Source: an uncultured Mordavella sp. (GTDB lineage Bacteria; Bacillota; Clostridia; Lachnospirales; Lachnospiraceae). From it: 49,597 nucleotides of DNA. The stretch lies in assembly GCA_902406105.1 (NCBI GenBank), contig CABPCP010000015.1, positions 1 through 49,597 on the forward strand. The letters are read 5' to 3'. Position numbers and translations under genes: made by a program. Positions 1 to 49,597 of the stretch are shown here, one piece after another (positions within the stretch are counted from its first letter, which is position 1; each line of letters begins with the position of its first letter). Under the pieces are notes generated by a model. The model did no database searches, was not told where the DNA came from, and was given only the letters and a program-made list of their open reading frames with translations.

Positions 1-309
1 CTTATCCTTGTATGTCATGGCGTTGAAGAAGGTGTTCAGTGATCCTTTTACCAATTCCACAAAGGGATCCTTCGCCGGAAAATTTTTCGACCCGCAGAGC
101 ACTGAGTGTTCCATGATATGCGGGACACCTGTGCTGTCTGAAGGCGGCGTGCGAAAACCGATGCTGAATACTTTATTCGGATCGTCATTCTCCATCAGAA
201 GGACTCTGGCCCCGCTCTTTTTGTGACGGAGCAGTGTTCCTCTGGTCTGAATGCCGCTTAAATTTTCTTCTGTTATGATCTCATAGGTCTGTAAATCTTT
301 TATGCTCAT
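1..309 (-). CDS. M16C family metallopeptidase (presequence-protease-like), N-terminal part
   Basis: The gene begins at an ATG at 309 and runs off the left edge, leaving 103 codons. The visible protein has the inverted zinc motif HxxEH as H64-I-M-E67-H68, followed by LCGS and a conserved segment with FVELVKGSLNTFFNAMTY. This pattern is typical of the M16C (PreP/insulinase-like) peptidases of Firmicutes, which are close to 970 residues and degrade peptides in the cytoplasm. A GAGGAG lies about 12 nt before the ATG. The family call is firm from the motif and flanking residues; the substrate is unknown. The remaining zinc ligand and the C-terminal half lie outside the window. Confidence 0.88.
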   Translation of the reverse strand, partial: MSIKDLQTYEIITEENLSGIQTRGTLLRHKKSGARVLLMENDDPNKVFSIGFRTPPSDSTGVPHIMEHSVLCGSKNFPAKDPFVELVKGSLNTFFNAMTYKDK

Positions 310-397
310 CCGATTTTCGATCTCCTCTCTTTTTGCTTCTGTTCCTTATTATACCATTATTTTTCGTACCTGCCTCCTTTTTTATGAGAAAAGCCGC

Positions 398-430
398 AAA
401 AAAGAGGGACGTTTCGGAAGCGTCCCTCTT
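398..430 (-). terminator. Rho-independent terminator after the NhaC-family gene
   Basis: On the minus strand a 9-bp perfect stem (AGAGGGACG / CGTCCCTCT, arms 421-429 and 403-411) is followed directly by a run of T. It lies about 20 nt past the stop codon of the carrier gene. Confidence 0.85.
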
Positions 431-450
431 ATGGATCCTTTCAAGATTCT

Positions 451-2064
451 TTATACTTTCTTTTCTGTTATCAGGCGGATCACCATCAGCGTTCCGATCA
501 TCAGAACAATTCCGATCGGCAGACAGATAAATGGATTCTGGATGAATCCGGCAATGATGTAATTCACAAAGGAAACTGCCGCAACCGTAAACGCGTAGGG
601 AAGCTGGGTCGTCACATGGTTGACGTGGTTGCACTGGCCGCCCGCGGAAGCCATGATCGTTGTATCGGAAATCGGTGAACAGTGGTCTCCGCACACGGCT
701 CCTGCCATACACGCGGAAATAGACATGATCATCATATTCTCATCAATACCTTCAAAGACCGCGACAACAATCGGGATCAGAATGCCAAAGGTTCCCCAGG
801 AAGTTCCTGTGGCAAAAGCCAGAAGACATCCGACCACGAAAATGATGGCCGGCAGCAGGCTCATAAGCCCTCCCGCCGCGGACTGCATGATATGGGCCAC
901 ATAATCCGCCGCTCCCAGGCTGTCTGTCATAGCTTTCAGGGTCCAGGCAAAGGTCAGGATCAGGATAGCCGGCACCATCGCTTTGAATCCTTCCGGGATA
1001 CAATCCATGGATTCTCTCAGGCTTAACACTTTTCTTACGGCGTAAAATCCTATCGTGATGATAAACGCGAAGAAACTTCCAAACATCAGTCCTACAGAAG
1101 CGTCACTATTGGAAAAAGCCTCTACAAATCCGGTTCCGCTGAAGAAGCCGCCGGTATACAACATTCCGATCACGCAGGTAATGATCAGCACGATCACCGG
1201 GAATACCAGATCGATCACTTTCCCTTTCCCTTCCACGATCTCCTGCTCCGCGTCCGCGTACGGGCGGTCTGGCGTTGTATAAAGATCTCCTTTTTTAGCG
1301 TTTTCCTCATGAAGCTTCATTGGGCCGTAATCAAAATTCATTACCGCGATCACGATCATCATGACAATCGTAAGCAGGGCGTAATAGTTGTAGGGGATGG
1401 CCCGGATAAAGATAGAGAATCCATCCTCTCCCTCCACGAATCCAGTCACAGCCGCCGCCCAGGAAGAAATGGGGGCGATGATACACACAGGCGCCGCCGT
1501 GGCATCGATCAGGTAGGACAGCTTCGCTCTGGACACATTATGCTTATCTGTCACCGGCCGCATAACACTTCCTACCGTCAGGCAGTTGAAATAATCATCA
1601 ATAAAGATCATCACGCCCAAAGCTATGGTAGCAAGCTGCGCTCCCACCCGGCTTTTGATCTTGGTGCTGGCCCAGCGGCCGAACGCGGCAGAACCGCCCG
1701 CCTTATTCATCATACAAACCATGATCCCCAAGATCACCAGAAATACGATAATTCCCATGTTATAAGAATCTGTCAGTACTCCCACGATTCCATCCTGGAA
1801 TACATGCGTGATCGTTCCCTCAAACTCAAAACCAGAATAAAAGATTCCTCCGATCAAGATTCCGATGAACAGGGAGCTATAAACTTCCTTAGTGATCAGC
1901 GCCAAGCCGATCGCCACCACCGGAGGCACAAGCGACCAAAATGTCGCATACATATCGGGAACATATTCCGCCGCGTCTTCCGCCGCGAAAACGGTCAGGG
2001 AACTGCAGGCCAGGATACAAAGCAAAGCCAGGATCCCCCAGATTGTTTTTCTTTTTCCTCTCAT
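451..2064 (-). CDS. NhaC-family Na+/H+ antiporter-like carrier, probable lysine transporter (LysW type)
   Basis: This 537-residue polytopic membrane protein has about a dozen hydrophobic segments and the NhaC superfamily pattern, with IFIDDYFNCLTVGSVMRPVTD near residue 155 and a late FATGTSWGTFGI segment. The first 27 residues look like a cleavable signal peptide or extra first helix (basic MRGKRK, a hydrophobic core, then VFAAE). Ordinary NhaC proteins exchange Na+ for H+. Here the gene is preceded by a lysine riboswitch, and a subgroup of NhaC-like proteins under L-box control (LysW) has been predicted to import lysine. Lysine uptake coupled to cations is therefore the favoured role; it is inferred from regulation, not from substrate-site residues. 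The gene is a single transcription unit with promoter, riboswitch, attenuator and terminator. The ribosome site AGAGGAAG lies ahead of the ATG. Confidence 0.85.
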   Translation of the reverse strand: MRGKRKTIWGILALLCILACSSLTVFAAEDAAEYVPDMYATFWSLVPPVVAIGLALITKEVYSSLFIGILIGGIFYSGFEFEGTITHVFQDGIVGVLTDSYNMGIIVFLVILGIMVCMMNKAGGSAAFGRWASTKIKSRVGAQLATIALGVMIFIDDYFNCLTVGSVMRPVTDKHNVSRAKLSYLIDATAAPVCIIAPISSWAAAVTGFVEGEDGFSIFIRAIPYNYYALLTIVMMIVIAVMNFDYGPMKLHEENAKKGDLYTTPDRPYADAEQEIVEGKGKVIDLVFPVIVLIITCVIGMLYTGGFFSGTGFVEAFSNSDASVGLMFGSFFAFIITIGFYAVRKVLSLRESMDCIPEGFKAMVPAILILTFAWTLKAMTDSLGAADYVAHIMQSAAGGLMSLLPAIIFVVGCLLAFATGTSWGTFGILIPIVVAVFEGIDENMMIMSISACMAGAVCGDHCSPISDTTIMASAGGQCNHVNHVTTQLPYAFTVAAVSFVNYIIAGFIQNPFICLPIGIVLMIGTLMVIRLITEKKV

Positions 2065-2093
2065 TTCCTTTTCTTCCTCTCTTCTTAGGTGAT

Positions 2094-2134
2094 AAAAAAT
2101 ACCATGAACAACGCTTTTCCTGGCGCGCTCATGG
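2094..2134 (-). terminator. Riboswitch expression platform: intrinsic terminator
   Basis: On the minus strand CCATGAGCG pairs with the segment ending in TCATGG, allowing wobble pairs, and is followed by TATTTTTT. It stands between the lysine aptamer and the carrier's ribosome binding site, so lysine would be expected to promote premature termination. Confidence 0.7.
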
Positions 2135-2159
2135 CATGACCTTTTAATCCCCGATCATT

Positions 2160-2330
2160 TCCTGCGATAGCGCTCCACGAATGTGACAGTCCGCGGCATC
2201 TTCTGCCGCGTCCCAGAGACAAGACCTGGAAACATCCCGTCTCTTCGGCGGACGCCCCTTTCCCCGCAAGACAGTCTTCCAAACTATCGCCTTCCAGATA
2301 CTGATGGCGGCCGCGCCTCTATCAAGCATT
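2160..2330 (-). promoter_or_regulatory. Lysine riboswitch (L box)
   Basis: Read on the minus strand, the leader has the L-box consensus blocks in order: GATAGAGGCGCGG near 2323, an AGTAT bulge near 2300, GGGGAAAGGGGCGTCCGCCGAAG near 2265-2243, CTGGGACGCGG near 2215, GGACTGTCAC near 2190 and the closing strand GTGGAGCGCTATC ending at 2166. GATAG and CTATC close the P1 helix, and the GCCGAAG and ACTGTCA blocks are the conserved core. The order and spacing match the B. subtilis lysC leader. The aptamer is followed by a terminator and then the NhaC-like carrier, so it probably lowers carrier expression when lysine is plentiful. Confidence 0.9.
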
Positions 2331-2347
2331 ATGATTCATATAGTACA

Positions 2348-2376
2348 TTTGTAGCACCTTTGGGGAGAAATGTCAA
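2348..2376 (-). promoter_or_regulatory. Promoter of the lysine-riboswitch transcript
   Basis: On the minus strand a perfect TTGACA (2376-2371) is separated by 17 bp from TACAAA (2353-2348). Transcription would start about 20 nt before the riboswitch P1 helix. The -35 box begins 4 bp beyond the stop codon of the upstream RpiR gene, so the carrier is transcribed separately from the ECF operon. Confidence 0.75.
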
Positions 2377-2379
2377 TAA

Positions 2380-3213
2380 CTAATCCCGTGGTCCCGTTCC
2401 TTGATATCGTTCTTTTAGCTTTTGGAGGCGGATCAGACTCTCGGCGGATGTCTCCTGGCTTCTCTTAGAAAGAACTAAAGCATCCACAAGGGCTACCGCC
2501 GCGGTCATGGAGTGATATTCCTTCTTTTCTCCCCGGTATACATAGAGGTTCGTGTCCGCCCGCTGATCTTCAGGCGCATATCTCCGGCTTGTAAAGGCCA
2601 GCGTCTCATATCCCGCCTTTCTGGCATAATCCAGGATGATCCTTCCTTCTTCAGAGACCTTAGAATAGCTGAAAAGAATTACCAGATCTCCTTGACCAGC
2701 TTGAGCAAGGCCCTCCAGTACTTCTGACCCTCCTGATGGAATCACAGAAACAGGGAAACCCATTCTCCGAAGGCGAAAAAATAATAACTGCCCTGCTGCC
2801 GCAGAAGCGTTCTTTGCATGGATCAGAACCTTCTTGGCGTTTATGATCTGTTCCACAGCGCGGGTAAATTCTCTCTGATCCAGATTTTCTACCGTCCTGG
2901 CGATGCACTCCTGCTGGTAGGAAAACCAGTTTTCCACATCAAACCCATCCTCTTTAAGCAAAGTCCCCGCCATCTTTCTTGCCGCGCCCTTTCCTGATTT
3001 TTGCTGAGCGATACCATTTTTCAATTCTTTGAAATCCCGATATCCCGTATGTCTGGCAAATCTGGAAATAGTAGCTTCCGAAATCTCCAAACGCTGTGCA
3101 AGCTGGCCAATGCTCATGAACAGAAATTCATCTGTGAACTCTTCAATAAATTCCAGGATCCTTTCCTCTGACCGGGTATATTTCTTTTCCGATTCCGGCA
3201 ACGCAAGTACCAT
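2380..3213 (-). CDS. MurR/RpiR family transcriptional regulator
   Basis: This 277-residue protein has an N-terminal RpiR-type helix-turn-helix (about residues 15-75, with MSIGQLAQRLEISEATISRF) and a C-terminal SIS sugar-isomerase fold (about 110-250) that in this family binds a phosphorylated sugar or related effector. SIS landmarks are IHAKNASAAAGQ, VILFSYSKVSEEG and LAFTSRR. It is the last gene of the ECF transporter operon, starting 12 bp after the PHP gene, and is the natural candidate for the operon's local regulator. Its operator may be the palindrome at 7479-7510. The effector is unknown; the SIS fold points to a phosphorylated metabolite. Confidence 0.9.
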   Translation of the reverse strand: MVLALPESEKKYTRSEERILEFIEEFTDEFLFMSIGQLAQRLEISEATISRFARHTGYRDFKELKNGIAQQKSGKGAARKMAGTLLKEDGFDVENWFSYQQECIARTVENLDQREFTRAVEQIINAKKVLIHAKNASAAAGQLLFFRLRRMGFPVSVIPSGGSEVLEGLAQAGQGDLVILFSYSKVSEEGRIILDYARKAGYETLAFTSRRYAPEDQRADTNLYVYRGEKKEYHSMTAAVALVDALVLSKRSQETSAESLIRLQKLKERYQGTGPRD

Positions 3214-3225
3214 CCTTCTCTCTCC

Positions 3226-4038
3226 TTACTGCAAATGTGAATAGCATGGGCTTTTATCTGTCAAAACAGATACGTAGTTTCCTCCGATCGCATGGATCTC
3301 CTTCAACGCTTTTTTCAAAATCCCCGCGGTTTTTACTTGAAAAGAGGCATAATCTGAGACTATGATCTCATAATTTCCCAGTTTCATCTGCTGGTACAAT
3401 TCCTTTACAGTCTTTACTTCCTGATAAAACCTGCTGAGAATACACCCATACTGTACCGCCTGGTGGGTATCGCTTCCGCTTACCATAGGAATCTCCAACG
3501 CCCGCGCCATACTTTGAGTCTGTGTCCATGCCGCTTTTGGGTCCTGGGCCACATCTTTCCCATTCAAATCCAAGAAATGCAGTCTCTTCAGCTGTTCCTC
3601 CGGAAGCTGCGGAATATGGCCGCCTTCCCGAAAGGGATGTCCTGCCCCTACGATCACCGAGTACTCCCCAAATAAATCCATTAGTTTCTCAAAGGGAAGA
3701 AACGCTCCGGCCGTCTTATAAGGCTCCAGTCTCTGGTTTAACTCCAGGATCTCTTCCGGCGTCCCTATACTCAAAATGTGGCCGCCCTCCCGGATGTCCG
3801 TCTCCATTCCAGCGAAAATACGCAGACCGTTCTTCGTCATCAGAGTATCCCCTTCCCGGTCACCGCTGTCCATCAGGTATCCGTATAGCTCGTCAAACTG
3901 AAGCGTATTAAAGTGCTCGGTCAGACACAAAGCATCAAGTCCCGCTCCTTTGGCCTCCTCAAACAGCCAGTCCGTATACGCGGTAGAAAAGGGCAGCTTT
4001 TTCGCCAATTTCCCGTGGGTATGAAAATCTATGTACAT
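3226..4038 (-). CDS. PHP-domain metal-dependent phosphoesterase
   Basis: The 270-residue protein opens with the PHP metal motif DFHTHG (residues 4-9) and continues with LTEHFN near 40, GHPFREGGH near 135 and SGSDTHQ near 187, giving the His/Asp ligands of a trinuclear metal site. Full-length PHP proteins of this size hydrolyse phosphate mono- or diesters; histidinol phosphatase and nucleotide phosphatases are relatives. Its position between an ECF transporter and an RpiR regulator suggests that it processes the imported compound or a phosphorylated derivative, but the substrate cannot be read from the sequence. The gap to the next gene is 12 bp. Confidence 0.82.
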   Translation of the reverse strand: MYIDFHTHGKLAKKLPFSTAYTDWLFEEAKGAGLDALCLTEHFNTLQFDELYGYLMDSGDREGDTLMTKNGLRIFAGMETDIREGGHILSIGTPEEILELNQRLEPYKTAGAFLPFEKLMDLFGEYSVIVGAGHPFREGGHIPQLPEEQLKRLHFLDLNGKDVAQDPKAAWTQTQSMARALEIPMVSGSDTHQAVQYGCILSRFYQEVKTVKELYQQMKLGNYEIIVSDYASFQVKTAGILKKALKEIHAIGGNYVSVLTDKSPCYSHLQ

Positions 4039-4051
4039 GCTCTTCTTCCTC

Positions 4052-4891
4052 CTATCCTATCACCACTGCTCCCAATATGGCAAGGGCCACCCACAAAAAT
4101 GAAACCGCCAGGAACAACAGATCATCATAAGTCACTTTAAGAGAAGACAGCTTCATTTTCTTCACTTCTTTATTGACAGCCGCATACCGGTATCCCTTGA
4201 GCTCCAGAGCTTCCACCGTAGTTCTGGAACGTTTGGCGGTGTTTAGCATCAACGGATAAAAAGAATGAATGATCACTTTAATCTGATAGATCAAATACCG
4301 CACTTTTCCCCATAAGGTAGAGCTGTCCGGCGCATTTCCCCGAAGTCGGTAGGACAGGAGCACATTCTGAAATTCCTCCATCAGCATAGGCAGCATCCGG
4401 TAAGCATAAGAGATGGAAAAAGACAGTTTCTCCGGGCAGCCATACCACATAAGTCCATTGGAAAGGCGGTCCGGATCCAGGCCGGAAAACACAGTGACAG
4501 AAGCCAAAGACACTGTGGCAACCTTCAGCGTCAAGATCAAAAGCGGCGCCGCCGTCTCTACATTTCCTCCAAACAGAAGGGATACAACAAACAAATATCC
4601 TGTCTGTGAGAACACTCCTACGCCAAACAGAACCAACACCAGACCTGCAACCCGTGCCATGACGGTAGTCACCGCCACCAGCAGAAAGCACCCCAACAGG
4701 AATATCAGATTATCCGCAAACCAAGGCACCAACGCGAAAAACGCGTACCAGACCAAGAGCAGCCTTGGATCCAGAGCGGCAATAAATGTATCGTCATTTC
4801 CATATGCGTTTTTCAGCACTTGATTCCTCAGAAAATCCATAGAAAATTTGTCCAGGATATTTTCCGATAACCTTTTCTTTATCTGATCCAT
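4052..4891 (-). CDS. Energy-coupling factor transporter transmembrane protein EcfT
   Basis: This is a 279-residue CbiQ/EcfT family protein. Hydrophobic helices occupy roughly residues 45-110, 120-150 and the C-terminal 25 residues. A long cytosolic coupling region carries the segment RSRTTVEALELKGYRYA near residue 215, equivalent to the EcfT coupling motifs that touch the ATPases. It joins the S component to the ATPases. It starts 3 bp after the ATPase stop codon, so translational coupling is likely. Membrane assignment is firm; the solute depends on the S component. Confidence 0.88.
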   Translation of the reverse strand: MDQIKKRLSENILDKFSMDFLRNQVLKNAYGNDDTFIAALDPRLLLVWYAFFALVPWFADNLIFLLGCFLLVAVTTVMARVAGLVLVLFGVGVFSQTGYLFVVSLLFGGNVETAAPLLILTLKVATVSLASVTVFSGLDPDRLSNGLMWYGCPEKLSFSISYAYRMLPMLMEEFQNVLLSYRLRGNAPDSSTLWGKVRYLIYQIKVIIHSFYPLMLNTAKRSRTTVEALELKGYRYAAVNKEVKKMKLSSLKVTYDDLLFLAVSFLWVALAILGAVVIG

Positions 4892-4894
4892 ATT

Positions 4895-6607
4895 CTATCT
4901 CCTTCCAAATCCGGCCACAAATTCATCGATCGTATAGCAGTAGGCCTTGGGATTGAGCGCCTGCCCCATACTAAAGATCTCCGGCGGACGTATTCCTACC
5001 GTTTCTAAGACCTCCTGATTCCCAAAGATTTCATCCCTCGTTCCATCCGCTATCACCTTACCGCCGCACAGAACGATGATCCTCTGGGCCCACTCACATA
5101 CCAACTGCATATCATGAGTGGCGATCATTACCGTTTCCGTAATATCTTCCATCTCTTTTAACGTTCTCATGATTTCCTTGCGGGTAGCGATATCCAGGTT
5201 TGCCGTTGGCTCATCCAAAAGAAGGATCTGCGGCTTTAACGCCACGCCAATCGCCAGGCTGGCTCTTCGCATCTGTCCTCCTGAAAGCAATCTTCCATCC
5301 TGCTCTTTCAAGTCCAGCAAACGGAATTTCTCCAGGAGTTCTTCTGTCCGCTCCTTCCAACACTCTTCGCCGCGCACCTGCATCGCAAAAGAAATATCTG
5401 CCTGAATGGAGTCCTTGATAAACATATCTTCTGGATTCTGGTAAACGAGAGACACATATCTGGACAGCTGTTCCGGCTTCTTGTCCCGGATATCCATATC
5501 TCCGATCCTTATCTGACCGCTGTTTGGTTTTAAAAGTCCTGTCAGCATCTTCATAAGCGTAGACTTCCCCGCTCCGTTGGAACCGATCAGGGCAATCTTC
5601 TCGCCTTTGTGCAGTTCCAGATCCAGAGACTGGAAAACCTTCCTGGGTTCTCCTTTAACCGGCCGATAGGAGACGGACACATCCTGACAGGACACAGCGA
5701 TTTCTCCCTGCTTTCTTTTCGGGAACAGCTCCTCTTCTGAGACAGCCGCTTTCCCATTCTCCCTATAGACAAGTTCTTTAAATACTGTTTTTCCCTCTTC
5801 TATCGTGGATGGCAGTTTTATTTGCTCTGCTAAAACCCCGTCTTTTTCTAATTCGTAGGCCGCTGTCGTCACCTGGGGCGGAAAGATGTTGCAGTTTCGC
5901 AGTTCCTCTACCCTGCCTAAAGCCTCTTTCGCCGGCAGCTTCCATTCCGCGCGTCCATCTTTCAGCAAGAGAACATGTTTACAATAATCAGCGATATATT
6001 CGGTATGATGCTCGATCACAATGATCGTTTTCCCATAAGTCCGGTTTAGCTCTTTTAAGACTTCATAAATCCGGTCTGCATGCTGAGGATCAAGCTGGGC
6101 GATAGGCTCGTCCAGGATCAGCACCTCCGGCTGAAGAGATACCGCGCCAGCCAAGGCCAGCAGGTGGGTCTGTCCTCCCGACAACTGCCAGATATAGTCT
6201 TTTTCCCGACCTTCCAGGCCGCACTGGGCAAGCGCCTTTCTCCCTCTCTCCAGATAGTCTTTCATTGCGTAATTCATACAGGCATAGGAAGCATCATCTA
6301 AGACTGTGGGCCGGACGATCTGATTCTCAAAATCCTGATATACATACCCTACCTTCCGGGCAAGATCACCAATTTCCAGATCTAGGGTGTCAGCCCCATC
6401 AATCTTGACAGTACCCGAGAATTCCCCTGTGATAAAATGCGGGATCAATCCGTTTATAACCTTGCATAGCGTAGACTTTCCACATCCGTTGTTGCCTACC
6501 ACCGCGAGGAAATCTCCCCGTTCAATCTCTAGGTTTACTCCTTTCAGCGTAGCTTCCTCCGCGCCCGGATAGGTATACGTCAAATTCTTGATCTCGATCA
6601 TACTCAT
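4895..6607 (-). CDS. ECF transporter ATP-binding protein, two ATPase domains fused
   Basis: This 570-residue protein contains two ABC ATPase domains in one chain. Domain 1 has Walker A GNNGCGKST (about residue 38), signature LSGGQ (about 142) and Walker B VLILDEP (about 162). Domain 2 has GSNGAGKST (about 343), LSGGQ (about 445) and ILLLDEP (about 465), plus an ATHD H-loop. Most Firmicutes encode EcfA1 and EcfA2 separately; a fused pair is seen in dedicated (group I) ECF systems such as YkoD. Fusion and co-transcription with its own S and T genes mean this is a dedicated transporter, not the shared vitamin module. The start codon at 6607 follows a weak AAGGA site. Confidence 0.93.
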   Translation of the reverse strand: MSMIEIKNLTYTYPGAEEATLKGVNLEIERGDFLAVVGNNGCGKSTLCKVINGLIPHFITGEFSGTVKIDGADTLDLEIGDLARKVGYVYQDFENQIVRPTVLDDASYACMNYAMKDYLERGRKALAQCGLEGREKDYIWQLSGGQTHLLALAGAVSLQPEVLILDEPIAQLDPQHADRIYEVLKELNRTYGKTIIVIEHHTEYIADYCKHVLLLKDGRAEWKLPAKEALGRVEELRNCNIFPPQVTTAAYELEKDGVLAEQIKLPSTIEEGKTVFKELVYRENGKAAVSEEELFPKRKQGEIAVSCQDVSVSYRPVKGEPRKVFQSLDLELHKGEKIALIGSNGAGKSTLMKMLTGLLKPNSGQIRIGDMDIRDKKPEQLSRYVSLVYQNPEDMFIKDSIQADISFAMQVRGEECWKERTEELLEKFRLLDLKEQDGRLLSGGQMRRASLAIGVALKPQILLLDEPTANLDIATRKEIMRTLKEMEDITETVMIATHDMQLVCEWAQRIIVLCGGKVIADGTRDEIFGNQEVLETVGIRPPEIFSMGQALNPKAYCYTIDEFVAGFGRR

Positions 6608-6621
6608 GATTTGTCATCCTT

Positions 6622-7464
6622 CTATGCGTTCTTAGCGGTATTTGAATGATCTGAGCGGCTTTTGAGCACCAAGATCATGACGATTGCGATCACTGCGGCC
6701 ACTACCATTCCTACCGCCAGAGCTGTAGTGCTTCCTGCCCATCCTGCTTCCCAGTCGATCAGAGCCATTCCGCTTTCCGCCATCATCTCAGCTCCTACGG
6801 CTGCTGCAAACGCGATGGCGCAGCAGACTACCACCTTTGCATTCACCGCTCCAAGGGCCGTATCTTCGGTTCTTGGACTCATTCCAAGCAGCGGCTCGAT
6901 CTTTCCATAGAGCTTCGGTACCAGGAACAACGTTGGAAGCATACAAAACAAGATTCCTGAGAACAGCACATCATTCAGACAGGCAAATCCTTCTGTGGCA
7001 AAAACGCTTTCCGGAAGTCCCGGAACCGCCTCGAAATCCTGCACCGCGAACTGTACTTTCAAAATATCCACGATCATCCCCAGAATCTGCTGGATCATCA
7101 CTCCGCTGATCGCCGCAATGCCGACCATCTTCCGGTTTCTTGGATTCCTTACCATACGTCCCGCAATATATATTCCGATCGTTACAGTAATAAATTTCTC
7201 CAACTCTCCAAGGCCGCCAAACTGCCCCAGCATAATCTCGCTAAATACCAGTTCCCCCGTAGCCGCCCCCAAAGCCGCGGACATAGGATCAAACAGCATG
7301 GCCAAAACCAATGGGATGAATAAGAAGTATTCTACAGAGAATTCCACAATTCCTACCTGAAATGAAGGAATCAGCTCTGTGAATAATGTTGCCAGCCCGT
7401 AAAGGGACATCGTAAGCACAAATATCATCAATTTCTGAGACTGCGTCGCTTGTTGTTTTATCAT
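6622..7464 (-). CDS. Putative ECF transporter substrate-binding S component
   Basis: The ATG at 7464 is chosen because AGGAGGAG lies 7 nt upstream; it gives 280 residues. The reading frame stays open to 7569, but that extension lacks a comparable ribosome site. The protein has six to seven hydrophobic segments, beginning with KLMIFVLTMSLYGLATLFTEL and ending in a single C-terminal helix followed by a basic tail. It resembles the uncharacterised MptD-like S components, although I could not place it in a vitamin-specific family. It is the first gene of the operon, followed 14 bp later by the fused ATPase. No TPP, FMN or cobalamin riboswitch is visible upstream, so the cargo is open. Confidence 0.72.
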   Translation of the reverse strand: MIKQQATQSQKLMIFVLTMSLYGLATLFTELIPSFQVGIVEFSVEYFLFIPLVLAMLFDPMSAALGAATGELVFSEIMLGQFGGLGELEKFITVTIGIYIAGRMVRNPRNRKMVGIAAISGVMIQQILGMIVDILKVQFAVQDFEAVPGLPESVFATEGFACLNDVLFSGILFCMLPTLFLVPKLYGKIEPLLGMSPRTEDTALGAVNAKVVVCCAIAFAAAVGAEMMAESGMALIDWEAGWAGSTTALAVGMVVAAVIAIVMILVLKSRSDHSNTAKNA

Positions 7465-7478
7465 TTCTCTCTCCTCCT

Positions 7479-7510
7479 GATAAACAATTGTAATTTCTAC
7501 GTTGTTTATC
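7479..7510. promoter_or_regulatory. Perfect inverted repeat before the ECF operon, candidate operator
   Basis: GATAAACAA (7479-7487) and TTGTTTATC (7502-7510) form a perfect 9-bp inverted repeat around a 14-bp AT-rich centre. It abuts the AGGAGG of the S-component gene. It could be an operator for the RpiR regulator encoded at the end of the operon. It could equally form an RNA hairpin that abuts the ribosome site. No T tract follows, so it is not a terminator. Confidence 0.55.
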
Positions 7511-7630
7511 ATATCAGCAGGAGGTAAAGGCATATATCCTAATTCGGTAAAATGTAAGTTAATTTTCAATCATTCTATATATGAAATTTTATTTTCATTT
7601 TTTTATTCATTATTCCTCCTTCCCACACAC

Positions 7631-7682
7631 AAAAAGAGCTGCCGTGAAGCAGGCTCATTTGCCTTTTCCACAGCAGCTCCTT
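7631..7682 (-). terminator. Terminator after PFOR
   Basis: On the minus strand GAGCTGC pairs with GCAGCTC (arms 7679-7673 and 7642-7636), with inner GTG/CAC and GGC/GCC pairs, and is followed by TTTTT. It lies about 30 nt past the PFOR stop codon. Confidence 0.85.
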
Positions 7683-7711
7683 TCCATCAGTTTTCTTTTA
7701 AAACCTATCTT

Positions 7712-10700
7712 TTATTCCTCGCCGTACAGTGTTACCAGCTTCTTCAGATAAGCGTAACGCTCCATAGCTTCTTTTTCGTTCTGAGCGAACATCTTCTCGG
7801 CTTTCTCCGGATTCGCTCTCTTCAGCGCGTTGTAACGAACCTCACCGTCCAGGAATGCCTGATACTCTTCCTGTTTTGGCTCTTTGCTGTCCAGCGTGAA
7901 TTTCGCGCCTTCAGCAGCCGGGTTAAACCGGAAGTTATTCCAGTATCCGCACTCTACTGCCAGCTGTTCCTCTGTCTGCGCTTTGCTCATGCCCTTCTTG
8001 ATACCATGATTGATACATGGAGCGTAAGCAATGATCAGAGACGGTCCCGGATATGCCTCAGCCTCAGCGATGGCTTTGACTGTCTGGTTGAAGTCAGCGC
8101 CCATAGCGATCTGAGCGACATATACATAGCCGTAGGTCATAGCGATACCAGCCAGATCTTTCTTCTTGGTCTCTTTTCCGCCTGCGGCAAACTGAGCGGT
8201 TGCTCCGGTCTTAGTAGCCTTGGAAGACTGTCCGCCGGTATTGGAGTAAACCTCGGTATCGAATACCATGATATTGATATCCTCACCGCTTGCTAATACA
8301 TGGTCAACACCGCCGAATCCGATATCATAAGCCCATCCGTCTCCACCGAAGATCCACTGGGATTTCTTCGCCAGGAAGTCTTTGTTCTTCACAATATCCT
8401 TGCAGGTCTCACACTCACATCCTTCCAGAGCCGCTACCAGCTTGTCCGTAGCATCTCCGTTTGTAACGCCGCAGCTGAAGGTATCCAGGTATTCCTGGCA
8501 GGCTGCTTTTACTTCTGCGGAAGCCTGATCAGAAGCCGCAACCGCTTCTACTTCCTCTTTCAGTCTCTTACGGATGGCTTTCTGAGCAAGCAGCATACCG
8601 TAACCAAACTCAGCATTATCTTCAAACAGGGAGTTGGACCATGCAGGACCCTGTCCCTTCGCGTTTACCGTGTATGGCGTAGACGGTGAAGAGTTGCCCC
8701 AGATAGAAGAACATCCGGTAGCGTTTGCGATATACATTCTGTCACCGAATAACTGAGTGATCAGTTTTGCGTACGGAGTTTCACCGCATCCGGCACAAGC
8801 GCCTGAGAACTCAAGGAGCGGCTGTTTGAACTGGCTTCCCTTTACTGTCTCTGGTTTAAATTTAGCGACAACTTCTGGTTTTACCGGGATCTCACGGCCA
8901 AAGTCGAAGGTCTCCTGACATCCGGCGTTTTCTTCCATGTTGCCCATAACAAGCGCTTTCTCACCCTTCTTGCCTGGACATACATTTGCGCAGGATCCGC
9001 ATCCGGTACAGTCATAAGCGGATACCGTGATGGTAAACTTCATTCCCGGCATACCGATCATGTCGATTCCTACGGTTCCTTCCGGAGCGTTCGCAAGCTC
9101 GTCCTCAGTCAGAGCTACCGGACGGATAACCGCGTGCGGACATACATATGCGCAGCGGTTACACTGGATACAGTTTTCCGGCTGCCATACCGGGATATCT
9201 ACCGCGATACCACGTTTCTCATATGCGGAAGATCCTGACGGTGTGGAACCATCTACATAATCTGTAAACGCGGATACTGGAAGTGAATTTCCTTCCTGAG
9301 CGTTTACTTTTGCCTGAATATTCTTAACAAAGGAAACTACGTCTTCTCTGCCGCCTTTTACCTCTGGTGTAAACAGGCCTTCGTCCTCACAGGATTTCCA
9401 GGATTCTGGAACTTCTACTTCATGCACCTGTTTTGCTCCGGCATCGATGGCATCGTAGTTCATCTGTACGATCTTGTCACCTTTTCTTCCATAGGTAGCT
9501 TTTGCAGCTTTCTTCATCAGATCGATGGCTTCTTCCTCTGGAATGATAGCCGCAAGCTTGAAGAACGCGGACTGCAGTACTGTGTTGATACGTCCGCCAA
9601 GTCCGATCTCTTTCCCGATCTTGATACCGTCGATGGTATAGAACTTGATGTTGTGATCCGCGATATAAGCCTTTACCTGGCCTGGCAGATGTTTCTCAAG
9701 ACCTTCCATATCCCATGGGCAGTTCAGAAGGAATGTGCCGCCGTCTACCAATTCCTGAACCATATTGTATTTATTTACATAAGACGGATTGTGGCATGCC
9801 ACAAAGTTCGCCTGATGGATCAGATAAGTAGATTTGATCGGAGATTTACCAAATCTTAAGTGAGACATGGTAACACCGCCGGACTTCTTGGAGTCATAGT
9901 CAAAGTAAGCCTGAGCGTACATATCTGTATTGTCGCCGATGATCTTGATGGAGTTCTTATTGGCTCCAACAGTTCCGTCCGCGCCAAGTCCCCAGAACTT
10001 GCAGTTGATGGTTCCTTCTGGCGTGGTTACCAGCGCCGGGCCAGCATTCAGAGAAAGGTTTGTTACATCGTCTTCGATACCGATGGTGAATCTTGCTTTC
10101 TCCTGATTATTGAATACCGCAACGATCTGCTCCGGTGTGGTATCCTTAGATCCCAGTCCGTAACGTCCGCTGTTTACCGGAACATTTTCAAACTTGCTTC
10201 CCTTCAGAGCGGAAACAACGTCCAGATACAGAGGCTCTCCCTGTGCTCCCGGCTCTTTTGTCCGGTCAAGAACATTGATATATTTTACAGTGTCAGGAAT
10301 AACGTCGATCAATGCCTGAGCGCAGAACGGTCTGTACAGACGTACCTTTACAACGCCCACTTTCTCGCCTGCTGCCATCAGATAGTCAATGGTCTCTTCA
10401 ATAGTGTCACAGACAGATCCCATAGCAACGATCACTTTCTCCGCATCCGCTGCTCCATAGTAGTTGAACAGTTTGTAATCGGTACCGATCTTCTCATTAA
10501 CCTTGTCCATGTATTCCTGAACGATCGCCGGCATAGCATCATAATATGGGTTGCATGCCTCTCTTGCCTGGAAGAAGATGTCCGGGTTCTGAGCGGAACC
10601 TCTCTGGCATGGATGATTTGGATTCAAGGCGTGATTTCTGAATTCATCGATCGCATCCATATCTACCAGGTCTTTCAGATCCTCGTAATCCCAAGTCTCG

Positions 10701-11248
10701 ATCTTCTGGATCTCATGAGAAGTGCGGAATCCATCAAAGAAGTTGATAAACGGCAGTTTGCCTTTCAAAGCCGCGCAGTGAGCAACGGGTGTCAAATCCA
10801 TAACTTCCTGTACGCTGGACTCGCAGAGCATAGCGGCTCCGGTCTGGCGGCAGGCATAAACATCGGAATGATCACCGAAGATAGACAGCGCATGGCTTGC
10901 GATCGCACGGGCAGATACGTTGAATACGCCCGGAAGCTGCTCCCCTGCCACTTTGTATAAGTTTGGAATCATCAGCAGCAAGCCCTGGGATGCGGTAAAT
11001 GTAGTCGTCAGCGCGCCTGCCGCCAGAGAACCGTGTACAGCTCCCGCAGCTCCCGCCTCAGACTGCATCTCTGTTACCTGAACCGTCTGTCCGAAGATAT
11101 TTTTCCTTCCCTCGGTCGCCCACTCATCTACATGTTCTGGCATAACAGATGATGGCGTGATCGGATAAATAGCCGCAACTTCTGTGTACGCATATGACGC
11201 ATGAGCCGCGGCCTGGTTACCATCCATGGTCTTCATTTTTCTTGCCAT
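7712..11248 (-). CDS. nifJ: Pyruvate:ferredoxin (flavodoxin) oxidoreductase
   Basis: This is the full-length single-chain enzyme of 1178 residues, which oxidises pyruvate with CoA to acetyl-CoA and CO2 and reduces ferredoxin. The order is the classical one: an N-terminal pyrimidine-binding transketolase-like domain starting MKTMDGNQAAAHASYAYTE, a central gamma domain, two ferredoxin-type clusters (CIQCNRCAYVCP near residue 692 and CTGCGSCANVCPG near 745), and a TPP domain with CAGCGETPYAKL near 818 and GDGWAYDIGFGG near 960. The C-terminal tail has the extension of clostridial and Desulfovibrio enzymes. The gene stands alone with its own promoter and terminator and has AGGAGG ahead of the start. 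It is central to acetate, H2 and lactate/butyrate fermentation. Confidence 0.97.
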   Translation of the reverse strand: MARKMKTMDGNQAAAHASYAYTEVAAIYPITPSSVMPEHVDEWATEGRKNIFGQTVQVTEMQSEAGAAGAVHGSLAAGALTTTFTASQGLLLMIPNLYKVAGEQLPGVFNVSARAIASHALSIFGDHSDVYACRQTGAAMLCESSVQEVMDLTPVAHCAALKGKLPFINFFDGFRTSHEIQKIETWDYEDLKDLVDMDAIDEFRNHALNPNHPCQRGSAQNPDIFFQAREACNPYYDAMPAIVQEYMDKVNEKIGTDYKLFNYYGAADAEKVIVAMGSVCDTIEETIDYLMAAGEKVGVVKVRLYRPFCAQALIDVIPDTVKYINVLDRTKEPGAQGEPLYLDVVSALKGSKFENVPVNSGRYGLGSKDTTPEQIVAVFNNQEKARFTIGIEDDVTNLSLNAGPALVTTPEGTINCKFWGLGADGTVGANKNSIKIIGDNTDMYAQAYFDYDSKKSGGVTMSHLRFGKSPIKSTYLIHQANFVACHNPSYVNKYNMVQELVDGGTFLLNCPWDMEGLEKHLPGQVKAYIADHNIKFYTIDGIKIGKEIGLGGRINTVLQSAFFKLAAIIPEEEAIDLMKKAAKATYGRKGDKIVQMNYDAIDAGAKQVHEVEVPESWKSCEDEGLFTPEVKGGREDVVSFVKNIQAKVNAQEGNSLPVSAFTDYVDGSTPSGSSAYEKRGIAVDIPVWQPENCIQCNRCAYVCPHAVIRPVALTEDELANAPEGTVGIDMIGMPGMKFTITVSAYDCTGCGSCANVCPGKKGEKALVMGNMEENAGCQETFDFGREIPVKPEVVAKFKPETVKGSQFKQPLLEFSGACAGCGETPYAKLITQLFGDRMYIANATGCSSIWGNSSPSTPYTVNAKGQGPAWSNSLFEDNAEFGYGMLLAQKAIRKRLKEEVEAVAASDQASAEVKAACQEYLDTFSCGVTNGDATDKLVAALEGCECETCKDIVKNKDFLAKKSQWIFGGDGWAYDIGFGGVDHVLASGEDINIMVFDTEVYSNTGGQSSKATKTGATAQFAAGGKETKKKDLAGIAMTYGYVYVAQIAMGADFNQTVKAIAEAEAYPGPSLIIAYAPCINHGIKKGMSKAQTEEQLAVECGYWNNFRFNPAAEGAKFTLDSKEPKQEEYQAFLDGEVRYNALKRANPEKAEKMFAQNEKEAMERYAYLKKLVTLYGEE

Positions 11249-11305
11249 TTTTGTTGTTCCTCCTTAAATGTTTGTTACATGATCATACATTCACATATAT
11301 AATTT

Positions 11306-11334
11306 ATTATAGTCCCTGGAAAATTAAAAGTCTA
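11306..11334 (-). promoter_or_regulatory. PFOR promoter
   Basis: On the minus strand TAGACT (11334-11329) and a perfect TATAAT (11311-11306) are 17 bp apart. This places the start point about 50 nt before the ATG of PFOR. It is consistent with strong vegetative expression. Confidence 0.65.
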
Positions 11335-11416
11335 GTGATTCTTCCCCTTATTTTGTTCCTTTTTCCATACATTTGCATGAGGTTTCGGACGATCGGGTAC
11401 AGGGCAAAAGTTAATT

Positions 11417-11451
11417 GGGGACGTAGCCTTTTTGCAGTTTACTACGTCCCC
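11417..11451 (-). repeat. Palindromic GGGGACGTAG hairpin, terminator-like or REP-like
   Basis: A perfect 10-bp stem GGGGACGTAG / CTACGTCCCC (11417-11426 and 11442-11451) encloses a 15-nt loop. It lies 20 nt past the stop of the AI-2E family gene and may end that transcript. The trailing minus-strand sequence AATTAACTTTT is a poor T tract, so it is not a standard terminator. The flanking TTAATTGGGGAC resembles GGGGAC palindromes that I recall as dispersed repeats in Clostridia; that comparison is from memory. Confidence 0.5.
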
Positions 11452-11471
11452 GTTCACAGTTTATTCACAAT

Positions 11472-12617
11472 TTACTTTTTCCGCAGACTCAGCACTCCTT
11501 CTGCCAGAATCTTCACATCGTCCAGAATATAGTCAAAAGCCCCTGCTTTATATAGATTGATGACGATCATTCCCACCGGTACGGCCACGATCATTCCCAG
11601 CACGCTTCCGACACGGTATCCGATATACAGAAGTACCAGGGTCAGCAAGGGTTTCAGTCCCACGCTGTCTCCCACCAGTTTAGGCTGGATCAGCTGATGC
11701 ACCAGCTGTGTGACCGCGTACAGTACAAGCAGCGCCGCCGCTCTCCTGTAATCTCCCGTCAGAAGATGATAGACGGCCCATGGGATCATTGCCGTTCCCG
11801 TCCCAAAAAAGGGAAGAAAATCCAGAAATGAAATGAGCAGAGCCAGCAAAAAGGAAAAGTGTATCTCCATGACCGCAAAGCCGGCCAGAAGAATAGCAAA
11901 TACGACTATCATGATCTTAAACTGCGCTTTAAAGTATCCCCCCACCGCGTATTTCAGATTGGAGATGACCATAGACATCCTTTTTACCAGAGAGTCCGGA
12001 GCAATCCTTTTGGCCCAGGCGATCACTTCCTCCCGCTCTGCCACAAAAAAATATGATGATATAAGGGTTACGATCACCCCGATCAACATGGAGGGAATCC
12101 GCTTCGCAAAGTTACCTGCCGCTGTTACTGTAGGCGCGCTCAGATTCTGGATCATATTTCCAGCTGAGCTGCCCAAATTCTCCGTAAATGTATGCAGTCC
12201 ATTCTGAAGCCCCGCCGGGAGCATCTGAAACACACCATCCAGACTCTCTCCAATAGACTGAAATCCTTTGCTCAACTCCCGGTAAAGAGACGGCATATCT
12301 GCCAAAAGCTGCGCCACTTCCCGAAAAAGTTTACTTCCAGCCCAATAAAGCAGCAGGATCACTCCCGCCAACACCAGAATGATGACGAGAGCCGAGCTTA
12401 GTTTTTTTACGATCTTCAGCCTGCGCTCCAGCCAGTTTACCACTGGGCTTACGATGTAAGCGATAAACCAGCCGATGACAAACGGCATAAAATAGAAAAG
12501 CAGTTCAACCCCAATCCACACAAACAGGATCGTCCCCGCCAGGCTGAATGCCAGACTGACGATCACTTTCCAATATGGACGGTTGTCACCAAGCTGCTCT
12601 CTATAGCTCGTTTCCAT
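11472..12617 (-). CDS. AI-2E family (YtvI-like) membrane transporter
   Basis: The 381-residue protein has about eight transmembrane helices in the AI-2E arrangement: two N-terminal helices (residues 20-55), one near 75-95, a soluble stretch of about 90 residues rich in amphipathic helix, then five helices from about 175 to the end. Landmarks are FVIGWFIAYIVSPVVNWLERR and LDFLPFFGTGTAMIPWAVY. Members export autoinducer-2 or small solutes, or exchange Na+ for H+; in sporulating Firmicutes the subgroup YtvI is spore-associated. The sequence does not decide between these. The gene follows engB by 53 bp and has GGAGGAAGAGGAG before the ATG, so it is probably the last gene of the tig-clp-lon-engB cluster. 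Confidence 0.83.
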   Translation of the reverse strand: METSYREQLGDNRPYWKVIVSLAFSLAGTILFVWIGVELLFYFMPFVIGWFIAYIVSPVVNWLERRLKIVKKLSSALVIILVLAGVILLLYWAGSKLFREVAQLLADMPSLYRELSKGFQSIGESLDGVFQMLPAGLQNGLHTFTENLGSSAGNMIQNLSAPTVTAAGNFAKRIPSMLIGVIVTLISSYFFVAEREEVIAWAKRIAPDSLVKRMSMVISNLKYAVGGYFKAQFKIMIVVFAILLAGFAVMEIHFSFLLALLISFLDFLPFFGTGTAMIPWAVYHLLTGDYRRAAALLVLYAVTQLVHQLIQPKLVGDSVGLKPLLTLVLLYIGYRVGSVLGMIVAVPVGMIVINLYKAGAFDYILDDVKILAEGVLSLRKK

Positions 12618-12670
12618 TCTCCTCTTCCTCCTGTCCTGCCCCGCTTTTAAAAACCTCGGTCCTCCGGCTT

Positions 12671-13300
12671 CTACGAACTCCCGCTCTCCTGCGGATTCTG
12701 CTCTTCTTCCTGCTTCCCCAGGAAATTCGTCTCTACCAATTCCCAGATCTCATCTCTCCCCTGCTTTGTCACAGAGGAAAAGGGGATGATCACGGTCCCT
12801 GGGATCAGCCCAAGTTCCTGCCTGATCAGCTTCAGCTGCTTGTCCTTCTGGCTCCTTTTGATCTTATCCAGCTTCGTGGCAATGATGATCGGCTGAAAAC
12901 CCTGTGCCACGATCCAGTCATACATCATCTTATCATTGGCAGAAGGCGCATGCCGGATATCGATCAGGAGAAACACCGCTTTAAGCACCTTTGACCCGTG
13001 CAGATAGCGTTCGATCAATTCGCCCCATCGCTTCTTTTCCTGCTCAGACACTTTCGCGTACCCGTATCCCGGCAGATCTACCAGATATAATTCTTCATTA
13101 ATGTTATAGAAATTGATGGTCTGCGTCTTTCCCGGCGTAGCCGAGATCCTGGCGTAAGATTTGCGGTTCATAAGCCCATTGATGAGAGATGACTTTCCCA
13201 CGTTGGACTTTCCCGCAAACGCGATTTCCGGCAGCTGGTTCTTTGGAAGCGGACTGGTAATCCCGCAGACGGTTTCCAGATTCACATTTCTAATGATCAT
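12671..13300 (-). CDS. engB: Ribosome biogenesis GTP-binding protein EngB (YsxC/YihA)
   Basis: The ATG at 13300 has GGAG 7 nt upstream and gives 209 residues, the usual size; an upstream GTG at 13330 would add ten residues without a good ribosome site. G motifs are in order: P-loop GKSNVGKSSL (about 33-42), switch I with ATPGKTQTIN, G3 DLPGYGYA, G4 TKLDK and a G5-like FSS. EngB is an essential GTPase that assists assembly of the large ribosomal subunit. It follows lon by 45 bp, the standard arrangement in Clostridia and Bacilli. Confidence 0.95.
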   Translation of the reverse strand: MIIRNVNLETVCGITSPLPKNQLPEIAFAGKSNVGKSSLINGLMNRKSYARISATPGKTQTINFYNINEELYLVDLPGYGYAKVSEQEKKRWGELIERYLHGSKVLKAVFLLIDIRHAPSANDKMMYDWIVAQGFQPIIIATKLDKIKRSQKDKQLKLIRQELGLIPGTVIIPFSSVTKQGRDEIWELVETNFLGKQEEEQNPQESGSS

Positions 13301-13345
13301 GTTTGTTCTCCATTTCTTCTTTCTCGTCACTGCTTCGTCATTTCG

Positions 13346-15667
13346 TTACTTGATCAAAACCCGATCCAGCACTTCGTTGATATGTGACACAAAAAGGATC
13401 TCCAGGCCCTTTGTAATCTCCGCGGAGATTTCCTCCACGTCCGGTTTGTTTTCCTTGGGTACGATCACCGTCTGGATTCCTGCGTTTTTCGCCGCCAGCA
13501 GCTTCTCTTTCAGCCCTCCGATGGGAAGCACCCGTCCCCGCAGTGTGATCTCCCCTGTCATTGCCACATCAGAACGGACCTTCTTCCCGGTAACGGCAGA
13601 CAGCATAGCTGTCGCCATGGTAATGCCGGCGGATGGCCCGTCTTTTGGCACCGCTCCTTCCGGAATATGGATATGTACGTCGTGTTTCTTGAAGAAATCT
13701 TCCGCAATGTCATGCTCCCGGCTGACGGAACGGATGTAACTGATACCGGTCCTCGCGGACTCCTTCATCACGTCTCCCAACTGCCCGGTCAGCAGGATCT
13801 CTCCTTCTCCCGGCATGATATTGACCTCGATCTGCAGCGTATCGCCTCCCACACTAGTCCAGGCAAGTCCTCTTACAATTCCTACCTCCGGCGATTCGTT
13901 GGCCATCTGGTAAGTATAAAGCTCTCTTCCCAAATATAAATGAAGATTTCTTTCTGTAATATGCACGCTTTTCTTCTTCGTCTCAAAAATCTCTTTCGCC
14001 GCTTTCCGGCAGATCTCGCCGATCTTGCGCTCCAGCTGGCGCACTCCCGCTTCCTTTGTATAATTGCGGGCCATCTTCCAAACCGCTTTCTTGCTGATGG
14101 TAAGCTGATCCTCTTTCAGGCCGTGGCGGCTTCTTTGTTTCGGAATCAAATGTTCCAGGGCGATATGCATCTTTTCATTCTCTGTATAGCTGCTGATCTC
14201 AATGACTTCCATCCGGTCCAGAAGCGGCCTTGGGATCGTCTGGAGCGTGTTGGCGGTCGTCACAAACAGCACCTCTGACAGATCCAGCGGGACTTCCAGG
14301 TAATGATCCCGGAACTTCATATTCTGCTCGCTGTCCAACACTTCCAAAAGCGCAGAGAATGTATCCCCTTTGTAGTCGTTGCTCACCTTATCAATCTCAT
14401 CCAGCAGCATCAATGGATTCTTCACTTTCGCTCTTCGCAGAGCTTCCGCGATCCGTCCAGGCATCGCCCCTACATAAGTCTTCCTGTGCCCCCGGATCTC
14501 CGCCTCATCCCGGACTCCTCCCAGGGAAATCCGCACATAAGGCTTCTTCAACGCCTTGGCCAGAGATTTGGCAATGGAGGTCTTGCCGGTTCCCGGAGGG
14601 CCGGCTAAACACAGGATCGGAACGTCTCCCTTCTTCGTCAGGGCTCGGACCGCCAGGAATTCCAATACCCGCTCTTTTACCTTCTCAAGGCCGTAGTGAT
14701 CCTCATCCAATATTTTCTTGGCATAAGCAATATCTTTATTGTCTCTGCATGTTTTGTCCCAGGGAAGCTCCAGCATGGTCTCGATGTAAGTGCGGATCAC
14801 GCCTGCTTCCGCCGGACTGTTCATCGAATTTTTAAACCTTTTTATTTCTTTGTTTAGTTTTTCCTTTACTTCTTCCGGCGCTTTTAAAGCATCCGCGGCC
14901 TGCTGAAACTCTTCCGCATCCGAAAGCGTGGTCTCGTCTCCCAGTTCTTCCCGGATCAGTTTCAGTTCTTCCCGCAGAATATACTCTCTCTGGTTCTTAT
15001 CCACCCGCTCCTTAATCTTTGCCTGCAGCTCATCCTTAATATTCTGTACCCGGATCTCCTGCACGACCTTATCGGACAGAAGGTCGTACCGGCGCATAAG
15101 GTCGGCTTCTTCCAAAAGCTCCTGCTGTTCTGTATAACGCAAGGGAAGATTCGCGCCAATGATATCTACCAGTTTCCCAAGATCCATGGTCTCCTCGATC
15201 TGCTGCCCCAGTTCCTTCGCGGTTTTAGGATTTTTCCCCAGATATTCCCTAAACAGCTCTTTCAATCCTCTCAGCATGGCCTCCCGGTTAACCGCAGCGT
15301 CTTCCTGCCCGCTCTTCATATCCTTTATCACCTGGACGGAAGCATAGAGAAACGGGCTCTCCTGCTCTAACTCTTCCAAGTGTGCCCGCATCTGGCCTGC
15401 TACCAGAACTCTGGTGATTTTCTTAGGAAGCTTCAGTACTTGCTTAATACTGGCCACGCAGCCAGTCTCATAGACGTCAGAAGCGCCCGGTTCCTCTATC
15501 TCCACATCCTTCTGAGCTGCAAGGAAGATCAGCTGTTCGCCGGCCATTGCGCGTTCAACCGCCTGGATCGACTTCTCGCGGCTTATGTCAAAATGCGTTA
15601 CCATCTCCGGCAGGACTACCATTCCCCGCAAGGCTACCATTGGGAGACTTATTCTCTCTTTTTCCAT
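13346..15667 (-). CDS. lon: ATP-dependent protease La (Lon)
   Basis: This 773-residue LonA protein has the N-terminal substrate-recognition domain (1-200), a coiled region (200-310), the AAA+ module with Walker A GPPGTGKT (about 355), Walker B LMLLDEIDKV and a sensor region, and the C-terminal Ser-Lys protease with catalytic serine in KDGPSAGIT near residue 677 and the lysine in the GGLKEKLLAA segment. It degrades misfolded and regulatory proteins in the cytosol. It lies downstream of clpX, but an intrinsic terminator at 15722-15758 separates the two, so part of its expression may be independent. The ribosome site AGGAGAG precedes the ATG. Confidence 0.97.
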   Translation of the reverse strand: MEKERISLPMVALRGMVVLPEMVTHFDISREKSIQAVERAMAGEQLIFLAAQKDVEIEEPGASDVYETGCVASIKQVLKLPKKITRVLVAGQMRAHLEELEQESPFLYASVQVIKDMKSGQEDAAVNREAMLRGLKELFREYLGKNPKTAKELGQQIEETMDLGKLVDIIGANLPLRYTEQQELLEEADLMRRYDLLSDKVVQEIRVQNIKDELQAKIKERVDKNQREYILREELKLIREELGDETTLSDAEEFQQAADALKAPEEVKEKLNKEIKRFKNSMNSPAEAGVIRTYIETMLELPWDKTCRDNKDIAYAKKILDEDHYGLEKVKERVLEFLAVRALTKKGDVPILCLAGPPGTGKTSIAKSLAKALKKPYVRISLGGVRDEAEIRGHRKTYVGAMPGRIAEALRRAKVKNPLMLLDEIDKVSNDYKGDTFSALLEVLDSEQNMKFRDHYLEVPLDLSEVLFVTTANTLQTIPRPLLDRMEVIEISSYTENEKMHIALEHLIPKQRSRHGLKEDQLTISKKAVWKMARNYTKEAGVRQLERKIGEICRKAAKEIFETKKKSVHITERNLHLYLGRELYTYQMANESPEVGIVRGLAWTSVGGDTLQIEVNIMPGEGEILLTGQLGDVMKESARTGISYIRSVSREHDIAEDFFKKHDVHIHIPEGAVPKDGPSAGITMATAMLSAVTGKKVRSDVAMTGEITLRGRVLPIGGLKEKLLAAKNAGIQTVIVPKENKPDVEEISAEITKGLEILFVSHINEVLDRVLIK

Positions 15668-15721
15668 GTATCTTTTAACTCTCCTGTCTCTCGTTTTCTT
15701 TCCAAATGTCCTTCCCTTATA

Positions 15722-15758
15722 TATAAACAGGCGGGTACGCTCTTACCTGCACCCGCCT
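15722..15758 (-). terminator. Terminator or attenuator between clpX and lon
   Basis: On the minus strand AGGCGGGT pairs with ACCCGCCT around a 14-nt loop, followed by GTTTATATAT. It begins just past the clpX stop. The T tract is imperfect, so partial read-through into lon is plausible. Confidence 0.65.
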
Positions 15759-15762
15759 TATA

Positions 15763-17025
15763 TTATGCACTCTCAGACCGGACTGCCTCATGAACACATT
15801 CCGGTTCTCCAATTCCCTTTATCACATCTCCCGTAATCCGGCAAGACTTCAGCGTTTCATCCGAAGGCGCCTGGTACATAATATTCATCATCGTATTTTC
15901 CATGATCGCCCGCAGTCCCCTGGCTCCTGTCTTCCGCTTCAGAGAAGTCTCCGCGATCTCTTCCAGAGCTGTTTCATCGAAGATCAAGTCAACCCCGTCC
16001 AGTTCCAGCATCTTCTGGTACTGTTTCACGATCGCGTTCTTAGGTTCTGTCAAGATCCGGATCAAAGCTTCTTTATCCAGCATCTCAAGAGCTACCGTCA
16101 CCGGCATACGCCCTACTAATTCTGGAATCAGCCCATATTTCACCAAATCCTGCGGAAGTACCTGCTTCAAAAGCCGGTCCATATTATTTTCATGTCGGCT
16201 GGCGATTTCCGCGTTAAAACCGATGGATTTCTGATCGATCCTTTTTTCGATCACTTTCTCAATCCCATCAAAGGCTCCGCCGCAGATAAACAGGATATTT
16301 GTCGTATCGATCTGGATCAGTTCCTGGTGGGGATGTTTTCTCCCCCCCTGGGGCGGCACGCTGGCCACCGTTCCTTCAATAATCTTAAGGAGCGCCTGCT
16401 GTACGCCTTCCCCCGACACGTCTCTTGTGATAGACGGATTCTCGGACTTCTTCGTGATCTTATCGATCTCATCGATGTAAATGATCCCATACTCCGCGCG
16501 CTCTACATCGCCGTCCGCCGCCCGAATGATCTTGAGAAGGATATTCTCCACATCCTCACCTACATATCCGGCCTCAGTAAGCGCGGTGGCATCCGCGATC
16601 GCAAATGGGACATTCAAAATCCTGGCTAAAGACTGGGCCAAAAGAGTCTTGCCGCATCCGGTAGGGCCAAGCATCAGAATATTGCTCTTGCTCAGCTCTA
16701 CTCCCAGATCCTCGCGGCCTGCCATGATCCTCTTATAATGATTGTAAACGGCCACTGACAGAACCTTCTTAGCTTCGTCCTGACCGATCACGTATTCATC
16801 CAGAAACGCTTTGATCTCCTCCGGCTTCAGAAGGTTGATATCCATAAACGGACTTCTGCGTCTTCCTTCCTCATATTCCAGTTCTTCCTCGATGATCTCC
16901 GCGCAGACTTCCACGCACTCATCGCAGATGTATGTGCCATTTGGCCCCGCGATCAGTTTGCGCACCTGAGCCTGCGTCTTATTGCAAAACGAACACCTTA
17001 CCTGGTCGTCGTTTCTACCTACCAT
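15763..17025 (-). CDS. clpX: ATP-dependent Clp protease ATP-binding subunit ClpX
   Basis: The 420-residue protein starts with the zinc-binding domain (C11, C14, C34, C37), then the AAA+ core with Walker A GPTGCGKT (about 120), pore loop GYVGEDV, Walker [10 protein letters not shown] and the RKH-type loop GGRKHPHQ. ClpX unfolds tagged proteins and threads them into the ClpP barrel. It follows clpP by 36 bp. Length and all signatures are those of a normal functional enzyme. An AGGTG ribosome site precedes the ATG. Confidence 0.97.
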
Positions 17026-17061
17026 TTTTTCACCTCATAATTTCAGGACACTTCCGGCAGC

Positions 17062-17643
17062 TTAACGGCGTGTGATCACCTGGTCGATCAGACCGTATGC
17101 TTTCGCTTCTTCCGCTGTCATAAAGTTATCCCTGTCTGTATCTGCCTGGATAACTTCCAGCGGCTGTCCTGTATTTTCTGCCAAAATCTGATTCAGTTTC
17201 TGACGGGTCTTTAAGATATGCTCCGCCGCGATCTGGATCTCTGTCGCCTGTCCCTGGGCCCCTCCTGAGGGCTGATGGATCATGATCTCCGCATTGGGAA
17301 GCGCAAGACGTTTGCCTTTCGTTCCGCCAGAAAGCAGGAAGGAGCCCATGCTTGCCGCCATACCGATACAGATCGTCTCGATATCGCATTTGATATACTG
17401 CATGGTATCATAAATAGCCAGTCCTGCCGTCACAGAACCTCCCGGACTATTGATGTATAAATGGATGTCCTTCTCCGGGTCTTCCGCTTCCAAGAACAAA
17501 AGCTGCGCAACGATCACACTTGCCGATACATCCGTCACTTCCTCTCCAAGGAAAATGATCCGGTCTTTCAGAAGTCTGGAATAAATATCATAAGATCTCT
17601 CTCCGCGGCTTGTCTGTTCAATGACATAAGGTACTAAACTCAT
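17062..17643 (-). CDS. clpP: ATP-dependent Clp protease proteolytic subunit ClpP
   Basis: This is a 193-residue ClpP with an intact triad: S98 in GMAASMGS, H123 in IMIHQPSGG and D172 in DTDRDNFM. The N-terminal [17 protein letters not shown] is the axial-loop segment. It assembles into a tetradecamer with ClpX (or ClpC). It lies 36 bp after tig and upstream of clpX, as in most Clostridia. Confidence 0.97.
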
Positions 17644-17679
17644 ATATTATATGCCTCCTGTCCACTTCTTACATGTCTT

Positions 17680-18966
17680 CTATTTCTCTACTGCGTTCTC
17701 CGCCAGGAAGGTCACCGCCTCCTGGACAGCCATATCTTCTTTCATCTGCTGTTTCTCAGCATCGCCCATAAACTCTTTGAGCTTCTCTACTTCCATCTTG
17801 TAAGCCTCGGCCATCTTAGCCAGTTCTTCGTCCAGCTTTTCATCGCTGATCTCAATATTCTCTGCCTTGGCCACCGCTTCCAGCACAAGACGGGTCTGGA
17901 TCCGCTTCAGAGCCTGCGGTTTCATTTCTTCCAGCATTTTCTCTCTGTCCATGCCGGTAAACTGGAAGTACTGCTCCAGTGTCAGTCCCTGAGCCTGGAT
18001 CCTCTGGGCAAATTCGTCTGCCATCTGGCGAGCCTGGGTGTCTACCATCGCATCCGGAATCTCCATAGAAGCGTTAGCGATCGCCTTCTCTACCGCCTGG
18101 TCCTCTTTCTTTCTTTTTCCGTCAGAAGCCTTCTGCTCTTTGATTTTTGCCTTTACATCGGCTTTGTATTCATCCAATGTATCAAATTCTGAAACTTCTG
18201 CCGCGAATTCATCATCGATCTCCGGAAGTTCTTTCGCCTTGATCTCATGTACGGTACATTTAAACACCGCATCTTTGCCTTTCAGGTTTTCCGCATGGTA
18301 ATCTTCCGGGAAGGTTACTTTTACTTCGATCTCTTTCTCCGGCTCCGCTCCGATGAGCTGCTCCTCAAATCCGGGAATGAACGAACCTGAACCGATGGTC
18401 AGCGGATAGTTCTCGCCTTTTCCGCCCTCAAAAACTTCTCCGTCTACAAATCCTTCAAAATCAAGGATGATCTCGTCCTTATCCTGGACCGGACGGTCTT
18501 CTACCGTCACTGTTCTAGCGTTCTTCTCCGCTTCTTCCTGGATCTTCGCGTCTACTTCCTTCTGCGTCACGCGGGTAGAAACCTTATCTACTTCCAGTCC
18601 TTTATACTCGCCCAGAGTCACTTCTGGTTTTGTAGCCACTTCTGCTGTAAAGATAAACGGCTTGCCCTTTTCGATCTGCTCTACATTGATCTCCGGCTGA
18701 GATACGATCTCCAGCTCACACTGGTCATAAGCTTCAGAATAAGCCTTCGGGATCAGGCTGTTTGCCGCGTCATCATAGAAAATCTCTGGTCCATACATCT
18801 TCTCGATCATCTGGCGCGGTACTTTCCCTTTCCGGAAGCCTGGCATATTGATCTTGTTTTTCTGCTTCATATATGCACTCTGCAGCGCTTTCTCTAAATC
18901 ATCGGCGGGCACTTCGATCGTAAGCTTCGCCATGTTTTTTTCTAATTTTTCCACCTGTAAATTCAT
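17680..18966 (-). CDS. tig: Trigger factor, ribosome-associated chaperone/peptidyl-prolyl isomerase
   Basis: At 428 residues it has the usual length and three domains: an N-terminal ribosome-docking domain with signature GFRKGKVP (43-50), an FKBP-type isomerase domain (about 155-245, with VQDKDEIILDFEGFVDG) and the helical C-terminal arms rich in Glu and Lys. It shields nascent chains at the exit tunnel. It is the first gene of the tig-clpP-clpX cluster, with AGGAGG ahead of the start and a promoter at 19044-19072. Confidence 0.96.
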   Translation of the reverse strand: MNLQVEKLEKNMAKLTIEVPADDLEKALQSAYMKQKNKINMPGFRKGKVPRQMIEKMYGPEIFYDDAANSLIPKAYSEAYDQCELEIVSQPEINVEQIEKGKPFIFTAEVATKPEVTLGEYKGLEVDKVSTRVTQKEVDAKIQEEAEKNARTVTVEDRPVQDKDEIILDFEGFVDGEVFEGGKGENYPLTIGSGSFIPGFEEQLIGAEPEKEIEVKVTFPEDYHAENLKGKDAVFKCTVHEIKAKELPEIDDEFAAEVSEFDTLDEYKADVKAKIKEQKASDGKRKKEDQAVEKAIANASMEIPDAMVDTQARQMADEFAQRIQAQGLTLEQYFQFTGMDREKMLEEMKPQALKRIQTRLVLEAVAKAENIEISDEKLDEELAKMAEAYKMEVEKLKEFMGDAEKQQMKEDMAVQEAVTFLAENAVEK

Positions 18967-19043
18967 TTTCCTTGACTCCTCCTGTTTCTATCCCGTCTCC
19001 CGCAGGCCGAAAAACGGGCATATTCCATTACATTCACTAAAGA

Positions 19044-19072
19044 AGTATAACACAAACCCTAGTAAATATCCA
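19044..19072 (-). promoter_or_regulatory. Candidate promoter for tig-clpP-clpX
   Basis: On the minus strand TGGATA (19072-19067) and TATACT (19049-19044) are 17 bp apart, about 75 bp before the tig ATG. No CIRCE or CtsR-type direct repeat is apparent in the leader. Confidence 0.5.
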
Positions 19073-19083
19073 GCGGAACTTTT

Positions 19084-19632
19084 TTATTCATAAACAATAG
19101 ATTCCGCAATCTCTTCTGTCTTCTCCCGGCCCTCCAAAGTCTGGATCAATTCCAGGGCAAAATCGATCGCCGTTCCTACTCCCCGGCTGGTAATGATCGT
19201 TCCATCCACCGTTACAGGAGCGCGGGTGATCACAGCTCCCGGAATCTCTTTCTCCATAGCCGGATAACAGGTAACCCGTTTCCCTTTCAGAAGTCCCAGA
19301 TCCGCCAGGATCGTGGGCGCCGCGCAGATTGCCGCTACGTATTTGCCTTCGTCCGCGAACTCCTTAACGATTTTCCGAACGCCGCTGTGGGCTTTCAGAT
19401 TTGTCGTCCCCGGCATCCCCCCCGGAAGAACGATCATGTCAAATTCCGCAAAATTCACTTCATCGAACAGGTCTTCCGTCTGCACATTGATCCCGTGAGA
19501 TCCGCGGACCGTGTAATCATCCATGATAGAAACTGTATCCACATAAACCTTAGCTCTTCTGAGCAGGTCTACCACTGTCAAAGCTTCAACTTCTTCAAAA
19601 CCGTCTGCCAACAATACACTCACTCTTTTCAT
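19084..19632 (-). CDS. DJ-1/PfpI family protein
   Basis: The 182-residue protein has the DJ-1 fold signatures: DGFEEVEAL (residues 10-18) with the glutamate that primes the nucleophile, the loop VLPGGMPGT, and the nucleophile elbow AAICAAP with C103. The family includes the YajL/YhbO-type chaperones, glyoxalases and putative deglycases; in Clostridia the gene is usually annotated DJ-1/ThiJ. A protective role against oxidative or carbonyl damage is plausible; the exact activity is not resolved. It is transcribed away from the CYTH gene from a shared divergent promoter, and is followed by the tig promoter. Confidence 0.88.
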   Translation of the reverse strand: MKRVSVLLADGFEEVEALTVVDLLRRAKVYVDTVSIMDDYTVRGSHGINVQTEDLFDEVNFAEFDMIVLPGGMPGTTNLKAHSGVRKIVKEFADEGKYVAAICAAPTILADLGLLKGKRVTCYPAMEKEIPGAVITRAPVTVDGTIITSRGVGTAIDFALELIQTLEGREKTEEIAESIVYE

Positions 19633-19704
19633 TTCCCGCTTCTTCCTTTCTTTTATGATATTAAATTTGAAGCACCTAACCCCTGCTCCAGCACGTATAC
19701 TTAA

Positions 19705-19745
19705 ATATTAACACCGTTTACATTTAGTGTAAATACGTTTATATT
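19705..19745. promoter_or_regulatory. Symmetric divergent promoter with palindromic -35 region
   Basis: The palindrome TTTACA-TTTAG-TGTAAA (19717-19733) supplies a TTTACA -35 box on each strand. Rightward, it is 17 bp from TATATT (19740-19745), reading to the CYTH gene. Leftward, it is 17 bp from TAATAT (19710-19705), reading to the DJ-1 gene. The two promoters are therefore nearly mirror images, and a dimeric regulator on the palindrome would control both. Confidence 0.6.
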
Positions 19746-19766
19746 AATAAAAAAGGAGGATATACT

Positions 19767-20210
19767 ATGGAAATCGAACGCAAATATCTGGTCCGGAAAC
19801 TTCCAGATCATCTTGACTCCTACCCCTGCCGCAGAATCGAACAGGGCTATCTCTGCATCGAACCTGTCGTTCGCATCCGCAGGGATGATGACCGATGCGA
19901 ACTCACCTACAAGTCCAAAGGACTTATGATCCGGGAGGAACATAATCTTCCTCTTACCCAAGAGGCTTACCAGCACATGCTCCCCAAGATCGATGGAAGG
20001 CTGATCCAGAAAAAGAGATATCTGCTCCCCCTTCCCGGCTCATTAACCGCCGAGCTGGATCTGTTTGAGGGAGAGCTTGCTCCCCTCCAGCTGGTGGAGG
20101 TAGAATTTCCTGATGAGGAGACGGCAAACGCTTTTATTCCTCCCGACTGGTTTGGCGAGGATGTAACCTTTTCCTCTAAATACCATAACAGTAATCTAAG
20201 CAGGCGATAA
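19767..20210 (+). CDS. CYTH domain protein
   Basis: The 147-residue protein begins with the CYTH signature MEIERKYLV (ExExK). It continues with IRIRRD-like basic strands (VVRIRRDDDRCELTYKSKG), RLIQKKRYLLP and the acidic ELDLFEG and LVEVEFPDEE motifs that line a triphosphate tunnel and bind metal. CYTH proteins hydrolyse inorganic triphosphate or other triphosphates, or make cAMP; the short single-domain form favours a triphosphatase. AAAGGAGG precedes the ATG. The stop codon lies inside the stem of its terminator. Confidence 0.88.
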   Translation: MEIERKYLVRKLPDHLDSYPCRRIEQGYLCIEPVVRIRRDDDRCELTYKSKGLMIREEHNLPLTQEAYQHMLPKIDGRLIQKKRYLLPLPGSLTAELDLFEGELAPLQLVEVEFPDEETANAFIPPDWFGEDVTFSSKYHNSNLSRR

Positions 20211-20239
20211 GGCAACGTTATGTTGCTTTATCGCCTTTT
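20203..20239 (+). terminator. Terminator after the CYTH gene
   Basis: GGCGATAAGGCAAC (20203-20216) pairs with GTTGCTTTATCGCC (20222-20235) around a 5-nt loop with one wobble pair, followed by TTTTG. The stem begins inside the last codons of the CYTH gene and includes its TAA. Confidence 0.88.
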
Positions 20240-20327
20240 GTAACATTTCGAGGCATATTTACCTATTTATTGGACAAATTGCTATACTATCACTATTACC
20301 AAATAATAATCAGGGAGGATAACGGCG

Positions 20328-20726
20328 ATGTCCAATATACAGCTTGCCAACAACTTGCGCTATCTCAGGAAAAAGCATGGACTGACTCAGAAGGATCTGA
20401 GCAAGATGCTCAACATCTCCCGGCAGGCTTATTCTAACTATGAAACCAGCAAACGGACGCCTGATCTGGATTCTCTCCTTTATCTCTCCCGGTTTTATCA
20501 TCTTTCACTTGACACTTTAGTCCTTCACAATCTGGAGGACTCCCTCCGTCCTCAGGAGCTTTTGGCAGAGAGCCAGATTCCTTATCTTCTCGCAAAAGAC
20601 AAAAAGACCGACGCAGCCATCTATCTTTCCCAGGAAGAACTGGATTTTATCATCCGGTTCCGCTCCCTTTCTCAGGAAAACAGACAGCTGATCGCCGGTT
20701 TCCTTTCTAACGCCAGATCCAATTAG
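20328..20726 (+). CDS. XRE family transcriptional regulator
   Basis: The 132-residue protein has a canonical Cro/C1 helix-turn-helix at residues 5-60 (LRYLRKKHGLTQKDLSKMLNISRQAYSNYE). A C-terminal part of about 70 residues has no domain I recognise and may mediate dimerisation. AGGGAGG lies 10 nt before the ATG and a TATACT -10 box sits at 20283-20288; no convincing -35 accompanies it. The gene converges on lysC, and their stop codons overlap by two bases. Target genes are unknown. Confidence 0.88.
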   Translation: MSNIQLANNLRYLRKKHGLTQKDLSKMLNISRQAYSNYETSKRTPDLDSLLYLSRFYHLSLDTLVLHNLEDSLRPQELLAESQIPYLLAKDKKTDAAIYLSQEELDFIIRFRSLSQENRQLIAGFLSNARSN

Positions 20727-21931
20727 TCATTAACTTCAAATCCATCGTGAACCGCGTTCATAGCTTTGTCGATATCCTTCTCATCTACCAGCACTGTGAT
20801 CCGGATCTCAGAAGTAGAGATCATGTTGATATTGATCCTAGAGTTATACAAAGACTCGAACATCTTCGCCGCGACTCCCGGATTACTCATCATTCCGGCC
20901 CCTACCACAGACAGTTTCGCCACATGTTCATTCCATACGATCTCTTTAATAGTAAGTCTTTCTTTATTCTTTTCCAGAATGGCGATCGCGCCTTCCAGGT
21001 CTTCCTCCGCCACGGTAAAGGAGATATCCTTGGTCCCATCTCTTCCTACCGACTGAAGGATAATATCTACATTGATCCCGTTTTTCGCAAGTACGTCAAA
21101 AATGCGGAACGCCACTCCCGGCTTATCCTCTACCCCGATCACAGAGATCCTTGCTGTATTTTTATCTGCCGCAACTCCTGTTACTAATAATTTTTCCACG
21201 TTCGCTACCTCCTTGACCACAGTTCCTTCCGTCTCATTCAGACTGGAACGCACGACCAATTCTACATTATATTTCTTCGCCATTTCCACAGAACGGTTGT
21301 GGAGCACCTTCGCTCCGAGGCTGGCAAGTTCCAGCATCTCATCATAACTGATAGACTCCAGCTTTCTCGCGGTCTTTACTACCCGCGGATCTGCTGTATA
21401 AATCCCGTCTACATCCGTATAGATCTCACATTTATCCGCGTGGAGGACCGCCGCCAGAGCCACGGCCGTTGTATCGGAGCCGCCCCTCCCAAGAGTGGTG
21501 ATATCATCATATTTATTCACCCCCTGGAACCCTGTGACGATCACGATCTTACGGGAATCCAATTCGTGCTGGATCCTCTCGGTATCCACCCGTTTGAATC
21601 TGGCGTTCCCGTACCGGGATGTGGAATGCATCCGCACCTGGAACGCGTTCAGGGATACCGCCGGCACATCCATGGCCTGCATAGCCATCGCCATCAATGA
21701 TACAGAAACCTGCTCTCCCGTGGTCAAAAGCATATCTAATTCCCGCTTTTTCGCTTTTGGATTCACACTTTCAGCCAGGGCGATCAGTTCATCCGTCGTC
21801 TTTCCCATTGCCGAAAGGACTACCACAACGTCATGTCCCGCTTTATAATCCTCAATGCAGCGCCTGGCCACATTATAAATTCTTTCCTTGTCAGCGACCG
21901 ATGTGCCGCCGAATTTCTTTACGATCAGCAT
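20723..21931 (-). CDS. lysC: Aspartate kinase
   Basis: This 402-residue monofunctional aspartokinase phosphorylates aspartate, the first step to lysine, threonine and methionine. It shows KFGGTSV (residues 5-11), TTLGRGGSDTTA near 147-158, the TDVDGIYTADPRVV loop near 173, and two C-terminal ACT domains (from about 262) with GVEDKPGVAFRIFD and SVVGAGMMSNPGVAAKMF. The paired ACT domains imply feedback by lysine and/or threonine. The gene overlaps the upstream apgM-like gene by 7 bp, so translation is coupled. No L box precedes it within the operon. Confidence 0.96.
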   Translation of the reverse strand: MLIVKKFGGTSVADKERIYNVARRCIEDYKAGHDVVVVLSAMGKTTDELIALAESVNPKAKKRELDMLLTTGEQVSVSLMAMAMQAMDVPAVSLNAFQVRMHSTSRYGNARFKRVDTERIQHELDSRKIVIVTGFQGVNKYDDITTLGRGGSDTTAVALAAVLHADKCEIYTDVDGIYTADPRVVKTARKLESISYDEMLELASLGAKVLHNRSVEMAKKYNVELVVRSSLNETEGTVVKEVANVEKLLVTGVAADKNTARISVIGVEDKPGVAFRIFDVLAKNGINVDIILQSVGRDGTKDISFTVAEEDLEGAIAILEKNKERLTIKEIVWNEHVAKLSVVGAGMMSNPGVAAKMFESLYNSRININMISTSEIRITVLVDEKDIDKAMNAVHDGFEVND

Positions 21932-23136
21932 AGTTCCTCCTGTAGTAAATGATTGATCAGCTGGTATCCGTCCGGCCAGTTTCTGCCAGTCCGAGCCGCT
22001 GTTTTTTCGTTATACGCCTCTTGGCCCTCCATTGGTCTTGTGCTGTCATAGAGCAGATAGGGCACGGCTTCTCCGGTATGGGTGCGCGCTTCGATAGGCG
22101 TAGGATGGTCCGGCAGAAGGAGGAGGCGAAACTCTTCTCTGGCTTCCCGCAGCCCTTCTACCACTGGCTTTAAAACTCTCTGATCCACATACTCAATAGC
22201 CGTGAGCTTATCCTGGACCTGTCCCTGATGGCCCATTTCATCCGGCGCTTCTATATGGATATAGGCAAAATCATACCCCTTCTCGGTCAGCGCTCCAACC
22301 GCGGCCGCGGCTTTTCCTTCATAATTCGTATGGAGTCCGCCGTTAGCCCCTTCTACAAAAGCACAGTCCATTCCAGCTCCCACCGCGATGCCTTTTAAAA
22401 GATCCACCGCGGAGATCATAATCCCTTTCTTCCCCGTCCGTTCCCGGAAGTTCGGAAGGGACGGCTTTTTGCCGGCTCCCCAGAACCAGGCGGAGTTGGC
22501 CGGATGAAATCCCCGCTTCCTTCTCGCTTCATTGATGGGATGATGCTCTAAGATGTCATAGCTTTTCTCCATCATCTCCCGGAAAACAGGGTCACTGGGA
22601 AGGTATTCTTTGATCCCGCGCCCCAGGATATCATGGGGCGGTGTCATTTCAAGAAGTTCTCCTTCTTTCCACACCAGAAGATGCCGGTAGCTGGTTCCTG
22701 TGTAAAACCTAAACCCCTCTTTTCCCAATCCCTCTTCCAATGCCTTCAAAAGCTGAGCGGCTTCTTCTGTCTCTATCTCGTCAGAACTATGGTCGATCAT
22801 CTCCCGGTTCTCGTAGGGACCAGCCTCCTCAGACAAGGTGACCAGATTACATCGGAAGGAAACATCCGCCTCTTCCATCCGCACTCCGATGCTCAAAGCC
22901 TCCAAAGGAGAGCGCCCTGTATAATAGATCCTGGGATCGTACCCCATGACAGACAGATTCGCCGTATCGCTTCCCGGCGCCATTCCTTCCGGAACCATGG
23001 ACGCCATCCCAAGCTCCGCTTTAGGAGCCAGCGCATCCATCACCGGAGTTTCCGCCGCTTCCAGTGTTGTCCGTCCTCCAAGCTGTGCTAAAGGTCTTCC
23101 CGCCATTCCATCACTTAAGACAACTACATATTTCAT
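21925..23136 (-). CDS. ApgM-like phosphoglycerate mutase family protein, probable homoserine kinase analogue
   Basis: The 403-residue protein belongs to the archaeal-type cofactor-independent phosphoglycerate mutase group of the alkaline phosphatase superfamily. Metal and phosphoryl residues are visible: VVLSDGMAG at the N-terminus, the nucleophile segment GSDTANLSVMGYDP near 57, HIEAPDEMGHQG near 290 and LPDHPTPIEARTHTGE near 350. It lies between homoserine dehydrogenase (3 bp gap) and aspartokinase (7 bp overlap). Similar hom-linked copies in other bacteria have been annotated as a predicted functional analogue of homoserine kinase, and no thrB is seen here. Phosphorylation of homoserine is the inferred role; phosphoglycerate mutase activity is the alternative. 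Confidence 0.82.
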   Translation of the reverse strand: MKYVVVLSDGMAGRPLAQLGGRTTLEAAETPVMDALAPKAELGMASMVPEGMAPGSDTANLSVMGYDPRIYYTGRSPLEALSIGVRMEEADVSFRCNLVTLSEEAGPYENREMIDHSSDEIETEEAAQLLKALEEGLGKEGFRFYTGTSYRHLLVWKEGELLEMTPPHDILGRGIKEYLPSDPVFREMMEKSYDILEHHPINEARRKRGFHPANSAWFWGAGKKPSLPNFRERTGKKGIMISAVDLLKGIAVGAGMDCAFVEGANGGLHTNYEGKAAAAVGALTEKGYDFAYIHIEAPDEMGHQGQVQDKLTAIEYVDQRVLKPVVEGLREAREEFRLLLLPDHPTPIEARTHTGEAVPYLLYDSTRPMEGQEAYNEKTAARTGRNWPDGYQLINHLLQEELC

Positions 23137-23139
23137 TCG

Positions 23140-24378
23140 CTATTCTCCCGTTCCTTCCAGATCCTCAATCCGGATCATATGCAGGATCTGATCTTTATAA
23201 CGCTTCGCGCGGGTGTCATAATCCCCTTCCATCATGACATGGGTGGTAAATCCAAATTCTCCTTCCAGACCAGGTACCCGGACGATCTGGATATCCCCAA
23301 AGGAATATTGCAGATCTGAAAGCATTTCATCCGGATCTCCATTCATACGGATAAAGAATCTTCTCTTGGCATCTGCCTTGTCCTCGATCTGGAGCTTTTC
23401 CTGCTTCCACATTGTCATCACATTCCGGTGCAGATTCTTAGCCGCTTCCACCACATCGGATACTACGGCGCTGGCTGTCGGAAGTTTTCCCGCGCCGCTT
23501 CCATAGAACATCGCGTCTCCAAGAACATTTCCATGTACAAAGATCGCGTTGAATACGCCATTCACATTATAGAGGGGATGTTCCGGATAAAGCAGGCACG
23601 GCGCTACGATGGCGTGGAGTCTTCCTCCCTGACGCTTGCTGGAAGCCAGAAGCTTGATGGTCATCCCCATCTCTTTTGCGTACTTCATATCTTCTACCGT
23701 GATCTGGGTGATGCCCTCACAGTATATATCCTCGAAATCCACCTGCTGTCCGGAGATCAAAGAAGAGAGGATGGCGATCTTCCGGCAGGCGTCATATCCT
23801 TCTACGTCCGCCTCCGGGCTTCTCTCAGCGTAGCCGTTTGCCTGAGCTTCTTTCAGGACGGTGTCATAATCCGCCCCTTCGTAGAACATCTTGGTCAGCA
23901 TATAGTTGGTGGTCCCATTTAAGATACCGGTGATCTCTTCGATCTCATCCGCCGTCAGGGAAGAATTCAGCGGGCGGATGATGGGAATCCCGCCTCCCAC
24001 ACTGGCCTCAAACAGGAAGTTGATATTTTTCTCTCTGGCAATGGACAGCAGCTCCGCGCCATGCTTCGCCACCAGCGCTTTATTGGAAGTGGCCACACAT
24101 TTGCCCGCCAAAAGGCAGCGCTTCACAAAGGTATACGCAGGCTCGATCCCTCCCATAACTTCTACCACGATCTGAACCTCGTCATCATTGATGATGGTCT
24201 CAAAATCATGAATGATCTTCTCCTGCACCGGATTCCCCGGAAAATCCTTTAGGTCAAGCACATATTTAATGTTCAGCTCCTCGCCGATTCTCTGGTTGAT
24301 CCGTTTCCCATTGGTATCGATCACTTCCACCACGCCGGAACCAACGGTTCCATAACCCATTACCGCTATGTTTATCAT
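23140..24378 (-). CDS. hom: Homoserine dehydrogenase
   Basis: The 412-residue enzyme reduces aspartate semialdehyde to homoserine. It has the Rossmann start MINIAVMGYGTVGSGVVEV, the conserved ATSNKALVAKHG segment with the active-site lysine, the GILNGTTNYMLTKM signature near 178 and EAQANGYAERSPEADVEGYDA near 203. A C-terminal ACT domain of about 75 residues (from about 330) suggests end-product inhibition. The gene lies 12 bp past prfB and is followed 3 bp later by the apgM-like gene, forming a compact threonine branch with lysC. Confidence 0.96.
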   Translation of the reverse strand: MINIAVMGYGTVGSGVVEVIDTNGKRINQRIGEELNIKYVLDLKDFPGNPVQEKIIHDFETIINDDEVQIVVEVMGGIEPAYTFVKRCLLAGKCVATSNKALVAKHGAELLSIAREKNINFLFEASVGGGIPIIRPLNSSLTADEIEEITGILNGTTNYMLTKMFYEGADYDTVLKEAQANGYAERSPEADVEGYDACRKIAILSSLISGQQVDFEDIYCEGITQITVEDMKYAKEMGMTIKLLASSKRQGGRLHAIVAPCLLYPEHPLYNVNGVFNAIFVHGNVLGDAMFYGSGAGKLPTASAVVSDVVEAAKNLHRNVMTMWKQEKLQIEDKADAKRRFFIRMNGDPDEMLSDLQYSFGDIQIVRVPGLEGEFGFTTHVMMEGDYDTRAKRYKDQILHMIRIEDLEGTGE

Positions 24379-24390
24379 ACTTTCCTCCCT

Positions 24391-25498
24391 TTAACTGTTC
24401 ACTGTTTCCTTCAGATACGCATTGATGAACATGTCAATGCCCCCATCCAGAACGGCGTTTACATTGCCGCTCTCTACATTTGTCCGGTGATCCTTCACCA
24501 ATGTATATGGCTGCATCACATAGGACCGGATCTGATTTCCAAATCCGATCTCTTTTATCTCTCCGCGGATATCAGATACTTTCTCCGCCTGCTCCTGCTC
24601 CTTCATCATTTTCAGCTTTACCTTCAGCATCTGCATTGCTTTTTCCTTATTATGATGCTGAGACCGTTCATTCTGGCACTGTACCACGATCCCTGTTGGG
24701 AGATGGGTGATACGGATCGCCGATGAAGTCTTGTTTACATGCTGGCCGCCCGCGCCGCTGGCCCGGTAGGTATCGATCTTCAGATCGTCGTCCGCGATCT
24801 CGATATCAATATCGTCTTCAATATCAGGAACCACATCGCAGGAAGCGAAAGACGTCTGCCGCTTTCCCGCGGCGTTGAATGGGGAAATCCTCACCAGACG
24901 GTGCACTCCCTTCTCAGACTTCAGATATCCGTAAGCGTTTTCGCCGTCCACCTGAAAGGTTACTCCCTTGATGCCGGCGATATCCCCGTCCAGAAAATCC
25001 AGCACCTGGATCGAGAATCCTTTTCTCTCAGCCCACCGGGTATACATCCGGTATAACATTCCGGCCCAGTCGCAGGACTCAGTCCCGCCCGCTCCCGCAT
25101 GGATCGTTACGATAGCGCTGCAGCCGTCATACTCTCCGGAGAGCAGGGTCTGTGTCCTCAAGTTTTCAAATTGTTCTTCAAACTGCCCGATTTCTTCTTG
25201 GATCTCCTTCGCCATAGAGCCATCGTTTTCCTCATATGCCATTTCGATCAAGACCATGATATCTTCCCGGCTTTGGCCCAGTTCCCTCATTCTCTTTACC
25301 AGTTCCTGAAGGCTTTTTAATTCTTTCATCACCTTCTGGGACTGCTCCGGGTCATCCCAGAATCCCGGCTCTTCTATTTTTCTCTCCAGTTCTTCGATCC
25401 GCTTTTCCTTGCCAGAGACGTCAAAGTGAATCCCTCATTTCGGCAAGAGGTTCTTCGTAAGCGTTCATCAGACTCTTATACTGATCTAACTCGACCAT
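24391..25498 (-). CDS. prfB: Peptide chain release factor 2, with programmed +1 frameshift
   Basis: Translation starts at the ATG at 25498, preceded by GAGGTG. It reads 25 codons (MVELDQYKSLMNAYE...RDSL) to an in-frame TGA at 25423-25421. A +1 shift at CTT-TGA-C continues at GAC (25422) for 343 residues, giving 368 in total, the normal length. RF2 landmarks are the codon-reading SPF tripeptide in VRISPFNAAGK and the peptidyl-hydrolysis motif GGQ in ASGAGGQHVNKTSS. RF2 releases peptides at UGA and UAA, and the shift autoregulates its level. It follows secA by 36 bp. Confidence 0.96.
25421..25435 (-). promoter_or_regulatory. prfB programmed +1 frameshift site
   Basis: On the minus strand the sequence AGGGATTCACTTTGAC contains the slippery CTT followed by TGA-C, with the Shine-Dalgarno-like AGGGAT three nucleotides before CTT, as in the E. 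coli AGGGGG-TAT-CTT-TGA-C element. Low RF2 slows termination at the UGA and favours the shift. Confidence 0.93.
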
Positions 25499-25534
25499 CT
25501 TGTCACCTCATTTCGTTCTATCATTTATTACTTT

Positions 25535-28108
25535 TTATTTGCGTCCGCAGCACTGTTTGTATTTCTTGCCGCTTCCGCAAGGACATGGATCATTTGGATA
25601 AATCTTCTTCTCCGCCCGTTTCTTTGGCGCTTTGGCTGCAGAGTCATCCTTATTGGTTCCCGTTACTTTGGCCACCTGTTCTCTTTCTACCTTCTGTTCG
25701 ATCCTTACATGGAACAATGTGCGCACAGTATCCTCTGTAATGCTCTTTGTCATCTCGCCGAACATATCGTATCCCAGCATCTTGTACTCGACTTTTGGAT
25801 CTCTCTGGCCATAAGCCTGCAGGCCGATTCCCTGTCTGAGCTGATCCATATCATCGATATGAGCCATCCATCTTGCGTCAATGACTTTCAGAAGGACTAC
25901 CCGCTCTACTTCTCTCAAATGTTCCGGCTCTGGGAACTCTGCTTCTTTTGCTTCATAAGCCTTTGCGGCCCGTTCCTTCAGAAGATGCTTCAGTTCTTTC
26001 TGGCTCATGTCCTTCACATCTTCTTCACTGATAAAGGGCATAGGGATCGTCTTGTGTATCGTCATGTTCAATTCTGTCAGATCCCAGTCCTCGCTGTCCT
26101 GATCTGAGGATATCATCATATCCACCGTATTCTCGATATAGTCATTGATCATGTGGAAGATAGAATCCCGCATGTTCTCTCCATCCAGAACCCGGCGTCT
26201 CTCTTCGTAAATGATCTCTCTTTGCTCATTCATTACCTGGTCGTACTCCAACAGGTTCTTACGGATGCCAAAGTTATTGCTCTCGATCTTCTGCTGCGCC
26301 TTCTCAATGGCGCTGGACAGCATCTTATGCTCAATCTGCTCTCCTTCTTCCACGCCCAGCGTATTGAAGATGCTCATCAGACGCTCTGAGCCGAACAGAC
26401 GCATAAGGTCATCCTCCAGAGAAATGTAGAATCTGGACTCTCCCGGATCCCCCTGACGGCCGGAACGTCCTCTGAGCTGGTTATCGATCCGACGGGACTC
26501 ATGCCGTTCTGTACCAATGATCTTCAGTCCTCCGGCCGCTCTCGCCTCATCGTCCAGCTTGATATCCGTACCACGTCCGGCCATATTTGTAGCGATCGTT
26601 ACCGCATCGTGCACGCCTGCCTGGGCAACGATCTCCGCCTCCATCTCATGGAACTTCGCGTTCAATACGTTATGTTTAATTCCGCGCCGCTTTAACATTC
26701 CGCTTAAAAGTTCTGAATTCTCAATGGTAATGGTACCTACCAACACTGGCTGGTGGTTTGCGTGCGCATCTTCAATGGCATCGCACACCGCCTTAAACTT
26801 CTCTTTCTGGGTCTTGTATACCGCATCTTCCAAATCCTTACGGATCACCGGCACATTGGTCGGAATCTCCACTACGTCCATGCCGTAGATCTCACGGAAT
26901 TCCTTTTCTTCCGTCAGGGCTGTACCTGTCATACCTGCTTTTTTCTCAAATTTATTAAAAAGATTCTGGAAGGTGATCGTAGCGAGAGTCTTGCTCTCCC
27001 GCTTTACCTTTACATGCTCTTTTGCCTCGATCGCCTGATGGAGACCGTCGGAATAACGCCGTCCCGGCATGATACGCCCGGTAAATTCATCTACGATCAG
27101 CACCTCGTCGTCCTTCACTACATAGTCCTGATCCCTGAACATCAGATTATGAGCCCGCAGCGCAAGAATAATATTGTGCTGGATCTCCAGGTTCTCCGGG
27201 TCTGCCAAGTTGTCGATATGGAAGAATTTCTCTACTTTCTTCACACCGTCTTCGGTCAGATTGATATTTTTCTCTTTCTCATTGACAATGAAATCTCCGG
27301 TCTCTTCGATCTCTTCGCCCATGATGGCGTTCATCTTGGAAAACTCTCCGCTGGCCTCTCCGCGTTCCAGCTGCCGGGCCAGGATATCGCAGGCCTCATA
27401 GAGTTTAGTAGATTTGCCGCTCTGTCCGGATATGATAAGAGGAGTTCTGGCTTCATCGATCAATACAGAGTCCACTTCATCGATGATGGCGTATTTCAGC
27501 CCTCTCTGCACCAGCTGCTCCTTATAGATCACCATGTTGTCTCTCAGATAGTCGAATCCAAGCTCATTGTTCGTCACATAAGTAATATCGCAATTATAAG
27601 CGGCACGGCGCTCATCACTGTCCATGCCGTTTAGGACTACTCCCACAGTCAGGCCCAGGAATTCATGAACCTGCCCCATCCACTGGGCGTCACGTTTCGC
27701 CAGATAGTCATTGACCGTTACAATATGGACGCCTTCGCCGGTCAGCGCATTTAAATAAGCAGGCAGTGTAGAAACAAGCGTCTTTCCTTCACCTGTCTTC
27801 ATCTCTGCGATACGTCCCTGATGAAGGATGATACCGCCCACCAGCTGAACCCGGTAGTGCTTCATTCCAAGAGTCCTGGACGCCGCCTCCCGAACAACCG
27901 CAAAAGCTTCCGGAAGAATATCATCCAGAGACTCTCCATCCGAAAGCCTTTTCTTAAATTCTCTGGTCTTTTCCTTAAGTTCGCCATCTGAGAGAGACTG
28001 CATTTCAGGTTCCATCGCCTCGATCGTATCTACGATAGGATAGATCCTTTTCAGTTCATTCTCACTATGCGTTCCAAAAATTTTCTCTATTAAACCCATG
28101 CTAGACAT
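25535..28108 (-). CDS. secA: Preprotein translocase ATPase SecA
   Basis: This is a complete SecA of 857 residues. It has Walker A in MKTGEGKT (about 105), Walker [15 protein letters not shown] (about 210), the helicase-like segments [11 protein letters not shown] and [12 protein letters not shown], and a C-terminal zinc-binding tail with [18 protein letters not shown]. SecA drives secretory proteins through SecYEG at the membrane. AAGGAG precedes the first ATG by only 3 nt, so the ATG three codons later (28099) is a possible alternative start. prfB follows directly, as commonly seen. Confidence 0.97.
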
Positions 28109-28529
28109 AAACTCCTTGTCATAAATTTAATCATTTTCCATTCTAGCACTAACTACCCCTCAATTCAAGCCGTTTACAAAGTGTTTACAATTCCACTCTT
28201 CCAACTCCGCCAAGCAGGGTGCCACGAGTAAACTCATGCTTGCATGAAGTTTCGAGTGGTATTCTGCTTGAGTGGAGCGCCTTCCTATGAGCAAAATCCC
28301 GGCATTTCTGCCGGGGCAAGCGTCGCAGACGCGGATTTTGCGAATGGCGCGTCGGAGTTGGCTCGGCGGCTCTGGGGCAATCACCATGCTTTCATGAAGT
28401 TTCGAGTGGTATTCTGCTTGAGTGGAGCGCCTTCCTATGAGCAAAATCCCGGCATTTCTGCCGGGGCAAGCGTCGCAGACGCGGATTTTGCGAATGGCGC
28501 GTCGGAGTTGGCGCCTCGGCTCTGGGCAC
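28109..28529. repeat. Gene-free interval with two tandem copies of a 150-bp structured element
   Basis: Positions 28235-28362 and 28385-28512 are the same 128 bases with one mismatch (28242 versus 28392), so the period is exactly 150 bp. Each copy can form a nested fold. In the first copy, GCGCC (28277-28281) pairs with GGCGC (28346-28350), and GCAAAATCC (28291-28299) pairs with GGATTTTGC (28333-28341). Inside are two adjoining hairpins, CGGCA-TTTC-TGCCG (28300-28313) and GCGTC-GCA-GACGC (28320-28332), forming a three-way junction. A further hairpin CATG-N4-CATG opens each copy and survives the mismatch. CCAACTCCG (28201-28209) can pair with CGGAGTTGG at the end of either copy. I recognise no known RNA family. 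Both strands are open through the repeat, which I attribute to the period being a multiple of three. It lies between a DUF3784 gene and secA. Confidence 0.85.
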
Positions 28530-28865
28530 CTACCGCTTTTTACAAACCGTATTCCCAAGGATCATCAGCACCAAAACGTCAAGAACAATGATCCCCACCG
28601 CTATGTAGGCAAACCAGGCAGGCAGCTGGTCTTCTAACGCTCCCATGACCAAGAGAAGAATGGTAATGACCGCCATTCCGCCTCCATATACCCTGCATAG
28701 CTTTTTCGCGTTATACTTTGCCTTCTCTTCCTTTGAAGCCGTATTGTATCCCGCGATCAGCCCGCTTCCGCGTCCAGACAGCAGGATGATGGAGATAAGG
28801 GCAAATAAAGCTGCCGCCGCCCATATGATCCAGTCGGGACCGTTAGACATATCCGATAATTTCAT
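28530..28865 (-). CDS. DUF3784 family small membrane protein
   Basis: The 111-residue protein has three hydrophobic segments (about 12-28, 55-75 and 80-103). Between the first two lies a conserved-looking stretch, GRGSGLIAGYNTASKEEKAKYN, which is the hallmark of the DUF3784 family of Firmicutes membrane proteins. Function is unknown. GGGGAAGGAAACG precedes the ATG. It reads toward the 150-bp tandem repeat and secA, whose transcript it could extend into, since no terminator separates them. Confidence 0.75.
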   Translation of the reverse strand: MKLSDMSNGPDWIIWAAAALFALISIILLSGRGSGLIAGYNTASKEEKAKYNAKKLCRVYGGGMAVITILLLVMGALEDQLPAWFAYIAVGIIVLDVLVLMILGNTVCKKR

Positions 28866-28946
28866 AAGCGTTTCCTTCCCCTTTATTCAACTAGGATTTA
28901 TTATCTCGTTTATCCTTGATACACAATATATTTTACAGGAAATGAT

Positions 28947-29477
28947 TCAAACACCGGCTTTCGATTTTTTCTTTGATTTGTGAAATACAATAATAGAAAT
29001 GATCACATCCGCGCAAAAAACAAATTGAAGAATACTGTAAAGAACCATTTCACCTGCTGATATAGCCTCATTATCGTAACTGCGTTTAACAGCAGATATA
29101 CCAATTAAACCGCTTAATATAATAGACATCACATCTAAAACCATCAGAATAACGGAAATCGCAAATGTAAAAATTGTAAGCATACATACAATTCCAAATA
29201 TAAAAATAAAAAGGTATGCTGGAATTGAAATTGTTTTAATCAACAAATTTACTCGGCACAATTCAACGAAATCCCATTTTCTTATCAAACTGGCCGCGCA
29301 AGTCGAAACCGCGCAAACGAAAGCCACTGCCCAAATGATAACTAATAGGATCAGACAGAGATAAGCATTGTTTTGAAAAATATTTTCCATTAGAAAACCG
29401 CTGAAAATACAGTACAGTACAAACGCAACGGCATACGGAAACAGTACTATACTTAACGTTGGCACAAACTTTTTCAT
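28947..29477 (-). CDS. Hypothetical multi-pass membrane protein
   Basis: I do not recognise this 176-residue protein with confidence; it may belong to DUF6652. It has about five hydrophobic segments (8-30, 40-60, 80-105, 105-125 and 145-165) and ends in a basic tail, FHKSKKKSKAGV. Its base composition is clearly more AT-rich than the neighbouring housekeeping genes, which suggests recent acquisition or weak constraint. AAGGGAGCAAATTT precedes the ATG. No transporter or enzyme motif is visible. Confidence 0.6.
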   Translation of the reverse strand: MKKFVPTLSIVLFPYAVAFVLYCIFSGFLMENIFQNNAYLCLILLVIIWAVAFVCAVSTCAASLIRKWDFVELCRVNLLIKTISIPAYLFIFIFGIVCMLTIFTFAISVILMVLDVMSIILSGLIGISAVKRSYDNEAISAGEMVLYSILQFVFCADVIISIIVFHKSKKKSKAGV

Positions 29478-29591
29478 TAAATTTGCTCCCTTCTTACATA
29501 CACGTTCTCTTTTCTTAACTGGCAGATATCTTTTAACGTTGTTATTTTTGCTTAGATTATAGCACTTTTTATCTTATGGAGAAGCAAAAAT

Positions 29592-29650
29592 AAAAAAGAA
29601 ACGGAGCAGACCGCCAAGGCGCAATGCCCTGCGTTCCCAACTCCGTTTCC
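29592..29650 (-). terminator. Terminator after the aminotransferase pseudogene
   Basis: On the minus strand GAAACGGAG (29649-29641) pairs with CTCCGTTTC (29606-29598) around a long, partly paired loop, followed by TTTTTT. It is a standard intrinsic terminator about 15 nt after the last stop codon. Confidence 0.8.
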
Positions 29651-29664
29651 TTCTATAATCCTGT

Positions 29665-30785
29665 CTAGCGTTTGTCTATCTCTTTCAATGCCCTCAGCAC
29701 TTCTTCTAAATCTTTTTGCGGCGGCACCCGGAATCTAACACTATTCTTCCCTATTCCGTCAAATTCCATCCCAGAGATCGCTTTGATCCCATATTCCGCA
29801 AGACAGCCGGCCAGATCCACATTCGTTTCTTTGTGACTCAACAACATGATCGGCACGTTTTTCCCTGTTGCAGAAATACTCAGATTCTCCCAGGTTTCCT
29901 CAAGGAAAACCTTTTTCAATTTTCCAGCCTCTTCATTTACCCTCTTCAGAAAGTCTGTGTCTCTCAGCGCTTTGACTGCCAACAGGCGGGACAATATTCC
30001 CACTTTATATCCATCCGTCACTTTTGAAACTGCCCGGCTCAACTGTCCGCCTTGGAGGAGATGTCGTAGGTGGTGGATTTGCCGATTCTCATTCCTGCCA
30101 GTCCAAATCCTTTAGAAAAGGTGCGCAGGACAGCCACATTCTCAAATCGATCCAGCAGGTTGGCCGCAGAATTCTCCTTAGACATATAATCTCCATATGC
30201 TTCATCGACAATGACACCTATCCCATATTCCGCCGCCTTATCTACAATCTTCCGGATTTGTTCCAATGGAATGACCTGTCCCGTAGGATTGTTGGGATTA
30301 TCAAGAAATACCATCTTATATCCACCATTTAGTTTCTCCAAAAATCTGCCGCAGTCAAACGCATAATTCTGTTTCTCTTCCAGCAGTATCCCATCGTATT
30401 TTGCGCCGCTTAGCTTAATCTCGCCTTCCGCCGCGTTAAAAGTGGGAATATTTCCAAGTACCAGATCTCCTCTTTCCAGGAACACGCGACACGCGATACG
30501 GATTCCATCCATAGAACCTTCTATGAAAAAGATATTCTCCTCATCTATCGCTGCGCACTCCTTCCAATAATGGACGATTTCTTCTTTTAATCCCGGCGTA
30601 TGAGGATAGGTCCGGATGTATTCCAGGTCCAGATTTTCAATCGCTGACATCCAGCAAGGGGGAATCTGCATAATATTAATCCCTTCGCCGCAGTCAATCG
30701 ACAGAGATGATGCTTGTGAAGGGTCATCATCAATATACATTGTCTTATCCTGAGATTTAATAAAATCATTTATCTTTATATCCAT
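29665..30785 (-). pseudogene. HisC-like PLP-dependent aminotransferase, frameshifted
   Basis: Two adjoining frames together encode one class I/II aminotransferase of about 370 residues. The first (ATG at 30785, with GGGAG 9 nt upstream) carries EGSMDGIRIA, DNPNNPTGQ, VIVDEAYGDY and the PLP-lysine segment RTFSKGFGLAGMRIG, then hits TGA at 30041-30039. The second frame, open from 30042, supplies the C-terminal domain (LSRAVSKVTDGYKVGILSRLLAVKALRD to KDLEEVLRALKEIDKR). The downstream frame is -1 relative to the upstream one, which fits the loss of one base between the RIG motif and the stop. The closest relatives would be histidinol-phosphate aminotransferase-like enzymes. No slippery heptamer is visible, so I treat it as a broken gene or a sequencing error. 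Confidence 0.8.
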
Positions 30786-30885
30786 TCCGCATTTCTCCCT
30801 TCTCAACCTCCACCACCAGTTCCTAATTAAAGCATACATGGAGCGCCTGTTCCCGGCAACTGAACCTGTCTGAATTCTGTCACAG

Positions 30886-30933
30886 GAAAAACAAATGGAC
30901 CTGAATTCATGAAATTCATGTATCCAAGTCCAT
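30886..30933 (-). terminator. Terminator after the split regulator
   Basis: On the minus strand ATGGAC (30933-30928) pairs with GTCCAT (30900-30895), with an inner CATGAA/TTCATG stem, followed by TTGTTTTT. It lies about 35 nt past the stop of the 376-codon frame. Confidence 0.72.
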
Positions 30934-30965
30934 ATCTAAGATTCTTGATTATTCTATTTTCCTTT

Positions 30966-32096
30966 CTATAGATACCGCAAAAGTTCTTCCCCAGTTATTC
31001 TGCTGCAAAAAGACTGTTTCAGCATATTCTCAAAAAACCGCTTAAAAGCCTCCCTCATTCTGGGGTCCATAGAAATGTGAAAATTATCAATGGATGCATT
31101 TTTGGCAGTCTCAAGATACAGCAAATGTGTATCGATAAAAATTGAGGGACACCATCGGAATTCTTCTCCTAATTGCACCGTATCCCGAATCAGCCAGACA
31201 CGCAATTGCGGATTTGCTTCCATAATCTTAGCCAAATGCCGCAAATGACTGTCCACCTGGTCTTTTGTCAGCTTCTGTTCTACATTCCCCACGCTGATAC
31301 GTCCATCAGACAGATACTGGCCAAGTCTTGAAGCATACAGCACCAGGTCAATCTGAGATCTGCAAGTCCATTTAGAAAAAATGTTCTTCATTTTTATCAA
31401 GTGATCCATATAATCTTTTGACTCTGCGCGTTTGATCAAAGAATCCATGATCTCATCCGGGAAAAGTATAGACGGCGGTTCATTGAAAAACAGCCACTGC
31501 CTTTGATCCGAATATGTCTCTATCTGCGCATTCGTCCGCTTTAAACTCTCCGGCTTCGCCGGATCCAGCAGCTTCTCCCCATTTTCTAAAACCTGTGTGA
31601 CAATCTGCGCAAACCGTTCTGTCATATCGGTTTCCAATGAATAAACCGCCATAAAATGACTGTCTTTTTTCCATAATATCTGCGCGCAGAACAGACCGTC
31701 AATGACCAAGATCTGAGGCGCGCCCGGTTCCAAAGCCACAACCGACATTTCTACATATTCTAGTGAATCAATCGTATGCAGGATATTCCCCGTATAAAAA
31801 CGGCCCCATTCCTCCTGGCTTAATAATTCTAGATCCAGCGCCAGTCTTAACTCCACTTTTCTCACACCCGTATCATGAAGTTCCCGGATCAGATACCTGA
31901 ATTCACTGCCAAACAACCCAAAGAGATCAAAGGCTGCCATAATAGAAATCTCCCGCCTGTCACTGCCTCCTGTCCGCAGCAGCACATCTTTCACCATTTG
32001 GCACAATTGCTTGGAGTCATTGATCATTGCCAATTGGCCGCTGCTGTACGCCTGAAAATTCAGATAGCTGCTATCCTTGTCATAGGCCCTTTTCAA
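30966..32096 (-). CDS. C-terminal part of a split XRE-type protein (unknown domain)
   Basis: This 376-codon frame opens with a TTG that overlaps the stop of the HTH gene and has no ribosome site of its own. I do not recognise the domain; it is mostly alpha/beta, without membrane segments or zinc motifs. Adding one T to either T6 tract in the upstream gene (32139-32144 or 32103-32108) fuses the two frames into one protein of about 450 residues, with a linker such as EQSEKQEDSFFDELKRAYDK. It is therefore best read as the sensor or effector part of a single HTH protein, disrupted by a one-base loss, or made by slippage on the U tract. It is last before a terminator at 30886-30933. Confidence 0.6.
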   Translation of the reverse strand: MKRAYDKDSSYLNFQAYSSGQLAMINDSKQLCQMVKDVLLRTGGSDRREISIMAAFDLFGLFGSEFRYLIRELHDTGVRKVELRLALDLELLSQEEWGRFYTGNILHTIDSLEYVEMSVVALEPGAPQILVIDGLFCAQILWKKDSHFMAVYSLETDMTERFAQIVTQVLENGEKLLDPAKPESLKRTNAQIETYSDQRQWLFFNEPPSILFPDEIMDSLIKRAESKDYMDHLIKMKNIFSKWTCRSQIDLVLYASRLGQYLSDGRISVGNVEQKLTKDQVDSHLRHLAKIMEANPQLRVWLIRDTVQLGEEFRWCPSIFIDTHLLYLETAKNASIDNFHISMDPRMREAFKRFFENMLKQSFCSRITGEELLRYL

Positions 32097-32317
32097 CTCA
32101 TCAAAAAAGGAATCCTCTTGCTTTTCCGACTGTTCTGTAAAAAATCAGAAACCTTTTGTATGATCTGTTGTGCATTGCGGGAAGAAGGCAGCTTGCTCCC
32201 ACTGACCCATTTACTAATATATGTGGCATCATACCCAAGAGCCTCCGCCAGTTGGCTTTCTTTTAACCCCAGTTTTTCCATCTGTGCCCGAAGCGCTGTC
32301 CCAAACTGGTTTTTCAT
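32093..32317 (-). CDS. N-terminal XRE helix-turn-helix part of a split regulator
   Basis: The 74-residue frame contains a complete Cro/C1-type helix-turn-helix (about residues 8-62, LGLKESQLAEALGYDATYISKWVSG). It then drifts into RKSKRIPFLMS and stops. A strong GGAGAAAGGAGG precedes the ATG. Its TGA overlaps the TTG of the 376-codon frame (TTGA). The fused reading described for that frame makes a DNA-binding protein with a large C-terminal domain. Alone, this product would be a minimal DNA-binding peptide. It starts 24 bp after hisA and may be co-transcribed with it. Confidence 0.7.
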   Translation of the reverse strand: MKNQFGTALRAQMEKLGLKESQLAEALGYDATYISKWVSGSKLPSSRNAQQIIQKVSDFLQNSRKSKRIPFLMS

Positions 32318-32341
32318 AAGACGCCTCCTTTCTCCTATCCG

Positions 32342-33130
32342 CTAACACTCTCCAGAACTTCCCCGATATCCTTTCACCCGATCATAAGGCAGGTTCCCTC
32401 CAAAGAGATCCAGGGCGCTTCCCACGGTAAAGTCCAGTCTTCCTCCCGTGATCTGAAAGAAACGTTCCAAGTCCTCCATACTGCCGATACCTCCGGCATA
32501 GGTCACCGGAACCGCGGACCAGTTTCCAAGGAGAGCGGCCAGTTCTTCATCCACGCCAGCCGCCTTCCCCTCCACGTCTACTCCATGGACCAGGAACTCA
32601 TCACAACATTGGCTGATCTTATCCAAAATGCTTTCTTCCAATTTTACTTCTGTAAATTTCTGCCAGCGGTCCGTTACGATATAGTAAGCTCCGTCCTTTT
32701 TCCGGCAGCTTACGTCCACCACAATATGTTTTTTTCCAACAGACTGTTTTAGCTTTTCCAAATTCTCCCAATAGATCTGACCATTCTGGAAAATATACGA
32801 AGTCACGATCACATGGCTGGCCCCGGCGCTTAGGTATTCCCCGGCGTTTTCCGCGGTGATCCCTCCGCCGATCTGCAGACCTCCTGGATAAGCCTTGAGG
32901 GCATTCAGGGCCTGGCGCTTTGTTTCTGGATAATACTCAGAAGACGCCGGATTTAAAAGGATCACGTGGCCGCCTAAGAGACCGTCTTTCTGATAAAGCT
33001 TTGCGTAATACTCCGCTCCCTGCTCTGTGGCAAAATTCTCCTGGGCCTGGTTCCCTTCGTCCGTAAGGCTGCCGCCTACGATCTGCTTTACTTTTCCATT
33101 GTGGATATCAATACACGGGCGAAATCTCAT
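32342..33130 (-). CDS. hisA: HisA, ProFAR isomerase of the eukaryotic type
   Basis: The 262-residue TIM barrel matches the eukaryote-like branch of 1-(5-phosphoribosyl)-5-[(5-phosphoribosylamino)methylideneamino]imidazole-4-carboxamide isomerase: FRPCIDIHNGKVKQIVGG at the start, HVILLNPASSEYYPETK, GGLQIGGGITAENA, and VPVTYAGGIGSMEDLERF near the end with the phosphate-binding glycines. The first Asp (D8) and the Asp in VVDVSCRK are the expected catalytic pair. It works in histidine synthesis. No other his gene is in the window; it sits 15 bp after a phenylacetate-CoA ligase gene, an unusual setting. It is complete. Confidence 0.88.
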   Translation of the reverse strand: MRFRPCIDIHNGKVKQIVGGSLTDEGNQAQENFATEQGAEYYAKLYQKDGLLGGHVILLNPASSEYYPETKRQALNALKAYPGGLQIGGGITAENAGEYLSAGASHVIVTSYIFQNGQIYWENLEKLKQSVGKKHIVVDVSCRKKDGAYYIVTDRWQKFTEVKLEESILDKISQCCDEFLVHGVDVEGKAAGVDEELAALLGNWSAVPVTYAGGIGSMEDLERFFQITGGRLDFTVGSALDLFGGNLPYDRVKGYRGSSGEC

Positions 33131-33145
33131 GTCTGTGTTCCTTTC

Positions 33146-34378
33146 CTAGTACCGGTTATCAAAGATGCGTGTGGATTTCTTCTCGCTGCGGGGCAGATCC
33201 CCGATGGCCACTGGTTTTACGTTGGTCATGATCCCGATCTTGCTCTTAAATTCCTGCTGGATCACTCTGGCGGCCGCCTTTGGGTCTGCTCCTTTGTTGA
33301 TCTCTACAAACAGTGTGCACACATCCTTGCCGTTCATATGATCCAGCATGAACTGATACTCACTGGACGCCTCTTCCACTCCTTTTAACATCTCTTCGAT
33401 CTGGCTTGGGAAGATATTCACGCCTTTGACTTTCACCATGTCGTCGGTCCGTCCGATCAGCGTATCGATCCTGGGGAATCTGGACCCGCATGGACAGTCT
33501 CCCGGAATAAATCTGGTCAGGTCATGGGTACGGTAACGGATCAGCGGCGCTCCCTGCTTGCGCAGCGTAGTGATCACCAATTCTCCGATCTCTCCATCCG
33601 GCACATTTTCCCCGGTCTTAGGATCTACAATCTCAAAGTATACATAGTCGTCCCAGTAATGCATGCCGCATTCATAATCGCAGCTCATGGCGATGCCTGG
33701 GCCGTACACTTCCGTCAGTCCATAAATATCATAAAGCTGGACGCCAAGCTCCGCGGCGATTCTTTTTCTCATCTTCTCGCCCCAGCGTTCCGAACCGATC
33801 ACGCCTTTTTTCAAATAGATTTTATCCGTCAGGTTCCGCTTTGCGATCTCTTCCGCAAGAAGAAGGGCGTAAGAAGAAGTAGCGCAAAGCACTGTCGCCT
33901 TCAGGTCCTGCATCATCCGAAGCTGTTTATCCGTATTCCCCGGCCCCATTGGGATTGTCATCGCCCCCAGATGTTCCGCGCCAAGCTGGAATCCGATCCC
34001 GGCAGTCCACAGTCCATACCCCGGCGTGATCTGGATCCGGTCCAGAGCCGTGATCCCGGCCATCTCATAACAGCGGGCAAACATTTTCGCCCAGTCGTCC
34101 ACATCTTTCTGCGTATAAGGGATGATCACCGGAGTTCCCGTAGTCCCGGAAGACGAATGGATCCGCACGATCTCTTCGTCCGGCTCTGCCTGGAGCCCCA
34201 GCGGGTACGCTTCTCTGAGATCTCCTTTCCAGGTAAACGGCAGTTTCTCAAAATCTTCCTGACTCTGGATAGAATCCATATCAATGTCTTTGAATTTTTC
34301 TTTATAAAAGCAAGGCTTCGATGTCAGTACCTTCAAATTTGCTTTGATCAGTCGAAACTGTAATTCTGTCATTTTCAT
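33146..34378 (-). CDS. paaK: Phenylacetate-CoA ligase family protein
   Basis: The 410-residue adenylate-forming enzyme has the AMP-binding P-loop HSSSGTTGTPVIIPYT (about 90-105), the YDIYGLTEVYGPG core motif (about 215) and the C-terminal domain with GRTDDMVKVKGVNIFPSQIEE. It joins CoA to phenylacetate or related aryl acetates using ATP. Its gene overlaps iorB by 4 bp (ATGA), so translation is coupled. With indolepyruvate:ferredoxin oxidoreductase alongside, it may act on aryl acetates derived from aromatic amino acids, either salvaging them or, run in reverse, yielding ATP from aryl-acetyl-CoA. Confidence 0.93.
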   Translation of the reverse strand: MKMTELQFRLIKANLKVLTSKPCFYKEKFKDIDMDSIQSQEDFEKLPFTWKGDLREAYPLGLQAEPDEEIVRIHSSSGTTGTPVIIPYTQKDVDDWAKMFARCYEMAGITALDRIQITPGYGLWTAGIGFQLGAEHLGAMTIPMGPGNTDKQLRMMQDLKATVLCATSSYALLLAEEIAKRNLTDKIYLKKGVIGSERWGEKMRKRIAAELGVQLYDIYGLTEVYGPGIAMSCDYECGMHYWDDYVYFEIVDPKTGENVPDGEIGELVITTLRKQGAPLIRYRTHDLTRFIPGDCPCGSRFPRIDTLIGRTDDMVKVKGVNIFPSQIEEMLKGVEEASSEYQFMLDHMNGKDVCTLFVEINKGADPKAAARVIQQEFKSKIGIMTNVKPVAIGDLPRSEKKSTRIFDNRY

Positions 34379-34977
34379 CGGCTGGGTCTCCCTTCCTTTT
34401 CCACCTTGGCTCCAAGGGCCAGGGCCTTCAAGTTCATATCCACATAAGACGGTTTTACTTTCCTCCGGATCTGCGTCTCAAGATCCCCCGGCGTCAGATC
34501 CAAAGCTTTGCTGGCCGCGGCCGCCCCAAGAAGAGCGACGTTGAGCACCTTCGGAGATCCTGCCTGAGCGCACAGCGCTTCTCCGTCTGCCACATATAGG
34601 CGGAGATTCTGTCTGCTTAAGAATTCCAGCATCTCCGGTCCCTGATATCCGTCCTGGCTCAGAGTGGAAGCCGCTGATTTCACAGCCTTCCGGTTCACGA
34701 CCACTACGCCGCCTTCCCTCAGATAAACCAGGTTCCGCACTGCTTCCGCAGGCTCAAAAGCCAGAAGTATATCTGCTTTTCCTTTGGGGATCATAGGTGA
34801 GTGGACCGCCTCGCCCATACGCACGTGGCTGACCACGCTTCCTCCTCTCTGAGACATTCCGATGGTCTCCGTGGTCCGCACCTGAAGTCCTTTCTCCATA
34901 GCCGCATAGGCGATCAGCTTTGAGGCCAGGATCACTCCCTGTCCCCCCACGCCGCACAGCAGACAATTCTTATTCAT
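34375..34977 (-). CDS. iorB: Indolepyruvate:ferredoxin oxidoreductase, beta subunit
   Basis: The 200-residue gamma-type domain of the 2-oxoacid oxidoreductases starts with LLCGVGGQGVILASKLIAYAA and continues with TTETIGMSQRGGSVVSHVRMG, the characteristic IorB signature. It partners IorA to convert arylpyruvates with CoA to aryl-acetyl-CoA, reducing ferredoxin. It overlaps iorA by 8 bp and paaK by 4 bp, so all three are translated as a block. Confidence 0.94.
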   Translation of the reverse strand: MNKNCLLCGVGGQGVILASKLIAYAAMEKGLQVRTTETIGMSQRGGSVVSHVRMGEAVHSPMIPKGKADILLAFEPAEAVRNLVYLREGGVVVVNRKAVKSAASTLSQDGYQGPEMLEFLSRQNLRLYVADGEALCAQAGSPKVLNVALLGAAAASKALDLTPGDLETQIRRKVKPSYVDMNLKALALGAKVEKEGRPSR

Positions 34978-36805
34978 GTGCCCCCACCTCCTTTATGGCG
35001 TTAAAATGGCAGATCTGAGTACACAGCCCGCAGCCAAAGCACAGGGACGGCTCGATATGGGCTTTCCCGTCTTCTGCCGAGATCGCCGGGCACCCGATCT
35101 CCCGAATGCATTGACGGCAGAAGGTACATGTCTCTTCCTCCACCTGATACTGCTTATTGGGTTTTGTTACCGCGATGCAGGGAGACCGAAAGATCACCGC
35201 GCGGACTCCCCTCACATCCAGCACCTGCTTGACCGCGTTCTCCGCCGCTTCCAGATCCAGCGGATCCGCCTCCACGATCTTGGCCGCGCCAATGCCTTCC
35301 AGAATCTTCCGGATACTGATCTTCTCCACGATCTCTCCCATCATAGTCCTGCCCGTTCCCGGATGGGGCTGGTGGCCGGTCATAGCCGTCGTGGAATTGT
35401 CCAGAATGATCAGTACAATATCCGTCTGATTATAAACCGCGTTTACCACTCCCGTAATTCCAGACGCGAAAAACGTAGAATCTCCAATGAACGCAAAGTT
35501 TACCGCATCTGGTTCTATGATATGCAGGCCCTGGGCAATGGTAACGTCCGCTCCCATACAAAGACAGGTATCTACCATATCCAAAGGTTTAGCGTTCCCC
35601 AGCGTATAACATCCGATATCCCCGCTGTAAACCGCTTTTCTCCCTTTTACCGCCCGTTTTACCGCATAGAAGGACGCCCTGTGGGGACAGCCCGCGCACA
35701 ATACCGGAGGACGGATCGGAAGCGCGGGCTGTTCCGTCTCCTTTCCGGCACTTTCTTCAGTTTCCGCAAGTTCCGGATATTCCGGCAGAAAAGCAGCCAA
35801 ATCCGCTTTCACGCTCTCTACACTGTTCTCGCCCGCATTCTGGGTATCATGGGTCAGCTTCCCTTTGATCGTAACCGGAAGATGATACTTTCCGGCGATA
35901 CAAAGCAATTCTTTTTCAATTACAGGATCTAATTCTTCCAGGACCAACACTTCCGACAGCCCTTTTAGGAATTCAACCGCCAGCTCTTCCGGAAATGGAT
36001 GGGGCGTGCCAATCTTCAGAAGAGGCACCTCTTCCGGCAGAGACTCTTTCACATAGGCATAGGAAACGCCTCCCGCGGCGATGCCCTTTCGCGGCACACC
36101 GTCTGCGCCTTTTATGCCGCCTTCTATATGATTGAAACGACATTTAGAAAACTGGCGGGAAAGCTCTTCATTTCTTGCCTCTATCTTCTTATGGTTTTGA
36201 TAAGAAAGTCTGGGAAAGATCACCCAACGCCCAGCGTCTTTGACAAATCCTCTTGGCGCGGACTTCCAAGATTCTTCTTTTACTTCAATAGAAGCGCAGC
36301 CATGACAGACTCGCGTGGTAGGACGCAGGATTACCGGTGTATGGTATGCTTCTGAATACCGGAACGCTTCTTCTACCATTTCATACGCTTCCTCTGGAGA
36401 AACGGGGTCAAAGACCGGAAGCTTAGAAAACGCCCCAAACCTTCTTGTATCCTGCTCTGTCTGGGAAGAAATCGGTCCCGGATCATCCGCCGCGACGATC
36501 ACCATTCCGCCTTCCACTCCAATATAAGCCAGACTCATCACCGGATCGCTTGCCACATTAAGTCCCACCTGCTTCATGGTCACAAGTGTTCTGGCTCCCG
36601 CATAGGATGCTCCCGCCGCCACCTCAAGAGCCGCCTTCTCATTGACAGACCATTCTACATGGATGCGCTTCTCCTTATTATAGTTTGCCACCGTCTCCAG
36701 GATTTCTGTGGAAGGCGTCCCCGGATACCCCGCCGCCAGGCTGATGCCCGCGTGGACAGCCCCCAGACCGATGGCCTCATTTCCCATCAGTAATTCTCTT
36801 GCCAT
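34970..36805 (-). CDS. iorA: Indolepyruvate:ferredoxin oxidoreductase, alpha subunit
   Basis: The 611-residue subunit has the pyrimidine-binding N-terminal domain (LLMGNEAIGLGAVHAGISLAAGYPGTPSTE), the TPP domain with CAGCPHRASFYAVKRA near 365 and GDIGCYTLG, and a C-terminal ferredoxin module with two 4Fe-4S motifs (CTFCRQCIREIGCP and CFGCGLCTQIC). It oxidatively decarboxylates the 2-oxoacids of Trp, Phe and Tyr. An extended -10 promoter lies at 36881-36889 and AAAAAGGAGA precedes the ATG. It is the first gene of iorA-iorB-paaK-hisA. Confidence 0.96.
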   Translation of the reverse strand: MARELLMGNEAIGLGAVHAGISLAAGYPGTPSTEILETVANYNKEKRIHVEWSVNEKAALEVAAGASYAGARTLVTMKQVGLNVASDPVMSLAYIGVEGGMVIVAADDPGPISSQTEQDTRRFGAFSKLPVFDPVSPEEAYEMVEEAFRYSEAYHTPVILRPTTRVCHGCASIEVKEESWKSAPRGFVKDAGRWVIFPRLSYQNHKKIEARNEELSRQFSKCRFNHIEGGIKGADGVPRKGIAAGGVSYAYVKESLPEEVPLLKIGTPHPFPEELAVEFLKGLSEVLVLEELDPVIEKELLCIAGKYHLPVTIKGKLTHDTQNAGENSVESVKADLAAFLPEYPELAETEESAGKETEQPALPIRPPVLCAGCPHRASFYAVKRAVKGRKAVYSGDIGCYTLGNAKPLDMVDTCLCMGADVTIAQGLHIIEPDAVNFAFIGDSTFFASGITGVVNAVYNQTDIVLIILDNSTTAMTGHQPHPGTGRTMMGEIVEKISIRKILEGIGAAKIVEADPLDLEAAENAVKQVLDVRGVRAVIFRSPCIAVTKPNKQYQVEEETCTFCRQCIREIGCPAISAEDGKAHIEPSLCFGCGLCTQICHFNAIKEVGAHE

Positions 36806-36843
36806 ATTATGTATCTCCTTTTTAGTTCTTTCCTTTGAACTAT

Positions 36844-36890
36844 TGCCGGCGCATCCTTTTTGAGCCGGCGCTTATTGGTACAGTATACCA
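36844..36890 (-). promoter_or_regulatory. iorA promoter with 5'-terminal GC-rich hairpin
   Basis: On the minus strand TGGTATACT (36889-36881) is an extended -10 element; no good -35 accompanies it. About 6-12 nt past the predicted start, GCCGGC (36868-36863) can pair with GCCGGC (36849-36844) around a 13-nt loop. The arms lie within two direct copies of GCGCCGGC. No T tract follows, so this is more likely a 5'-stabilising hairpin than an attenuator. Confidence 0.5.
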
Positions 36891-36936
36891 CAATCCCCAA
36901 AGCAAGGGAAGAGCGGGAATCCATCGAAGGGCCGAA

Positions 36937-37872
36937 TCATTCCCACACGCCCGTAATCCCAGTATAGATCAGATTTCCCCCAAATCCCAGCAGAGAGACC
37001 GCAAAGACCAGACAGACCAGGAATACAAAACCAAAGATCGCGGCGGTAAAAATATCCAGACCAGTTGGCCTTTGATAAAAATCTCCAGTCCTTTTCTCAC
37101 GGTAGATCGTATCATACTCTCCCAGCTGATAATCTCCTTTTATCATTATATTGTTGGAATACCACTTCCTCCATTCTCCTTGGCTGCAGTATAAGAATAC
37201 TGGATAATCATGTTCTTCATGTTCCGGTTCTGTCCGACAGACCATCCCCGCAAACTTGGCCTCTACCGCTTCCAGCGCGCCTCTGGACTCCTGGAACTTC
37301 CACCACAGCAGGAAAAAAATCGGGGAAAAGCATGCGGGAACAATTTTCCTTCCGCACTGGAAGCCCGCCAGAAGAGACAGGCACCCCGCGGATATGCGCA
37401 GAGCCCTTCCCGCGTAAGATGGACCGATCACACCATCCGCCGTCAGTTCAGCGGCAGTCCCTCCTCCAGCCTCCACAAAGCAAAAAGCCATACATAAGAA
37501 AAAGAAAGCCGCTAAAAGCTGCCAAATCCAATTTGCCCGCACGTCTTTTCGCAGGATCCACCGGTCTGTATCCGGGACATAGAAAACCGGCATCCGCTTC
37601 CCGCAGCTTTGCGGAGTCTCCAGAAGACCTTGATATTTCTTCTTCTTCCTGACCATACGGCCGTCACAGAAAAACTGCAGCGTCACCTCTGTACAAGAAT
37701 CTTCATTGGCGATCACTTCTTCTCCCTTCCATGCCTCCTGATGTTCGATCCCTACAATTTCCGCCGTAAGCCTGCGCGCGCCAAACCATGCTTTTGCTTT
37801 CCAAAGCCCCCGCGCCGCCAGACAAAGAAACAAGACACCAGCCAGTAAACTTACGATCATAATTCCATTCAC
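36937..37872 (-). CDS. Membrane protein of unknown function, DUF3592-like
   Basis: The GTG at 37872, with GGAGG 7 nt upstream, gives 311 residues; a GTG at 37902 behind GGGGG is the alternative. There is an N-terminal helix (about 5-23), an extracytosolic or cytosolic beta-rich stretch with VTLQFFCDGRMVRKKKKY and FYVPDTDRWILRKD, a central pair of helices (about 118-140 and 155-175), a second beta-rich stretch (HDYPVFLYCSQGEWRKWYS) and a C-terminal helix. The duplicated helix-beta-helix layout resembles two DUF3592 units. No enzyme motif is seen. It lies 130 bp beyond the iorA start and is separately transcribed. Confidence 0.65.
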   Translation of the reverse strand: MNGIMIVSLLAGVLFLCLAARGLWKAKAWFGARRLTAEIVGIEHQEAWKGEEVIANEDSCTEVTLQFFCDGRMVRKKKKYQGLLETPQSCGKRMPVFYVPDTDRWILRKDVRANWIWQLLAAFFFLCMAFCFVEAGGGTAAELTADGVIGPSYAGRALRISAGCLSLLAGFQCGRKIVPACFSPIFFLLWWKFQESRGALEAVEAKFAGMVCRTEPEHEEHDYPVFLYCSQGEWRKWYSNNIMIKGDYQLGEYDTIYREKRTGDFYQRPTGLDIFTAAIFGFVFLVCLVFAVSLLGFGGNLIYTGITGVWE

Positions 37873-38007
37873 AGCATTTCCTCCATTCCAGGTTCTCTTC
37901 ACCAGACCGATCCCCCTTCTTTTATTATGAAGTCCTTATCCTTTATTCTCCACCGCTTCTTTGTAAAATCCACGTAAAATCAGCCTGTCGGAAAAGGTCC
38001 CGGACTC

Positions 38008-38040
38008 AAAAAGAAAGACCGCGGATTTTCCGCCGTCTTC
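38008..38040 (-). terminator. Terminator after the small lipoprotein gene
   Basis: On the minus strand an imperfect stem, GACGGCGGA / TCCGCGGTC with a mismatch in each arm, is followed by TTTCTTTTTG. It lies about 25 nt past the lipoprotein stop codon. Confidence 0.7.
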
Positions 38041-38065
38041 CTTTTCGGTGTCTGTCTTTTTTCAT

Positions 38066-38398
38066 CTACCGGGCATCCTCTGCGGCCTCCCGGTCATTGG
38101 CGTCCTTGGCATCCTTCTCCATGTCTTCCACATTGTCTTTCACGTCATTCCCAATATCTTCCGCGCCATCTTTAACATCATTTCCAATTTCATCCAGCAC
38201 GCCATCATCCGCGGTTCCGTCTGTAGCGCCGTTCATATCGGCCTCCTCCCGATCTGCGCTGTTTTGGTCCCTATCCTCTGTGGTCTCTGTGTTTACCGCG
38301 CCGTTGTCTTTGGCGCTGCCGTCGCTTCCGCAGGCGGCAAGGTTCATCAGCACTCCCGCACAGAGAAACACGGCCAGTAGTTTTTTAAACTGTTTCAT
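38066..38398 (-). CDS. Small predicted lipoprotein
   Basis: The ATG at 38398, with GGGAG 9 nt upstream, gives 110 residues. The N-terminus is a lipoprotein signal (MKQFKKLLAVFLCAGVLMN) with lipobox LAAC, so the mature protein would be anchored by Cys on the outer face of the membrane. The mature part is very acidic (Asp/Glu/Asn) and ends in amphipathic helix with an IGNDVKD motif repeated twice, 12-13 residues apart (DEIGNDVKDGAEDIGNDVKDN). Function is unknown. Confidence 0.75.
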   Translation of the reverse strand: MKQFKKLLAVFLCAGVLMNLAACGSDGSAKDNGAVNTETTEDRDQNSADREEADMNGATDGTADDGVLDEIGNDVKDGAEDIGNDVKDNVEDMEKDAKDANDREAAEDAR

Positions 38399-38511
38399 GG
38401 TCAAAATCTCCCTTTCATGTATATTCTTTGATTATCAGGTATTTCCTGGTGTTAGTAATATCTGCAAAATGGGAGATTCTATACTTTTTATTCGCTGGCT
38501 TTTTTTGCCTA

Positions 38512-40464
38512 TTATATTTTCTCTGTCAACCGTCCGCTCCGATAAGCTTTTACAAGTTCTTCCAAATCTTTGATCTGAGCTTTTAGTTCTGTTCCGATAT
38601 CCGTATCGCCCACCTTTTTGCGGCGCATGACTTTTTTGACCACTATGCTGTCTGAATGGATATCACTCTCTTTCTCTATCGCGTTTTCAGTTGATTCAAA
38701 TGGCTCATGGGCCGCCAAGATCAGACCATAAGAATTATAGATCAGCGTATATCCCGCGATCCCGGTTTCCTTCTGATATGCTTTGGAAAATCCGCCGTCG
38801 ATGACCAGTACTTTCCCATCACATTTCACCGGACTTTCCCCATCTTTCAGCCGTACCGGCACATGTCCGTTGATAATATGGGATTCTTCTCCTTCCAACC
38901 CGAATTCTTTTAAGATCCCATCTATTACCCGCGGATCTTCCAGATACCGGTAATAAGGATTCTTCTTCTCTATATGGGTCTCTTTGTCTTTCAGAAAATA
39001 CCGCTCAAATGTAGCCATCTTGTCTTTGCCAAACAAAGGAGAATCCTGTCCCTGCCAGATATACCACATCATGTCCCGTCCCCGCTGCCGCTGGTCCGCA
39101 GCTTCCGCGTAAAAACCTTTCCGCACATATTCTTCCAAGATCCGGTACAGCCCCGCCCCTTTTCTTTTTTCCCCAAATATATTGGCCTCCTTCAGCTGGC
39201 CGTCTTCCATAAGGGGTACACATCCGTGATACAGAAGGTTCTTATTATATACTTTGTAGAGACTCCCTTTATTCAGCAGGAACCGCATATGATCCTGCAG
39301 TTTCCCGCAGTTGCGAAACGCCTGTTCCAACCGTTCCATGATCTCTTCTTCTTCATTGGAAAGCTGATAGGGGTCCTTGGGATCTATGGTAGGAAAGTTC
39401 TTGTCCAACAGTTCGTAGATTTTTCCATCCAGCTCTATCGTGCCATTCTGGTAATCGATCTTGTGCAGCAGATCCCGGTGTTCCAGATGGAACTGCGGAT
39501 TCCTCCGGCTTGCCTGGCCTTCCGCTTTAAACTGGATGATGGAGATGGCTTTGTGCATCCGCATATCCATGGCCCGCTCTCCTTCTCCATGTGCCGGCGG
39601 GCTTTTCAGGGCGAAACAGGCGCATGGATCGTCTCTGTAAGTATCCATTGCAAACGCCGCAAGCGGGAGAAGATTGATCCCATATCCATCTTCCAAAATA
39701 TCCAGGTTCCCATATCTGGCACAGATTCGTATTACATTGGCAATACAGGCTCTCTGCCCCGCCGCGGCTCCCATCCAGAGCACATCATGATTGCCCCACT
39801 GAATGTCCACGCTGTGATAGTCCATCAGCTTATCCATGATAATATGCGGTCCAGGTCCCCGGTCATAGATGTCGCCCAGAATGTGAAGATGATCTACCGT
39901 CAGCCGCTGGATCACCCTGCTGAACGCAGTAATACACTTTTCCGCTCTTCCCAGACGGATGATCGTGCTGATAATGGAACTGTAATAGGACTCCTTATCT
40001 GTAAGCTCCGGCTTCTCCGTGATCAGCTCCTCGATCACATAAGAGAATTCTTCCGGCAGGGCCTTGCGCACTTTTGAGCGGGTATACTTGCTGGCGGCGC
40101 TTTTACATACTTCGATCAAACGGTATAATGTGATCTTGTACCAATCCTCCAGGTTTTCTTCTGTTTTCCGAATCCGTTCCATCTTCTCTCTTGGATAATA
40201 AATAAGAGTAGCAAGGGCCTGTTTGTCCCTGCTACTCACAGTATTTCCAAAAACATCTTCAATCTTCCGCTTTACGGAACCGGAGCCATTCTTTAAAACA
40301 TGAGAAAAAGCCTCATATTCCCCATGAATATCAGTCAAAAAATGCTCTGTTCCTTTAGGCAGGTTTAAGATCGCCTGCAGATTGATGATTTCTGTCGATG
40401 CCTTTGCGATGGTAGGATAAAGTTCGGAAAGTCTCTTTAGATAACGTTCTTCCAGATCTCTCAT
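38512..40464 (-). CDS. fbp: Fructose-1,6-bisphosphatase, class III
   Basis: The ATG at 40464, behind GGGGAGGAG, gives 650 residues; an upstream GTG at 40491 is less likely. It is the Firmicutes-type FBPase: LTDIHGEYEAFSHVLKNGSG near residue 44, GDIYDRGPGPHIIMDKLMDYH near 192, WGNHDVLWMGAA near 215 and INGHVPVRLKDGESPVK near 530, all metallophosphoesterase motifs with Asp/His/Asn ligands. It hydrolyses fructose 1,6-bisphosphate to fructose 6-phosphate for gluconeogenesis. It is a single gene between dapB and the small lipoprotein gene. Confidence 0.95.
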   Translation of the reverse strand: MRDLEERYLKRLSELYPTIAKASTEIINLQAILNLPKGTEHFLTDIHGEYEAFSHVLKNGSGSVKRKIEDVFGNTVSSRDKQALATLIYYPREKMERIRKTEENLEDWYKITLYRLIEVCKSAASKYTRSKVRKALPEEFSYVIEELITEKPELTDKESYYSSIISTIIRLGRAEKCITAFSRVIQRLTVDHLHILGDIYDRGPGPHIIMDKLMDYHSVDIQWGNHDVLWMGAAAGQRACIANVIRICARYGNLDILEDGYGINLLPLAAFAMDTYRDDPCACFALKSPPAHGEGERAMDMRMHKAISIIQFKAEGQASRRNPQFHLEHRDLLHKIDYQNGTIELDGKIYELLDKNFPTIDPKDPYQLSNEEEEIMERLEQAFRNCGKLQDHMRFLLNKGSLYKVYNKNLLYHGCVPLMEDGQLKEANIFGEKRKGAGLYRILEEYVRKGFYAEAADQRQRGRDMMWYIWQGQDSPLFGKDKMATFERYFLKDKETHIEKKNPYYRYLEDPRVIDGILKEFGLEGEESHIINGHVPVRLKDGESPVKCDGKVLVIDGGFSKAYQKETGIAGYTLIYNSYGLILAAHEPFESTENAIEKESDIHSDSIVVKKVMRRKKVGDTDIGTELKAQIKDLEELVKAYRSGRLTEKI

Positions 40465-40514
40465 AAACTCCTCCCCATATGTAATTTTCACACACAGTGA
40501 TTTCTTCGCTAAAC

Positions 40515-41285
40515 TTATCGGCTTTGCTGCGCCTCGATCACATCAGCCATGTCATAATGTCCCGCCGGCTTCCCCGCCAGGAATTTGGCCGCCTCCACAG
40601 CGCCTCTTGCAAAGATCGCTCTGGAATAAGCTGTGTGCTTGAATTCGATCACTTCGTCTGTCCCCGCGTAGATCACTTCATGGTCCCCCACAATAGTGCC
40701 TCCGCGCACCGCGGAAATTCCGATTTCTTTCTCGTCCCGTTTCTGACGCTTATCGCTTCTGTCATATACATAATGATATTCTTGTCCCAGAGCGTCATTG
40801 ACCGCATCCGCCAGCGCAAGCGCGGTTCCGCTTGGCGCGTCCAGCTTCTGGTTGTGATGGCGTTCCACGATCTCAATATCAAAGCCCGCGTTCGCCAGCA
40901 CTTTAGAAGCATCCCTCAGTAATTTCAAAAGCAGGTTAATGCCCATGGACATATTAGCGGATCTGAGAACCGCCGTTTCCTTCGCCGTCTCGCCCACTTT
41001 TTCGATCTGCTCCTTTGAAAGCCCTGTCGTACACAGGACCAGCGCCATTTTGTGTTCCTTTGCGTAAGCCAGCAGATCGTCTGCCGCTGAAGCTGTGGAA
41101 AAATCAATGATCACATCCGCCTCAACGTCACATGCCCCAATGGTCTCAAATACCGGATAGGTATTGGGGGTGCCTGTATATGCGTCTACGCCTGCCACGA
41201 TCTCCATCTCTGGTTCTTTTTCTATCATCTCTGTAATCACACGGCCCATTCTTCCGTTGCAGCCGTGCATGATCGCCCGTACCAT
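40515..41285 (-). CDS. dapB: 4-hydroxy-tetrahydrodipicolinate reductase
   Basis: The ATG at 41285, with GGGAGG 11 nt upstream, gives 256 residues, the usual length. The N-terminal nucleotide-binding motif is MHGCNGRMGRVI, the conserved catalytic segment ERHHNQKLDAPSGTALALAD lies near 150 and the C-terminal FARGAVEAAKFLAGKPAGHYDM is standard. It reduces the DapA product with NAD(P)H to tetrahydrodipicolinate in lysine and diaminopimelate synthesis. It follows dapA by 52 bp and probably shares its transcript. Confidence 0.96.
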   Translation of the reverse strand: MVRAIMHGCNGRMGRVITEMIEKEPEMEIVAGVDAYTGTPNTYPVFETIGACDVEADVIIDFSTASAADDLLAYAKEHKMALVLCTTGLSKEQIEKVGETAKETAVLRSANMSMGINLLLKLLRDASKVLANAGFDIEIVERHHNQKLDAPSGTALALADAVNDALGQEYHYVYDRSDKRQKRDEKEIGISAVRGGTIVGDHEVIYAGTDEVIEFKHTAYSRAIFARGAVEAAKFLAGKPAGHYDMADVIEAQQSR

Positions 41286-41337
41286 TCTTTCTTTGTCCTC
41301 CCGTCTGAGCCGCCTTCGCGGCTGTTCCATGTCTGTT

Positions 41338-42228
41338 CTATGCCAGCTTGATACCAAAGTCCTTCATTGCCTGAACAAGCGACTTCTCATGCTCCGGCGT
41401 TAATTCTGTCAGCGGCATGCGAAGCGGTCCGCACTCGAATCCCATCAGGCTTACCGCCTTCTTGACCGGAATCGGATTCACCTCGCAGAAGAGCTGCTCG
41501 ATCAGCGGGACAGCCTTCAGTTGAAGCGCGGCGCTTCCTGCCGCGTCTCCAGCGAAAAATTTCTCGCAGATATCATGAGTCTCTTTTGGCGCCACATTCG
41601 CCAGTACGGAGATCACACCTTTGCCGCCCAAAGACAAAAGCGGCACGATCTGGTCGTCATTTCCCGAGTAAAGGTCAATATTTCCGTCTGTCAGCGCCAT
41701 GATCTTCGCGACCTGAGAAATATTTCCGGAAGCTTCCTTAACTCCTACAATATTGTCTACATTCTTCACCAGAGAAGCCACCGTCGCCGGCTCGATATTA
41801 CATCCCGTCCGGCTGGCTACGCTATACATGATGATCGGAGCCTTGGCTTCTTTCGCCACCGCCGTATAATGCGCGATCAGCCCAGCCTGAGTCGCCTTGT
41901 TATAATAAGGTGTCACAAGAAGCAGTCCGTCCGCGCCGTAATCTGCCGCCTCCTTTGACATGTCAATGGCCGTTCTCGTACAGTTGGAACCAGTCCCCGC
42001 GATCACCGGCAGTCTGCCTTTTACCCGGTCAATGGCGAACTTTACACACTCCATATGTTCTTCTTCCGTCATGGTGGCTGATTCCCCAGTAGTACCGCAG
42101 ATGATGATGCTGTCTGTTCCATTCTCACAGTGATAGTCTATCAGCCGGTCCAGCATATCATAATCAATGCTTCCGTCCTTTTGAAACGGTGTGACGATCG
42201 CCACGCCAGAACCCTTAAAAATAGCCAT
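41338..42228 (-). CDS. dapA: 4-hydroxy-tetrahydrodipicolinate synthase
   Basis: The ATG at 42228 has AGGAGG 6 nt upstream and gives 296 residues. The frame runs to 42288 without such a site. The TIM barrel shows GVAIVTPF, CGTTGESATM near 43, VTPYYNKATQAG near 133 with the catalytic Tyr, and GVKEASGN near 163 with the Schiff-base lysine. It condenses pyruvate with aspartate semialdehyde, the first committed step to lysine and the cell wall. A consensus promoter lies just upstream; the short leader (about 25 nt) leaves no room for an L box. Confidence 0.96.
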   Translation of the reverse strand: MAIFKGSGVAIVTPFQKDGSIDYDMLDRLIDYHCENGTDSIIICGTTGESATMTEEEHMECVKFAIDRVKGRLPVIAGTGSNCTRTAIDMSKEAADYGADGLLLVTPYYNKATQAGLIAHYTAVAKEAKAPIIMYSVASRTGCNIEPATVASLVKNVDNIVGVKEASGNISQVAKIMALTDGNIDLYSGNDDQIVPLLSLGGKGVISVLANVAPKETHDICEKFFAGDAAGSAALQLKAVPLIEQLFCEVNPIPVKKAVSLMGFECGPLRMPLTELTPEHEKSLVQAMKDFGIKLA

Positions 42229-42259
42229 AATTACCCTCCTGACATTCTGATTTATAAAA

Positions 42260-42288
42260 ATTCTATCATCAATCAAATATGATGTCAA
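42260..42288 (-). promoter_or_regulatory. dapA-dapB promoter
   Basis: On the minus strand a perfect TTGACA (42288-42283) and TAGAAT (42265-42260) are separated by 17 bp. The -35 element ends 12 bp before the stop codon of the SSB-like gene upstream. Confidence 0.8.
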
Positions 42289-42299
42289 TGAGGGACCGT

Positions 42300-42929
42300 C
42301 TAATCTTCACAGCATTCCAATTTGCTCACAGAGACCTCGTAAGCCGTTCGTTTCTCCGTTTCCGTCTCGGATAATTTCTTCACATATTCCCGGCTCTGGA
42401 TCCTGCCGATCAGCTGAACATGTTCTCCTACTTCAAAGGCAGAGGCAAATCTTGCGTTCCTGCCCCAGCAGATACAGGGAATATAATCCGACTTTCCATA
42501 AGGACGGTTTACCGCAAGAAGAAGATCCGCGATCTCTCTGCCAAGCGGTGTCTTTCGGTAGACCGGAAGCTTGCATATGTATCCGTCCAGCAGGATATTA
42601 TTGGTCTTCGCTCCGTCCGGCTCCTCTTCAATAAACGCCGCCTCCCTGGCAAACACAGACAGCACAAGCCTGTTCTTCTGTTCCTCATGCCTGTTATAGG
42701 ATCGGAACTGTCCTGTTACCATCAGGAATTCCCCGGTATAATCCTGGGATACGTCGATCAGCCGCTCCGATATCATGACCGGTATCAAATCCCTGGAATT
42801 ACTCAGCCTTTTTACGCTTACGTCCACCATATAGAAGCCCTCTCCAAACACTTCATGGCTGAATGAAAAAGCCGATGCAACCTCTCCCATGATCGTCACC
42901 TGGTTGTTCTCAATGATCTTATCTGACAT
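42300..42929 (-). CDS. Single-stranded DNA-binding protein-like, tandem OB folds
   Basis: The 209-residue protein resembles bacterial SSB but has two OB-like halves: an N-terminal one (about 8-95, NQVTIMGEVASAF and FYMVDVSVKR) and a second (about 105-205, NNILLDGYICKLPVYRKTP, GREIADLLLAVNRPYGKSDYIPCICWGRNA). The second half keeps the SSB core closely, including the strand leading to W-G-R-N. It lacks the acidic DxPF tail that recruits partners in standard SSB, ending KLECCED instead. It is probably an accessory or paralogous SSB, with single-stranded nucleic acid binding inferred. It stands upstream of dapA, which has its own promoter. Confidence 0.8.
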   Translation of the reverse strand: MSDKIIENNQVTIMGEVASAFSFSHEVFGEGFYMVDVSVKRLSNSRDLIPVMISERLIDVSQDYTGEFLMVTGQFRSYNRHEEQKNRLVLSVFAREAAFIEEEPDGAKTNNILLDGYICKLPVYRKTPLGREIADLLLAVNRPYGKSDYIPCICWGRNARFASAFEVGEHVQLIGRIQSREYVKKLSETETEKRTAYEVSVSKLECCED

Positions 42930-43023
42930 AATTTTACAATCTCCCTTCCTCTAAATCGTATTTCTCGGTCACTATTTAGTCTATGAACAGCCTTTCTGTT
43001 TTAGAACCTGATTTTCCTGGTAC

Positions 43024-43051
43024 TTGTAAATTTTTAAAAATATGATACACT
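43024..43051 (+). promoter_or_regulatory. bipA promoter
   Basis: TTGTAA (43024-43029) and TACACT (43046-43051) are separated by 16 bp, with an AT-rich spacer. The start would lie about 50 nt before the bipA ATG. Confidence 0.6.
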
Positions 43052-43111
43052 ATTAGCGTTGTACGAAAATGATTGATATATTAATATAAGTAGAGAAAAG
43101 GAAGATCTGTT

Positions 43112-44938
43112 ATGAAACAAAAACGTGAAGACATTAGAAATATCGCGATCATCGCCCACGTCGACCATGGCAAGACCACCCTGGTGGACGAGCTGCTCAA
43201 GCAAAGCGGCGTATTCCGCGAAAACCAGGAAGTAGCGGAAAGAGTCATGGATTCCAACGCCATTGAGCGGGAGCGGGGAATCACCATCCTCTCCAAGAAT
43301 ACCGCTGTTTTTTATAAAGGAACAAAGATCAATATTGTGGACACTCCGGGCCACGCTGATTTCGGCGGCGAGGTGGAGCGGGTGCTTAAAATGGTCGACG
43401 GCGTTATACTGGTGGTCGATGCGTTCGAAGGAGCTATGCCCCAGACCAAATTTGTACTGCGCAAGGCTTTGGATCTGTCTCTCCCGGTCATTGTCTGCAT
43501 CAACAAGATCGATCGTCCGGAGGCCAGGCCGGAGGAAGTGATCGATGAAGTCCTGGAACTCTTTATCGATCTGGACGCGTCCGAAGAACAGCTGGACTGT
43601 CCGTTTGTCTATGCTTCCGCAAAGGCCGGCGTAGCTGTCCTGGATCTGACAGATGAGGAACGGGATATGAAACCGCTGTTTGAAACGATTCTTGACTATA
43701 TCCCAGCTCCCCAGGGCGATCCGGACGCAGATACCCAGGTGCTGATCAGTACCATCGACTATAATGAATATGTGGGCCGCATCGGCATCGGAAAGGTAGA
43801 GAACGGCCGGATCCGAGTAGGCATGGATGCCGTTGTGGTCAACGAGCATGATCCCAGCCGCCAGGAAAAAGTACGCATTAGCAAACTCTATGAATTCGAC
43901 GGTCTGAATAAGGTTGATGTCAAGGAGGCGACCATCGGCTCTATCGTAGCCATCTCCGGTATCTCCGATATTTCCATCGGTGATACTTTATGCTCTCCAG
44001 AAAATCCAAAAGCCATCCCTTTCCAGAAAATCTCAGATCCTACCATCGCCATGCAGTTTATCGTCAACGACAGTCCTTTCGCCGGGCAGGAAGGGAAATA
44101 CGTTACATCCCGGCATCTGCGGGACCGCTTGTTCCGGGAATTGAACACCGATGTCAGTTTAAGGGTGGAAGAATCCGACAGCACAGACAGCTTCAAGGTT
44201 TCCGGCCGGGGAGAACTCCATCTTTCCGTCCTGATCGAGAATATGCGCCGGGAAGGATATGAGTTTGCCGTAAGCAAGGCAGAGGTCCTCTACCGGGAAG
44301 ACGAGAACGGAAAACTTCTGGAGCCTATGGAGACCGCTTATATTGACGTGCCCGATGAGTTCACCGGGACGGTTATTGAAAAGCTGAGCCAGCGCAAAGG
44401 AGAACTGCGCAATATGAGCCCCATCGGCGGCGGCTACACCCGCCTGGAATTCTCTATTCCTTCCCGCGGACTCATCGGCTACCGGGGCGAATTCCTGACT
44501 GACACCAAAGGAAACGGGATCATGAATACCGCCTTCGATGGCTACGCTCCCTATAAAGGCGATATCCAATATCGAAAACAAGGCTCTCTCATCGCCTTTG
44601 AGACCGGCGAGTCTGTAACATATGGCCTATACAGCGCGCAGGAACGGGGGACATTGTTCATCGGTCCCGGAGAAAAAGTCTACTCCGGGATGGTCATTGG
44701 AGAGAACGCAAAGACGGATGATATTGAAGTAAATGTCTGCAAGACAAAACATCTGACCAATACCAGGTCTTCCAGCGCTGATGAAGCGCTCCGGCTGACT
44801 CCCCCTAAGATCTTAAGCCTGGAACAGGCTCTGGATTTTATCGACACAGACGAACTTCTGGAAGTCACTCCCAAAAGCCTCCGGCTCCGCAAGAAGATCC
44901 TGGATCCCCGGATGCGCAAGCGGGCGAACCGCTCTTAA
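43112..44938 (+). CDS. typA: GTPase BipA (TypA)
   Basis: The 608-residue translational GTPase has P-loop [10 protein letters not shown] (about 16-25), switch I with [19 protein letters not shown] (about 76), NKID (about 131) and the elongation-factor-like domains III and V, ending in the BipA-specific C-terminal domain with [16 protein letters not shown] and [13 protein letters not shown]. It binds the ribosome and helps large-subunit assembly and stress adaptation. Length matches the family. GAAAAGGAAG precedes the ATG. Confidence 0.96.
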
Positions 44939-44959
44939 TAAACTCTGAAGGAGGAAATC

Positions 44960-45571
44960 ATGAGACAATATGTATCCATCTTTTTAAAACGTCTGGCCAC
45001 GATCCTGGAGTTTTTCATTGCCATTATGCTGGCGATCGGAATCCTTCTGCTCTCTCTGCGCATGGTGGGAGAGCTTGGAAACATTCCCAATCTGGATGTT
45101 TGGCCCAACTATGATGATCTGCTGGAAACATGCTTCAATCTGATCATCGGCGTAGAGCTGATCCGCATGATGTACTATCATTCTCCTACCACGGTATTTG
45201 ACGTACTCTTGTTCGCCATTGCCCGGCAGATCATCGTGGATCATTCTTCCGCCTGGACCAGCCTGATCGGCGTGTGTGCCATCGCGGTTCTTTTTGCCAC
45301 CCGGAAATTCCTGTTTTCCAATTTTGACGTCTCTGATGAGATCGTCTTCCGGTCTACCACGAAAGTAGGGGTCATCAACAAAATCCTTGGCATTTCAATC
45401 CCCCATGAAGATGGAGATACGCTGAAAGATGTGTTCCTGCGCAAATGCAAAGAGGAAGATATTGAGATCGGTGTCGGGACTTTGATCCGTTTCACGAACT
45501 TTGGATTGCGTGTCGCCAAAATGCATGATGGAAAAATTTCACGAATCGAAGTAATCCGAGCTATACATTAG
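44960..45571 (+). CDS. PsiE-like membrane protein with C-terminal soluble domain
   Basis: The 203-residue protein begins 21 bp after bipA behind AAGGAGG. Four hydrophobic segments (about 12-32, 48-70, 78-90 and 92-112) match the phosphate-starvation PsiE family, including the charged LIIGVELIRMMYYHSP and IARQIIVDH stretches. The last 75 residues (from about 128) form a soluble alpha/beta region, DTLKDVFLRKCKEEDIEIGVG, that resembles ligand-binding regulatory domains such as TrkA-C. Function is unknown; the fusion suggests gating or sensing by a small cytosolic ligand. Confidence 0.7.
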   Translation: MRQYVSIFLKRLATILEFFIAIMLAIGILLLSLRMVGELGNIPNLDVWPNYDDLLETCFNLIIGVELIRMMYYHSPTTVFDVLLFAIARQIIVDHSSAWTSLIGVCAIAVLFATRKFLFSNFDVSDEIVFRSTTKVGVINKILGISIPHEDGDTLKDVFLRKCKEEDIEIGVGTLIRFTNFGLRVAKMHDGKISRIEVIRAIH

Positions 45572-45590
45572 ACTCCAAACATGTTATACT
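45562..45590 (+). promoter_or_regulatory. Candidate hpf promoter
   Basis: TATACA (45562-45567) and TATACT (45585-45590) are 17 bp apart, about 75 nt before the hpf start. The -35 lies within the last codons of the PsiE-like gene. Confidence 0.45.
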
Positions 45591-45671
45591 ACATATATCA
45601 GATAGATTCATGGTTTTGGCAGGAATTGTCAGACTATACTTTCTGAAAATATGTCAAAAGGAGTTGGTATC

Positions 45672-46208
45672 ATGAAATTTATCATTATCGGCAAAAACAT
45701 TGATGTTACGCCAGGTTTAAGGCAGGCCATCGAAAACAAATTAGGAAAACTGGAAAGGTATTTTACTCCTGATACGGAAATCCACGTTACATTAAGCGTA
45801 CAGAGAGAACGTCAAAAAATAGAAGTCACAATCCCTGTCAAGGGCGGTCTTATCCGCTCAGAACAGCAAAGCAGCGACATGTATGTTTCCATTGATCTGG
45901 TAGAAGAGGTTATTGAGCGTCAGCTCAGGAAATATAAGAATAAACTGATTGCCAGACACCAGGAAGGCGGAAACTTTAAACAAGAATTCTTTGATGATCA
46001 AGACGTGGTAGAAGACGATGGTGAGATCCGCATCGTCCGCACAAAGAAATTCGGTATCAAACCAATGTTCCCGGAAGATGCCTGCGTACAAATGGAGCTT
46101 TTGGGACATGACTTCTTTGTATTCTGCAATGCGCAGACAGACGAGGTCAACGTGGTCTACCGGCGCAAAGACGGAAGTTTTGGTCTGATCGAACCAGAAT
46201 TCGATTAA
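45672..46208 (+). CDS. hpf: Ribosome hibernation promoting factor, long form
   Basis: The ATG at 45672, with AAGGAG 9 nt upstream, gives 178 residues; an ATG at 45651 has no site. The N-terminal domain (1-100) is the S30AE/RaiA fold with MKFIIIGKNIDVTPGLR and KLGKLERYF. The C-terminal domain (about 120-178, RTKKFGIKPMFPEDACVQMELLGHDFFVF) is the dimerising tail found only in the long form. Together they hold two 70S ribosomes as an inactive 100S dimer in slow growth. It is followed by a strong shared hairpin with yigZ. Confidence 0.94.
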   Translation: MKFIIIGKNIDVTPGLRQAIENKLGKLERYFTPDTEIHVTLSVQRERQKIEVTIPVKGGLIRSEQQSSDMYVSIDLVEEVIERQLRKYKNKLIARHQEGGNFKQEFFDDQDVVEDDGEIRIVRTKKFGIKPMFPEDACVQMELLGHDFFVFCNAQTDEVNVVYRRKDGSFGLIEPEFD

Positions 46209-46254
46209 CAAGTGTGACAGCGGATCTTCGCAGGAATGTCCCTCACCATAGCAG

Positions 46255-46308
46255 CGGGCCTGTGGGAAGCGGCGCGGCCCCTTTCCCACAGGCCCGCGAT
46301 CTGTTTTC
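46255..46308 (+). terminator. Terminator between the convergent hpf and yigZ genes
   Basis: CGGGCCTGTGGGAA (46255-46268) pairs perfectly over 14 bp with TTCCCACAGGCCCG (46283-46296). TTTT follows 8 nt later on the plus strand. The weak T tract on either strand is offset by a very stable stem, so it may serve both genes; it begins about 45 nt past the hpf stop. Confidence 0.7.
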
Positions 46309-46958
46309 TACAATTCTGTTAGTTTTCCATTTCGTCTCGCGATCCCGCAGGGTCCTTGGATATCCATGATGATCCTTCCATTGGTCTCTTCTGTCAGTTC
46401 TTCCTGAAGCCTGGAGGCTTCCGCCTCTGGAACCAGTACTGTAAATTCTACGTTCTCCGTATATACCTCATCCTGGGCCGTCAGCTTCTTTTGTCCAAGC
46501 AGATATTGGATTTTGCCTAATTCTGTATAATCTACAGTTATCTTTAGTTTAATCCCCGGTATTCTGGTTATAATCTCAGAAGAAGCAAGCCCCTCCTGAA
46601 CAGCCATAGAATACGCGCGGATCAGCCCTCCGGTCCCAAGGAGCGTACCTCCAAAATACCTTGTCACCACCACAGCCGCATTATGTATCCCCGCTCCGCA
46701 AAGGACATCCATCATAGGCCGCCCCGCTGTTCCGGACGGCTCTCCATCGTCACTGCAGCGCTGGATCTCCTGCCTGTCTCCGATCACATAGGCATAACAA
46801 TTGTGAGTCGCATCCCAATATTTTTTGCGTGTGGACTCAATAAACTCCAGCGCTTCCTCTTCCGTCTCTACCGGGATGACTGTGGCGATAAATCTGGACT
46901 TTTTCTCTATGATCTGGGCTTGCCCGCCTTGATATATGATTTTATATTCTGACTGCAT
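46308..46958 (-). CDS. YigZ/IMPACT family protein
   Basis: The 216-residue protein has the UPF0029 N-terminal domain with KKSRFIATVIPVETEEEA, THNCYAYVIGD, the signature DDGEPSGTAGRPM (near 75) and VVVTRYFGGTLLGTGGLIRAY, and a ferredoxin-like C-terminal domain (DUF1949, about 140-205). E. coli YigZ and yeast Yih1 share this fold; a role linked to translation is proposed for the family but unproven in bacteria. It is transcribed toward hpf and away from the penicillin-binding protein gene. Confidence 0.93.
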   Translation of the reverse strand: MQSEYKIIYQGGQAQIIEKKSRFIATVIPVETEEEALEFIESTRKKYWDATHNCYAYVIGDRQEIQRCSDDGEPSGTAGRPMMDVLCGAGIHNAAVVVTRYFGGTLLGTGGLIRAYSMAVQEGLASSEIITRIPGIKLKITVDYTELGKIQYLLGQKKLTAQDEVYTENVEFTVLVPEAEASRLQEELTEETNGRIIMDIQGPCGIARRNGKLTEL

Positions 46959-47122
46959 GCTGCTGCCGTTCCTTTCTAAAAGTTTTGCTTCTACATAGCC
47001 TTACCTTATTACTATAACGAATTTCTTAAGATTTTCCTACCAAAATGTGAAGTTTTCATTTTTTTCTTTATTTCAATACTGTTATTTGATATAATGACCA
47101 GGTATAAAGGAGGCAGACGCGC

Positions 47123-49597
47123 ATGAATTATGGTAAGAAAAAAGCTTCTCAAAAGCAGAAGAAGATCACGTCCAAATCTACCATGCAGGGAAAACGAGTT
47201 GGCGTAAGGCTTTTTAAAGCCTTTTTACTTTGTCTGCTTGTTGTAGGAGTCGCCGGGGCCGTTGGCGGCGGCGTCTTTATCAAGCGAATCTTAGACGACA
47301 CGCCGGAAGTCTCTCCGGACGATGTAAAACCATCTGGATATACTACTTTTGTCTATGCGGATGACGGGGAAACCGAAATCCAGCGTTTTGTCGCTTCTGG
47401 TTCCAATCGTGTCTACAAAACCTTGGACCAGATCCCGGAAGATCTGCAGCACGCTTTTGTCGCGATCGAGGACGAGCGTTTCTATGAACACAACGGTATC
47501 GATCTGCAGGGTATCGCCCGTGCCGCTGTGGTGGGAATCACCTCCGGGAATTTTTCTGAAGGCGCCAGTACTCTGACGCAGCAGCTGATCAAGAACAATG
47601 TCTTCCCCGAATTCACGGAAGAAAAAACCTTCTATGATAAATTACAGCGAAAGATCCAGGAACAGTATCTTGCTCTTCAGATCGAGAAGCAGATGAGTAA
47701 AGAAGAGATCATGGAGGCTTATCTGAACACCATCAATCTGGGACAGAATTCTCTGGGAGTCCAGTCCGCGGCCCAGCGCTATTTTGGGAAAGATGTATCG
47801 GAACTCACCCTCTCTGAATGCGCGGTCATCGCGGCGATCACTCAGAGCCCTTCCGGCTATAATCCGGTAACAAATCCGGAAGCAAACGCCGAGCGCCGCC
47901 AGAAAGTCTTAGACAATATGCTGGAACAGGGGTATATCGATCAGGCGGCTTATGACGAGGCAATGGCAGATGATGTCTACGCCCGCATCCAACAGGTAAA
48001 CACCCAGGTAGAGGAACAGGAAACTTCTACGTCTTATTTTGTAGATGCTCTGGCGGATCAAGTCATGACCGATCTGCAGGAACAGCTGGGCTACAGTGAA
48101 GCGCAGGCTTACAATGCTCTCTACAGCGGAGGCCTGAGCATATATTCCACGCAGAACCTGGAAATGCAGCAGATCTGCGATGAAGAGATGAATGATGACG
48201 ACAATTATCCGGGACTGAAAGAATACGGGCTGGATTATGCGCTGACTGTCACACGGGCGGATGGAACAGTAGAAAATTATAGTTCCGGCCATATCAAAAA
48301 CTATGTCAAAGAGACTTATGGCGATGACCAGGGGCTGCTTTATTCCAGCGAAGATGAAGCACGGGCTATGGTAGAGGAATGGAAGTCCACGATCGCACAG
48401 GAAGGCGACACCTACGATGAGCGGATCACCATCACTCCCCAGCCTCAGGCCTCTGTCACCATTATGGATCAGGCTACCGGCCAGATAAAAGCAATGGTCG
48501 GAGGACGAGGCGAGAAAACGACCCAGGGTCTAAACCGCGCATACCAGGATGCGAAACGCCAGCCTGGTTCCTGTTTCAAAATCCTGGCGGCTTACGCTCC
48601 GGCTCTTGATGCCTGCGGCAAATCTCTGGCAACCATCGTCCGGGATGAGCCCTACTCTTACAAGAACGGAAGGCAGGTCCAGAATGCCAGCCGTTCCTAC
48701 AAAGGCGACGTCACCTATCGTACCGCCATCGCAAACTCGATCAACGTCTGCGCGGTAAAAGTAAGCGACGAGATCACTCAGGAATTAGGGTTTGAATATT
48801 GTGAAGATTTTGGAATCAGCACCTTGGTCAAGGATAAAGAGATCAATGGGGAGATCTACAGCGACGTAAACCAGACCCTGGCTCTCGGCGGTGTTACAGA
48901 AGGTGTCTATAACTATCAAATGTGCGCCGCTTACGCGACGATCGCCAACGGAGGCGTTTACAATTCTCCTACTATGTATACCAAGATCGTTGACCACGAT
49001 GGCAATGTGCTTCTGGAAAACAATCAGGAAACCCGTACAGTGTTAAAAGACAGCACTGCCGCTCTTTTGACCAGCGCGATGGAAACCGTAGTTACAAGCG
49101 GAACCGGAACTTCCTGCCAGCTGGATAATATGCCCGTGGCTGGCAAGACAGGTACCACTACTTCCAATAAAGACCTTTGGTTCTGCGGCTATACTCCATA
49201 CTATACCTGCGCGGTATGGGGCGGTTACGATGACAACAAAGAATGTAATTACGATACCAGCTTCCGTTTCCGGCTGTGGAGAGGAATCATGAGCCGGATC
49301 CACGAGAATCTGGAATATAAAGATTTTGAAATGCCAAGTTCTGTCGAGAAGAAAACTGTTTGTACTCTCACCGGCAAACTTGCGGTAGCTGGCCAGTGCC
49401 CCAGCACGACCGAGTATTTCGCGGCCGACACCGCTCCTACGGAAAGCTGTCCAGGTCATGGAAATGTAGTAGGTGAAGACGGCGAGAACGTGGAAGAACC
49501 TGACAGCAGCAGCGATACCGGTAATACCGATAACAGCGGCGACACCGGTAATACTGGCAATACCGGCAACACCGGAGACACCGGTAATACCGGCGGC
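47123..49597 (+). CDS. Class A penicillin-binding protein (transglycosylase/transpeptidase), C-terminus cut by the window
   Basis: The ATG at 47123 follows AAAGGAGG, and the frame stays open for 825 codons to the right edge. The order is: a short basic cytosolic N-terminus, a membrane helix (about 36-54), the GT51 glycosyltransferase domain with catalytic E116 in AIEDERFYEHNG and the GASTLTQQLIKN motif, then the transpeptidase domain with nucleophile S483 in PGSCFK, SIN at 539 and KTGTT at 675. Class A enzymes polymerise and cross-link peptidoglycan at the outer membrane face. The end is a low-complexity tail rich in G-N-T and G-D-T, probably a spacer. A TATAAT box lies at 47090-47095. Confidence 0.95.
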   Translation, partial: MNYGKKKASQKQKKITSKSTMQGKRVGVRLFKAFLLCLLVVGVAGAVGGGVFIKRILDDTPEVSPDDVKPSGYTTFVYADDGETEIQRFVASGSNRVYKTLDQIPEDLQHAFVAIEDERFYEHNGIDLQGIARAAVVGITSGNFSEGASTLTQQLIKNNVFPEFTEEKTFYDKLQRKIQEQYLALQIEKQMSKEEIMEAYLNTINLGQNSLGVQSAAQRYFGKDVSELTLSECAVIAAITQSPSGYNPVTNPEANAERRQKVLDNMLEQGYIDQAAYDEAMADDVYARIQQVNTQVEEQETSTSYFVDALADQVMTDLQEQLGYSEAQAYNALYSGGLSIYSTQNLEMQQICDEEMNDDDNYPGLKEYGLDYALTVTRADGTVENYSSGHIKNYVKETYGDDQGLLYSSEDEARAMVEEWKSTIAQEGDTYDERITITPQPQASVTIMDQATGQIKAMVGGRGEKTTQGLNRAYQDAKRQPGSCFKILAAYAPALDACGKSLATIVRDEPYSYKNGRQVQNASRSYKGDVTYRTAIANSINVCAVKVSDEITQELGFEYCEDFGISTLVKDKEINGEIYSDVNQTLALGGVTEGVYNYQMCAAYATIANGGVYNSPTMYTKIVDHDGNVLLENNQETRTVLKDSTAALLTSAMETVVTSGTGTSCQLDNMPVAGKTGTTTSNKDLWFCGYTPYYTCAVWGGYDDNKECNYDTSFRFRLWRGIMSRIHENLEYKDFEMPSSVEKKTVCTLTGKLAVAGQCPSTTEYFAADTAPTESCPGHGNVVGEDGENVEEPDSSSDTGNTDNSGDTGNTGNTGNTGDTGNTGG
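49514..49597 (+). repeat. Low-complexity in-frame tandem repeat in the penicillin-binding protein tail
   Basis: Nine-base units of the ACCGGTAAT / ACTGGCAAT kind recur in frame through to the window edge, encoding TGN and TGD triplets. Such repeats can gain or lose units by slippage, so the length of the tail is likely to vary between strains. Confidence 0.8.

What the first reader, a model, noticed from the sequence alone, without database searches (positions are those of the whole stretch)
28235..28512. A 150-bp tandem repeat that folds into a nested, three-way-junction structure
The same 128 bases occur twice at an exact 150-bp period with one mismatch. Each copy contains an outer helix, a second helix GCAAAATCC/GGATTTTGC and two adjoining hairpins, with almost every base of the inner 51 bases in a helix. 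The one mismatch falls in the loop of a CATG-N4-CATG hairpin, so that structure is kept. CCAACTCCG at 28201-28209 can pair with the end of either copy, offering two alternative closures. I recognise no RNA family. It may be a structured RNA read with secA, a mobile palindromic element, or a multicopy intergenic repeat.
Basis: partly seen in the sequence, partly recalled or inferred. Interest (0 to 1): 0.82.

Follow-up and report, generated by a model that had tools for sequence, protein, structure and literature searches.

The report
Mobile repeat carrying a structured RNA
The repeat is an old, partly doubled copy of a small jumping DNA element of gut bacteria whose inside is a divergent form of an RNA motif of unknown function (Clostridiales-1), which suggests that this motif spreads as cargo of transposable elements.

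Summary
In detail: 128 bases recur at 150 bp with one mismatch and fold better than 200 shuffles. But the unit was mis-framed: the full element is 28201-28361 (161 bp, complementary ends), and the second copy is a partial tandem duplication absent from the nearest genome.

Relatives occur in 69 of 299 sampled genomes of its bacterial family, up to 68 matches per genome. It is a divergent Clostridiales-1 RNA (RF01699): 25 bits over the full length against a cut-off of 48, bridged by two loci that a model from the window's genus found and that score 136 and 128 bits. In some relatives the copies are MITEs: termini GTAACAGTTCAGCC/GGCTGAACTGTTAC and 8-bp target duplications. A 1.8-kb IS66-family element with the same termini and duplications is the probable driver, though it was not found in two amplified genomes.

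Helices covary and G.U exceeds A.C on the + strand, pointing to constraint on a + strand RNA. Function is unproven; hairpin-plus-T sites on both strands suggest a portable two-way terminator. The window copy itself has no target duplication.

The parts
28201..28361 (+). Full element (copy 1): divergent Clostridiales-1 RNA / decayed MITE copy
   Evidence: R1 155.3 bits, model 1-166 (the window sequence is one of the ten R1 was built from); RF01699 25.0 bits, 1-166, same strand, cut-off 48; one copy at the same place in G001, 158 of 161 identical
28201..28209 (+). 5' terminus CCAACTCCG, decayed counterpart of the terminal repeat; 5' strand of the closing helix
   Evidence: Sequence; alignment with relatives ending CCAGTTCCGCC or ACAGTTCAGCC
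28353..28361 (+). 3' terminus CGGAGTTGG, complementary to 28201-28209
   Evidence: Sequence
28206..28276 (+). Long hairpin with conserved tip CATGCTTGCATG (28235-28246); stem sequence differs between relatives while pairing is kept
   Evidence: Minimum-energy fold; covariation helices 1 and 2; G.U versus A.C test
28277..28352 (+). Core: GCGCC stem, TGAGCA...TGCGAA (28288-28344) with helix GCAAAATCC/GGATTTTGC and two hairpins (28298-28315, 28320-28332)
   Evidence: TGAG[CT]A followed by [CT]GAA within 20-90 bases in 132 of 148 elements of at least 140 bases
28385..28512 (+). Copy 2: partial tandem duplication (3' arm of the long hairpin, core, 3' terminus)
   Evidence: One mismatch of 128 to copy 1; absent from the orthologous place in G001; R1 77.3 bits at 28366-28511
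28298..28315 (-). Terminator-like hairpin CCCGGCAGAAATGCCGGG followed by ATTTTGC on the - strand; repeated at 28448-28465 in copy 2
   Evidence: 3 terminator-like sites in 28050-28950 where shuffles give 1.0 (sd 1.1); two are these hairpins

Best explanation
The feature is a decayed copy of a non-autonomous transposable element (MITE) whose interior is a divergent Clostridiales-1 RNA. Shown for relatives: short inverted termini, 8-bp target duplications, dozens of copies in some genomes, and a 1.8-kb IS66-family element with the same 14-bp termini and the same duplication length. Inferred: the IS66 transposase moves the MITE in trans. Shown: the helices covary, and isolated G.U pairs outnumber A.C on the + strand; inferred from that: the + strand acts as a single strand, most simply RNA. 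Inferred: the window copy inserted long ago between a DUF3784 gene and secA, lost its target duplication, and its 3' part was later duplicated in tandem. Inferred with modest confidence (about 0.35): the interior works as a portable two-way transcription stop (A-tract, GC hairpins, T-tract), which would make insertion next to genes tolerable.
For: RF01699 full-length matches: window 25.0 bits, 9 of 13 loci tested (best 44.4, genus member L027), 17 of 20 loci at the R1 position, and 136.1 and 127.8 bits for L236 and L237, which R1 had found. Copies: 18, 65, 68, 4 matches in four genomes. Target duplications: perfect 8-mers in 12 of 16 G257 and 14 of 20 G310 copies (18 of 20 at 7 or 8 of 8), mismatched pairs 1 of 240 and 6 of 380; 48 of 152 elements in 11 genomes, control 11 of 1352. 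Terminus GTAACAGTTCAGCC 10 to 114 times in each of 7 genomes, the reversed control word 0. IS66 element: right terminus exact in 21 of 26 loci examined, perfect 8-bp duplication in 14 of the 21 with both ends located; 494-aa protein, PF03050 73.6 bits. In G257 five of six flanking 8-mers of one end type equal those of the other. Covariation 17 of 37 pairs, 0 of 500 shuffles. G.U 73 against A.C 27. Terminator-like sites in 23 (+) and 29 (-) of 37 elements, shuffles 4.2 and 5.1.
Against: The window copy scores below the Rfam cut-off and no element of the window or of its genus shows an 8-bp duplication (0 of 25: window 2, G001 7, G002 11, G003 5). The PF03050 search found no IS66 gene in G310 or G100, two genomes with many fresh copies, and the protein search with the right clade found none there either; assemblies are fragmented, but the driver is not shown to be present wherever the MITE moved. 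Beyond the 14-bp terminus I saw no likeness between MITE and IS66 ends. G093 copies mostly lack duplications (2 of 20). The two highest-scoring RF01699 loci have other termini. In amplified genomes the G.U excess vanishes (22 to 17), and with one element per source it is only 21 to 9. T-tracts are short and are also half of a stem. No expression data.
Confidence: 0.8

Rival explanations
1. A genuine small-RNA gene (as Rfam types Clostridiales-1) that acts in trans and was merely picked up by a MITE in some lineages; the window copy is kept for its RNA.
For: Covariation and + strand bias; Rfam type 'Gene; sRNA' and 'probably RNA, not cis-regulatory' in the table of PMC2864571; the orthologous copies L003 and L024 differ at 32 of 161 positions and some hairpin changes keep pairing (read by eye); copy kept at the secA locus in G001.
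Against: Dozens of dispersed copies with target duplications; presence and absence differ between sister genomes at 4 of 7 sites tested; a rearranged element at the secA locus of G002; 230 of 299 family genomes gave no match (capped search).
Confidence: 0.25
2. Purely DNA-level palindromic repeat: covariation comes from template switching between hairpin arms during replication, with no RNA function.
For: The stem of the long hairpin is hypervariable yet paired; L004 and L009 share a left flank but have unlike stems; tandem partial copies fit replication slippage; no G.U excess in amplified genomes.
Against: Template switching predicts equal G.U and A.C, but 73 to 27 was seen (copies are not independent and most were chosen by a structure model); core unpaired or mismatched bases (TGAGCA...GCGAA) are conserved.
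Confidence: 0.12
3. Cis-regulatory leader of secA (riboswitch- or attenuator-like).
For: Lies 92 bases upstream of the secA start codon and is kept there in G001.
Against: The conserved strand is antisense to secA; promoter-like site between element and secA (not above chance); other copies beside other genes.
Confidence: 0.04

Closest known systems
Clostridiales-1 RNA (Rfam RF01699; PMC2864571, table row seen)
   Same: Full-length alignment on the same strand; closing helix, long hairpin with a UGCUUGCA tip, UGAGCA...UGCGAAU core
   Different: Window and genus members score below the cut-off; termini are of the AGTTCAGCC type instead of UGAU...AUCA; described there as a probable RNA; mobility not mentioned in the passages seen
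IS66-family insertion sequences
   Same: Transposase PF03050 above cut-off, termini starting GTAA, 8-bp duplications
   Different: Termini GTAACAGTTCAGCC, not GTAAGCG as quoted in PMC11946415 (passage); a single transposase ORF in the intact example; 1.8 kb
Bacillus cereus repeats bcr1-bcr3 (MITE-like) and bcr10/bcr18 (conserved RNA structure)
   Same: Intergenic repeats; bcr1-3 called MITE-like and often within UTRs; bcr10/18 with conserved structure (passages of PMC3446304)
   Different: In the passages seen, mobility and conserved RNA structure are assigned to different repeats; here both are in one element. Other sequence and host group

Membership tests
Clostridiales-1 RNA (RF01699) | Score at or above the curated cut-off (48 bits) | tested here: not met
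   Window 25.0 bits; genus best 44.4. So the window copy is called a divergent relative, not a member by Rfam's rule
Clostridiales-1 RNA (RF01699) | Homology over the whole model on one strand, bridged by accepted members | tested here: met
   1-166 of 166 on the + strand; R1 matches L236 and L237 score 136.1 and 127.8
MITE | Terminal inverted repeats, short, no gene | tested here: met
   Complementary ends in the window; 14-bp repeats in relatives; no Pfam hit in the two ORFs
MITE | Target-site duplication | tested here: not met
   Not met for the window (2 of 2 without) and its genus (0 of 23); met in 48 of 152 elements overall
MITE | Autonomous partner with the same termini | tested here: met
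   IS66 element with identical 14-bp termini; co-residence shown only in G257
IS66 family (the partner) | IS66 transposase domain and 8-bp duplication | tested here: met
   PF03050 73.6 bits, cut-off 23.1; 14 of 21
IS66 family (the partner) | Termini beginning GTAAGCG | tested here: not met
   GTAACAG; only GTAA is shared
Intrinsic terminator, bidirectional | GC hairpin followed by a T-tract on both strands | tested here: inconclusive
   Relaxed pattern in 23 (+) and 29 (-) of 37, shuffles 4.2 and 5.1, some of the hits at other hairpins; tracts mostly of 4-5 T that also belong to a stem
Riboswitch / secA leader | Lies within the transcript of the gene it controls | not testable with these tools
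   No RNA data; promoter-like site downstream of it

The most novel reading that the evidence does not exclude
The Clostridiales-1 core is a selfish structured-RNA module that rides on unrelated transposon ends: GTAACAGTTCAGCC (IS66 type) in many genomes, and TGAT-N4-GGGTCAAAAG in the two high-scoring RF01699 loci. Constraint on the + strand RNA in the spreading lineages would mean that the RNA itself aids spread or host tolerance, for instance as a portable terminator or by taking part in transposition.
Probability: 0.3. Interest if true: 0.8.

Novelty: new variant of a known kind. Interest (0 to 1): 0.62.

Why it matters
It gives an Rfam family of unknown function a mode of spread and, for one large branch, a candidate driver, and it warns that a covarying 'sRNA' family can be a mobile element. 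It also makes a question testable: why would a transposon keep a complex RNA fold that its transposase should not need?

Tried and rejected
Typical IS66 elements (ends GTAAGCGCC) as the driver: looked at and noted as rejected; this was reversed when the right clade appeared through contig ends of G257. L166 and L183 as autonomous elements: no transposase seen between matching ends. A transposase with DUF772 in L210 looked like the driver at first; it lies between IS66 pieces and was dropped. Exact scan of genome contigs for a 28-base word of the window: 0. Plasmids: no match; viral contigs: 0 and 1 stretch. Empty sites: of 7 sites queried, 4 lack the element in a sister genome, but one keeps a 13-nt remnant and the others are old and imprecise, so none is a clean pre-insertion site; for the other 3 no pair of flanks was found. 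First G.U/A.C count (90 against 122) went against the RNA reading; a constant bulge had been scored as A.C, and with a lower gap cost the count became 74 against 26. I changed the gap cost after seeing the first count; four settings are printed, of which the first (old gap cost) still gives 85 against 90 overall but 40 against 16 for pairs flanked by Watson-Crick pairs. Protein structure prediction, fold search and the search for homologous proteins were not used.

Full report
OBSERVATION. The repeat is real: 128 bases, period 150, one mismatch at 28242. The better unit is 28201-28361, bounded by CCAACTCCG and CGGAGTTGG. It folds better than each of 200 shuffles on either strand. The nearest held genome, G001 (89% of sampled 31-mers; the window's own assembly is not held), has one copy at this place and lacks the second. 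Tandem copies occur elsewhere too: L065 has four, L069 three, L003 a second partial one.

FAMILY. blastn at E <= 0.001 found relatives in 3 of 61 genomes, all of one genus. Ten near-full-length elements were aligned by sequence only. RNAalifold gave 37 pairs, 17 with two-sided changes; 0 of 500 column shuffles reach the observed values on any of five measures, and slid pairings fall to 32-50% paired cells (relatedness of the sequences is not controlled by the shuffles). A covariance model R1 gave 8, 16 and 9 matches in G001-G003 at E <= 0.1 (some weak or on the opposite strand of another match), matches in 69 of 299 family genomes at E <= 0.001 (nine candidates scored per genome), and 18, 65, 68 and 4 matches in G257, G310, G093 and G258 at E <= 0.001 (partial and opposite-strand matches included). 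In a phylum-wide sample 3 of 299 genomes matched at E <= 1e-6, all three of the same family (stricter filters). That the family is Lachnospiraceae is inferred: two G392 contigs have the lengths and sequence of records titled Lachnospiraceae bacterium.

RFAM. At the curated cut-off the window gives only a lysine riboswitch. With permissive settings RF01699 Clostridiales-1 matched, always over the full model and below the cut-off, 17 of 20 relatives at the R1 position at E <= 1 (a further match, L061 496-664, lies elsewhere; L049, L050 and the R1 place of L061 had none), the window at 25.0 bits, and 9 of 13 loci at E <= 5 (best 44.4 bits, some weaker than E = 1). Among 20 further loci 6 matched at E <= 0.01, two of them at 136.1 and 127.8 bits (L236, L237 of G005). 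R1 had found those two loci, so I treat the two families as one by descent.

MOBILITY. Flanks of 16 G257, 20 G310 and 20 G093 copies (one further G257 region, L115, was left out as not a full copy) show 8-bp direct repeats outside GTAACAGTTCAGCC...GGCTGAACTGTTAC: perfect in 12 of 16, 14 of 20 and 2 of 20; at 7 or 8 of 8 in 12, 18 and 2; mismatched-pair controls 1 of 240, 6 of 380, 1 of 380. Over 152 elements (155 less 3 repeats) from 39 genomes and the window, 48 reach 7 of 8, in 11 genomes; control 11 of 1352. The window and its genus show none (0 of 25). Three 43-bp copies in G093 are little more than the two termini; two have 8-bp repeats (8 and 7 of 8), the third does not (read by eye).

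DRIVER. In G257 thirteen contig ends carry the terminus followed by one of two other sequences. Their flanking 8-mers pair exactly in 5 of 6 cases, the sixth at 7 of 8, as for the two ends of one element. One end resembles the end of an IS66 transposase gene in G328. The G328 locus and the three other close matches to that gene fragment (74-91% identity; 11 of 397 genomes matched in all at E <= 1e-12) end in the exact terminus. A scan of named genomes gave 32 loci. I examined 26: the right terminus is exact in 21 and within two mismatches in 5; both ends were located in 21, exact on both sides in 17; 14 of the 21 have perfect 8-bp duplications. The intact example encodes one 494-aa protein with PF03050 at 73.6 bits. 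That IS66 has 8-bp repeats and GTAAGCG ends is from a passage of PMC11946415. Against the driver: PF03050 matched in 5 of 11 genomes and not in G310, G100, G082, G258, G001 or G002, and the clade-specific search lists no match in G310 or G100. Only one R1 match lies in the 32 IS66 loci, so co-residence is shown in G257 only.

STRAND. With pairs of the long hairpin scored neutrally, isolated G.U outnumber A.C 73 to 27 in 144 of the 152 elements; 51 to 10 in 77 elements outside G257, G310, G093, G006 and G100, and 22 to 17 in 67 inside them; by source 24 against 6 with 8 ties; with one best-paired element per source 21 to 9. Copies are not independent, and most were chosen by a structure model that favours G.U; the first ten were not. 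I read this as constraint on the + strand of the spreading lineages with near-neutral decay of single copies. Single-stranded DNA is not excluded, since G.T is also the better mismatch in DNA (recalled).

CONTEXT AND FUNCTION. Of 80 elements with long flanks (orthologues and tandem copies included), neighbours run <- <- in 40, -> -> in 20, <- -> in 14 and -> <- in 6 (crude ORF calls). Some begin within a few bases of a stop codon, which the terminus (gTAAc) can supply. In the window the neighbours are a DUF3784 gene and secA. A hairpin followed by a T-rich stretch was found in 23 (+) and 29 (-) of 37 elements, one per source, where shuffles give 4.2 and 5.1; some hits are at other hairpins, and the T-tract is also half of a stem, so a terminator is a guess. 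L236 and L237 have ends TGATACCAGGGTCAAAAG...CTTTTGACCCCAACATCA: the same core on other termini.

LITERATURE. I saw the table row and term passages of PMC2864571, term passages of PMC3446304 and of PMC11946415, and search listings only for the rest. None of these links Clostridiales-1 to a transposable element; subscription papers and supplements were not seen.

Noticed in passing
window 2160-2329 (-): Lysine riboswitch (RF00168, 101.9 bits).
   Followed up: no
L236 396 to about 606 and L237 396 to about 606 (G005): High-scoring Clostridiales-1 loci with another terminal repeat, TGAT-N4-GGGTCAAAAG, and possible short flanking repeats; perhaps a second MITE type with the same RNA core.
   Followed up: partly
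L204 1501-1694, L208 92-286 (G141): A different repeat of about 195 bp with the same GTAACAGTTCAGCC termini and another interior, i.e. further cargo types.
   Followed up: no
L008 (G002), about 1500-1710: At the secA locus of G002 a short element with GTAACAGTTCAGCC-like ends lies next to a remnant of the window-type element, as if one had inserted into the other.
   Followed up: partly
L004 (G001) and L009 (G003): Elements beside a similar left flank (247 of 295 aligned bases) but with unlike stem sequences in the long hairpin, as if replaced by another copy or evolving very fast.
   Followed up: no
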